40,043 bases of DNA from a virus: positions 1 to 40,043 of IMG/VR virus record IMGVR_UViG_3300025138_000100. One strand, written 5' to 3'. The notes below the pieces were generated by a model that saw nothing but the letters and a program-made list of their open reading frames with translations, made no database searches and had not been told where the DNA came from. Made by a program: the position numbers and the translations under genes. Shown here piece after piece: positions 1 through 40,043 of this stretch (its first letter is position 1; each line of letters begins with the position of its first letter).

Positions 1-1
1 A

Positions 2-256
2 GACGGTAAAATCGAAGAGCCAACAATGTACAGTATTAAAGGTGGTGGTGAGTGGTACGATGCTAGTTATCACGGTATATTAGTTCACAGAGATTATGAG
101 GCTAAAACTGTTAAAGCTAAAGTTTTAAAAGTTAAGTTTCAAAACCTTGGTGAAAATCAAGCCGAAGCACATTTCAAGTGGGAACCGAGATCCGGTTGCT
201 TTATACCAAATGAACCTGTAATAAATAGCGATAATGCCAGCTTACCGTGGGAATAA
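2..256 (+). CDS. Replicative DNA helicase, DnaB/RecA-fold, C-terminal fragment (5' end outside window)
   Basis: The reading frame is open to the left edge, so this is the last 84 residues of a longer protein. The fragment contains GGGEWYDASYHG, then HRDYEAKTVKAKVLKVKFQN and a GENQAE-type stretch. This fits the C-terminal strands of DnaB/Twinkle-like RecA-fold helicases in phages, where a short basic segment (the KQRNG-like element) follows the last core strand. The family role is unwinding DNA at the phage fork, often fused to an N-terminal primase. Neither the primase part nor the Walker A and B motifs are in view. An internal ATG at position 26 could be mistaken for the start, but the upstream codons (DGKIEEPT) read smoothly into the conserved part. 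Its place ahead of nucleotide-metabolism genes fits a replication module. Confidence 0.7.
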   Translation, partial: DGKIEEPTMYSIKGGGEWYDASYHGILVHRDYEAKTVKAKVLKVKFQNLGENQAEAHFKWEPRSGCFIPNEPVINSDNASLPWE

Positions 257-272
257 AAAGAAAGGATCTGGT

Positions 273-512
273 ATGGGACAATACATACCAACTAAAGAAG
301 AATGGATAGCTTGTCGTTGGTGTATACGAAACAACATTAAGATATCACCTTGGGCTAGAGATCAGTCTACATGGTATGTTAGTATTATTATCAACAACGG
401 TAAGAATAACGTTAGTAAAGAGTTCTTTGAGCGAATAGAAATATGGAAAAAGATTCAAGAATATTATATGTATTATTACAAAAAACACAATAAAGATGAA
501 CAAAAGATATAA
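273..512 (+). CDS. Small hypothetical protein (79 aa)
   Basis: I do not recognise a family. The protein begins MGQYIPTKEEWIACRW and is rich in Trp, Tyr, Lys and Ile, with no signal peptide or membrane segment. An earlier in-frame ATG at 234 lies inside the helicase gene. The ATG at 273 is preferred because it follows the helicase stop and has AAAGGA about 8 nt upstream, one of the few Shine-Dalgarno-like sites in the window. The 3' end overlaps the next gene by 17 nt, so the two are probably co-translated. Its position between the helicase and the thymidylate-synthase relative suggests an accessory role in replication or nucleotide metabolism, but this is inference only. Confidence 0.6.
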   Translation: MGQYIPTKEEWIACRWCIRNNIKISPWARDQSTWYVSIIINNGKNNVSKEFFERIEIWKKIQEYYMYYYKKHNKDEQKI

Positions 513-1137
513 CAATGCAAACGAAGCTTACGAAGCTTTATTACACGACGCGATAACGTTAGGTGTAGACTTTGGTGACACTAAAGCTTTGTTTAATTGT
601 GGTTTTTATATAGACAACCCTATAAAGAATCACATAACAAACGCTGAGCGTGACTGGAGCCCTAAATATGCAGCGGCAGAATGGGCTTGGTATTTATCTG
701 GCGACCCTAGTATTAACAAACTAGGAAAACTTTATGGTAAAATACCTCCTATATGGAAACGTATGGCTGATCCAAGTGGTAATGTGAATTCTAATTATGG
801 TTATCAATGGAAACGTAACGATCAAATTGGTTACGTAGTTGATTTACTTAGAAACAACAAAGACACTAGACAGGCTTGTATTTCTATATACGATGGTAAA
901 GAGCATGATAAGTTTGCCACTGATACACCTTGTACCTATGCAGTACAGTTTACAATAATTAATAACAAACTATGTATGTCTGTTTATATGCGTTCTAATG
1001 ACATCTGGTACGGCTTTTGTAACGATCAGTATCAATTTTCAATGTTACAGCAGATGGTTGCAGATATGCTGCATATAAACGTCGGGTGGTACTATCATCA
1101 TGCCCACAACATGCATTTATATAACAACAAACTATGA
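496..1137 (+). CDS. Thymidylate-synthase-family enzyme with Asp177 (candidate dCMP hydroxymethylase or methylase)
   Basis: The 213-residue protein carries the thymidylate synthase core: an active-site Glu in AAEWAWYLSGD (E62), a YGYQW block (101-105), a phosphate-binding Arg in KDTRQ (R125), the nucleophile in TPCTYAVQF (C146), RSND (166-169) and MHLY (H207, Y209). Against E. coli ThyA, which has nearly the same numbering in this part, the residue that reads the pyrimidine 4-position is Asp177 instead of Asn177 (sequence GFCNDQYQF). Asp at this position is the hallmark of T4-type dCMP hydroxymethylase, and the Asn-to-Asp change is known to switch thymidylate synthase toward dCMP. The enzyme would therefore act on dCMP with methylene-tetrahydrofolate, giving 5-hydroxymethyl- or 5-methyl-dCMP. 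The second Arg of the usual Arg-Arg pair is Gln126. The protein is shorter than ThyA (264 aa), ending soon after the HLY motif. The stop overlaps the next start (ATGA). Confidence 0.85.
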   Translation: MNKRYNNANEAYEALLHDAITLGVDFGDTKALFNCGFYIDNPIKNHITNAERDWSPKYAAAEWAWYLSGDPSINKLGKLYGKIPPIWKRMADPSGNVNSNYGYQWKRNDQIGYVVDLLRNNKDTRQACISIYDGKEHDKFATDTPCTYAVQFTIINNKLCMSVYMRSNDIWYGFCNDQYQFSMLQQMVADMLHINVGWYYHHAHNMHLYNNKL

Positions 1138-1958
1138 TATATTATATTTATCACATACCGGGTAAAAAGATCGGTGTAACCTGTGATCTTAATAACCGGG
1201 TTACAAAACAACAAGGCTATAACTCTAATGAGTATGACATACTAGATCAGTCGGAAGATATAGATTATATATCAAACAGAGAGATAGCGTTACAAAAAGT
1301 CTACGGTTACAAAGTAGATAGAAAATTATATAAAAATTTAAAACCAATAACCAATATGAAAATAAATGTCACTGAACAAACGACAACGTTTCCATGTCCT
1401 GTGAATAAGTTAAAAGGACAACTAATGGATAACATCGGTATGAGTTGGAAGACCGAGCATGGAGAGCTAAACGTTACAACACAAACAATAAAGTGGATTA
1501 TGAAAAACGTAAAAACATCTATGTATAACGACAACAGGTGTTACGTATACAATAAAGCTTTTGCTAGGCTTTACGATAACAATAACATGCACGAAACAAT
1601 AACTGGAGGCTTGGCGCCTACAGGTCCAAGATCAATGGACAAAAAACCAGTTATGCTAGACAAAGGAACAATCTTTGATAAAATAAGAGAATGGGCTTTA
1701 GTTAGAGATTTATACGAGCAAGGTGATTCAAACACTCAATATGTTAAGTTTCAAGAAGAAGCTGGCGAGTTAGCTAAAGCATTATTAAAGCGAGACAAAC
1801 CTGAGGTTGAAGACGCTATTGGCGATATAGTTGTTGTGTTAACAAACCTAGCTTATTTAGAAGGTTTTACAATAGAACAATGTATTGAGTCAGCTTACAA
1901 CGTTATAAGTAAAAGAACTGGTAAAATGTCTAACGGAACTTTTGTGAAAGATGAATAA
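1134..1958 (+). CDS. GIY-YIG-like domain fused to MazG-like nucleotide pyrophosphohydrolase
   Basis: This 274-residue protein has two recognisable ends. Residues 1-30 (YYIYHIPGKKIGVTCDLNNR) resemble the first strands and helix of a GIY-YIG nuclease domain, with the usual YIG element degraded to KIGV and the Arg kept (R22). Residues about 180-260 form an all-alpha MazG-like NTP pyrophosphatase domain with EEAGE (208-212) and EDAIGD (226-231) as metal-binding acids, followed by a hydrophobic helix. The middle part (about 70-175) is not recognised; GGLAPTGPRSM at 158-168 may be a linker. MazG-like enzymes hydrolyse (d)NTPs to monophosphates. Next to a dCMP-directed synthase, a dCTP-to-dCMP role is plausible but unproven. 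The start overlaps the previous stop, which suggests translational coupling. Confidence 0.7.
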   Translation: MIYYIYHIPGKKIGVTCDLNNRVTKQQGYNSNEYDILDQSEDIDYISNREIALQKVYGYKVDRKLYKNLKPITNMKINVTEQTTTFPCPVNKLKGQLMDNIGMSWKTEHGELNVTTQTIKWIMKNVKTSMYNDNRCYVYNKAFARLYDNNNMHETITGGLAPTGPRSMDKKPVMLDKGTIFDKIREWALVRDLYEQGDSNTQYVKFQEEAGELAKALLKRDKPEVEDAIGDIVVVLTNLAYLEGFTIEQCIESAYNVISKRTGKMSNGTFVKDE

Positions 1959-2226
1959 AAGAACTATATTATTTAGAGACCCAGTAGTAGAACGTGTAGT
2001 AGATAAATTTGTCAGCAGGTCTGACGTGGGTTTTAAGAAGTACGGAAAAACTCTACACGATGAACGCACAACAGGTATTAAAGATCTTGCTAAGTATCTT
2101 AACGATGTACAAGAGGAGTTGATGGATGCAGTGCTATACATACAGGCTGCACGCGAAGAGATAAGAGATCTCACCGAAGAAGCTATAATTAAATCAATTG
2201 ACATCCATGATGAAGAAGAAATTTAA
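1951..2226 (+). CDS. Small helical protein, possible MazG-like NTP pyrophosphatase relative (91 aa)
   Basis: The protein begins MNKRTILFRDPVVERVVDKF and is predicted to be mostly helical and acidic at its C-terminus. Residues 45-70 (DLAKYLNDVQEELMDAVLYI and onward) look like one half of the all-alpha NTP pyrophosphatase fold, with a Glu-Glu-x-x-Asp metal-binding set (E55, E56, D59). The other paired acidic helix is not evident, so it may need to dimerise or may be only structurally related. Similar small proteins are, to my recollection, common in uncultured marine phage contigs. It overlaps the genes on both sides by 8 and 20 nt and so belongs to the same operon. The function is not established. 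Confidence 0.6.
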   Translation: MNKRTILFRDPVVERVVDKFVSRSDVGFKKYGKTLHDERTTGIKDLAKYLNDVQEELMDAVLYIQAAREEIRDLTEEAIIKSIDIHDEEEI

Positions 2227-2680
2227 AAGAAAAAAAGGTCCAGTGCAGTCAAAGAAGATATCATACGATGGTATCAACTTTGCCTCAGGGCTTGAAAGGT
2301 ATATGTACATGGCGCTACGCAAAGCTAAAATATCAGCTTTGTATGAAGGTCAAACCTTTGAGTTATCTCCACCTTTTGATTTTCAATTTGAATCGTTTGA
2401 ACGATGTGGTAACGGTAAAGGAGAATACAAAAATAGAGGTAATAAGAAAATACTAAACATAAAGTACACACCAGATTTTGTTGGTAAAGGATTTATAATA
2501 GAAACTAAAGGTAGGGCTAACGAGTCTTTTCCACTAAGGTGGAAGTTGTTTAAAAGACTTATAACAGAAAACAGGCTAGGACCTTTAACTTTATACAAAC
2601 CGCAAAACCACAAAGAGTGTGATGAAACAGTTAAATTAATAATTAAAAAACAAAATGAAAATGCAAGCATGGGAAATTAA
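2207..2680 (+). CDS. PD-(D/E)XK nuclease, Holliday-junction resolvase-like (T7 endonuclease I / DUF1064 type)
   Basis: The 157-residue protein opens with a very basic stretch (MMKKKFKRKKG) and then SYDGINFASGLERYMY, which supplies a likely catalytic Glu (E30). The core follows as YTPDFVGKGFIIETKGR, the classical PD...ExK arrangement (D90, E99, K101) of restriction-fold nucleases. Spacing and length resemble T7 endonuclease I and the DUF1064 group of phage resolvases, which cut branched or junction DNA during recombination and before packaging. A TTG codon 9 nt upstream is in frame, but tandem ATGs at 2207 and 2210 are better starts. The gene overlaps both neighbours, including 26 nt with the small gene after it. 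Confidence 0.75.
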   Translation: MMKKKFKRKKGPVQSKKISYDGINFASGLERYMYMALRKAKISALYEGQTFELSPPFDFQFESFERCGNGKGEYKNRGNKKILNIKYTPDFVGKGFIIETKGRANESFPLRWKLFKRLITENRLGPLTLYKPQNHKECDETVKLIIKKQNENASMGN

Positions 2681-2810
2681 CCTAGGACTTATTCCTGGAC
2701 TACTGTTCGGTTTTAGACAGTATGAAGATTATGAAAATAACAAGATAGATTATGTTCTATACATAGGTTGTATAGACGTTTGTTTCACTGCTTATTACGG
2801 GGAAGAATAA
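2655..2810 (+). CDS. Tiny conserved-looking protein between the nuclease and nrdB (51 aa)
   Basis: This short frame starts at ATG 2655 (or 2661) inside the end of the nuclease gene and stops at TAA 2808-2810, so its stop overlaps the nrdB start as TAATG. The product begins MKMQAWEINLGLIPGLLFGF and continues with an acidic middle and a YVLYIGCIDVCFT end. It is hydrophobic at both ends but too short for a confident membrane call. The exact stop/start overlap and complete filling of the space before nrdB support a real gene. I recall similar small proteins with a WEI-LG-PG-LFG pattern in marine phages, but I know of no function. Confidence 0.7.
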   Translation: MKMQAWEINLGLIPGLLFGFRQYEDYENNKIDYVLYIGCIDVCFTAYYGEE

Positions 2811-3778
2811 TGGGGTTATTTGATGAAAGAATACCGTATAAGCCTTTTGAGTACCCTGAATACTATACAGAAGGTTGGTTGAAACAAGCTCAGGCGTTTT
2901 GGTTGCACACCGAAATACCTATGTCAGGAGATGTTAAGGACTGGAATGAGTCTTTAACTATGAAAGAAAAAAACCTAGTGGGAAACATCCTGCTAGGCTT
3001 TGCTCAGACAGAATGTGCCGTGTCTGATTACTGGACACAGAAAGTTGTTGGATGGTTTCCTAAACACGAAATACAACAAATGGCTATGATGTTTGGTTCG
3101 CAAGAAACAATACACGCTGTAGCATATAGTTATTTAAATGAAACTTTAAAATTAGAAGACTATGAAGCGTTTTTACACGAACCTGCGACAGCCGATCGTT
3201 TTGATAACTTGGTTGCTTATGATGGCAACGACACTGTGGGTATCGGAACCTCCCTTGCTATCTTCTCTGCTTTTGCAGAAGGTGTTAGCTTATACAGTGC
3301 CTTTGCTGTTCTTTATTCTTTTCAGCTACGTAATCTACTTAAAGGCATCGGACAACAAATGAAATGGTCTGTGAGAGACGAGAGTCTACACAGTAGAATG
3401 GGTTGTCAATTGTTTAGACAGATGTGTGAAGAAGATAAAACATTGTTAGCAGCTTGTAGAGATGATATAGCTCAAGCAGCATCTACGATGGTTAGACTAG
3501 AAGAAAAGTATATTGACAAAATGTTTGAGATGGGAGATATAGAAGGTATATCTGCTAACGATTTAAAACAGTTTATAAGAAAGAGAGCTAATGAAAAACT
3601 TATTGAGTTAGGTTACCTCGACCTTGGGTCATATTTCGACTACGACGAAGAAGCAGCAAGTAATCTTGATTGGTTCTACCATCTTACTGGAGGTCATACT
3701 CACACTGATTTTTTCGCTGTTAGGTCGACTGACTATAGTAAAGCTAATGAAGGTGAAGATTTTGAAGACGTATGGTAA
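2810..3778 (+). CDS. nrdB: Ribonucleoside-diphosphate reductase small subunit (class I beta)
   Basis: The 322-residue protein is the radical-generating subunit that partners NrdA to make deoxynucleotides. The second metal-ligand pair and the radical tyrosine are clear in QETIHAVAY (E99, H102, Y106), matching E. coli E115, H118 and Y122. The later ligands are in FAEGVSLY (E157) and RDESLH (E191, H194), with the same spacing of 34 as E204 to E238. The first ligand, Asp84 in E. coli, lies 31 residues before E99 and is Glu68 here (AQTECAV). Glu at this site is best known from class Ic enzymes, which lack the tyrosine, yet Tyr106 is present. The start at 2810 overlaps the preceding stop; in-frame codons upstream belong to the small gene before it. 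The protein is shorter than E. coli NrdB (about 375 aa), mostly between helices C and E. Confidence 0.93.
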   Translation: MGLFDERIPYKPFEYPEYYTEGWLKQAQAFWLHTEIPMSGDVKDWNESLTMKEKNLVGNILLGFAQTECAVSDYWTQKVVGWFPKHEIQQMAMMFGSQETIHAVAYSYLNETLKLEDYEAFLHEPATADRFDNLVAYDGNDTVGIGTSLAIFSAFAEGVSLYSAFAVLYSFQLRNLLKGIGQQMKWSVRDESLHSRMGCQLFRQMCEEDKTLLAACRDDIAQAASTMVRLEEKYIDKMFEMGDIEGISANDLKQFIRKRANEKLIELGYLDLGSYFDYDEEAASNLDWFYHLTGGHTHTDFFAVRSTDYSKANEGEDFEDVW

Positions 3779-4026
3779 GTTATAGACTTAAAAAGTTTTT
3801 AGTCGAAAGACAACGGAGACTAAAGCCGAACGAGCGTATGGCTACTAGAATAGGCTACATGGGTGCTGGCTTTTTAATAGCTGCTCAATGGACGCTAGAA
3901 CCAGTGCTATACATACTCGGCTTTATCTGCGTTATGATCCAAACAGGATCAAGAAAACAATGGAACTTAGTTGCCTTAAACTTAAACGGTTTAGTGGCTT
4001 GGATTAAACATTTAATAACATTATAA
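3772..4026 (+). CDS. Small membrane protein between nrdB and nrdA (84 aa)
   Basis: The N-terminus is strongly basic (RLKKFLVERQRRLKPNER), followed by two or three hydrophobic segments at about residues 27-40, 45-58 and 64-82. The region YMGAGFLIAAQWTLEPVLYI followed by QTGSRKQWNLVALNLNGLV vaguely recalls half-transporter (SemiSWEET/PQ-loop) proteins, which I would not press. The gene starts inside the nrdB end (7 nt overlap) and stops 2 nt before nrdA, so it is made with the reductase. A membrane protein interrupting nrdB-nrdA is unusual; it could simply be a passenger. Confidence 0.65.
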   Translation: MVSYRLKKFLVERQRRLKPNERMATRIGYMGAGFLIAAQWTLEPVLYILGFICVMIQTGSRKQWNLVALNLNGLVAWIKHLITL

Positions 4027-4028
4027 AT

Positions 4029-5750
4029 ATGTGGAGTAACAGATGGAAAAAAGGAATAGACTACCCAGAGTGGGCTGAGTCTGATGTGTATAAAAAAACA
4101 ATACAAGGTGGTTACTTATTATACGATGAAACACCTAAAGAAGCTTATCAACGTGTGGCTAAAACAGTTGCAAGACGATTAGATCGACCTGAGATGGCCG
4201 AAACATTTTTTGATTACATTTGGAAAGGCTGGTTATGTCTAGCTTCTCCTGTGTTATCTAATACTGGTACTGATAAAGGTTTACCGATAAGTTGCTTTGG
4301 TATCGATGTTGCAGATAGTATAATTGATATAGGCCAGAAAAACTTAGAAATGATGTTACTGGCTAAACACGGCGGTGGAGTTGGTATTGGTGTTAATCAG
4401 ATAAGACCTGCTGGAGCTAAGATAACTGGTAATGGAACTAGTGACGGTGTTGTGCCATTTTGTAAGATATATGACTCTACAATACTAGCAACAAACCAAG
4501 GGTCTGTAAGACGAGGAGCTGCGTCAGTTAATATAAATATTGAACACCCTGACTTTGAAGACTGGTTAGAAATTAGAGAACCTAAAGGAGATGTAAATAG
4601 ACAATCACTAAACCTACATCAATGTGCTGTGGTCGGTGATAAGTTTATGAGAAAGCTTAGAGATGGTGATAAAGTTTCTAGACGTAAATGGGGTAAGTTA
4701 CTACAAAAGCGTAAAGCTACAGGAGAACCTTATATAATGTTTAAAGGTAACGTTAATAAGAATAACCCTTCGGCGTACAAAGACAACGCTTTAAAGGTAC
4801 ATATGACAAATATATGTAGTGAGATAACTTTACACACAGATGAAAACCACAGTTTTGTTTGCTGTTTATCTAGTTTGAACTTATCTAAATATCATGAATG
4901 GAAGAATAGCAACCTAATATACGACAGTATATGGTTCTTAGATGGAGTGTTAGAAGAGTTTATACAAAAAGCAAAGAACACTAGAGGATTTGAGAACGCT
5001 GTGAGATCTGCTGAAAAAGGTAGAGCTTTAGGTTTGGGTGTAGTCGGATGGCATACTTATTTACAACAGAAAGGTTTACCTTTCGAAGGATTATTAGCAC
5101 AATATGAAACAAGAAGAATATTTTCACAAATCAAAATTGAATCAGAAAGAGCTAGTATGGCTTTGGCTGAAGAATTTAATGAACCGCTTTGGTGCGTCGG
5201 CACAGGTTTTAGGAACACACATCTCAGAGCTATTGCTCCTACTGTTAGTAATAGTAAGTTATCTGGGAATATTAGTCCTGGAATTGAGCCTTGGGCTGCT
5301 AACGTATTTACAGACCAGTCTGCTAAAGGCACGTTCATACGTAAGAACCCTACGCTAGAAAAAGTATTAACTGACAATAACTTAAACAATAAAAAAATAT
5401 GGGATCAAATACTGAAAGACGGAGGATCTATACAGGGCATCAAAGCATTAGAGAAAATTACATTGGGAGATCACGATATACCAGTCAAAGAGGTTTTCAA
5501 AACTTTCAAGGAAATAAATCAACTAGATTTAGTTAACCAAGCTGGTATACGACAACAATATATAGATCAGAGTGTTAGTTTAAACCTAGCGTTTCCTGCA
5601 GAAGCAGAGCCTAAGTTTATAAACAAAGTGCATTTAGACGCTTGGAAGAAAGGTATTAAGACTTTGTATTATATGAGGACCGAATCGGTCTTGAGAGGGG
5701 ATATAGCTGCGAATGCAACTAATGAAGAATGCTTAAGTTGTGACGGGTAA
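4029..5750 (+). CDS. nrdA: Ribonucleoside-diphosphate reductase large subunit (class I alpha)
   Basis: The 573-residue protein is the catalytic subunit of class I ribonucleotide reductase. The redox cysteine pair is C89 in LPISCFG (E. coli C225) and C278 or C279 in FVCCLSSLNL (E. coli C462). The active-site loop is NICSE (N261, thiyl radical C263, E265). Two tyrosines in TLYYMRTES near the end match the radical-transfer Tyr730/731 pair. The protein ends in EECLSCDG, a C-terminal Cys-x-x-Cys for thioredoxin or glutaredoxin reduction. The N-terminal ATP-cone is missing, as the protein begins almost at the catalytic domain, so dATP shut-off at that site is not expected. This suits a phage that needs sustained dNTP supply. 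It is the last gene of the plus-strand block. Confidence 0.94.
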   Translation: MWSNRWKKGIDYPEWAESDVYKKTIQGGYLLYDETPKEAYQRVAKTVARRLDRPEMAETFFDYIWKGWLCLASPVLSNTGTDKGLPISCFGIDVADSIIDIGQKNLEMMLLAKHGGGVGIGVNQIRPAGAKITGNGTSDGVVPFCKIYDSTILATNQGSVRRGAASVNINIEHPDFEDWLEIREPKGDVNRQSLNLHQCAVVGDKFMRKLRDGDKVSRRKWGKLLQKRKATGEPYIMFKGNVNKNNPSAYKDNALKVHMTNICSEITLHTDENHSFVCCLSSLNLSKYHEWKNSNLIYDSIWFLDGVLEEFIQKAKNTRGFENAVRSAEKGRALGLGVVGWHTYLQQKGLPFEGLLAQYETRRIFSQIKIESERASMALAEEFNEPLWCVGTGFRNTHLRAIAPTVSNSKLSGNISPGIEPWAANVFTDQSAKGTFIRKNPTLEKVLTDNNLNNKKIWDQILKDGGSIQGIKALEKITLGDHDIPVKEVFKTFKEINQLDLVNQAGIRQQYIDQSVSLNLAFPAEAEPKFINKVHLDAWKKGIKTLYYMRTESVLRGDIAANATNEECLSCDG

Positions 5751-5786
5751 CAACTACCCACGTTGTATCAACAAGGGTAAAAAATT

Positions 5787-5817
5787 AAAGGGAGGTCTTA
5801 CGACTTCCCTTTTTTTT
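5787..5817. terminator. Hairpin terminator at the meeting point of the two transcription units
   Basis: An 11-bp stem (AAAGGGAGGTC pairing with GACTTCCCTTT, one G-T wobble) closes a 4-nt loop TTAC and is followed by a run of eight T on the plus strand. It lies 36 nt after the nrdA stop and touches the stop of the first minus-strand gene. Read on the minus strand, the stem is also followed by a T-rich stretch (TTTAATTTTTT), so it probably works in both directions. Confidence 0.88.
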
Positions 5818-6073
5818 ATTTCATAGACTTTTTACCTTGACATTTCCAGTCTTCTCTTGAGTAGTCATTAGGGCATTTACCATCAGAGTCTGGGTTTTTA
5901 CATTTCTTAATACCAGAAGATCTTGCGCAATAGTTGTCTCCAGCAGCTGTGCCTGGTTTATTCGGCATTGAGTGACCGTGCTTTGTATTATCTGGTCCTG
6001 ATGTTTCAGTTTTTTCGTCTCCGTTTTTAGCCGGTGAGCAATAAGTAGCTCGTTGTCTTATTAACCAGTTCAT
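5816..6073 (-). CDS. Small cysteine-containing hypothetical protein (85 aa)
   Basis: The protein begins MNWLIRQRATYCSPAKNGDE and is hydrophilic, rich in Gly, Lys, Asp and Pro, with five cysteines spaced along its length (YCSP, YCAR, KKCK, GKCP, WKCQ). No signal peptide or membrane segment is seen. The start at 6073 is chosen because its ATG follows the upstream gene's stop by one base (TAATATG); a longer frame reaching back to 6157 would run through that gene. It is the last gene of the minus-strand unit and its stop touches the terminator. The cysteine pattern could be a disulphide-rich virion or secreted protein or a metal site. I do not recognise it. Confidence 0.6.
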   Translation of the reverse strand: MNWLIRQRATYCSPAKNGDEKTETSGPDNTKHGHSMPNKPGTAAGDNYCARSSGIKKCKNPDSDGKCPNDYSREDWKCQGKKSMK

Positions 6074-6074
6074 A

Positions 6075-6326
6075 TTAACCGCAGTCGCAATTGTTAACTC
6101 TCTCACCAGGTCTAGTTGGAGATTTTTTAGTTTTAGGAGTTCCAGGTTTTGGAGCACAACCTTTCCAGCAAGATACTTTAGCTACAGAAGCACTTTCTAC
6201 TACTTCACCAAACTTACCACCTATGTTAGCGTTCTTTAATTTATTTAACCCTTCTTCAGTAAACTGAGCAGGACCACTACCAACTCTAGTTCCTCTCATT
6301 ATATTTGACATCCATGTTGAATTCAT
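6075..6326 (-). CDS. Small hypothetical protein with cysteine pairs (83 aa)
   Basis: The product starts MNSTWMSNIMRGTRVGSGPA, has a short helix-like middle (FTEEGLNKLKN) and a Pro/Lys/Thr-rich tail. Cysteines occur as CWKGC (53-57) and CDC just before the end. Its ATG overlaps the stop of the M15 peptidase gene (ATGA), indicating coupled translation. I do not recognise a family. The N-terminal RGTRVGSG segment recalls small proteins in marine phage structural modules, from memory only. With its neighbour it forms a pair of short Cys-containing genes after the lysis peptidase. Confidence 0.6.
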   Translation of the reverse strand: MNSTWMSNIMRGTRVGSGPAQFTEEGLNKLKNANIGGKFGEVVESASVAKVSCWKGCAPKPGTPKTKKSPTRPGERVNNCDCG

Positions 6327-6781
6327 ATTACCATGTATTTAGTTTTGTTATTACTATCTTTATATGCTTTTAAGCATCTATTTCTATTTGCAGATTCACT
6401 TACGTAACTTACGTGGACCCAGTTAGGATTTTTATCTGTACCAAACTCCCATATCATTTGATCAAAGTTTAGGTTTTCTTTAATGTAATTATACATTTCA
6501 GCGTTAGTTGCATAGCTATAAGTATCATCAATATCCATTGCTTGACCGCTACAGTGCTGTGATTTTGAAGATCCTCCAATAGCTTTGTTAAGTTCAGGTC
6601 CACGATAGAAAGAATTAATCTTTATAGGACCGTTTACGTGAGCTCTAAGAGGTTCAAATACTTTTTCACATATTAACTCCATGTTTGCCATGTGTTCATG
6701 TGTAGGTGTGTTATCTAGCCCAAGCCTTTTCGCTGTTGTGCTATACACGCCTTCCTTTACGCTAACGTGTTTACTTAACAC
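6323..6781 (-). CDS. M15-family zinc peptidase (probable endolysin / peptidoglycan hydrolase)
   Basis: The sequence shows the M15 D-Ala-D-Ala-type fold: LSKHVSVKEGVYSTTAKRLG at the start, FYRGPELNKAIGG in the middle, then SKSQHCSGQAMDID with zinc ligands H76 and D83, and WVHVSY with the third ligand H123 (numbering from the GTG start). These enzymes cut peptide cross-links in peptidoglycan. The phage would use it at lysis or as a virion-borne wall-opening enzyme; its position after membrane proteins favours lysis. The start is uncertain. An ATG at 6820 gives 13 more residues but overlaps the upstream gene by 50 nt with a basic sequence unlike the family, so GTG 6781 is preferred because it places LSKH at the N-terminus as usual. 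Confidence 0.85.
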   Translation of the reverse strand: MLSKHVSVKEGVYSTTAKRLGLDNTPTHEHMANMELICEKVFEPLRAHVNGPIKINSFYRGPELNKAIGGSSKSQHCSGQAMDIDDTYSYATNAEMYNYIKENLNFDQMIWEFGTDKNPNWVHVSYVSESANRNRCLKAYKDSNNKTKYMVI

Positions 6782-6995
6782 TTTTCTTTCTACCTTTACG
6801 TGCTTTACCTTTAACAGCATCTTCTATATCTCCAAGTTGATTTCCAACCTCTTTTATAGCTTTAGCTACGTCAGCTAACTCACTAGCGGTAAGTTTATAT
6901 CTTTTTTTAATTTCTTTTACGGTTGCTATAGCTTTTTCATCAACTGTAGTTTTGCTAAACACCCATTCCCAAAATACTCTAATTACTTTTTTCAT
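6771..6995 (-). CDS. Small basic helical protein (74 aa)
   Basis: The product starts MKKVIRVFWEWVFSKT, continues as a long charged helix (ATVKEIKKRYKLTASELADV and onward) and ends in a strongly basic tail (KGKARKGRKKSVK). The first 15 residues are amphipathic or hydrophobic enough to touch a membrane but do not form a clear transmembrane segment. It sits between a secreted thioredoxin-like protein and the M15 peptidase, so a lysis-accessory or DNA-binding role is possible. I do not recognise a family. The 3' end overlaps the peptidase gene by 11 nt. Confidence 0.65.
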   Translation of the reverse strand: MKKVIRVFWEWVFSKTTVDEKAIATVKEIKKRYKLTASELADVAKAIKEVGNQLGDIEDAVKGKARKGRKKSVK

Positions 6996-7006
6996 TTGTT
7001 TTTGTT

Positions 7007-7414
7007 TTAGTAAGCACCTGCTTTTTTAACTTCTTCTATTGATTGTTGTATCTCTTGTAGGTTAGTTGGTAATAACAGATCTAAACCAGCTTTAAATACT
7101 TTTTCTTTTGATCCTTCTTTAAATATTATAATAGTAGGTGCCATACGTACTCTATATTTACTTTTTGCTTCTGGTGCATCAGCTATGTTTACCCTATAGT
7201 AAGGTACATCTAGTTTTTGCCACTCATTAAAGCAATTGACCTTATTAAACTCAGCCCAAAATTCTACTACAACAATATCTTTCTCTTCAAAGCCATCTCC
7301 GTTTATAGCTTTGTCAAAGTTTTCATCTGTTACCCAGTATTTAGCGGGTACATCAGATTGTGCATAGACGTTTATACTTAAAATAAAAATTAAAATAAAT
7401 TGGATTAGTTTCAT
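7007..7414 (-). CDS. Secreted thioredoxin-fold protein without the CxxC active site
   Basis: Residues 1-19 (MKLIQFILIFILSINVYAQ) form a clear signal peptide ending Tyr-Ala-Gln, typical of Bacteroidetes, so the protein should enter the periplasm. The mature part follows the thioredoxin pattern: strand VVVEFWAEF (48-56), then a second strand with PYYRVNIAD, the cis-proline loop RMAPTIIIF (P93) and KEKVFKAGLD. At the position of Trp-Cys-Gly-Pro-Cys it reads F56-N-K-V-N60, followed by a lone C61. The usual dithiol is lost, so ordinary oxidoreductase activity is unlikely; a binding or scaffold role is more plausible. It lies 2 nt after the membrane/coiled-coil gene, within the lysis region. Confidence 0.72.
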   Translation of the reverse strand: MKLIQFILIFILSINVYAQSDVPAKYWVTDENFDKAINGDGFEEKDIVVVEFWAEFNKVNCFNEWQKLDVPYYRVNIADAPEAKSKYRVRMAPTIIIFKEGSKEKVFKAGLDLLLPTNLQEIQQSIEEVKKAGAY

Positions 7415-7416
7415 AG

Positions 7417-7701
7417 TTATCTATTTTTTTGCATGTCGTATAATCTTTCATCAAGCTTTTCTAGCTTGTCTAAAATCATATCAACATCTTCTTGTGTGTC
7501 CATAATTGTTTGACGAATTAGTTCGTCTTTTAAATCGTACTCAACTCTATCGATAGCAGGTTTAGGAAGTTCCATAGCCCGAGCTATATCTGCCTGCATA
7601 ACGAAATACATACTTGATAGTGATATAGTAAAACCAACCACCATACCTATAGTTTTTAAATCTAGAGTTACCTTTGTTTTCTCTCCTATTTCGTTTGCCA
7701 T
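7417..7701 (-). CDS. Single-pass membrane protein with coiled-coil tail (94 aa; spanin- or holin-like candidate)
   Basis: The short charged N-terminus (MANEIGEKTKVTLDLK) is followed by one hydrophobic segment at about residues 17-37 (TIGMVVGFTISLSSMYFVMQ). The remainder is an acidic helical, probably coiled-coil region (DTQEDVDMILDKLEKLDERL). One membrane anchor with a coiled-coil domain near a peptidoglycan hydrolase is the layout of inner-membrane spanin subunits and of some holins. The gene lies 4 nt after the beta-barrel-like gene and 2 nt before the thioredoxin-like gene. The assignment comes from architecture and neighbours, not from a recognised motif. Confidence 0.62.
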   Translation of the reverse strand: MANEIGEKTKVTLDLKTIGMVVGFTISLSSMYFVMQADIARAMELPKPAIDRVEYDLKDELIRQTIMDTQEDVDMILDKLEKLDERLYDMQKNR

Positions 7702-7705
7702 GTTT

Positions 7706-8905
7706 TTATTTTAAAGTAAAGTTTAACCCTATTGATGTGTTGAATAATTCGCTATCCCACATTTTAGCATATTCACCTTCAATAAATATACCTAAGTTTT
7801 TATTTATTTTCCAACCAAGATTTATACCAGCATTGTAATCTTCCCATTGCTGTAACTCTGAATCTTGTATTAAACCTCCTTTACCCCAATTGTTTCTGTT
7901 AAGGTAACTAACAGCTTCATCTCCTTTTATATACTTGTGGTAAGGTAGTATGTAGTTTGCATACGCATGAAGCCAAAAACTACTTTTGTAGTGGTAAAAA
8001 TCAACTCCGACAATAGGTGCAATTTCACCAAAAGCATCTAATAAGTCCCATTGTTCTCCGTTGTATCTATTCATTAAATCTGTAAATACAGTTTCTCTAA
8101 ACTCTAGATCACTGTCAGCTACTCTGTTTCCTTCTTCATCAATCCAATACCAATCACTAGTTTCATTACCAGCTTCATCTGTAGACGTGTAGTATATATC
8201 ATCATAACCATATTCAAAACCTAACGTGTACCATGGGTTGGCTGGAAACTCAAATTCGTTTCCGTTACCATCAACAAATATTTCTGTTTCGTTTAACCAT
8301 ATTTCTACTGGATTATATCCGTAAGCCCTATCGTGTGTACGGTATATTGCACCTGCAGATATACTAAATTTTTCACCAAGAGGCAATCTAGCTCTTACTT
8401 CTGCTGATTGATATTTTAGGTTTATCTTAGAAACCTCTCTTGATTCTGCTTTTACTATGTGATGTTTACCTGTATGCTTTAAAAAGAACCTATGATTATT
8501 AAACATCTCACCTCTCCATCTTTCTTTCTCTACATGAAATTGATATTCTAAACCTTTAAAAGCAGATGTTGGTGCGGAAAAAGCTAATTGATTTTCTGTA
8601 CCGTCGTAAAAGTTTTTAGGTTTTCTTTCATAGCTAAATCTAGCTAATTTTCTTATACCAAAACCTAATCTATAATCAAAAGGATAATCAGGAGTGTCAT
8701 CTACTACAACTGGTATGTCATATAAACCATCACCTTCACCAGTTCTTACAAAGAATACGTTTTCATTTGCCTCTATAGAGTTAGAAACATCAGCAGCACC
8801 ATAAATAGTACCGTACTTTATAAAGTCTTCATATAGATCTGTAAAGAATTGAGCGTTTACATTTGTGCTTATAAAAAGCGCTAAAATTAATATTACGTGT
8901 TTCAT
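7706..8905 (-). CDS. Secreted beta-barrel-like outer-membrane protein (399 aa)
   Basis: A signal peptide is evident at residues 1-19 (MKHVILILALFISTNVNAQ), again with Asn-Ala-Gln before the cut. The mature part is dominated by alternating aromatic/polar strands typical of a beta-barrel, for example GLEYQFHVEKERWRGEMF, INLKYQSAEVRARLPL and the closing LGIFIEGEYAKMWDSELF then SIGLNFTLK. About 400 residues would suit a 12-18-strand barrel. To my recollection close relatives occur in many uncultured marine phage contigs, usually listed as structural or hypothetical. A signal peptide argues that it is exported into the host envelope, where it could alter receptor availability (superinfection exclusion) or help release, though a virion role is not excluded. 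Confidence 0.7.
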   Translation of the reverse strand: MKHVILILALFISTNVNAQFFTDLYEDFIKYGTIYGAADVSNSIEANENVFFVRTGEGDGLYDIPVVVDDTPDYPFDYRLGFGIRKLARFSYERKPKNFYDGTENQLAFSAPTSAFKGLEYQFHVEKERWRGEMFNNHRFFLKHTGKHHIVKAESREVSKINLKYQSAEVRARLPLGEKFSISAGAIYRTHDRAYGYNPVEIWLNETEIFVDGNGNEFEFPANPWYTLGFEYGYDDIYYTSTDEAGNETSDWYWIDEEGNRVADSDLEFRETVFTDLMNRYNGEQWDLLDAFGEIAPIVGVDFYHYKSSFWLHAYANYILPYHKYIKGDEAVSYLNRNNWGKGGLIQDSELQQWEDYNAGINLGWKINKNLGIFIEGEYAKMWDSELFNTSIGLNFTLK

Positions 8906-8935
8906 GTGTGATGTTTGTTTTATAGTTACTTGTTT

Positions 8936-11900
8936 TTACTCACTTTTATATACTTCTGGTTTATATTCTTCAGCTTTATACACTTCTTTAATATATTCTT
9001 TAGCTGTTTGACCTTTTTCATTCATACCAAGAGACCATTCAGTCCAACCTAAGGCTAAGGCAACAGATTGCCAGTCTTCAGTATCTTCATCTAACGCAGC
9101 TTCTATATTGTTGTATTTTTTAAATAATCTATCTAAAGGAACGTTAGTTGTTGCTGATATAATTTGACCACCAGCTAGGTATGCAGGATTGTCTAAACTC
9201 CAACCAGCAGACTTAACTTCTTTCATATCATACTCAAATGTTCTACCAGCAGATCTTAATTTTGATATCTTAGAATCTATAGGCGGAGACATGTCTAATA
9301 TTTTTAAAGCTGAATCAGAATATTTAGGTCTCTTCTTTTTACTTTGTTTAATAGCGTCTTGAACCATACCTTTAACCGTAGCTATAGCAGCGCCTTGATA
9401 ACCCATACCTCTTAGTATAGAGTCTATCATTCCGTTTGCCATGTAACTAGTATCTGATTGTATACCTTCTTCATCATCAAAAGCGTCTCTAAATAATGCT
9501 GTTTGAAGAGCATTGAATATAGCGTTTTGTACCATACCGTAATACATAAGCTTAGACATATTAGTTTTAAAATCTCCTCTACCATTTTTTATATCACTAG
9601 CAGCTTTTTGCATTAACCTAGCGTACTGAGACGGTGTGTTGGCAAATGCAAGAACAACTCTACCCAAACCACTTGCTTGTTGTTGACTTATTCTATCTGC
9701 TCTACTAGACTGTTGAGACTCTTCTGTTAATTCTCTAAAATCTTCAAATGCTTTTTTCTTAGCCTCTGTTTTACTTAAACCTTGTTTTTCGTAGGTTTTA
9801 GTTCTGTTTATATAAAAGGAAGTGCCACCAGACGCTATAGCAAAACTATCAGCTATCTGTGTAAATATAAATCCTTTTTTAAGTATTGTTGCTATAACTC
9901 CTTTTGCACCACCAGCGTTAGCTGCGTCAGCTATTTCATTTTCATTAATATTAATTTTTAAACCTCCACGTCTTTCAATTAAAAAATCTGAGTTAAATAC
10001 TTCTGCAAATGTTTTTGCCCATTGCTTAGGGTTTTTAGCCATTGCTTGCCCTGCTTTTAAAGGGTTGTTGTCGCTCCAGTTTATATAGTTAATTGCTGAT
10101 ATAGTTTGTAGCACAGCCGATTTAGTGTTTAAGAACATAATAGCACCAACTGAATTATTTAACCAGTCTAACGCCATATTTTCTAGTTTACTATCTTTAC
10201 TATTTGCTGGTCTGTTTCTACCAGTCTTCATTCTAAGAAGCATGTTGTCCATTGCTTCTCTCCATTTAGATCCGTAAGCAGCTTCAAGTTTATTCATGTT
10301 TTCTTTAGAAAATATTGTGTTAACATTTTCTGTCCAACCACTTTGTTCTAGGTATTTATCTCTTCTTGTTTCAGTAATACCTTTTAGTATATCTGTGGTT
10401 ATAGTACCTGTTTCCCAACTTTGATTAGGTTTTTCATAACCTTCACCTTTTCCTAAATCAATTAACTCTTGACTAAACTTCATTAATGCAGGTTTAGACT
10501 CTACGTAATCAATCATTGTTTTTAAATCAGCTTTGCTTAAACCAGGTATTTCCATACCTTGCTTAGTCCATGTATGAACTCTAATAGCTTGCTCTACAGT
10601 AAATGGCTCACCAGTTATTTTCTTTCTTAAATCTTTAGGTATACCAGCTTTTACTAGGTTCTTTTTCATTTCTTGAAACTCGTTCATTGTAGAAACCTTG
10701 TCTCTAGATATAGCGTTGTTAGCTGTGTTAAAAGGTTTAGTTAGGTTTTCTTTTACCCAAGCCATATCTTCATTACCTTGTTTACCTTTGCCATATAGTC
10801 TATACATTAAGCCTGTAAAGTCTTGAGCGGAGGATGCTAGTATTTTTATTTTACCAGAATCTTTACCAACGACTTTACCTTTAAAATTAGAGTAGGTTTT
10901 TTCTTTACCTATACCAGTACCTCTTTCTATCATGCTGTTTATATCAGCGTTAAGATCTATGGAGTTAAAAGCTTGTTGAACTTTTGACTTAACATCTATT
11001 ACGCTTAAAACATCTTGAACAGCTTTAACGTTTTTATAAGCATCATCTGTAAAATAAAAGTCATTATAACCTTTAGATGCTTTTTCTAATATCCACAAAG
11101 CTTTAGCTTCTGGTCTACCATCAGCGAGGCCTGTAATGTTTTTTATAGGTATCTCAAGGCCAACACCTTTTAAGAATTTGTGTATAGCAACTGCTGACTC
11201 TTTAGGTCTAGCTGTTAAAACAAACACATCTTTTGTGGTAAACTTGTCTTGTCGCTTTACAGCAAGATCAAACAACGGGCCTTTCTGACCGTCTATCACT
11301 TTATTAAATTCACTAAAGTCGTACTTAGCACCTAACTCTGTTAGTTCAGCATCACGTTTAGCAAACTCAGTAGCGTTTATCTTCATTTTCTTACCGTTAG
11401 GCATGGTAACTATTATCTGACTATTAGTCTTAGCTAACGTGTCATCAAAGTCAAAAACACTTATACCTTTTCTAATTTTGTTTCTTTTCTTTGCTAAACC
11501 AAAAGCCATATCAATCTCACCTAACTTCTGCATTATTTCGCCATTAGTTAGGGTTTTAGAGTTGAACACTCCTTTAGGTAAATCTTTAATTAAATTTTTT
11601 CTAATTTTATTAATTTGATCTACAGTCTTACTAGCATTCATTTCTATTTCAATAAGCTCTTGATACGTTTTACCTGTTTTAGCATCTACTATTAAACCTA
11701 GTTTAGTTGCGTATAGGTAGTTAGCTTTAGCTGACAAATCCGTGTTATAACCATCTTTGTATATATTACTAGTGTTACCACCCTCTTCCTTACTATCAAT
11801 AAACTTTTGCAGCTCTTTAGGTATTATGCTTTGTTTAAACTGTTTTGATAACGCATCAAAGTTTTTATTAAACTCCGCTTTAGATCCAGCGTTCTTCATC

Positions 11901-14900
11901 ATATTGATTAAGAAGTTACCATTGAAGTTCATTACTTGAAGCTCATGCTCACTATACATTTTGCCTTTTTGCAAAGTAAAGGCAGTGTGAGTGGCTAGAG
12001 ATCTTGAAAAACCACCACCAATACTTGTCTGCGCCTGAAGTAAAAATTGTATTTGATTAATAGCGTTAATTTTATCTGCAGATTTGTTGTAAAAATCAAA
12101 CAATTTACCGTAAATATATTTTTGTAAACCTTCGTTAGCTTTTATAGTTTGTTCCATTGTTACAGGTCTAACCGCATCATCATAAGCTTTCTTAGTTATC
12201 TTTCCGTCTTTTAATTCTTTACCTAGCTCTTTAATTCTTTTCTTTGTCAAGCTAGGTGTTAAGTACTTGTCAGTTATCATTTTAAAAAACTCTTGTCTAG
12301 CTTTAGGATTGTTGATCAAGTCTCCTGCTTTTTCAAGCTCAACCATGTACTTGTCTCTTAAAATCTTGTTGTCCATTGTTTTGACATGGTCTATATTAAA
12401 TGGTAGTTTTTCAGCTTTACCTTCGCTAGTAAACCTATCAACTACTGATACATAGTTTTCACCATTAAACTTGTAAGAACCATCACCATAACTTTTTTGC
12501 ATTAAAGGTTTCAACCTTGGATCCATAGTGTCCATAAGGTCATTAACAAACTCAAAATATTTTTCACTATTTTTAACTTTACTTGTAATAGTGTTGTTTA
12601 TTGTTAACCTGCTTAAATCCTCTGGTGATATGTTTTCTTTAGATAATATATCTATTATGTCAGTGTTTATGTTTTTAAATCTATTCCATATCTTAGGGTT
12701 AATGGCTTGTATCTTTAATTGCTCTAGTTTTCTTAATGCTTGAGCTCTAGCTTGTAGTTCTTTTATAGCATCAGGACCTACGTTGTAACCTTTTTCACCA
12801 AGTAGTATTTTCTCGTGTTTTTCTATTACTTCTTTTTCACTTTCAGTCATACTCATTTTAACCGCGTAAAAAGCTTTAGATATGTCATTAAACTTACTGA
12901 AGTCTGTCCTTTTAAACTTTCCCATAAACTTATCCCAAGTAGCTAATTCTTTTGATTGAAACTTATCAGGAGTTGCACCACGTATAGCTTGTTTGATATA
13001 AGGCATAACGTTGTCCGCTTTTAAGTTTAAAAACTTATTTAAGTCTTTAGCCTTTATAAGATCTTGAACTCTAGGATCACTAAGTTTGTCTCTAGTTATT
13101 TGACTTGAAGCAACTTTAGCTTTTCTATTAAAATACTCTACAATGTTTTTCTTAATAACAGTATTATCTCTACCTGTGAAAACAACTTTATTTAACTCTC
13201 CTTGTTTGTAAGTGTTTTTGTTATACTTATACGTTCTAGCATTTGTTTCTAAGAAGTCAGGCATCTCACTGCTTTTAAACTTTTCATTAGTTTTAGTAAA
13301 TAAACTAGCGTATACACTTTTGTTTATATTACTAGCCTCGTACATTTCTGGGTTAGATGTTTTTTCTATACCTTCAAATGCAAGCTCTTCGTTTTTATCA
13401 AACCACTCTCTTGCAACCTCAACATATTTTGCTGGTTTCATTTTAGATGTTAAGCCAATACTTTCTTGCAAGTCTGTAGATAATTCTTTTTGCATTGTCT
13501 TGGCTATGTTTTCGTAACTTAATTTTTCAACAGGTAGGTTTTCAATAACGTCAGGTACTTTAGAGGTGTACTTGTCTGTGCTTATATCATAAACTTCGCT
13601 AACTCTAATAGGAAAATTGTATTCTTTACCATCGATGATAACTTTTTTGTCTACTTGTTTTTTCTCTGTGTTAAGCACAAAGTCAGTATAACCAGTTCCA
13701 GCCCTGTTTTCTATAGCTGTTTTTAATTCCGGGCTTGCATCATAACTAATCTCTTGATAAAGATCTCTGTCTGATTTACCTTTGTCTAAACTACCACCTT
13801 TTAATTCATATATTCTTAACTGCAACGTTTGCATTACAGTTTTAGTTAAATTTTGTTTGTTCTTATAACCTTCATTTACAGCGGCTTCTTTAAACACATC
13901 ACTACCTTTTGGAGCGCCATACTTTTCTTCAAGCTCAAATATTCTTTGTTCTCCAAGTTTTTTATCTCCAAACTTATCCCACAAAGCAAACTTACCATCT
14001 TTATCGGTAAACGTCTTTCTGTTGTCGTAGTCTTTTATTATTTCTTTTAAACCTCTAGCCTTGTTACCTTCTTTTAAATTAAGGTTATAAACTAACTCAG
14101 TAGCCAACATGTATCTATCTGTAGGGTTAAGCACTTGTTGTTCGTATTGCCCCATTTTTATTCTACCAGCGTTGTATCTATCTATAGTATTATAAACTAT
14201 ATCATCAAAATACTTACCAGCTACAGAAGTTCTATTGCCTGGAGTAGGTTTAGTAAACATATCAACTAACGTATTCATATCTACATTGCTAGCTTTTAAG
14301 TCATCAAAAGTTTTTTGCGTATTAGCTGATCTTGTTTTTAGCTCTTGAGAGTTAAAAGCCATATCAACTTCCATTTCAGCTTTCTTTTCAGGTGTTCTAG
14401 CGTCATAAGTGTTAGGCTCAACAAACAAGCTTTGCTTGTCCATGTTTTGAAACTTATTTATTTGATTTTGGTTTAATGTACCAGACTTAACGCTTTCTGC
14501 AAAATTATACATAAACCTAATTAGCTGGTCTTTATTACCTATATCAAAATCAAACTTACCTTGCTTAGTCATAAAGTCTTTAAACTTTGTTTCAGTGTTT
14601 TTAAACACACCCTTATCAACAAGTATTGCGTAGTTTCTTGGATCAGATAAAAGCTCAGCAGCGTAAGCAATATACTCATGTGCTTGAAGGTTTTTACCCT
14701 TGTAGTTGTTTCTAATAAATTCACCTAACGTTTGCTTACCTAGCTGATTCTTACCTTTGTTTGTACCCATAACACCACTAGCTACACCACTTCCATCATT
14801 TATATAGAATTGCTGTTTGTCAAATATTTGTTGAAGCTGAGCTTTCATTTTTACAGCTAGTTGTGGGTTTTTTTCAAAAGTCTTAACCATAGCTACATGT

Positions 14901-17845
14901 ACTATTTCATGTGGTAGCTTACCAGGTGACGCTTTAGTTGTGTTTACATATATAGCGTTTTCTTTTACGCTAAACTCTGCTGCAGCGTCTTTATCACCAA
15001 CCCATTCTGGTGGTGTTTTACCTGCTATGACTTTAACGTTTGGAAATAAATGCTTTATGTTTTGCATAGATCTCTCTACCATTTTAGTGGCTTTACCGCT
15101 ATCTTGCCAGTCGTTGTGTTTTAGTATTGTATTCAACCTACTATTAACACTAACAAACAACTCAGCAAATTTCTTTGTTTCGTTTTTAATGCTTTCTTTT
15201 CTAGCTTCTAGTTCAGCTCTATTTAGTTTTTTACCGCCTAACACAAAATCATTTTTAACTTGACCTCTAACACGACTGTTAAGTAGCTTATCTATAGTGT
15301 TTATCTTTCTATTAGCATCATCCATAACTTTAGCTGATTCACGCTCTAAAGTTTCTAAACCTTTCCACCACGTAACATTACCTATCTTTTTGTCAAAAGT
15401 TGGTCTATAGTTTAATCTACCTTCTTTAGTTGCAAAACCTTTAATTCCTAACGAAGAAAATACGAAAAAATCTATTAAACCACCTTTAGCGTGTTTACTT
15501 AAGTGAAACTCATTGTTTTCATCAAAATAGGTGTCTTGAACATAAGTAGCATAGTCTTCATTACCGGCTAAATCTCTTACGGCTGCTTCTAAGTTTGCGG
15601 CAACAGGCACAGATATCATACCTGCTAAACCACCTTTACCATGTATATTTACTGCTGTATTTAATAGGTTAGACCCGCTAGCAAATTTTAATTTACCAAG
15701 CATTTTACCAACAGAGTAAAAACCAACACCACCACCCATGTGGTAGTGCTCGTCAAAAGCTATTTTCATTTTAGCCTCTTCATACATAGCCATACCAGTA
15801 AAAGCTGTTGTGTTTGCTATTGCTCTACTTGTTCTAACACTTGCTCCAGAAGCTCTTAAAGCTTTATAAGCTCTGGTCCCAAGTTTTGGTATACCAGTTA
15901 AAAGCCCTGTTTTTTTAGCAGCTACATCTATTAAAGCAAACTCTACTAAAGCTGGTACAAAACTAGAAACACCTTCAGCAACCTCATACGGAATGCTTCT
16001 TGTTATTTCTTGTCTCATTTCTTCGGTATTAACTATATTACCGTTTTGATCGTGTAAAGACTGTAGTATATCTTTTTCTTTTCTATTACTCCAATTTATA
16101 TCTGTACTTTCAGTATTTAACCATTGTTCAGATTCCATACTGAAACCTTCAGTTACAAGCTCTGCTTGTCTTACAAAAAAATCTTCTGTTTCTTGTAAAA
16201 TTCCTTCTTTCTTTGTAGCAGGGTTTATATTAAGAAGATGCATGTCTGTAAGAACTCCTCTTTCTGCTATTAACTGTTTTTTGTTATCTCTAAAATCTCT
16301 AAGCATTAGCTTAAAGTTTCTACTTTTATCATCAGCACCAAACTCAGATTCTGTTGCAGATGTTCCTGAAAAAGGAACATAATCCCAAATACTATTAGGA
16401 TCGTTATACTCTTTGTTTTTGTCAGTTAAACCAAAGTAACCGGTTTTAGATTTAAAATTACTATCTTTACCAACAGAGCTGCCTGTTCCACCGCCTCTAC
16501 CCATTAATGCGGACATTTCTTGTGGGCTCATACCTAGGTTTTTACCAAACTCTTCAAAAGATCTTTTGTACCGATCCTGCTGTAGGTTGTTTAGCTTGGC
16601 ACCTGCTATTAAATCACTACCACCAGTGTTTCCCTCTACAATAGTGCTATAGTATTGGCCTAGTACGTCTTGAGGTAAGTCATATTCAAATCCTAGGTCG
16701 TTTTTACCTGTTGGAGAATAACCTAAGTTGTGTAGTAAAACCCAAGCCGAAGCGTCGTTTACGGTTATACCATGGTTTTGTTTACCTACTTCTTGGTGAT
16801 AAAACAAATCTCTACTGTTTTTATTAAAAATATTTTCTATGTGATCTGCTTGAGTACTTTCTGTTAATTCACCACTCTCTATTTTACTTTTTATTTCTGC
16901 AATTTCTTCTGAGCTTATATCAAAACTGTTATCCGCGTCATCGTCTCCATCTATTTTAGTGCCAATAACCGCACCATCCCAAGATACATATTGGTTTTTA
17001 GTTTCTAAAATATTACCGAAGAAACCACCAGAAGACTCAAGTAGTTCTTGAACAGTTTTTTCCTGCTTTAATATATCTGCTTTTTGTTGTGGAGTTGATA
17101 CACCTTTTTTTCGTAGATCACGTAGTGTAGTTTGTGCTTTTGCAAGTTCTTGCAATTCTGGGCTCAATGATTTAACGGTGGTGTTAAGCTGGTTTGCCTC
17201 AACAGCTTCGTCTGTTAGATCGTTTTCTATTATTATATTGTCGTATTCTTTTTGTTCTAGTTTTAATCTTTTAGCTATTTGAATACTAGCTTTTCCTTTA
17301 ACCACATCTCTAATCATTAAATCAATGTCTTTTTCTTGTAAAGGACTATCTTCAATGTTAAACTGGGCCTTAGTTGCTTTTGCTAAGTTTTTGTATAAAT
17401 CATCATTACCTTGTGACTTCATACTTAAATGCTCCCAATTTATATCAGTATTGCCAATAGCGTTTTTAACGTTAGTATCGTTAGATAACCACATTGACAT
17501 AGCTTCTTTAGTAGTAGAGCTAGACTCTATCCACTCTGGCTCACTTTTTCTTGCTTTTTCTTTTTCTTTATAGCTGTTAGCTTGATCTTTTGATACAGGC
17601 CTATAACCACCCACTATAGGTAAAGAAGCGCCTCTCATTGGGTTGGCTAGTGTTGCTTTTGTTGCTATTCCAATAGTGTCTAAAAAACTTAGTTTTTCTT
17701 CTTCTTCTTCTTCTTCTTTAACAGCACCGTTATCAGCAATGTATTGTGTTTTAAACTCATCAACTGTCAAACCTAAGTTTGCCGCTCTTGCCGATAAATC
17801 TTCTTCGCTATCTATAGTAATACCGTTTTTAGTTATATATGGCAT
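8936..17845 (-). CDS. Giant internal virion / polyvalent protein (2969 aa) with zincin and HAD-phosphatase motifs
   Basis: At 8.9 kb this gene fills over a fifth of the window. Near the N-terminus there is a poly-Glu run (44-50). Glycine/alanine-rich, partly hydrophobic stretches occur at about 618-760. A metallopeptidase-type HEIVH lies at 979-983, preceded by NAIYVNTTKASPGKLP. A HAD-hydrolase domain spans about 2125-2275, with DFDDT (D2132, D2134), VLTARP (T2211) and YFTDDA (D2267, D2268). The C-terminus is Lys/Glu-rich with EVYKAEEYKPEVYKSE. The size, position after two smaller internal-protein-like genes, and mixed enzymatic domains match the large polyvalent proteins that phages carry in the capsid and inject with DNA. 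Such proteins take the place of T7 gp15/gp16. Inferred role: ejection and early host takeover. Most of the chain has no recognisable domain. Confidence 0.8.
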   Translation of the reverse strand: MPYITKNGITIDSEEDLSARAANLGLTVDEFKTQYIADNGAVKEEEEEEEKLSFLDTIGIATKATLANPMRGASLPIVGGYRPVSKDQANSYKEKEKARKSEPEWIESSSTTKEAMSMWLSNDTNVKNAIGNTDINWEHLSMKSQGNDDLYKNLAKATKAQFNIEDSPLQEKDIDLMIRDVVKGKASIQIAKRLKLEQKEYDNIIIENDLTDEAVEANQLNTTVKSLSPELQELAKAQTTLRDLRKKGVSTPQQKADILKQEKTVQELLESSGGFFGNILETKNQYVSWDGAVIGTKIDGDDDADNSFDISSEEIAEIKSKIESGELTESTQADHIENIFNKNSRDLFYHQEVGKQNHGITVNDASAWVLLHNLGYSPTGKNDLGFEYDLPQDVLGQYYSTIVEGNTGGSDLIAGAKLNNLQQDRYKRSFEEFGKNLGMSPQEMSALMGRGGGTGSSVGKDSNFKSKTGYFGLTDKNKEYNDPNSIWDYVPFSGTSATESEFGADDKSRNFKLMLRDFRDNKKQLIAERGVLTDMHLLNINPATKKEGILQETEDFFVRQAELVTEGFSMESEQWLNTESTDINWSNRKEKDILQSLHDQNGNIVNTEEMRQEITRSIPYEVAEGVSSFVPALVEFALIDVAAKKTGLLTGIPKLGTRAYKALRASGASVRTSRAIANTTAFTGMAMYEEAKMKIAFDEHYHMGGGVGFYSVGKMLGKLKFASGSNLLNTAVNIHGKGGLAGMISVPVAANLEAAVRDLAGNEDYATYVQDTYFDENNEFHLSKHAKGGLIDFFVFSSLGIKGFATKEGRLNYRPTFDKKIGNVTWWKGLETLERESAKVMDDANRKINTIDKLLNSRVRGQVKNDFVLGGKKLNRAELEARKESIKNETKKFAELFVSVNSRLNTILKHNDWQDSGKATKMVERSMQNIKHLFPNVKVIAGKTPPEWVGDKDAAAEFSVKENAIYVNTTKASPGKLPHEIVHVAMVKTFEKNPQLAVKMKAQLQQIFDKQQFYINDGSGVASGVMGTNKGKNQLGKQTLGEFIRNNYKGKNLQAHEYIAYAAELLSDPRNYAILVDKGVFKNTETKFKDFMTKQGKFDFDIGNKDQLIRFMYNFAESVKSGTLNQNQINKFQNMDKQSLFVEPNTYDARTPEKKAEMEVDMAFNSQELKTRSANTQKTFDDLKASNVDMNTLVDMFTKPTPGNRTSVAGKYFDDIVYNTIDRYNAGRIKMGQYEQQVLNPTDRYMLATELVYNLNLKEGNKARGLKEIIKDYDNRKTFTDKDGKFALWDKFGDKKLGEQRIFELEEKYGAPKGSDVFKEAAVNEGYKNKQNLTKTVMQTLQLRIYELKGGSLDKGKSDRDLYQEISYDASPELKTAIENRAGTGYTDFVLNTEKKQVDKKVIIDGKEYNFPIRVSEVYDISTDKYTSKVPDVIENLPVEKLSYENIAKTMQKELSTDLQESIGLTSKMKPAKYVEVAREWFDKNEELAFEGIEKTSNPEMYEASNINKSVYASLFTKTNEKFKSSEMPDFLETNARTYKYNKNTYKQGELNKVVFTGRDNTVIKKNIVEYFNRKAKVASSQITRDKLSDPRVQDLIKAKDLNKFLNLKADNVMPYIKQAIRGATPDKFQSKELATWDKFMGKFKRTDFSKFNDISKAFYAVKMSMTESEKEVIEKHEKILLGEKGYNVGPDAIKELQARAQALRKLEQLKIQAINPKIWNRFKNINTDIIDILSKENISPEDLSRLTINNTITSKVKNSEKYFEFVNDLMDTMDPRLKPLMQKSYGDGSYKFNGENYVSVVDRFTSEGKAEKLPFNIDHVKTMDNKILRDKYMVELEKAGDLINNPKARQEFFKMITDKYLTPSLTKKRIKELGKELKDGKITKKAYDDAVRPVTMEQTIKANEGLQKYIYGKLFDFYNKSADKINAINQIQFLLQAQTSIGGGFSRSLATHTAFTLQKGKMYSEHELQVMNFNGNFLINMMKNAGSKAEFNKNFDALSKQFKQSIIPKELQKFIDSKEEGGNTSNIYKDGYNTDLSAKANYLYATKLGLIVDAKTGKTYQELIEIEMNASKTVDQINKIRKNLIKDLPKGVFNSKTLTNGEIMQKLGEIDMAFGLAKKRNKIRKGISVFDFDDTLAKTNSQIIVTMPNGKKMKINATEFAKRDAELTELGAKYDFSEFNKVIDGQKGPLFDLAVKRQDKFTTKDVFVLTARPKESAVAIHKFLKGVGLEIPIKNITGLADGRPEAKALWILEKASKGYNDFYFTDDAYKNVKAVQDVLSVIDVKSKVQQAFNSIDLNADINSMIERGTGIGKEKTYSNFKGKVVGKDSGKIKILASSAQDFTGLMYRLYGKGKQGNEDMAWVKENLTKPFNTANNAISRDKVSTMNEFQEMKKNLVKAGIPKDLRKKITGEPFTVEQAIRVHTWTKQGMEIPGLSKADLKTMIDYVESKPALMKFSQELIDLGKGEGYEKPNQSWETGTITTDILKGITETRRDKYLEQSGWTENVNTIFSKENMNKLEAAYGSKWREAMDNMLLRMKTGRNRPANSKDSKLENMALDWLNNSVGAIMFLNTKSAVLQTISAINYINWSDNNPLKAGQAMAKNPKQWAKTFAEVFNSDFLIERRGGLKININENEIADAANAGGAKGVIATILKKGFIFTQIADSFAIASGGTSFYINRTKTYEKQGLSKTEAKKKAFEDFRELTEESQQSSRADRISQQQASGLGRVVLAFANTPSQYARLMQKAASDIKNGRGDFKTNMSKLMYYGMVQNAIFNALQTALFRDAFDDEEGIQSDTSYMANGMIDSILRGMGYQGAAIATVKGMVQDAIKQSKKKRPKYSDSALKILDMSPPIDSKISKLRSAGRTFEYDMKEVKSAGWSLDNPAYLAGGQIISATTNVPLDRLFKKYNNIEAALDEDTEDWQSVALALGWTEWSLGMNEKGQTAKEYIKEVYKAEEYKPEVYKSE
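17696..17716 (-). repeat. (GAA)7 codon repeat encoding a poly-Glu run
   Basis: Seven uninterrupted GAA codons (TTC on the plus strand) encode Glu44-Glu50 of the giant virion protein. A pure trinucleotide run is prone to replication slippage in steps of one residue, so its length may vary between relatives. All seven codons are identical although GAG was available. Confidence 0.9.
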
Positions 17846-17849
17846 ATCT

Positions 17850-19031
17850 TTAGTTTGGTTTTATTCCGTTTCTTTTTAAAGTGTCCATAAACCCTTGGTA
17901 ATCTGTTTTTGGCATAGTACCCACGTTCCAATCTCTTCTTCTTCCGTGTATTGCTTGAACAACAAATCCACCCGCGTTATCTGGAATTAATTTATATTTA
18001 GTACCAAGAATACCAGAGTTAGACCACGCTGTAATAACATCTGCATTTGTCTCCATCGGTAAGGTTGGAATTACATTATCTATATAATTTAGTTGATCTT
18101 GATTAAAAAATTCTGCATCACCTAATTCTTCTTCTTTCTTTTTTGTTTTATTTTTATTGTATACGGATCCTGAAGCAGCTTGTTGTTCTAAAACATTTAA
18201 ATACTGGTCTATAACCATGTCTTCAACTTCATCTCTTCTTTCTGGGTTTTTCAAAACCTCATCAGGTATACCTAAGCCATTCATGTTAAAAAAATCATCA
18301 TTAGCCAAAGAGTATAATGTTTCTATACCACCTTGCTCTACCATAGATTGTAGTTTGTTTCTATGCATCATTTTTGTAGCTGGATTAAAAGGTTGGCCTG
18401 ATTTATATATATCAGCTGCCATCTTCTGTATTGCATCTCCAGTCTTGTAATCTTTGTTAAAGTAATCAGGTAGATCGCTGAACTGAGTAATATTACCATC
18501 ACCGTCTTTAAAAGCTAATGTACCATTTTCATTAAACATCATGTCATATTGATCAGTGTAGACGTCAGTCAGCAAACCCATTTCACCAGTGTTATTACCT
18601 TTTGAAAAGTTACCGCTAGATAAATCAATACCTAAATCTTTTTTGTTACCACCAAACAAATCAACTTGAGCTTTTGCAGATTTAAAAGCGTTGCTAACGT
18701 TGTCCATTTGTTCTTTGAAAAATAAATAATCATCACTGCCAACCTCATAATTCCCTATTTGCATAGCTGCGTCAGCATATTTTCTTTTACCTTCTTTTAA
18801 AAACTTATCTAAACCTGGCTTATATTTTTCTGGTAATATCTGAGCATCAAAACCTTCTGGCATAGCGTTGATGAATTTCTCCATCTTAGTTTTGTTGTCT
18901 CGCATTGTTTTCTTTTTCTCAAGAAACATTGCTTGAAGTCTATTATCAACGTTACGTCTGTTGTTGTCAGCTCGTTGTTGTGTTCTTCTATTGTCGTTTG
19001 CGTATCTTTCGCGTCCTGTGTATAATGCCAT
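17850..19031 (-). CDS. Internal virion / structural protein (393 aa)
   Basis: The first 60 residues are very rich in Arg, Asn and Gln (RYANDNRRTQQRADNNRR and onward) and predicted helical. The rest is mixed, with patches such as LFGGNKKDLGIDL and FNENGTLAFKDGDGN, and no recognised motif. It lies 4 nt upstream of the giant protein gene and 13 nt downstream of a Gln/Ala-rich internal-protein candidate. In T7-like phages this place is taken by gp15-type ejection proteins. I infer a virion protein that works with the giant protein; homology is not visible by eye. Confidence 0.6.
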   Translation of the reverse strand: MALYTGRERYANDNRRTQQRADNNRRNVDNRLQAMFLEKKKTMRDNKTKMEKFINAMPEGFDAQILPEKYKPGLDKFLKEGKRKYADAAMQIGNYEVGSDDYLFFKEQMDNVSNAFKSAKAQVDLFGGNKKDLGIDLSSGNFSKGNNTGEMGLLTDVYTDQYDMMFNENGTLAFKDGDGNITQFSDLPDYFNKDYKTGDAIQKMAADIYKSGQPFNPATKMMHRNKLQSMVEQGGIETLYSLANDDFFNMNGLGIPDEVLKNPERRDEVEDMVIDQYLNVLEQQAASGSVYNKNKTKKKEEELGDAEFFNQDQLNYIDNVIPTLPMETNADVITAWSNSGILGTKYKLIPDNAGGFVVQAIHGRRRDWNVGTMPKTDYQGFMDTLKRNGIKPN

Positions 19032-19044
19032 AGTTATTTGTTAT

Positions 19045-19665
19045 TTATCCTTGTGATGCTACTGCACCGGCGTCATTCATAAATACACCACCTAACTGAC
19101 CAACACCACCAACAATAGCTTTGTTAGATTGTGCTATAGCTTCATTAGCGTCTTTAAGTGTATTTTGTGATTGTCCGTACATGGTTTCTACTTTGTCTTT
19201 TTCAGCTCTTCTTGATTGTAACTCACCTTGTGCTTCAAAGTTATTTAACTGTGCTTGCATGTTTGCAGATCTCATTTGGTTTTGAGATTCTTGCTGACCA
19301 ATAGAAGCAGACGCTTGTTGGTTATTAGCTGATTGCTGTTGTGCCATAGCTTGAGCTAAACCAGCAACACCAGATCCACCAGCTGCAGAATTCATACCAC
19401 CCATAATGTTTGATAAGTTCTGACTGTTTTGTTGGTTTTGCATATCAGCTTGCTGTGTATTAACCGTAAGATCTTCCATAGTGTTTTCCATGTTGCTATA
19501 CACGTTCGATGTGTCAAGGTTTTCATAAGCTGTTTTGTTTCTTTGAAAATCATTTTGCGCAGCACGTTGTGCTTCTTTTCTTTTCTTACGACCTATAAGA
19601 CCAGAAGCGATAGATGTTCCCGCGCTTACTCCTCCAACTATAGCTGCTGCTGTTAAAAAACTCAT
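19045..19665 (-). CDS. Gln/Ala-rich internal virion protein, T7 gp14-like by architecture (206 aa)
   Basis: Residues 1-25 form a Gly/Ala/Ser-rich hydrophobic segment (FLTAAAIVGGVSAGTSIASG), glycine-zipper-like and suited to membrane insertion. A basic cluster (GRKKRKEAQRAA) and a long Gln/Asn/Ala/Ser-rich helical region follow, then a second Gly-rich stretch (IVGGVGQLGGVFMNDAGA) near the end. This is the layout of T7 gp14, the first internal core protein to be ejected, which helps form the channel across the envelope. The start overlaps the cupin-like gene by 4 nt. The assignment rests on composition and gene order. Confidence 0.65.
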   Translation of the reverse strand: MSFLTAAAIVGGVSAGTSIASGLIGRKKRKEAQRAAQNDFQRNKTAYENLDTSNVYSNMENTMEDLTVNTQQADMQNQQNSQNLSNIMGGMNSAAGGSGVAGLAQAMAQQQSANNQQASASIGQQESQNQMRSANMQAQLNNFEAQGELQSRRAEKDKVETMYGQSQNTLKDANEAIAQSNKAIVGGVGQLGGVFMNDAGAVASQG

Positions 19666-20258
19666 ATATTTTGTTTTAATTTATTTATATCATTACTTGT
19701 AATCAAAGGATCTTCAAAGTTCTCAGCGATTACTTCTTTTTCTATTTCTTCTACATCTGTACTATCTGTAGCGTGAACAGTTATAAACACACAATCTGTA
19801 TGTGTATATATTATTCTTTTTGTTCCTGGTTCTGTTATACCATGATGTGGACCTTCTAAGTGTTGCACACCGTTTTCTGTTAGTATAGACATTTTTCCTT
19901 TCATTAAAAAAAACGGATGTTTCTTTTTATGTATCTTTGTTACTAACAATTCACCAGCAGGGTTAAATATTTCCCTTATATAACAACCGTCTGCAAAACT
20001 ATGTTTTACTGGGTTTAACTCATGTGTTTCTTTTTCTGACAACCAACCACCTTTATCTCTTACAGTTGTTTCAAAGTCTACAATAGATTCTCTAAAGGCT
20101 TTTCTTTGTCTTATCTCCTCTCCTATCTCCCAAGCTTCTTCAAAATTAAAACTATGTTTAATACCTAGTTCTTCTGTCATAGCTACAAACTGTGCTTTAG
20201 ACTCTTCTTTAGTTAGTGGAGCTTCTTCCACTTGTTTGTTTATTTTATCTATACTCAT
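19662..20258 (-). CDS. Cupin-like protein (198 aa)
   Basis: The N-terminal 60 residues are helical and charged. Residues about 85-165 read like one cupin barrel: IREIFNPAGELLVTKIH, then HPFFLMKGKMSILTENG with H110 and H114 as possible metal or ligand residues and the Gly turn G121, and a closing PGTKRIIYTHTDCVFITVHA with H153. A short acidic tail follows. Cupin barrels bind small molecules, sugars or metals. In phage structural blocks they may serve as virion decoration or head-tail proteins, and I recall similar proteins in marine T7-like contigs. Its position between surface proteins and internal virion proteins supports a virion role, but the ligand is unknown. Confidence 0.68.
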   Translation of the reverse strand: MSIDKINKQVEEAPLTKEESKAQFVAMTEELGIKHSFNFEEAWEIGEEIRQRKAFRESIVDFETTVRDKGGWLSEKETHELNPVKHSFADGCYIREIFNPAGELLVTKIHKKKHPFFLMKGKMSILTENGVQHLEGPHHGITEPGTKRIIYTHTDCVFITVHATDSTDVEEIEKEVIAENFEDPLITSNDINKLKQNI

Positions 20259-20297
20259 TTGATTTAATTATAGATATATAGTTACACTTTTTTAGTA

Positions 20298-20666
20298 TTA
20301 TTTACTACTTCCAGTGATCTCGCTACCGACTGCAAACATCTCGCTAGGTCTATTAGATGTGTTTCTAAACTCAACTTCTGCAAAATAACCTGTTAAACCA
20401 GATAGGTTAATTCTAGTATCTTTAACAAAACAAATAAAACTACTACTTGTAGGTCTAGGTGTAGAGTTTGATATATCACAAACAAAAGACAACCTATCAG
20501 CAGCTATAGATATTATAGCACCCATCTTTATTAAACCAGTACCATTAGTAACAGCATCGTCATGTTGAAAACCACCTAGAGATGATTGCCCTGTATAGTA
20601 GGCAATGTCATCTTTTTGAGCTGATATGTTTATTGGTGATGTAAATGTTATTGTTATTTGTGCCAT
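20298..20666 (-). CDS. Small beta-rich structural protein (122 aa)
   Basis: The product begins MAQITITFTSPINISAQKDD and is rich in Ser, Thr, Ile and Gly, with alternating patterns expected of a beta-sandwich (LIKMGAIISIAADRLSFVCD; TGYFAEVEFRNTS). No signal peptide is present. It sits 10 nt after the Ig-domain surface protein and before the cupin-like gene. A virion decoration or tail-tip role is likely from context; no family is recognised. Confidence 0.6.
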   Translation of the reverse strand: MAQITITFTSPINISAQKDDIAYYTGQSSLGGFQHDDAVTNGTGLIKMGAIISIAADRLSFVCDISNSTPRPTSSSFICFVKDTRINLSGLTGYFAEVEFRNTSNRPSEMFAVGSEITGSSK

Positions 20667-20676
20667 ATCTTATTTT

Positions 20677-22815
20677 TTATTGCAATATATTTTCCCATCG
20701 TACTTCGTGTTCTATAGTATAATTTGCACCTGATATAAGACCATTACCACTATTATGGTTAGCAGGAATATTAAGACTTGTTGAAGTAGAGGACTTGATG
20801 TTCCAGTTTTCGTTGTTAACAGAGTTTGAAGAATTCTCAACAACACTTGCTGTAACTGCAGTTAGAGCTGCGCCATTATATTTTAATATGTATCTTATAG
20901 TTGCAGCACCACCACCACTAACTCTAGCGTCACCAACGTGATCAACATAGCTAGGTACTATCGTCTGGCTAATCCCCCAGTTTACAAAAGAAACTTGTAT
21001 TTGATTAGACCCTATTGTTAAACCACTGTGTGTTACTGTACCAATGTTTGGGCTGGACAAAGTATAGAATGTGCTATTTTGTGTTGAGTCGTTGTATTTC
21101 CACACGCTAGAAGATGTAGGGTTGCTACCACTTCCTGATGAAGCTATAGTAACGTTAACAGTTGCAGCTGGGCTATCAGCACCATGACCATCAGTTACTT
21201 TGTAAGTAAAACTATCAGCTCCAGAGCTACTAGAACCTAATGGTGTGTACGTAGCTAATCCAGTACCAGATACTATTGAAACAGCACCTTTAGTAGGGTT
21301 TGTTACTTTAGTATAAACTAAACTACCTCCGTTTGGATCAGTACCAGCTAACTGTATTGTTGTTGCTGTGTTATTAGGTATACTAGTTGTTCCAGGTGGA
21401 GTGGCTGTGGGTGGTGAGTTTATAAACTGATCTACGTTAAAAGCTACTGTAGAACTAGTTGTTCCTTGCCAATAGTCGTAAGCATCTATTATAAAATCTA
21501 CAGAGTTTATAGGTGTCATTTGATACGAATATGATGGGCTTGTTGATAGTTTTGAAAAAACTACATCAGACTCTGTAGTGTTATTATCACCTATATTTGT
21601 TTCAGCATAAAGTGGATCACCAGTTCCTGGTGAGTGCATAGCTAAATTTACAGTGTTCATTAACCTAAAAGGAACGTCATCTGTTATAGTTAACGTAACA
21701 AACCTATGTTGTTTGGATGGTGTAACTTCGCCCGTAGCGTAACTAACTGTACTTGATGGCAAAGCTGTATAAGATCTTGCTCCAGTAGCCAAAGATACTG
21801 TTGAATATGTAATTGTTCTTTGGGATAATTGCTGTATTACTATTGGATGTGTTTGAGTTAAACCTAAAGTAGTTGTTCCTGTTGGTGTAAAAGTAATAGT
21901 ATAAGTATCGTCGTCTGTTACAGATGGAAATGATATAAGTATATCTTTGTAACCAGCTAAGCCAATTGTTTGAGAACCATTTGTTGTTCCGCTTTGAAAG
22001 GCAAAAGTAATAAAATTATAATAATGCGTATCTTCATTTGTTACGGTACAATTAAACGTAGCCCCAACAGTACCGTAAACTCTTAAAACTCTACTTTCAC
22101 CATACTTTGGTACAGCGTTTGTGCTAATATCATATGATGATATAATGTTTGATTGTACTGGTATTGTTTCCGCGGGTGATATATTAAAGTCTATGTTATC
22201 ACCACTAGCGTTACCACCAGGAAAAGTATACCCAACAACAAACATAGTGCTAGTGTGGTATGCTACACCTTGTACCGTGGTAAACGAAGGTGTAGTTGTT
22301 ATAATATAGTCAGAAGCATTACCAGTAGTTATAACTATAGCTGGTGCTGTTGTAAAAAACTTACCAGATGCACAAGTAAAAACTCTTGTAAATAAAGCTG
22401 TTGAAGCCCCAGTGTGACCAGTTGCCGAGTAAGCATTACCACTACTACCAGTTGGTGTTACATTAGAAGCCGTGTTTGAGTCCCATGTACCAGCTACGCT
22501 TCTTAGTTTTTCACTAAAAAGTATAGCTCTACCATCTATGTCTATAGTAATAGTTGTGTTACTAGTAGGCATTGCAAAACCATTCTTAAGATCAACAACA
22601 ACATTTACTTTGTTACCAACAGCGTTTGCTGTGGTAGTATCAGAAAGTGTTATAGAATTTATATTATTATTAGCAGCCGTGTTATTAGTGAAGGCAGCGG
22701 CAGAAACAACGTGACCAGCATTTGGTGTTATAACCAAAGTCTGTGTTGCTAAGTTTGTTGTCCCAGCAGTTGCTACTACTGTCTCTGTTGATATTGTACA
22801 ATCAAATAATGCCAT
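20677..22815 (-). CDS. Ig-like/cadherin-like domain virion surface protein (712 aa)
   Basis: The whole chain is Thr/Ser/Ala/Asn-rich and beta-structured. Residues about 465-562 form a clear bacterial Ig/cadherin-like repeat: SPPTATPPGTTSIPNN, TTIQLAGTDPNGGSLVYT, ADSFTYKVTDGHGADSPA, TVNVTI. Such domains are common on exposed phage tail and capsid proteins, where they bind host-surface glycans weakly. The N-terminal half may hold further, more divergent beta-sandwich units (for example TGASTALFTRVFTCASGKFF). The start lies directly next to the stop of the 1481-residue tail gene, so it belongs to the tail block. Likely role: tail fibre, tail appendage or surface decoration. Confidence 0.7.
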   Translation of the reverse strand: MALFDCTISTETVVATAGTTNLATQTLVITPNAGHVVSAAAFTNNTAANNNINSITLSDTTTANAVGNKVNVVVDLKNGFAMPTSNTTITIDIDGRAILFSEKLRSVAGTWDSNTASNVTPTGSSGNAYSATGHTGASTALFTRVFTCASGKFFTTAPAIVITTGNASDYIITTTPSFTTVQGVAYHTSTMFVVGYTFPGGNASGDNIDFNISPAETIPVQSNIISSYDISTNAVPKYGESRVLRVYGTVGATFNCTVTNEDTHYYNFITFAFQSGTTNGSQTIGLAGYKDILISFPSVTDDDTYTITFTPTGTTTLGLTQTHPIVIQQLSQRTITYSTVSLATGARSYTALPSSTVSYATGEVTPSKQHRFVTLTITDDVPFRLMNTVNLAMHSPGTGDPLYAETNIGDNNTTESDVVFSKLSTSPSYSYQMTPINSVDFIIDAYDYWQGTTSSTVAFNVDQFINSPPTATPPGTTSIPNNTATTIQLAGTDPNGGSLVYTKVTNPTKGAVSIVSGTGLATYTPLGSSSSGADSFTYKVTDGHGADSPAATVNVTIASSGSGSNPTSSSVWKYNDSTQNSTFYTLSSPNIGTVTHSGLTIGSNQIQVSFVNWGISQTIVPSYVDHVGDARVSGGGAATIRYILKYNGAALTAVTASVVENSSNSVNNENWNIKSSTSTSLNIPANHNSGNGLISGANYTIEHEVRWENILQ

Positions 22816-25800
22816 CTAATCTGCGTTTTCTGTTATTGTTAATGTAATTTCTGTGAACCCACCAGTATCGCTTGTTACAGTCCCTTGACCTATACCTTGC
22901 ACTGCAAATTCATTTGTGTCTATTGATTTAACACCTGTTGTTGATACTCCTTCTATGAAGTTAAACCATTTGTTTTCTTTGTCTTTAAACTCAGTAACAA
23001 CACCTTCTTGTAAATCTGTTGTTATACTTTTGTTGTACCAACCTTGAAGAGATTGATTATTATAGTATTCATTATCATTTAAAGTTGCTTTCCAATAAGC
23101 TTGAGTACCTTCATAGTTTAATGTTCTAAAAGTTTTCACCGAGGCTGGTTGATCGTTAAATATAAACTTAATCATTGGTTCTGTAAAAGTACCATAAAAA
23201 GTAGACATTAAGTCTACACCATAAGTAACAACACCATGCTCGTACATATCCCCACCTTTAAAAGTGTAATACGTGTTGTTAAGTGAAGCACCTGATTCTG
23301 GTATAAAAGATTTTCTCGATGTCCAACCCGTAACTTTCTCACTAAACGATATAGTTGTATCACCAAAATCTCTGTGAAGATCACTAACTTGACTACTATC
23401 TTTTATAGTTAAGTTATATAACTTTCTATTTTCATCATAAGATCCTATTATTTTGTCTGAGCTAGCAGTGTTTAGTTTGTCAGAAAAGTAATCAACAGTG
23501 CCATGATCAGATATAGGTGTTATACCATCTCTTGATAATCTAATAACAGCTCCTCTTGATTTGTCTGTAAAGTATGCTTGATATCCGTAAGCAGCAAAAG
23601 ACTCTGGGTTTGAAGATATACCAAATTCACCAACATAAGGAGTTGATTGACCTAGAAACCTATTAGAAGCTACAAGGTTAGCGCTTCCATCGGCATTAAA
23701 TAAAGCATCTTTATCACACAGTATTCTTATACACTTATCTTGACATAATGTTATTAAGTTAGTGTCTCTTGCGTGAAGCTTTTGTATACTACCATAACTT
23801 GGATCAATGTCTTTTGTTATAGCTTCTGCCATTATAAACTGGTTAAGTTGATTCACGCTTGAGTTAGAGTTGTATAAACCTGAAAATATTAACCCATTAG
23901 TCTTATACTCTCTAGCATAAGGTTCTGCTAATACTGTAGAAACTTTAGGCCCTTTATCTATCATAACAGCGTTGAAATCATCTCTTATTCTGTTTGATTC
24001 AACTCCGTTACCAAAAGAGTAACAGTTAAACCAACCTAGTGTTTGTTGGCTACCGTGACTACTTGATACCGTGTATGCATTACTAGCCTCGTTATAAAGA
24101 TCAAGCCCAATATCTTCTAAGGGTTCTGTCTCAAATATAGCTGGGTTTTTACTTCTTTCAGCATCCAACTCATCGTCGCTGAATTGTTCTAGTATTTCTA
24201 AAGGAGTTTTTATAGCTAGAGACTTTCTACCTGTAGAACCTTTATCACCAAACTCAGCAAAATTAGTACCGTTAATAGTGCTATTTTCATCTTCAGGTGC
24301 CCAACCAACTGGTTGATCAAGATCTAATGTCCACCTAATAACTCTCATACTACCAAACTTACCTGTCGCTATAGCATTTCTATCATAAGCAACACAGTGA
24401 TTTCTTCTCCACCTTTTTATCGTATAAACAGTTGCGTTAGGATCATCTGTTAATCTAAGTAAAGCGCCTGGTGTTTGGAAAGCTTTAACTATAGGTGCAA
24501 ATTGAGGTCGTTCAGTTGTTTCAAAATCGTTCCATCTTTTTTGCCATGCATTTCTATCGTTACCTTTCCACCAGTGATAAGCAATTTCAACTTTATTTTC
24601 ACCAGCTCTCCAACCAACACCAGTAGTATTTGCGGACCCATTGTTAGCCCAGTTTTTTCTCATTGTTCCAGTACCACCAGCGTCTTTGTTTTTATCTACT
24701 TTTGTTCTATCTATATACCAACCACCTTGTTCAGTGTTGTTTCCTTTAGATGTATTTCTCCACCAATCCATATCTTTCGACGTATCGTGGTGTTGCCAAA
24801 GCTCAAGACTTTGTATAATTTTATAATTCTCTTCGTTAGCTTTAGATAGTATTGCAGACTCTAATATTGAATCTTTGTTTAGTTTAGCAAAAAACCTACC
24901 TTGATATTCTGGTTTTCTTACTGTTTGCTTTTGATAAAACTCTACACTTAAACCTTGTAATGTTGTACTTTCAGTAACGCTACCAAGCCAATCGGCATCT
25001 GCTTCTTTAAAAATTCCTTTTATTTCTATTTTATATGCTCCACTACTACCAGCGCTTTGACCACCGGCGTAATTACCAGATGTTCCACTACCTAAAAAAG
25101 AAATGTTAGCAACATCATACTTATCTGTTTCTCTTGTTCCGCTAAATATTCTACATACAAGATTTGACTGGGTATGAAGAGCCATTTGTTGAACATTTGT
25201 GTTATTATAGGTTGGATCTGCAGAACCAAACCTAGCTTCCCACTCTGTAGAGTCAATAGAAAAATGACCTGTATTTGACGAAGGATAACCTATTGCTAAG
25301 AATAGTTGACCATTATCAGTTCTAGAAGGTAAAACACCTTGGCTAACATCTTGTATTCTTATATAATCAGGGACATCGTTTGAAACTGCTAAAACTTTAT
25401 ACCTAGCCTCATCAACAATAGCAGCGTCATCATTGTGACCTTTTTTAAGTATTAAAAACCTATCCTCATGAACTTTGTTTCTTTCAGAGGAAGGAAACGA
25501 TATCCAAGCGTTACCATCTTCAGCTTCATAATGTCTATCCATAGCAACATTATAATACTCGTTAGATGTTTCTTTAATAAAATATTTATATGAAGTTGCC
25601 CACGCGGGTGGTGGACTGATAACTTTTATTTTAATGTTATTGTATAAAGCAGCTTGTGACTTGTCTAAAATAACAGAACCAGTGTTTGCGTCTGTAAATA
25701 CAGGTGTTTCTCTACCAAAAGCATCTCTATAAACAATACCTACTTGATAAGTTCTTAATGTTTTTATAGATTTACCTGGGAATCTTGGTGTTACAGCTGT

Positions 25801-27261
25801 GCTTCCACCAATAACAACCTCAAACTTAACGCTAACATTTTGGTAGTTAGAATCTTTCATGTCATAACCAGATTGATAGTTACCGTAAACTAATCTATTA
25901 CCTGTTATCTCTTGAGCTCTTGCCGCAACAGGAACGTTGTCCCAAGGTCTAAGTGATTGATTAGCCGGTATAACAGCGTGTATTATTTCCGATGTTATTT
26001 CTAGTTCGTCTGCTGTATACTCTGGATCAACATCACCATATTCTGATTTTATACTTTTAACCGTGTATACATTAGTATTGTTGCTTTCTTTATATAAAAT
26101 ATCTATTTCAACACAGTCTTTAGGTATGTCAGCCGTAACAAAATCAGATATTTTTAAAGATCTTATATTGTTTGTCATACCTAAGTTGTAACCTTTTTTA
26201 GCTTGATAATCAAACTCATCAGGCGAAAAAGCAACCTCGGAATAAGGACCAATAGCTGAGTATTGACCATCTTTTAATTTCCATCTGTATGCAAACCTAG
26301 GGAATTTAAACTCAAACATAGGTTTATCTTCTACTAAAACTATATTCCAATTTTGTTGTCCTTGTTCTATTTCTTCTGATATAGCATCTATACTTACTTT
26401 GAACACCATTGGTGATGTGCTGTAAGTTTGAACAACCCTTAGTCTAACCTCTTCAGCTGTTAGCCCAGCGTTACCAGTACCAGTTGCTGTTGCTTTTAAT
26501 TGATCACCAACTCTCCAGTCCATAACTTGAGATCCTAGTATTGTTATATTAAAAGGAGCTATAGTTGTTTCAACAGGAACTATATCACCAAAACTGTCTG
26601 TTGTAGTAAAACTATTATTCACTATTGGACCACCCATAGCTGTAAAAATACCCTCAACCACACCATCTCTTTTTGTATTACTAAAAGTAATTGTAGGTGC
26701 TGTCACAGGGTTTTTCTTTATAACTGTTACGTCTTCTAGACTAAAGTTTCCAGATATACCATCAATGTTGTATAGAGTTGTTGTTGTTGAGTAATTGACG
26801 CTACCTGATTTAAACCTAGATATATTAATCATTTTAGGTTCTGTTTGGCCGTCTGTCCAGAAGAGTAGTCCATCTATTGTGTTGATACCACAAATATAAA
26901 AAGATGTACTAAAGTTTAGTATTGCATCGGCCTCTGTAGCTGGGGCGTCAACAAGTACTGGTAGTATAGTGTTTTGTTTAGGATCATACTCAATAATAGC
27001 ATCAATAAGCGTTCCAGTAACAAACCAGTATACCTTGTCATTGATGTGATCTACATAAGAACCAATACACTCAGCACCAGGTATGTTAAGATCAGCAATG
27101 ATCCTATTACCAGCGACAGTTTGTAAAGATCCAACATCATCACCTTGTGATGAAGCTATCTCTAAATTTAAAGCATCTCTGTATTCACCTTTCTGAATTA
27201 ATCTTTCGTCTAGGTCTTTGTTAATTTTCCCAGCTCGAAAATGATTTTTAATTTCCGGCAT
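22816..27261 (-). CDS. Large tail protein, tail nozzle / T7 gp12-like candidate (1481 aa)
   Basis: The protein opens with NHFRAGKINKDLDERLIQKG, then EYRDALNLEIASSQGDDVG, LQTVAGNRII and an IGSYVDHINDKVYWFVTG strand. This is the pattern of the beta-propeller start of podoviral tail nozzle proteins (T7 gp12 type), where an early 'gene product name plus NG-type turn' is followed by WF strands. The chain is much longer than T7 gp12 (about 794 aa), so extra domains are inserted; later parts are rich in Trp, Tyr, Asn and Gly, as in exposed tail proteins. It follows two connector-like genes at 3-4 nt spacing. The similarity is by pattern and gene order only. Confidence 0.6.
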   Translation of the reverse strand: MPEIKNHFRAGKINKDLDERLIQKGEYRDALNLEIASSQGDDVGSLQTVAGNRIIADLNIPGAECIGSYVDHINDKVYWFVTGTLIDAIIEYDPKQNTILPVLVDAPATEADAILNFSTSFYICGINTIDGLLFWTDGQTEPKMINISRFKSGSVNYSTTTTLYNIDGISGNFSLEDVTVIKKNPVTAPTITFSNTKRDGVVEGIFTAMGGPIVNNSFTTTDSFGDIVPVETTIAPFNITILGSQVMDWRVGDQLKATATGTGNAGLTAEEVRLRVVQTYSTSPMVFKVSIDAISEEIEQGQQNWNIVLVEDKPMFEFKFPRFAYRWKLKDGQYSAIGPYSEVAFSPDEFDYQAKKGYNLGMTNNIRSLKISDFVTADIPKDCVEIDILYKESNNTNVYTVKSIKSEYGDVDPEYTADELEITSEIIHAVIPANQSLRPWDNVPVAARAQEITGNRLVYGNYQSGYDMKDSNYQNVSVKFEVVIGGSTAVTPRFPGKSIKTLRTYQVGIVYRDAFGRETPVFTDANTGSVILDKSQAALYNNIKIKVISPPPAWATSYKYFIKETSNEYYNVAMDRHYEAEDGNAWISFPSSERNKVHEDRFLILKKGHNDDAAIVDEARYKVLAVSNDVPDYIRIQDVSQGVLPSRTDNGQLFLAIGYPSSNTGHFSIDSTEWEARFGSADPTYNNTNVQQMALHTQSNLVCRIFSGTRETDKYDVANISFLGSGTSGNYAGGQSAGSSGAYKIEIKGIFKEADADWLGSVTESTTLQGLSVEFYQKQTVRKPEYQGRFFAKLNKDSILESAILSKANEENYKIIQSLELWQHHDTSKDMDWWRNTSKGNNTEQGGWYIDRTKVDKNKDAGGTGTMRKNWANNGSANTTGVGWRAGENKVEIAYHWWKGNDRNAWQKRWNDFETTERPQFAPIVKAFQTPGALLRLTDDPNATVYTIKRWRRNHCVAYDRNAIATGKFGSMRVIRWTLDLDQPVGWAPEDENSTINGTNFAEFGDKGSTGRKSLAIKTPLEILEQFSDDELDAERSKNPAIFETEPLEDIGLDLYNEASNAYTVSSSHGSQQTLGWFNCYSFGNGVESNRIRDDFNAVMIDKGPKVSTVLAEPYAREYKTNGLIFSGLYNSNSSVNQLNQFIMAEAITKDIDPSYGSIQKLHARDTNLITLCQDKCIRILCDKDALFNADGSANLVASNRFLGQSTPYVGEFGISSNPESFAAYGYQAYFTDKSRGAVIRLSRDGITPISDHGTVDYFSDKLNTASSDKIIGSYDENRKLYNLTIKDSSQVSDLHRDFGDTTISFSEKVTGWTSRKSFIPESGASLNNTYYTFKGGDMYEHGVVTYGVDLMSTFYGTFTEPMIKFIFNDQPASVKTFRTLNYEGTQAYWKATLNDNEYYNNQSLQGWYNKSITTDLQEGVVTEFKDKENKWFNFIEGVSTTGVKSIDTNEFAVQGIGQGTVTSDTGGFTEITLTITENAD

Positions 27262-27264
27262 ACT

Positions 27265-28170
27265 CTAGTGTTTTATTTGTTTAGATTTGTTTCTCATTAT
27301 CTGAGTAATCTCCTCTAATTTTATATTTGATAGTCTTAGTTTAGCAGTTCTTATAGCAGCTTTTCTTTCTTTCTTGTATCTTGCTACTACGTATTCTTGT
27401 ACGTTTGATCTAGTTGACAGAACAGCATAAGCTATTGATTTGTACATTGCCTCTTCAGCAAACTTATGCACAATCATCTCAGCGTCAGTTCCTAAACCGT
27501 CACTTATATATTTCAATGTTATTGTTTTACCAGCTAAGTCTGAGCTAAAATGTATACGACCAAATCTTGGGTCTATATAAAATACACCGTTGCTTTGAGC
27601 ATTTTCAGGTGTTAAACCGTATCTTCTACCTTCAACATAAACATTTTCTAAATCTCCGTCATCATTATCTGCGTTGTTAGCATTAGCTACATTTTGAAAC
27701 TGTGTCCATGTATCAGACACTAATGGGTCAACTAAATTACCACTACTATCAAAAGTGTAGTCTAAGTTTCCAGCTTGAGTTATCTGTTGTGGGTTACTTG
27801 TTTTTATAGCGGGATATATAACATGCTCTATACCAGAGTTATCTTTCCATGTTAGCTTAACGTAGTTAACATAATCATGAGGTAAAACCATTAGTAAACT
27901 TGGTGGTAATTCTATTTCTTGAGACTTAGTAGATTTAAACGTGTCATAAGTTAATTCCTGTATTGATCTTTGAGCGTGAAAAGCTATGTCAGCTCTTTTT
28001 ATTTTTGGTATTAACTTGTCTTGACCAACGTAAGATATTATAAAGTTGTTTATTATATCTTGAAGCGTTATAAATTGATAGTTACCATAAACAGCTAAAT
28101 CATCAGCAGTGTTAAAACTGCCATCGGCTCCCTCGTAATAATTCTGTTGTGTTCCGTTAAATAGTGGCAT
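27265..28170 (-). CDS. Head-tail connector / tail tube-like protein (301 aa)
   Basis: After a Gly/Asn-rich start (NGTQQNYYEGADGSFNTADD) the sequence gives a helical segment DIINNFIISYVGQDKLIPKI and then KRADIAFHAQRSIQELTYDT, which resembles the helical core of gp6/gp11-type adaptors. A beta part follows (LPHDYVNYVKLTWKD) and a long basic helix (YKKERKAAIRTAKLRLSNIK) closes the protein. Genes with this layout sit between capsid and tail nozzle in short-tailed phages. It is 3 nt from its neighbours on both sides. Assignment is by context and fold pattern. Confidence 0.55.
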   Translation of the reverse strand: MPLFNGTQQNYYEGADGSFNTADDLAVYGNYQFITLQDIINNFIISYVGQDKLIPKIKRADIAFHAQRSIQELTYDTFKSTKSQEIELPPSLLMVLPHDYVNYVKLTWKDNSGIEHVIYPAIKTSNPQQITQAGNLDYTFDSSGNLVDPLVSDTWTQFQNVANANNADNDDGDLENVYVEGRRYGLTPENAQSNGVFYIDPRFGRIHFSSDLAGKTITLKYISDGLGTDAEMIVHKFAEEAMYKSIAYAVLSTRSNVQEYVVARYKKERKAAIRTAKLRLSNIKLEEITQIMRNKSKQIKH

Positions 28171-28173
28171 AGT

Positions 28174-28887
28174 TTATTTGTTTTCTTGTTGTATGTTCTG
28201 TGCTTCTTCTTGGCTTGCAAACTGAGTTAGCATAGGATCTTTTAATGAGATACCAGCTAATTCTAATATTTTCATAACTAATTCTGATTCTTCAGACTGA
28301 TGTAATTGGAAGTTTGTTGAGGTTGTACTATTATATAAGGCTTGATTATTAACTACTGTATAACCCCAAACAGCTGTTACAGGTCTAGCTATATAGTTAC
28401 ACACTACGCCCTCGGTTATACTACTTGGATAAACAATTATATTGTTATCTCCATTAGCTGTACTTTGTGATCTAACATACATTGGCCTAGAAAAGGTTGG
28501 TGTTGTTAAAGGTGAGTTAATTAAATGATGTATTTCATTTTGCTTGATTTTTTCAATTTCATAATAAGTACCAAGCTTTAAAAAATATAGTTCACCCATT
28601 CTGTAATGAGTGGGTAAAGTACCGTTTGAACCAGACATAGTCACTGTTTGTCTATACCTTTCAAACACGTCTACTTTTTCTTGTAACAAATCTAACATAT
28701 CTGAATACGTTGTATCGTTACCTGGCATTTTACCAAATTGGTTTATGTCATAAAAGTATTGCTCAAATATATCCATCTGAGCTTGATTAGCAAATAAGTT
28801 AAACTCTTGTGGTGTTACATAACCTCTTTGTTCTTTATTTGCCGCAGCTAATACTCTTTGATATACTGTGTCTATATTTACCGCCAT
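28174..28887 (-). CDS. Head-tail adaptor-like structural protein (237 aa)
   Basis: The N-terminal half is helical (TVYQRVLAAANKEQRGYVTP, EFNLFANQAQMDIFEQYFYD), followed by beta strands around LPTHYRMGELYFLKLG and NNIIVYPSSITEGVVCNYIA, ending in another helix (ESELVMKILELAGISL). This resembles T7 gp11-type (tail tube A) or gp8-adaptor proteins, where a helical bundle contacts the portal. The leader contains the hairpin described at 28900-28940. Position between capsid and tail genes supports a connector role; homology is not certain. Confidence 0.55.
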   Translation of the reverse strand: MAVNIDTVYQRVLAAANKEQRGYVTPQEFNLFANQAQMDIFEQYFYDINQFGKMPGNDTTYSDMLDLLQEKVDVFERYRQTVTMSGSNGTLPTHYRMGELYFLKLGTYYEIEKIKQNEIHHLINSPLTTPTFSRPMYVRSQSTANGDNNIIVYPSSITEGVVCNYIARPVTAVWGYTVVNNQALYNSTTSTNFQLHQSEESELVMKILELAGISLKDPMLTQFASQEEAQNIQQENK

Positions 28888-28899
28888 AATTTTTTATTG

Positions 28900-28940
28900 T
28901 TGTAGTTTGCAATCGCCCCGTAGAGCGACTGCATCTACAA
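28900..28940 (-). promoter_or_regulatory. Long two-part hairpin in the gap upstream of the 237-aa adaptor gene
   Basis: On the minus strand a 6-bp outer stem (TTGTAG with CTACAA) and a 9-bp inner stem (TGCAGTCGC with GCGATTGCA, one G-T wobble) enclose an 8-nt loop TCTACGGG, separated by a small A/AA internal loop. It begins 5 nt after the stop of the 254-aa gene and ends 12 nt before the next ATG. No T-run follows, so it is not a classical terminator; RNA processing, 3'-end protection or control of the next start are possible. Confidence 0.75.
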
Positions 28941-28945
28941 ATTGA

Positions 28946-29710
28946 TTATTTAGTTTTTACTTTTTTTGTCATTGCTTTATAAACATCCATACCTTCATCT
29001 GTCTTAAACCACGCAGCTAATGCTGAGTAAGGGTGCTCGTCGAAAGGAACAGTAAATAGTTTACGTTTTTCTTTACCAGCTGTAAATACTCTTTGGTCTG
29101 CTGATAGTTGTAGTATTCCAGCTTCAACTGCTTTGACACCAAAGTTTCTTAATTCTATTGAATCGTCATTACATAGCTCTAAGAAGTATACAGGGTTAGT
29201 TTTAGCAAATAGTACCACGTCTCTTTTAACTTCCTTAGAAGTCATCTTAGACACTTTACTACCTTGTTCTACTCTTAGTATTGATTCTGCCATTTCTATA
29301 TCCAGTGATACAGCTATGTTTAAAGCTTCAACTTCTAACTCAATAAAGTCTAAGTCTATTTCAGCTCTTCTTACTTCATCTTTTTCTGTATAAAGCAAAT
29401 CTTTCATAGGGTGATATAAAGAAAGTAATTTTTGTAATGATTGTAATTCTTTCTTTACAACTAACGCGCCGTTTCTAAAAACTATATGACCAAGTGTTAC
29501 AACTCCAGTTTGTTCATCAACAATTGGTGATCTTTGGTTTGTTGCATACCTTAACTCTCTTTGATAACCTTTGTCTGGATCTAACCATAATAAAGGTTTT
29601 CTTTGAGTGTGTCTTGATGGTAGTTTAGATACTATTGGCGTGTCTTTTCCTTTTAGAACGTAAGTTCTGTCTTTTACCTCCCATTTAGGAGATGTTTTTT
29701 TATTTTCCAT
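28946..29710 (-). CDS. Structural-block protein downstream of the capsid gene (254 aa)
   Basis: The sequence is hydrophilic, with a basic start (ENKKTSPKWEVKDRTYVLKG), a central long helix (EVRRAEIDLDFIELEVEALN) and a Lys-rich end. Motifs such as LWLDPDKGYQRELRYATNQ and IVFRNGALVVKKELQ are not assigned to a family. The gene starts with the same 27-nt leader-plus-start sequence as the scaffold gene and is separated from the capsid gene by a hairpin. It may be under its own promoter or strong translation signal. Position suggests a head-completion or virion-associated protein. Confidence 0.6.
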   Translation of the reverse strand: MENKKTSPKWEVKDRTYVLKGKDTPIVSKLPSRHTQRKPLLWLDPDKGYQRELRYATNQRSPIVDEQTGVVTLGHIVFRNGALVVKKELQSLQKLLSLYHPMKDLLYTEKDEVRRAEIDLDFIELEVEALNIAVSLDIEMAESILRVEQGSKVSKMTSKEVKRDVVLFAKTNPVYFLELCNDDSIELRNFGVKAVEAGILQLSADQRVFTAGKEKRKLFTVPFDEHPYSALAAWFKTDEGMDVYKAMTKKVKTK

Positions 29711-29729
29711 AATATAATATAATTAAAAA
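29711..29729 (-). promoter_or_regulatory. A/T-rich leader upstream of the 254-aa gene (copy 1 of a repeat)
   Basis: On the minus strand the 19 nt TTTTTAATTATATTATATT lead directly into ATGGAAAA. The same 19 nt plus the first 8 nt of the gene are repeated without change before the scaffold gene at 32508-32526. It has no Shine-Dalgarno and could be a phage promoter -10 region, a translation enhancer, or both. Confidence 0.6.
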
Positions 29730-29737
29730 GTTAAAAT

Positions 29738-29769
29738 AAAAGTACCGAGGCCGAAGCCCCGGTTCTTTT
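29738..29769 (-). terminator. Hairpin with TTCG tetraloop after the major capsid gene
   Basis: On the minus strand an 8-bp stem (ACCGGGGC with GCCTCGGT, one G-T wobble) closes an extra-stable C(TTCG)G tetraloop. It is extended after one A-A mismatch by AAAAG paired with CTTTT. T-rich sequence follows (CTTTTATTTTAACTTTTT). It lies 11 nt after the capsid stop and before the leader of the 254-aa gene, so it is probably a terminator or attenuator that lowers expression past the capsid gene. Confidence 0.8.
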
Positions 29770-29780
29770 AAAAAGTAATA

Positions 29781-31238
29781 TTAAGCAGTTGTATTCTTAA
29801 GTAATACAAAGTTGTTTGCTGCTTGAACGCATAAACATCTTTCAGTTAAGAAGTTAACTACCATTTCATCTGCATCAGACGTGTAGTTTCCACCAACAGA
29901 TCCAGTGATCCAAGATTTCATCTTTCTGTCATCCGCTTCAGATTTTCTGTAACGTACGTGTAAGAATGGTCTTGAGATGTTTTTACCCATTGATTGATCG
30001 TAAACTGTTGAAGTTCCAGCAGGAACAATAACACCTTCGATATCTCCGAATAAACCTCTTGTTGTAGAATCATTTAAGTATTTCCAGTCAGTTTTGTAGA
30101 AGTCATAAGAACCTCTTCTGAAACCAGAGAAACCTAAATTAAGCGCCATGTCTTCAGCGTTGTTAAATACTCCGTAAGAAGCACCACCACCGAAAGCAGC
30201 GTTTTGTTGAGCTAGCATGTTATCAATAGATAGAGCTGTAGATCTGTCTAAGAACATCATGTTTTCTTCAATAGCACCTTGCTTGTCTAGTTCGTTTAAT
30301 ATAGTATCAAACTCAACTAAACCAGTGTTAACAACAGTTGAATCATGAGCGGCAGATCCAGTCCAAGCACCAATAGAATCGAAATCAGCATTGTTATATA
30401 CTAATCCTCTACCTTCTAAAGCAGCAAATAAACCTTCAGTACCTTGAACCGCGAAGTTCCCAGTACCAGCAAAGCTTGCTCCAGCAAGTTCACCTTCAAT
30501 CATAGCCATCTCCATTTGATCTTCAAATCTTAAACGAGCTTCATGCTCAGATTTTAAGTACCATAAGAAACCACCAGCTCCGTTTTCAGAAGTAACTTCA
30601 ACCCAACCGATTTGAGCAGTATCAGAACCATTAACTTGGTATCTGTCTCTCATTATGATTGGTCTGTTGCTAAACTGAGTGAATGAAGCATCAATTGAAC
30701 CAGCAACTCCACTAGATCCTTTTTTGTATTCAGTACCATAAACAAACAATTTAATGTTGTCAGAGTTTGTGAATGCAGAAAGATCTGCTGTAGCGTAAGG
30801 TGCAACTGTGATTACGTTTGCAGCTACTCCTACTACTAAACACTTAGCTGATACTGCAGCTTTAGCGATTATAATAGTATCGTGTAACTGTACTAAGTGT
30901 CCAGTTGGAACCGTTATTGTATTACCTGTGTTACTTAGAATCTCAACTTGGTTAGCTGTAGCGATTCCGTCATAAGCAACATGAATTCTACCTTGCTCAG
31001 ACCAAATTACTTGGTCAGATTGTAAAGGCATTTCAGCTCCTACCATTTTTAAGAAACCAGAAACTGTTCTGTTTCCGTATCTTTCTACTTCTTTCTCGTA
31101 GATTTCAGGTAAGAATTGTTGTGCGAAAGTTCCGCCTCCTGAAGCGGAGTCGAAGCTTAAATAGTTATCCCCCCAAAGCGTTTGCGTTGGTCGAGGAGTT
31201 AGGTGGGCTAACGCCGCACCTGAGGAATTAAAAGGCAT
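29781..31238 (-). CDS. Major capsid protein (485 aa)
   Basis: The gene follows portal and scaffold, the usual place of the major capsid protein. The sequence starts MPFNSSGAALAHLTPRPTQT, followed by QQFLPEIYEKEVERYGNRTV, a typical capsid N-arm and spine-helix type pattern. Later come long beta stretches rich in Ala, Gly, Val, and a C-terminal part with FLHVRYRKSEADDRKMKSW. Codon use is visibly more C-ending than in neighbouring genes (for example TTC, AAC, GAC), as expected for the most highly expressed gene. A hairpin with a TTCG loop follows directly. I cannot assign the fold by eye; an HK97-type fold is expected for a tailed phage. Confidence 0.85.
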   Translation of the reverse strand: MPFNSSGAALAHLTPRPTQTLWGDNYLSFDSASGGGTFAQQFLPEIYEKEVERYGNRTVSGFLKMVGAEMPLQSDQVIWSEQGRIHVAYDGIATANQVEILSNTGNTITVPTGHLVQLHDTIIIAKAAVSAKCLVVGVAANVITVAPYATADLSAFTNSDNIKLFVYGTEYKKGSSGVAGSIDASFTQFSNRPIIMRDRYQVNGSDTAQIGWVEVTSENGAGGFLWYLKSEHEARLRFEDQMEMAMIEGELAGASFAGTGNFAVQGTEGLFAALEGRGLVYNNADFDSIGAWTGSAAHDSTVVNTGLVEFDTILNELDKQGAIEENMMFLDRSTALSIDNMLAQQNAAFGGGASYGVFNNAEDMALNLGFSGFRRGSYDFYKTDWKYLNDSTTRGLFGDIEGVIVPAGTSTVYDQSMGKNISRPFLHVRYRKSEADDRKMKSWITGSVGGNYTSDADEMVVNFLTERCLCVQAANNFVLLKNTTA

Positions 31239-31259
31239 AATTTTTAATTTTTAAGTTAG

Positions 31260-32507
31260 TTAATTAATTTTGTTTGTGTTCATTTTTACTCGAAGTCTAG
31301 ATGAATTATCGCCTGTTATTGCTCTCACTTTTAAACCACCAGACTCAATAACATTATTGTGATTTTGTCTAGGGTCCATATTTACGTTCTTTGCTTTAGC
31401 TACACTATCTTTAATAGCATCTGCCTTGCCCTGTTCGTAAAAGTGATTTGCAATAGCATCAGAATTCATTGCTGTAAATAAGCCTTTGTGATAACCTTTA
31501 GCATCAGCCATTTCGTTATTTTTATTCAAGAACGTCTTGACAAAATTACTAATGTCGCTTTGGGTATCTTTAACTTTAGCCGAATCCTTAACGTTAAACC
31601 TAAATTTCTTTTCACCTACCTGATAATCAAAACCTTTGAAATCGTTGTTGAAAACTTGTTCAGTCTTCTTTTGAAAAGTTGTTTTTTGTTGTTCCGCTAT
31701 TTTCTGAGTTTCCTCAGACTCCTTGTTGTATCTATTAAAGAACTCTACTGCTTTCTGTTGCTCACCCGTGAGCTTTGAACCAGCTTTGATCTCTTCATAG
31801 TATTTAGACTTTTGCCCGTCTAAGTGGCTTTTAGCACTAGCAACTTGCTCTTTCAGTGCAATTTTTTTCTTTTTAATTGTTTTCTCATCATCAACATCTT
31901 CGTCATAAGAATATTCGTCTTCTATTAAGAAGTCTATTTCTTCGTTGTTTAAATGAGATTTAGTATTTTTGTAATACTCTTTCAATAAAGACTTATCATC
32001 ATGATTGCTAAAATCTGTGTTTAGCTTAACATAGTCTTCTAAACTACCGCCAGTGTCTTCCATAAAGTCTACAACTTTTTGTAGATTTTCAGGTAAAGCT
32101 TTTCCAGTCTCTTTAGATTCCATAACGGCTTCTTCAACCTCTTCAGCTAACTCTTCTGTTTGCTCTTTAACTTCTTCTTCAGTTATTTCTTCTAGTACTG
32201 GTGTTTCTGCTTCCTGTGTTTCGGCTTTCTTTGGTACTTCTTTTTGTTCTTGTGTGGTGTTGGCATCTTCATTGACTCCAACCACTCCGCTGTTGTCAAC
32301 GTTATCTTCTTTAGTTTCATCTGGTATTTTTACTTTTACTGGTTCTTCCGGTGACGTAATCTTATTAGGATTAACATCATCGATGTTTATTTTAGCTACG
32401 GTTTCTTGTTCGCTTGCTAGTTGTTTTGGTTTTTTTGCCTTTAGAGGAGTGTTTACAACTTCCTCAACGTTTTCTGGCGCTGCCACGTTTTCATTTGTGT
32501 TTTCCAT
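31260..32507 (-). CDS. Scaffolding protein (415 aa)
   Basis: The N-terminal half is strikingly acidic and low in complexity (EEITEEEVKEQTEELAEEVE; also NVEEVVNTPLKAKKPKQ), and the central part is charged helix (EKTIKKKKIALKEQVASAKS), with a basic C-terminal end (VRAITGDNSSRLRVKMNTNK). An acidic, helical protein with a basic C-terminus between portal and capsid genes is the standard profile of a scaffold that guides capsid assembly and is later released. The leader is the 27-nt repeat shared with the 254-aa gene. No protease gene is seen nearby. Confidence 0.75.
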   Translation of the reverse strand: MENTNENVAAPENVEEVVNTPLKAKKPKQLASEQETVAKINIDDVNPNKITSPEEPVKVKIPDETKEDNVDNSGVVGVNEDANTTQEQKEVPKKAETQEAETPVLEEITEEEVKEQTEELAEEVEEAVMESKETGKALPENLQKVVDFMEDTGGSLEDYVKLNTDFSNHDDKSLLKEYYKNTKSHLNNEEIDFLIEDEYSYDEDVDDEKTIKKKKIALKEQVASAKSHLDGQKSKYYEEIKAGSKLTGEQQKAVEFFNRYNKESEETQKIAEQQKTTFQKKTEQVFNNDFKGFDYQVGEKKFRFNVKDSAKVKDTQSDISNFVKTFLNKNNEMADAKGYHKGLFTAMNSDAIANHFYEQGKADAIKDSVAKAKNVNMDPRQNHNNVIESGGLKVRAITGDNSSRLRVKMNTNKIN

Positions 32508-32526
32508 AATATAATATAATTAAAAA
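32508..32526 (-). promoter_or_regulatory. A/T-rich leader upstream of the scaffold gene (copy 2 of a repeat)
   Basis: This copy is identical over 19 nt to the leader before the 254-aa gene (TTTTTAATTATATTATATT, minus strand) and also shares the following ATGGAAAA. The two copies are 2.8 kb apart and bracket the scaffold and capsid genes. The first bases beyond the 27-nt block differ, so the identity has sharp edges. Confidence 0.6.
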
Positions 32527-32534
32527 ATTAATGT

Positions 32535-34964
32535 TTATCTAGGGTCGAAACCATCTAGACTAAATCCACCACCCATAGTATCATTACCTGCAGATTCAAA
32601 GTTTTTAGGCGATTTACCATTATTTCTTTGATCTATTAGTTCTGATTGTTGAGATGCTTGAATTTTCGTTCTTTGATCTTTACGATCTTCTTTGTTTGTG
32701 TCTTTTGTTTGTGTAACCTCCATCTCCATTTGCTTCAACTGTTTGTTTAGTTCAAACTCATAAGCCATTAAATCTTTTTTAAGTTTAGCCTCACTAACCA
32801 TATCTTGTTGTTTAAATTGAGACTTAGCTTGTTCTAACTGTATTTGTGTTTGCACTAAAGCTTGAGACTTTTGTATTTCAGCTTGAGCAGCAACCTGTTG
32901 AGCTTGAGCATTAGCTTGCGCTTGTGCTTGCATGTTCTCTTGTTGCATTTTTTGATCTTTTTCTAGCTTTTGTTTTCTACGTATTTTAAGTAATTGATTT
33001 GCTAGTTTAGTATTTTTTATTTGTCTAAGATCAATAGCGTCTTCAAGGTCAATACCTTGTTGAGCAACAGCCGCTTGTATATTGTTTTCTAACAATTGCT
33101 TTTCTTCTTCATCTGGTTCTAATTCTATAAATATACCAAAATCATATAAGTGTAGTTCAGACATTTCAGATAAAGTAGCTACGTTGTGCTTACCTATTTG
33201 TTGTATAAAAGCGTCTTTTGTTGGCGAATATTCTAGTATATCAGATATTCTTAATGATAAACTTTCACATAATTCAGCTGTTAAAAATAAACCAGCTTGT
33301 AATATATGTCTAGTAGCTGTATTACTGTTTGCAGCTGCAAGTTTTTGCACACCAACTAAAGCATTTTTATCTGGTGTTGATGCGTCTTTAGCTTCATTTA
33401 AACCAGTTACATCTCTTATCATTTGTAAATAATAGTTGTAAGTTTGTATTAAACTTTGCATTTTTCCACCACCATTACCTGACTGTATTTCTTGTATAGG
33501 TATTTTACCTGGGTTCATATCGCCGTCACCAGTCATTGATCTACCAATTACAGAACCTGTTTGGAAGAACATGTTTAAAGCTTCTTGTGGATTATAATTT
33601 GTTCCATTACCTAAATCTATTTCAGCAAGTCCATCAGCGTCTAAGTATATACCATCTGGAACCATTCTAGATAACACCTGTTGAAGTTTAAGGTGTGTAA
33701 GCTGTATCATATCAGCAAAGCCAGTAATACGTCCTACAAGTGATTCAATTTTCCCTTTGTACATTCTTGGTGCTACGATGCTATAATTCATTTTAACCTT
33801 AGTAAAATCACTTTTAGGTCTCATCATGTTTTTAGCAAGTTGCCATTTAAGTAACTTGTCGCTACCTAGTATCAAAGCTCCTTCATACAAAACTTCTATT
33901 TGTTTTTCTAACTTACCAAACCTAGCTTCTAACATTGCATCAGCCGCAGGATTAAAAGTATCATCTTTAACAATAACTTTAGTAGCACCTGTTGCTGTAT
34001 CTTTTACTTTGTAAACTTCTTTAGCATAAGTTTTGTAGTTAAAATATAAAACTTGTACTTGGTTTTTATCAACTTCACCACCACCTTGTATACTCTTATT
34101 GTAGTAGCCACTTCTTTTATAACCTTGTTGATTTACATCTGCTAAATCATCTTCGTTTAAATTTGGAAATTGTTTAACTAATTCGTTTATTGGTATTGTT
34201 TTAACTTCACCAACATAATATATATCTTCAAAGTATGGATCTTCTGTATAAGAATAAACTAAATTAGCAGGATCAACGTAGTCTACAGTAACACCACTTG
34301 ATGTGTCAAAATTGTTTTTAACAGCAGCTATACCTATTGTAGCTAAATCATAATAAAACCTTTTCTTAGTTAACTCATATCTATTACCTTCTAATAAAAC
34401 ACTTATAGCTTGCTCTTCTGCTATTTCAACAGCTTGTTTATAGCTAAGTTGCATGTGTAATTTTAGCTCTTCTTCTGAATCAGGTAAAGTTTCTTTTTTA
34501 GATAAATGTAAATCAACTCCAAAAGCATCTCTAGCAAAGTCATTTAATTCTTTTGATTTTAAATCTTTTAGTATATTTTCCATATACTTAGTTCTCTTGC
34601 TAACTCCGTAAGGATCTTGAGCGTAAGCTTTTATATCATAAGTTCTTTCAGCAATACCATTAACAACGATATCAACAAACTTAGGTATAATAGGTACTGG
34701 TTTCCAGTCTAAATTAAGATAAGATAAATCACCGTTAATAGATAATTCGTCTTTGTATTTTTGTATACTTTGTTCTCCACGAGCATATAATCTAAGCTTG
34801 TGAAAACTACTCTGGTGACTAGAAAACCTATAAGCACTGTCATCTCTTTTAAACCATTCGTCCTCAATAGCTTTACCCACTTTCAAGCCGTATTCTTTAG
34901 TAACCTTTTCACGGTCACTAGCGACTTGACTAGGGAAGTTTCCTTTCATGATTGACTCAGCCAT
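32535..34964 (-). CDS. Portal protein (809 aa)
   Basis: Located between large terminase and scaffold, the expected portal position. Portal-like features: an early FHKLRLYARGEQSIQKYKDE segment, NLDWKPVPIIPKFVDIVVNG, many helices in the middle, and a DPANLVYSYTEDPYFEDIYY region as in podoviral portals. The C-terminal 170 residues are a long Gln/Ala/Lys-rich coiled coil (QENMQAQAQANAQAQQVAAQ and onward), which would form the barrel inside the capsid, ending in a Gly-rich tail (TMGGGFSLDGFDPR). Portals are dodecameric rings through which DNA enters and leaves. At 809 residues it is longer than T7 gp8 (536 aa), mainly because of the barrel. Confidence 0.82.
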   Translation of the reverse strand: MAESIMKGNFPSQVASDREKVTKEYGLKVGKAIEDEWFKRDDSAYRFSSHQSSFHKLRLYARGEQSIQKYKDELSINGDLSYLNLDWKPVPIIPKFVDIVVNGIAERTYDIKAYAQDPYGVSKRTKYMENILKDLKSKELNDFARDAFGVDLHLSKKETLPDSEEELKLHMQLSYKQAVEIAEEQAISVLLEGNRYELTKKRFYYDLATIGIAAVKNNFDTSSGVTVDYVDPANLVYSYTEDPYFEDIYYVGEVKTIPINELVKQFPNLNEDDLADVNQQGYKRSGYYNKSIQGGGEVDKNQVQVLYFNYKTYAKEVYKVKDTATGATKVIVKDDTFNPAADAMLEARFGKLEKQIEVLYEGALILGSDKLLKWQLAKNMMRPKSDFTKVKMNYSIVAPRMYKGKIESLVGRITGFADMIQLTHLKLQQVLSRMVPDGIYLDADGLAEIDLGNGTNYNPQEALNMFFQTGSVIGRSMTGDGDMNPGKIPIQEIQSGNGGGKMQSLIQTYNYYLQMIRDVTGLNEAKDASTPDKNALVGVQKLAAANSNTATRHILQAGLFLTAELCESLSLRISDILEYSPTKDAFIQQIGKHNVATLSEMSELHLYDFGIFIELEPDEEEKQLLENNIQAAVAQQGIDLEDAIDLRQIKNTKLANQLLKIRRKQKLEKDQKMQQENMQAQAQANAQAQQVAAQAEIQKSQALVQTQIQLEQAKSQFKQQDMVSEAKLKKDLMAYEFELNKQLKQMEMEVTQTKDTNKEDRKDQRTKIQASQQSELIDQRNNGKSPKNFESAGNDTMGGGFSLDGFDPR

Positions 34965-34965
34965 A

Positions 34966-37185
34966 TTATTGTTTTATTAATTTAGATGCTCCGCCTCTGT
35001 TGTTGTATTTAGCAAAGCTTATGTTTAGTTTTTGTTTTTCCATTTTAGCGTTAGGGTTATATAGATGTCTGTTACAAGCCATGATAGCTAAACCAGAGCT
35101 AATAGCAGCATCAAAAGCTGTTCGTTTATTTATGTCAAACTTAGCCCAGTCTTGTAATGTTTCCATAAAATACAAATCACCGTAGGTATCGTCTGGCTTT
35201 CTACCAACATAAGACTGTATATACATCTCAATAGCAGCAGCATGAGCTTGTTTAATATCCTCGCTTGAATTAGGTATACCACCTATTTCTTTTTCTGCTA
35301 CAGATAGTTTGTTCCATATTTTATCAGGTCTATTCATACTAAAACCTCTATAACCTCTTCTTCTTAGATAGTATAATAAACGAGGTTTGTTGTTTTCTGC
35401 AAGTATAGGCATACCGTAAAATACTAATGCCATTAAGACATCTTCAAAAAATATCTCTGCAGTTTGCGGTCTTGCTACGTATTCTAAAAAGAAACTATTA
35501 GGTGGACAGTTTTCCATTGAAAACTTTGTTAATCCATGTAAAGCACCTTTAGATCCTTTGCCATCAACAGTACCTGATATATCGTAACTATCACAACCAA
35601 AAGCACCCATGTGTTCATTTCCTGGTGCTTTCCTACCTAGTCTATCTGTAACTATATTGTTTTGTAAATGCATTGGTGGTGTCCAAGATACTTTAAATCT
35701 ACCTGTTGGATCTGGATAAAATATAACTTTTGTGTCTTTAACTCCGTTAACCCACTGGAAATTACCAGTTGTTAATTGAGACATACCACCTATCTCTTCG
35801 TTGTAATCTATTTGTTCGTATATTTTTGCTAAGTTAAATATACTGTTTTTTGTTTCATCTCTAAAAGCATGCTCTGTTGTTCTTGGAAACTGACGATAAA
35901 ACTCATTAAGAGCATCACCATCGTTCTTTAATCCATCTGCTTCATTATTCCAGTGTTCAATAATTCCGATGTCGATGGGTTCATCATAAGGCCCAAAAGT
36001 TTCAGTTTCAGGGGTGTCGAAGACAGGCATCCCAAAACTATCAATGAATCCTTCGTAATTCCACTCCATAGGAATGAACAGACTATAGAGACCTGAGCCT
36101 GTTTGTCCATTTCTGTTTCTTTTAGTAACATCTGAAGCATTGTATAATCTTTTAAAGTTATCACCTCCTTTATCTAAAGCGTTTGATGTTGAACCCATCA
36201 TACACTTTCCTATAATTCTTGATCCTAATCTAAGGGTGGTTTTCGTAACACGCCAGTTGTTGAGGATGTTGTTCGGACGTTCCCACTTCCCCGATTCATC
36301 ATGGACGAGGAGTTTGAGTTTCTCCCCATCGTAGGAGTTATCACCGGTGTTCTTCCAGTCGATCGTGGTGTCAAGACCCTGTAAGGCTTCGGGTGAGTCG
36401 GTACTGACAATACTCCGTCTTGTGAGCTTGGACGCGGGGACACGGAAGGCAAGCTCGGTCTTTGGACGGTCCATTCCGTCCTGGATAGGTTTGAAAAAGA
36501 ATGGGTAATTAACGGATATCGGAACCACTTTATCTGTGAACATCTTTTTCGCATCGGGTCCAGACTTAGATAAAATACCATATCGGGAGTCGCTAGATAT
36601 GGTTGCCAAGTTAACCACCTCTCCTGATGCCATAAAGGAAAAGCCTGATCTACGATTCTTAAGGTAGCACAATCCGTACGATCGTATGTCTGCCTTGCAA
36701 GCTTCCCAGAATATATAGAAAAGTCTATTTGCTTCTCGAAAGTCTGGCTTCCCAACATCAATCTTGGACCACTGCAGGTACATATAATGAGTACCAGTAA
36801 TATAAGTAGACTTACCTTTGTTATAATACCAAAAACCTTGTTCTCTTTTATTAAATTCATTCTCTATATAATTTATGTATTTACCTTTAAAATCGTTTGG
36901 ATATTGTTTCCAATCAAATATAGTTTTTATCCTATGTAACTCTTTTGGATAAGGTGATACTTCCCAGCGATCACTATCGAATTTATGTACTTGTTTAGGT
37001 ATTTTTGGTAAAGCTATTTTTAAACCCTGTATAAGGTATACTTCTCCTATTTGACCTGTTTTAGATATTATAACAATATCATGCTCTTTATTATAACCGT
37101 ACTTCCATTTTTTAGACTTGTTTAGTCTAGCTATGGTATTTTTTTTAATAGGTTCTATAACCTCGTATAAAGACTGCTGATACAT
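34966..37185 (-). CDS. terL: Terminase large subunit (739 aa)
   Basis: This is the DNA-packaging motor ATPase and nuclease. The N-terminal 135 residues precede the ATPase core. A Walker A-like loop is KNRRSGFS (176-183), a variant with Arg and without the usual GKS/T ending. Walker B with the catalytic Glu is LLVHDES (292-298; D296, E297). The C-terminal RNase H-like nuclease begins around GAFGCDSYDISGTVDGKG (D532, D535), with further acids downstream. At 739 residues it is longer than T7 gp19 (586 aa). It starts 1 nt inside the small subunit gene (TAATG). Residues about 136-316, which hold both Walker motifs, are encoded by DNA of much higher GC than the rest of the gene (see separate entry). 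Confidence 0.88.
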   Translation of the reverse strand: MYQQSLYEVIEPIKKNTIARLNKSKKWKYGYNKEHDIVIISKTGQIGEVYLIQGLKIALPKIPKQVHKFDSDRWEVSPYPKELHRIKTIFDWKQYPNDFKGKYINYIENEFNKREQGFWYYNKGKSTYITGTHYMYLQWSKIDVGKPDFREANRLFYIFWEACKADIRSYGLCYLKNRRSGFSFMASGEVVNLATISSDSRYGILSKSGPDAKKMFTDKVVPISVNYPFFFKPIQDGMDRPKTELAFRVPASKLTRRSIVSTDSPEALQGLDTTIDWKNTGDNSYDGEKLKLLVHDESGKWERPNNILNNWRVTKTTLRLGSRIIGKCMMGSTSNALDKGGDNFKRLYNASDVTKRNRNGQTGSGLYSLFIPMEWNYEGFIDSFGMPVFDTPETETFGPYDEPIDIGIIEHWNNEADGLKNDGDALNEFYRQFPRTTEHAFRDETKNSIFNLAKIYEQIDYNEEIGGMSQLTTGNFQWVNGVKDTKVIFYPDPTGRFKVSWTPPMHLQNNIVTDRLGRKAPGNEHMGAFGCDSYDISGTVDGKGSKGALHGLTKFSMENCPPNSFFLEYVARPQTAEIFFEDVLMALVFYGMPILAENNKPRLLYYLRRRGYRGFSMNRPDKIWNKLSVAEKEIGGIPNSSEDIKQAHAAAIEMYIQSYVGRKPDDTYGDLYFMETLQDWAKFDINKRTAFDAAISSGLAIMACNRHLYNPNAKMEKQKLNISFAKYNNRGGASKLIKQ
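36236..36780 (-). other. GC-rich patch inside terL (ATPase core), candidate recombinant segment
   Basis: By hand count GC is about 48% over 36241-36780, with 62% in 36421-36480, against about 24% in the adjoining 36781-36900 and about 28% in 36121-36180. Codon choice changes at the same place: CTC, GTC, ACC, CGT/CGG and AAG dominate inside, while TTA, ATA, AGA and AAA dominate outside. The reading frame is unbroken. The patch corresponds to TerL residues about 136-316. A weaker rise to about 40% is seen at 35941-36120. Confidence 0.8.
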
Positions 37186-37460
37186 TACTTAGATCTATTT
37201 TCTGCAAAACCACCAAAAGCAACTTCTTCAACTACTTCCTTAGGTTTATTATTTAGCATGTCCTCTTCTTCTTGTATTCTATTAAGTATTTCAAACGCAT
37301 CAAATATAGCTAGCTTTTTTGTAGCAGCTGCATTTTTAAGCCTGTCTGCGGATATATCATCGTCAGAATCTACAATAGCTTCTTTAGCTACTTTTATTAA
37401 TTCTTCAACTGCTTTATGCCCAGCTTGGATTATACTCTTTTTCGTTTCCTTGATATTCAT
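37185..37460 (-). CDS. Probable terminase small subunit (91 aa)
   Basis: The protein starts MNIKETKKSIIQAGHKAVEE and is helical throughout, with an acidic stretch (VDSDDDISADRL) and AATKKLAIFDAFEILNRIQE. Small, helical and directly upstream of terL with a 1-nt overlap, it fits the small terminase that recognises DNA for packaging. The start at 37460 is preferred; an earlier ATG at 37547 would add 29 residues lying in the gene upstream. The 5' end still overlaps that gene by 47 nt. No helix-turn-helix motif is obvious by eye. Confidence 0.62.
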   Translation of the reverse strand: MNIKETKKSIIQAGHKAVEELIKVAKEAIVDSDDDISADRLKNAAATKKLAIFDAFEILNRIQEEEDMLNNKPKEVVEEVAFGGFAENRSK

Positions 37461-37998
37461 AGTTAATTGTAATTGCTGGAGATAAAACTCTGTATAACCT
37501 TTCACTATCAATAACAAACTCGTATTCTGAGTTTGGTGCAAAGCCAACTAAATCACCTTTTTTAATATTAGGATCTTCAGTGTACTTAACAATTCCCATA
37601 AGCTCTGTTTCTTTGCTCATGTTAAAAATATCATTTGATTCAATAGGTTTAACAAACGAGTAGCCTTTTAAAGCGTGACATTTGTTATTTCTCTTATACA
37701 TAAATATTTGATCACTGTATACGAAATACTTATTATCTTTATAATACGCATGTCCGTTTTTTTCAACACCTTTCATGTCATGGTATCTTCTAAAAACATT
37801 ATGATGAACTACAATAGTATCACCTTTCTGTATACCTGTGTCATTTTTTATTGGAGTTTCTAATACTAAAGCTTCTCTATTTACAAATTGATGATTATAC
37901 ATTTGAGTATTTAAAATTAACTCTTTATCATCTATATCTTTAATATTGTTGTATCTTCCGTCGATTGGTGTTATAACAAAGTTATAAATTCCCCTCAT
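37414..37998 (-). CDS. Tandem GroES-like co-chaperonin (194 aa)
   Basis: Two halves each follow the GroES (Cpn10) pattern. Half one: YNFVITPIDGRYN (like the RVIVKR start), KELILNTQM where the mobile loop begins, REALVLETP, GIQKGDTIVVHHN (the conserved GD-V-V strand) and NKYFVYSDQIFMYK (like EEVLIMSESDILAI). Half two: GYSFVKPI, ELMGIVKYT, NIKKGDLVGFAP and FVIDSERLYRVLSPAI. The two halves are about residues 1-102 and 112-176. GroES-like proteins cap the host GroEL chamber; phages such as T4 (gp31) supply their own to fold the capsid protein. Its place next to terminase genes fits a capsid-folding role. E. coli GroES is 97 aa, so a fused duplication is unusual. The start overlaps the upstream stop (TAATG). 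Confidence 0.6.
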   Translation of the reverse strand: MRGIYNFVITPIDGRYNNIKDIDDKELILNTQMYNHQFVNREALVLETPIKNDTGIQKGDTIVVHHNVFRRYHDMKGVEKNGHAYYKDNKYFVYSDQIFMYKRNNKCHALKGYSFVKPIESNDIFNMSKETELMGIVKYTEDPNIKKGDLVGFAPNSEYEFVIDSERLYRVLSPAITINYEYQGNEKEYNPSWA

Positions 37999-38216
37999 TA
38001 GTATTCTAAATTAAATTCTACTGCAATAGCCATGTTTTTGTTAAACTCTTTCCAAGGTAAAATTTCCTTGTTTTTTTTAATGAAAACGCAGTATTTATCG
38101 TCATCTTCCACTATACTCTCGATGGTATGCCCTCCGTAAACCTCTTGGCCTACGGAGTAATGCATAGCTTCATTTTTATAGTCTTTACCTATACTAATCT
38201 TTCTTATCAGATTCAT
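37998..38216 (-). CDS. Small hypothetical protein (72 aa)
   Basis: The product reads MNLIRKISIGKDYKNEAMHY, then a beta-rich stretch (VGQEVYGGHTIESIVEDDDK, YCVFIKKNKEILPWKEFNK) and a hydrophobic end. It looks like a small beta-barrel or SH3-like fold. I recall similar short proteins next to the chaperonin-like gene in marine phage contigs, with no function given. It overlaps the upstream gene by 23 nt and its stop overlaps the GroES-like start, so all three are likely translated together. Confidence 0.62.
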   Translation of the reverse strand: MNLIRKISIGKDYKNEAMHYSVGQEVYGGHTIESIVEDDDKYCVFIKKNKEILPWKEFNKNMAIAVEFNLEY

Positions 38217-38475
38217 CTTCTATTTCTTTAATAGATCCGTCCTGAATGTTGATCGTAACTTTACCATACTCGTCTTCTAGAGAGCCTTGCATTGTTCTTA
38301 ACTTCATTTGAAATTCTCCAATTGCAGCCATCATTCCAGCTTTTTGTGTTTCTAATTGTCCGACTGAAAGCTGTGCGTTGTTGATTTGTTGAACCAAATC
38401 CTGTAATCCTTTCAATTGTTCGTCTGTGATTTTCTCAGCTTTTGGAGCTAAGTCTACTAATTTTTCTTTTGCCAT
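38194..38475 (-). CDS. Coiled-coil protein (93 aa)
   Basis: After MAKEKLVDLAPKAEKITDEQ the middle is a long heptad-rich helix (LKGLQDLVQQINNAQLSVGQ, then LETQKAGMMAAIGEFQMKLR), followed by a short strand (GKVTINIQDG) and an acidic tail. Such small coiled-coil proteins with a strand at the end are often virion or assembly factors. The upstream region is A-rich (AAATAAACAAAAA) with no Shine-Dalgarno. Family and function are not recognised. Confidence 0.6.
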   Translation of the reverse strand: MAKEKLVDLAPKAEKITDEQLKGLQDLVQQINNAQLSVGQLETQKAGMMAAIGEFQMKLRTMQGSLEDEYGKVTINIQDGSIKEIEDESDKKD

Positions 38476-38501
38476 TTTTTGTTTATTTAATTAAATTTAA
38501 T

Positions 38502-38831
38502 TTATGCCCAAGGTAATTCTTTAACTGCTTTAGCAGGTAGGGCTTGCTCCGCTAATAGTTGGTTTACGACTGATTTATTGAAATCAACGTTAGTATTTTT
38601 CTTAACAAACTCTCTTACGTCCGCCTCTGTTAAATCAGCATAAGCTTTAAAGTTTTCCGCATCTGGATCACCTAACTCTACAGTGAAATTATAAGATGAT
38701 GTTTTTTTATCGCTACCAGTTCCTTCACTAGCTTCGTAATTAAAAGTAACATTACAAACTACATCGGCTAAGTCGTTATAGCTTTCGTAAGTTGTTACAT
38801 TTAGTATTTTGTATGTGTATGTTATTGCCAT
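38502..38831 (-). CDS. Small structural-block protein (109 aa)
   Basis: The N-terminal half is beta-rich (MAITYTYKILNVTTYESYND, LADVVCNVTFNYEA, SYNFTVELGDP) and the C-terminal half is helical (LTEADVREFVKKNTNVDF, VVNQLLAEQALPA) and ends in PWA. The mix suggests a small virion or tail-associated protein with a beta-sandwich. It follows a surface-protein gene by 55 nt and precedes the coiled-coil gene by 26 nt. I do not recognise a family with confidence. Confidence 0.6.
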   Translation of the reverse strand: MAITYTYKILNVTTYESYNDLADVVCNVTFNYEASEGTGSDKKTSSYNFTVELGDPDAENFKAYADLTEADVREFVKKNTNVDFNKSVVNQLLAEQALPAKAVKELPWA

Positions 38832-38886
38832 GTTTATATTATTACGTTATTTTCTTGTTTTTTAACTACCTAGTGTCAGTATGTCG

Positions 38887-39360
38887 CTATGGGCACGTTT
38901 GTCTAGACGTAATTTCTCCACTGCTAACCACTATATTGTAGTATGTGCCAACAAATGGACCAACTTTGTATTGACCGTTAGCTAACGAACTTTCTCCGTC
39001 CTCATCACTATATACGTTATCACCAACTGCTATTAAACCAGTTCCATCATGATAATTAGTGTTAGGTAGATTTGTACCATACCCACAGGCTGCTTTACTT
39101 TGTGTTGGTGTAGCACCAAACGAAGTTAAACTAGATGCGGCAGAAGCGTCGTGATCATACCCATAAAACTCGCTCATTTTATCTGGGTTTGTTGTTGTTG
39201 GATAACTAGAGCTATTTGTATTTACAGTCCCCCAAGTACCGGAACTACCTCCAGATAACAAAATAATTTCACCATCATTGTTATACGCTGTGTAATCATC
39301 TTCGTTAAACTCTGAAAATAACCCTGACATTCTTAATAATCCACTACTTGGTACAGCCAT
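38887..39360 (-). CDS. Tail/surface structural protein (157 aa)
   Basis: The start MAVPSSGLLRMSGLFSEFNE followed by DKMSEFYGYDHDASAASS is a pattern I associate with phage tail-appendage proteins of marine contigs. The sequence is rich in Gly, Ser, Thr, Tyr and Asn and beta-structured, with a C-terminal SGEITSRQTCP. It lies directly after the S74-domain spike gene (17-nt overlap), consistent with a tail fibre or adhesion module. No catalytic motif is visible. Confidence 0.62.
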   Translation of the reverse strand: MAVPSSGLLRMSGLFSEFNEDDYTAYNNDGEIILLSGGSSGTWGTVNTNSSSYPTTTNPDKMSEFYGYDHDASAASSLTSFGATPTQSKAACGYGTNLPNTNYHDGTGLIAVGDNVYSDEDGESSLANGQYKVGPFVGTYYNIVVSSGEITSRQTCP

Positions 39361-40043
39361 CTATTTGTTTTTTAAGTGATTCAACTTCAGCTTTTAAATC
39401 TTTAACAGACTCAATTAATAAACCAACCATGTTAGCATAAGCAACTGATAAATGCCCGTCTGATTCTCTTGTTGTAACAACTTCTGGTACAACTTCTTGT
39501 ACTTCTTGGGCTATAACACCCATGTGTGTCCTATCTGATGATCCCTCGTCTGTTCTCTTGAACGTTACACCTCTTAGCTTACTTACTTTATCTAAGGCAT
39601 TAGGTATTGTCTCTATGTCTTTCTTAACACGTTTATCTGAATATGCAGCTATATCATGAGAAGCATATATTGATATACCACTTACAGCTCCGTTTACATC
39701 TAGCTTATAAGTTGGGCTAGAGTTTTTGATTCCGACTAAACCTCCTTCTGTAACGGTTAAAGTTTCGTAACCAGTACTATTACCACCCATATAAACCCTC
39801 CATCTATTTGCATCACATCTAAGTGTTGAAGCGCTTGCATCACCTGGTTCCATTTGCTGACCTAAAGATCCTGCAGTAAAACCACTTCCAAGAGTTGAAG
39901 TTGTATGTAATGAACCATTTACTGTTATACCGTTAGCTGTTGTTATTAATTTTTGAACTCCACTATAGTATAGGTTTGCATAACTGTTTGCTCCACCCCA
40001 ACCAACACATGTATGTAAAGTACCTGATTGATTTTCTGACTGC
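39344..40043 (-). CDS. Tail spike/fibre C-terminus with S74 intramolecular chaperone (5' end outside window)
   Basis: The frame stays open to the right edge, so this is the last 232 residues of a longer protein. An internal ATG at 39853 is not taken as the start because in-frame fibre-like sequence (TTANGITVNGSLHTTSTLGS) continues upstream of it. The C-terminal domain has YSDKRVKKDIETIPNALDKV, HMGVIAQEVQEVVPEVV, LSVAYANMVGLLIESVKDLK and a coiled-coil end, as in S74 (endosialidase-type) chaperones. These trimerise the fibre and then cut themselves off, usually just before the Ser of the SD-R-K motif. It is the first virion gene in view and likely the receptor-binding spike. Confidence 0.85.
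   Translation of the reverse strand, partial: QSENQSGTLHTCVGWGGANSYANLYYSGVQKLITTANGITVNGSLHTTSTLGSGFTAGSLGQQMEPGDASASTLRCDANRWRVYMGGNSTGYETLTVTEGGLVGIKNSSPTYKLDVNGAVSGISIYASHDIAAYSDKRVKKDIETIPNALDKVSKLRGVTFKRTDEGSSDRTHMGVIAQEVQEVVPEVVTTRESDGHLSVAYANMVGLLIESVKDLKAEVESLKKQIDGCTK

What the first reader, a model, noticed from the sequence alone, without database searches (positions are those of the whole stretch)
496..1137. Thymidylate-synthase relative with Asp at the base-reading position: likely acts on dCMP
Aligned by motif to E. coli ThyA, the catalytic Cys146, Arg166-Ser167, Asp169, His207 and Tyr209 are kept, but Asn177 is Asp (GFCNDQYQF). Established knowledge: T4 dCMP hydroxymethylase has Asp at this site, and Asn-to-Asp mutants of thymidylate synthase gain dCMP activity. 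Inference: the phage may make 5-hydroxymethyl- or 5-methyl-dCMP for modified DNA. The change could also be a lineage trait without dCMP activity.
Basis: partly seen in the sequence, partly recalled or inferred. Interest (0 to 1): 0.65.

Follow-up and report, generated by a model that had tools for sequence, protein, structure and literature searches.

The report
Phage enzyme making hydroxymethylated cytosine
A virus of marine Flavobacteria-type bacteria carries a short relative of thymidylate synthase whose active site matches the enzyme phage T4 uses to make hydroxymethyl-cytosine, and in related viruses the same gene position is repeatedly swapped for a different enzyme that also reads cytosine but should add a methyl group instead.

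Summary
The 213-aa ORF at 496-1137 (+) is a thymidylate-synthase-superfamily protein with Asp at E. coli position 177. The protein carries the published T4 dCMP-hydroxymethylase signature: Asp three residues before the catalytic Cys, Ser-x-Tyr, Asp177, no C-terminal tail. It also has the Ser/Arg pair that selects deoxyribose over ribose. I therefore predict 5-hydroxymethyl-dCMP, not 5-methyl-dCMP. Asp177, Cys146, Asp143, Ser99 and Tyr101 are invariant in 52 diverse homologues.

The larger result is the gene slot, between primase-helicase and a MazG-type pyrophosphatase upstream of ribonucleotide reductase. In relatives it holds one of three enzymes: this hydroxymethylase, or one of two full-length TS-like types (A, C). 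All have Asp177 (136/136; 55/55; 104/104 typable), whereas the nearest TS homologues outside the slot have Asn (24/24 and 7/7). A primase tree needs 20 exchanges, and primases up to 99% identical carry different types. A and C keep Leu143 and the TS tail, like engineered Asn-to-Asp TS, so they are predicted dCMP methylases.

All chemistry is inferred. No modification glycosyltransferase, thymidylate kinase or phage DNA polymerase was found where searched.

The parts
496..1137 (+). TS-superfamily enzyme, predicted dCMP 5-hydroxymethylase, 213 aa, no C-terminal tail
1024..1026 (+). codon of Asp177, the base-reading residue (Asn in TS, Asp179 in T4 dCH, Asp186 in MilA)
   Evidence: invariant in 52 non-redundant homologues; PMC6400193, PMC5175136
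931..933 (+). codon of catalytic Cys146
922..924 (+). codon of Asp143, three residues before Cys: hydroxymethylase signature (T4 Asp145; Leu in TS)
   Evidence: PMC6400193
790..798 (+). codons of Ser99-Asn100-Tyr101: Ser-x-Tyr hydroxymethylase signature (T4 Ser94-x-Tyr96)
   Evidence: PMC6400193
1134..1958 (+). slot neighbour: MazG/PRA-PH-type nucleotide pyrophosphohydrolase (C-terminal domain) with a GIY-YIG-looking N-terminus; candidate dCTPase feeding dCMP to the slot enzyme (inferred)
   Evidence: Pfam MazG 1.5e-5, PRA-PH 6e-4; PHROG MazG-like 4e-30; next to the slot enzyme in nearly all loci
1951..2226 (+). small protein with a MazG-like EEL.DAVLY motif; conserved in the slot neighbourhood
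   Evidence: 134 of 139 hydroxymethylase loci; no family name
2207..2680 (+). DUF1064 / Holliday-junction-resolvase-like endonuclease, conserved neighbour
2810..3778 (+). ribonucleotide reductase small subunit
   Evidence: Pfam 7e-56
4029..5750 (+). ribonucleotide reductase large subunit
   Evidence: Pfam 1e-91
2..256 (+). C-terminal end of the primase/helicase that bounds the slot upstream
   Evidence: PHROG primase/helicase; 98.8% to the 572-aa gene of G001
234..512 (+). small conserved ORF between primase and the slot enzyme, function unknown
   Evidence: 66 of 81 sources

Best explanation
The gene encodes a phage dCMP 5-hydroxymethylase working as T4 gp42 does. Glu62 helps open 5,10-methylene-THF and Cys146 attacks C6 of dCMP. 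Asp177 reads and protonates the cytosine ring. Ser99 and Tyr101 position the water that removes the C5 proton. Asp143 activates a second water that adds to the exocyclic methylene, giving 5-hydroxymethyl-dCMP and THF. The missing C-terminal tail leaves the site open to that water, whereas TS seals it for hydride transfer. The neighbouring MazG-type pyrophosphohydrolase probably turns dCTP into dCMP, which lowers the normal nucleotide and supplies substrate. Kinases then raise 5hm-dCMP to the triphosphate, which replaces some or all dCTP in phage DNA and protects it from host nucleases. Shown: the residues, conservation, predicted fold, and the slot with its neighbours. Inferred: substrate, product, the MazG role, and modified DNA.
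For: Best solved-structure relatives by sequence are MilA CMP hydroxymethylase (4e-26), one TS, then T4 dCMP hydroxymethylase (2e-22) with the family profile. The predicted structure is good (pLDDT 92) and matches MilA best (TM 0.91) and T4 dCH at 0.73. The residues named as the hydroxymethylase signature in PMC6400193 are all present and invariant: Asp at Cys-3, Ser-x-Tyr, Asp177, no C-tail. Ser167 and Arg125 are the residues that switch MilA from CMP to dCMP (PMC5175136). Asp177 and position 147 are the TS residues most associated with modified cytosine in viromes, and the PRA-PH domain co-occurs with such TS genes there (PMC8670742). Three enzyme types in the same slot all have Asp177 while outgroups have Asn. 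Isolate relatives are annotated dCMP hydroxymethylase (Bacteroides phages, 43%) or sit next to annotated beta-glucosyltransferases (Lactobacillus ATCCB, Enterococcus VPE25).
Against: No biochemistry. No thymidylate-kinase-family protein in 50 long related contigs; T4 needs its own hm-dCMP kinase (own knowledge). No recognised DNA polymerase of family A (50 contigs), family B or the Pol III alpha type (16 contigs), so the host polymerase would have to accept hm-dCTP. No glycosyltransferase or carbamoyltransferase domain was named in the proteins scanned from the window and close relatives, apart from a rare GT29-like gene in a few relatives. By sequence and fold MilA and several TS score as well as or better than T4 dCH, so the assignment rests on residues, not on overall similarity. 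Restriction protection is not testable here.
Confidence: 0.85

Rival explanations
1. It is a dCMP methylase (5-methyl-dCMP, as in phage Xp12): Asp177 selects dCMP but the methylene is reduced by hydride from THF.
For: Asp177 alone turns TS into a dCMP methylase (Liu & Santi, Hardy & Nalivaika, cited in PMC8670742).
Against: Hydride transfer in TS needs the C-terminal tail that seals the site; it is absent in all hydroxymethylase-type homologues. Asp at Cys-3 and Ser-x-Tyr are hydroxymethylase residues, while TS has Leu and Val-Tyr.
Confidence: 0.05
2. It is an ordinary thymidylate synthase on dUMP; Asp177 is lineage drift.
For: TS superfamily; TS is common in phages; these phages have no ThyX (0 of 50).
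Against: Asp177 is invariant; slot enzymes of three types share it while nearest relatives outside have Asn. Leu143, His147 and the tail of TS are all changed.
Confidence: 0.04
3. It is a CMP (ribonucleotide) hydroxymethylase like MilA, or a dUMP hydroxymethylase like SPO1 gp29.
For: MilA is the best structural and sequence match.
Against: MilA's Lys133/Ala176 are Arg125/Ser167 here, the pair that switches MilA to dCMP; dUMP hydroxymethylases have Asn, not Asp, at 177 (PMC5175136).
Confidence: 0.04
4. It is a truncated, inactive TS remnant.
For: 213 aa against 264 in E. coli; the Pfam match continues past the stop when read through.
Against: 78 of 81 homologues are 213 aa with invariant catalytic residues; the AlphaFold model is confident throughout.
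Confidence: 0.02

Closest known systems
T4 gp42 dCMP hydroxymethylase (PDB 1b49, 1b5d, 6a9a)
   Same: Asp177 equivalent, Cys, Asp at Cys-3, Ser-x-Tyr, Thr after Cys, Glu, no TS tail; MRSND..GF.ND and NSNYG motifs are shared.
   Different: About 26% identity; a further 30 or so C-terminal residues are missing; a kinase, dedicated DNA polymerase and DNA glucosyltransferases were not found in relatives.
MilA CMP hydroxymethylase (PDB 5b6d, 5jnh)
   Same: Best sequence (4e-26) and fold (TM 0.91) match; Asp at the base-reading site.
   Different: MilA is 100 aa longer and has Lys133/Ala176 for ribose; here Arg/Ser as in deoxyribose enzymes.
ThyA thymidylate synthase (E. coli)
   Same: Same superfamily; Glu58, Cys146, Arg166, Ser167, Asp169, His207, Tyr209 kept.
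   Different: Asn177 to Asp, Asp instead of Leu at Cys-3, His147 to Thr, Pro92-Val93 to Ser-Asn, Trp83 to Met, Arg21 and the C-tail absent.
Engineered N177D/N229D TS and phage Xp12 dCMP methylase
   Same: Model for slot types A and C: TS scaffold, Leu143, His or Tyr147, full tail, Asp177.
   Different: Not the window's own enzyme. Types A and C have no assay; Xp12 was not in the collections under the accession tried, so not compared.
Bacteroides phage BF486P2 deoxycytidylate 5-hydroxymethyltransferase (WAX06796)
   Same: 43% identity over the full length; shared GFCNDQY, DTPCT and NSNYGYQW motifs.
   Different: Different phage and neighbourhood; a second, more distant copy in the same genome; annotation only.

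Membership tests
T4-type dCMP hydroxymethylase (dCH) | Asp at E. coli TS position 177 | tested here: met
   136/136 aligned slot hydroxymethylases, invariant in 52
T4-type dCMP hydroxymethylase (dCH) | Asp (or Glu) three residues before the catalytic Cys | tested here: met
   D143-T-P-C146, invariant (definition in PMC6400193)
T4-type dCMP hydroxymethylase (dCH) | Ser-x-Tyr that holds the proton-abstracting water | tested here: met
   S99-N-Y101 invariant
T4-type dCMP hydroxymethylase (dCH) | no TS-type C-terminal tail | tested here: met
   protein ends at the HLYNNKL strand; all homologues likewise
T4-type dCMP hydroxymethylase (dCH) | TS-superfamily fold | tested here: met
   AlphaFold pLDDT 92; Foldseek TM 0.73 to T4 dCH, 0.91 to MilA
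T4-type dCMP hydroxymethylase (dCH) | converts dCMP plus methylene-THF to 5hm-dCMP | not testable with these tools
   needs enzyme assay
T4-type dCMP hydroxymethylase (dCH) | phage DNA contains 5hmC or a derivative | not testable with these tools
   uncultured virus; needs nucleoside LC-MS
Thymidylate synthase (ThyA) | Asn177 | tested here: not met
   Asp
Thymidylate synthase (ThyA) | C-terminal tail closing over folate | tested here: not met
   absent
CMP hydroxymethylase (MilA) | Lys133 and Ala176 for ribose | tested here: not met
   Arg125 and Ser167, invariant (PMC5175136)
dUMP hydroxymethylase (SPO1 gp29) | Asn at position 177 | tested here: not met
   Asp; definition from PMC5175136; SPO1 sequence itself not aligned here

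The most novel reading that the evidence does not exclude
The gene is one occupant of a dedicated 'cytosine C5' slot in a large lineage of aquatic phages. The slot is repeatedly exchanged in situ between a hydroxymethylase (this window) and two TS-scaffold enzymes with natural Asp177 that make 5-methyl-dCMP. Related phages would thus switch the chemistry of their modified cytosine (5hmC or 5mC) by swapping one gene while keeping the supply genes (MazG, ribonucleotide reductase). The exchange and the constant Asp177 are shown by sequence; the methylase activity of types A and C and the switch of DNA base are inferred.
Probability: 0.6. Interest if true: 0.75.

Novelty: new variant of a known kind. 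Interest (0 to 1): 0.55.

Why it matters
Phage cytosine modification is known mainly from T4-like phages and Xp12. Here hundreds of uncultured aquatic phages carry what looks like a minimal version, without the glycosyltransferases, kinase or polymerase expected from T4. Some close relatives differ in which enzyme fills the slot while their neighbouring replication gene is nearly identical, a natural experiment for asking what 5hmC and 5mC each buy against host restriction. It also gives sequence rules that separate dCMP hydroxymethylases, predicted dCMP methylases and ordinary thymidylate synthases; the general databases name the window enzyme simply 'thymidylate synthase'.

Tried and rejected
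(1) Truncated TS or frameshift: rejected, because homologues share the same end. The 'stop inside' flags are the Pfam model running past the stop.
(2) The slot in G006 as a canonical TS: rejected after reading it; it also has Asp177 (GLPYD).
(3) Independent origin of Asp177 in types A and C: not shown. Each is one clade, but a joint clade is not rejected (AU p 0.845).
(4) A hydroxyl-decorating cassette tied to the hydroxymethylase: JmjC/cupin, cupin, PHROG 28018 and GT29-like genes after ribonucleotide reductase occur in 12 first-set loci, but the JmjC gene is in only 3 of 44 long hydroxymethylase contigs and 0 of 42 type A/C contigs, too few to claim. The GT29 Pfam model itself finds only one.
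(5) The 91-aa neighbour as a gene that switches with the hydroxymethylase: rejected, because it is present with all types.
(6) Xp12 comparison: record not found under the accession tried.
(7) Host by bacterial genomes: eight matches, all MAG contigs of mixed labels, not decisive.
(8) A published account of the slot exchange: none found in the searches made; the library is incomplete.

Full report
WHAT IS THERE. The window is a 40,043-base fragment of an uncultured virus. Its terminase has relatives almost only in Flavobacterium, Cellulophaga, Tenacibaculum and Maribacter phages, plus one unassigned spring phage, so a flavobacterial host is likely (inference).

WHY HYDROXYMETHYL, NOT METHYL. 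A ternary-complex study of T4 dCMP hydroxymethylase (PMC6400193) names what tells a hydroxymethylase from TS: an Asp three residues before the catalytic Cys that activates the water, a Ser-x-Tyr pair that holds the proton-abstracting water, Asp at the base site, and no TS C-terminal tail. All four are met: D143-T-P-C146, S99-N-Y101, D177, end at HLYNNKL. Asp143, Cys146, Ser99, Tyr101, Thr147, Ser167, Arg125 and Asp177 are invariant in 52 non-redundant homologues that reach down to 53% identity. Ser167 and Arg125 correspond to the changes that turn MilA from CMP to dCMP, and dUMP enzymes have Asn at 177 (PMC5175136). The AlphaFold model is confident (pLDDT 92) and matches MilA (TM 0.91) and T4 dCH (0.73) among solved structures. 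In viromes selected for modified cytosine, Asp177 and position 147 are the two TS positions most tied to modified contigs, and the PRA-PH pyrophosphohydrolase domain co-occurs with those TS genes (PMC8670742). The adjacent gene here hits the same domain family (PRA-PH 6e-4, just under its cut-off; MazG 1.5e-5).

THE LOCUS. In 80 relatives fetched from viral contigs the order is conserved: ligase, DNA-binding protein, an HTH protein, sigma-like factor, ERF annealase, exonuclease, primase-helicase, a small ORF, the hydroxymethylase, GIY-YIG-looking/MazG protein, a 91-aa MazG-like protein, a DUF1064 nuclease, and ribonucleotide reductase small and large subunits. MazG probably hydrolyses dCTP to dCMP, the job done in T4 by gp56 (own knowledge; inference). 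One type C locus (L278) has the slot enzyme and MazG read as a single 495-aa ORF; this could be a real fusion or a sequencing error.

THE SLOT IS EXCHANGED. One long contig (G006) carried, in a second related genome, a full-length TS-like gene at the same place. Scanning with the MazG neighbour showed 58 slots with the hydroxymethylase, 18 with TS-like genes and 4 without a match, most of them cut by contig ends. The TS-like genes fall into types A (LPPCH, about 275 aa) and C (LPPCY, about 260 aa). Both keep Leu143, the TS tail and Val/Ile93, but have Asp177. Type A: 55 of 55 slot loci have Asp177, and the 24 next-nearest viral TS genes, none in this neighbourhood, all have Asn177. Type C: 104 loci beside a MazG gene have Asp177, one could not be typed, and 7 distant TS genes elsewhere have Asn177; some of these loci are repeat fetches of one contig. 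Hydroxymethylase type: 136 of 136, likewise with some repeats. Seven TS genes of phages outside the lineage also have Asn; one uncultured marine phage TS (AP013540) has Asp; one (B40-8) was not parsed.

HOW OFTEN. On a tree of the upstream primase (105 rows) the slot type changes at least 20 times. Counting only well-supported branches, 7, 8 and 5 changes are forced for hydroxymethylase, A and C taken separately. Primases 99.3% identical carry C and A, and primases 94.2% identical carry A and hydroxymethylase. A MazG tree gives at least 5-6 changes for hydroxymethylase versus TS-like. So the exchange is recent and recurrent, and what stays constant is the cytosine-reading residue. This is the strongest argument that Asp177 matters and that the locus serves cytosine modification rather than thymidylate supply.

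WHAT THE OTHER TYPES DO. A and C look like natural versions of the engineered Asn-to-Asp TS, which methylates dCMP (Liu & Santi; Hardy & Nalivaika, as cited in PMC8670742). I predict 5-methyl-dCMP. This is inference; no member has been assayed as far as I found. Whether Asp177 arose once or twice in A and C is open.

WHAT IS MISSING. No family A DNA polymerase, thymidylate-kinase family protein or ThyX was found in 50 long related contigs, and no family B or Pol III alpha polymerase in 16. Controls rang in known genomes, but the contigs may be incomplete and other families were not searched. The closest near-complete relative (G001, 60 kb, L085-L087) shows no named glycosyltransferase among the proteins scanned. 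So host kinases and polymerase would have to handle hm-dCMP and hm-dCTP, or unrecognised phage proteins do. This is the weakest link in the story.

MEMBERSHIP AND NOVELTY. By every sequence and fold feature tested, the window protein is a member of the T4-type dCMP hydroxymethylase group, and it fails the defining features of ThyA, MilA and dUMP hydroxymethylase. As an enzyme it is a new member of a known kind. The exchanged slot with two predicted methylase types is what makes the finding a new variant. I found no report of it in the papers searched.

Noticed in passing
G006 (IMGVR 3300047157_000162, 129,537 bases; L008 and L101): The contig holds two related phage genomes, one with the hydroxymethylase slot and one with a type A slot; probably two viruses joined in assembly. 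The type A gene in L101 is frameshifted relative to L104-L106.
   Followed up: partly
L065:9635-11475, L081:13908-14720 and relatives: Four-gene cassette after the large ribonucleotide reductase subunit (JmjC_2/cupin, cupin, PHROG 28018 protein, GT29-like protein) in 12 loci, all with the hydroxymethylase and several close to the window's clade; absent after 5750 in the window. Could decorate hmC or the cell surface.
   Followed up: partly
window:1134-1958: The N-terminus reads like a GIY-YIG nuclease motif (YYIYHIPGKKIG...), though Pfam does not call it; T4 also has a GIY-YIG homing nuclease (segA) next to b-gt and gene 42. A homing-type nuclease beside the slot could drive the repeated exchange.
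   Followed up: no
L278:758 onward: Type C slot enzyme and MazG protein read as one 495-aa open frame; a natural fusion, if not a sequencing error, would link the two functions.
   Followed up: no
window:8936-17845 (-): A 2,969-aa virion-region protein containing a HAD-like motif (VFDFDDTLAKTNS); split into two proteins in the closest relative.
   Followed up: no
L085:3632-5197 (-) and relatives: Related genomes encode a GroEL-like protein of about 521 aa (by eye); the related record MW202828 has groEL and a 10-kDa chaperonin annotated.
   Followed up: no
window:7007-7414 (-): Thioredoxin-like protein with a signal-like N-terminus among the late genes.
   Followed up: no
G036 (71,510 bases): The hydroxymethylase gene occurs near both ends of the contig (1552 and 69097), so the genome unit is about 67.5 kb.
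   Followed up: no
L391 (AP013540, uncultured marine podovirus): An unrelated-context TS-like gene with Asp177 (GLPYD) next to annotated dTMP kinase, NTP pyrophosphohydrolase and dCMP deaminase genes; another possible cytosine-modifying set.
   Followed up: no
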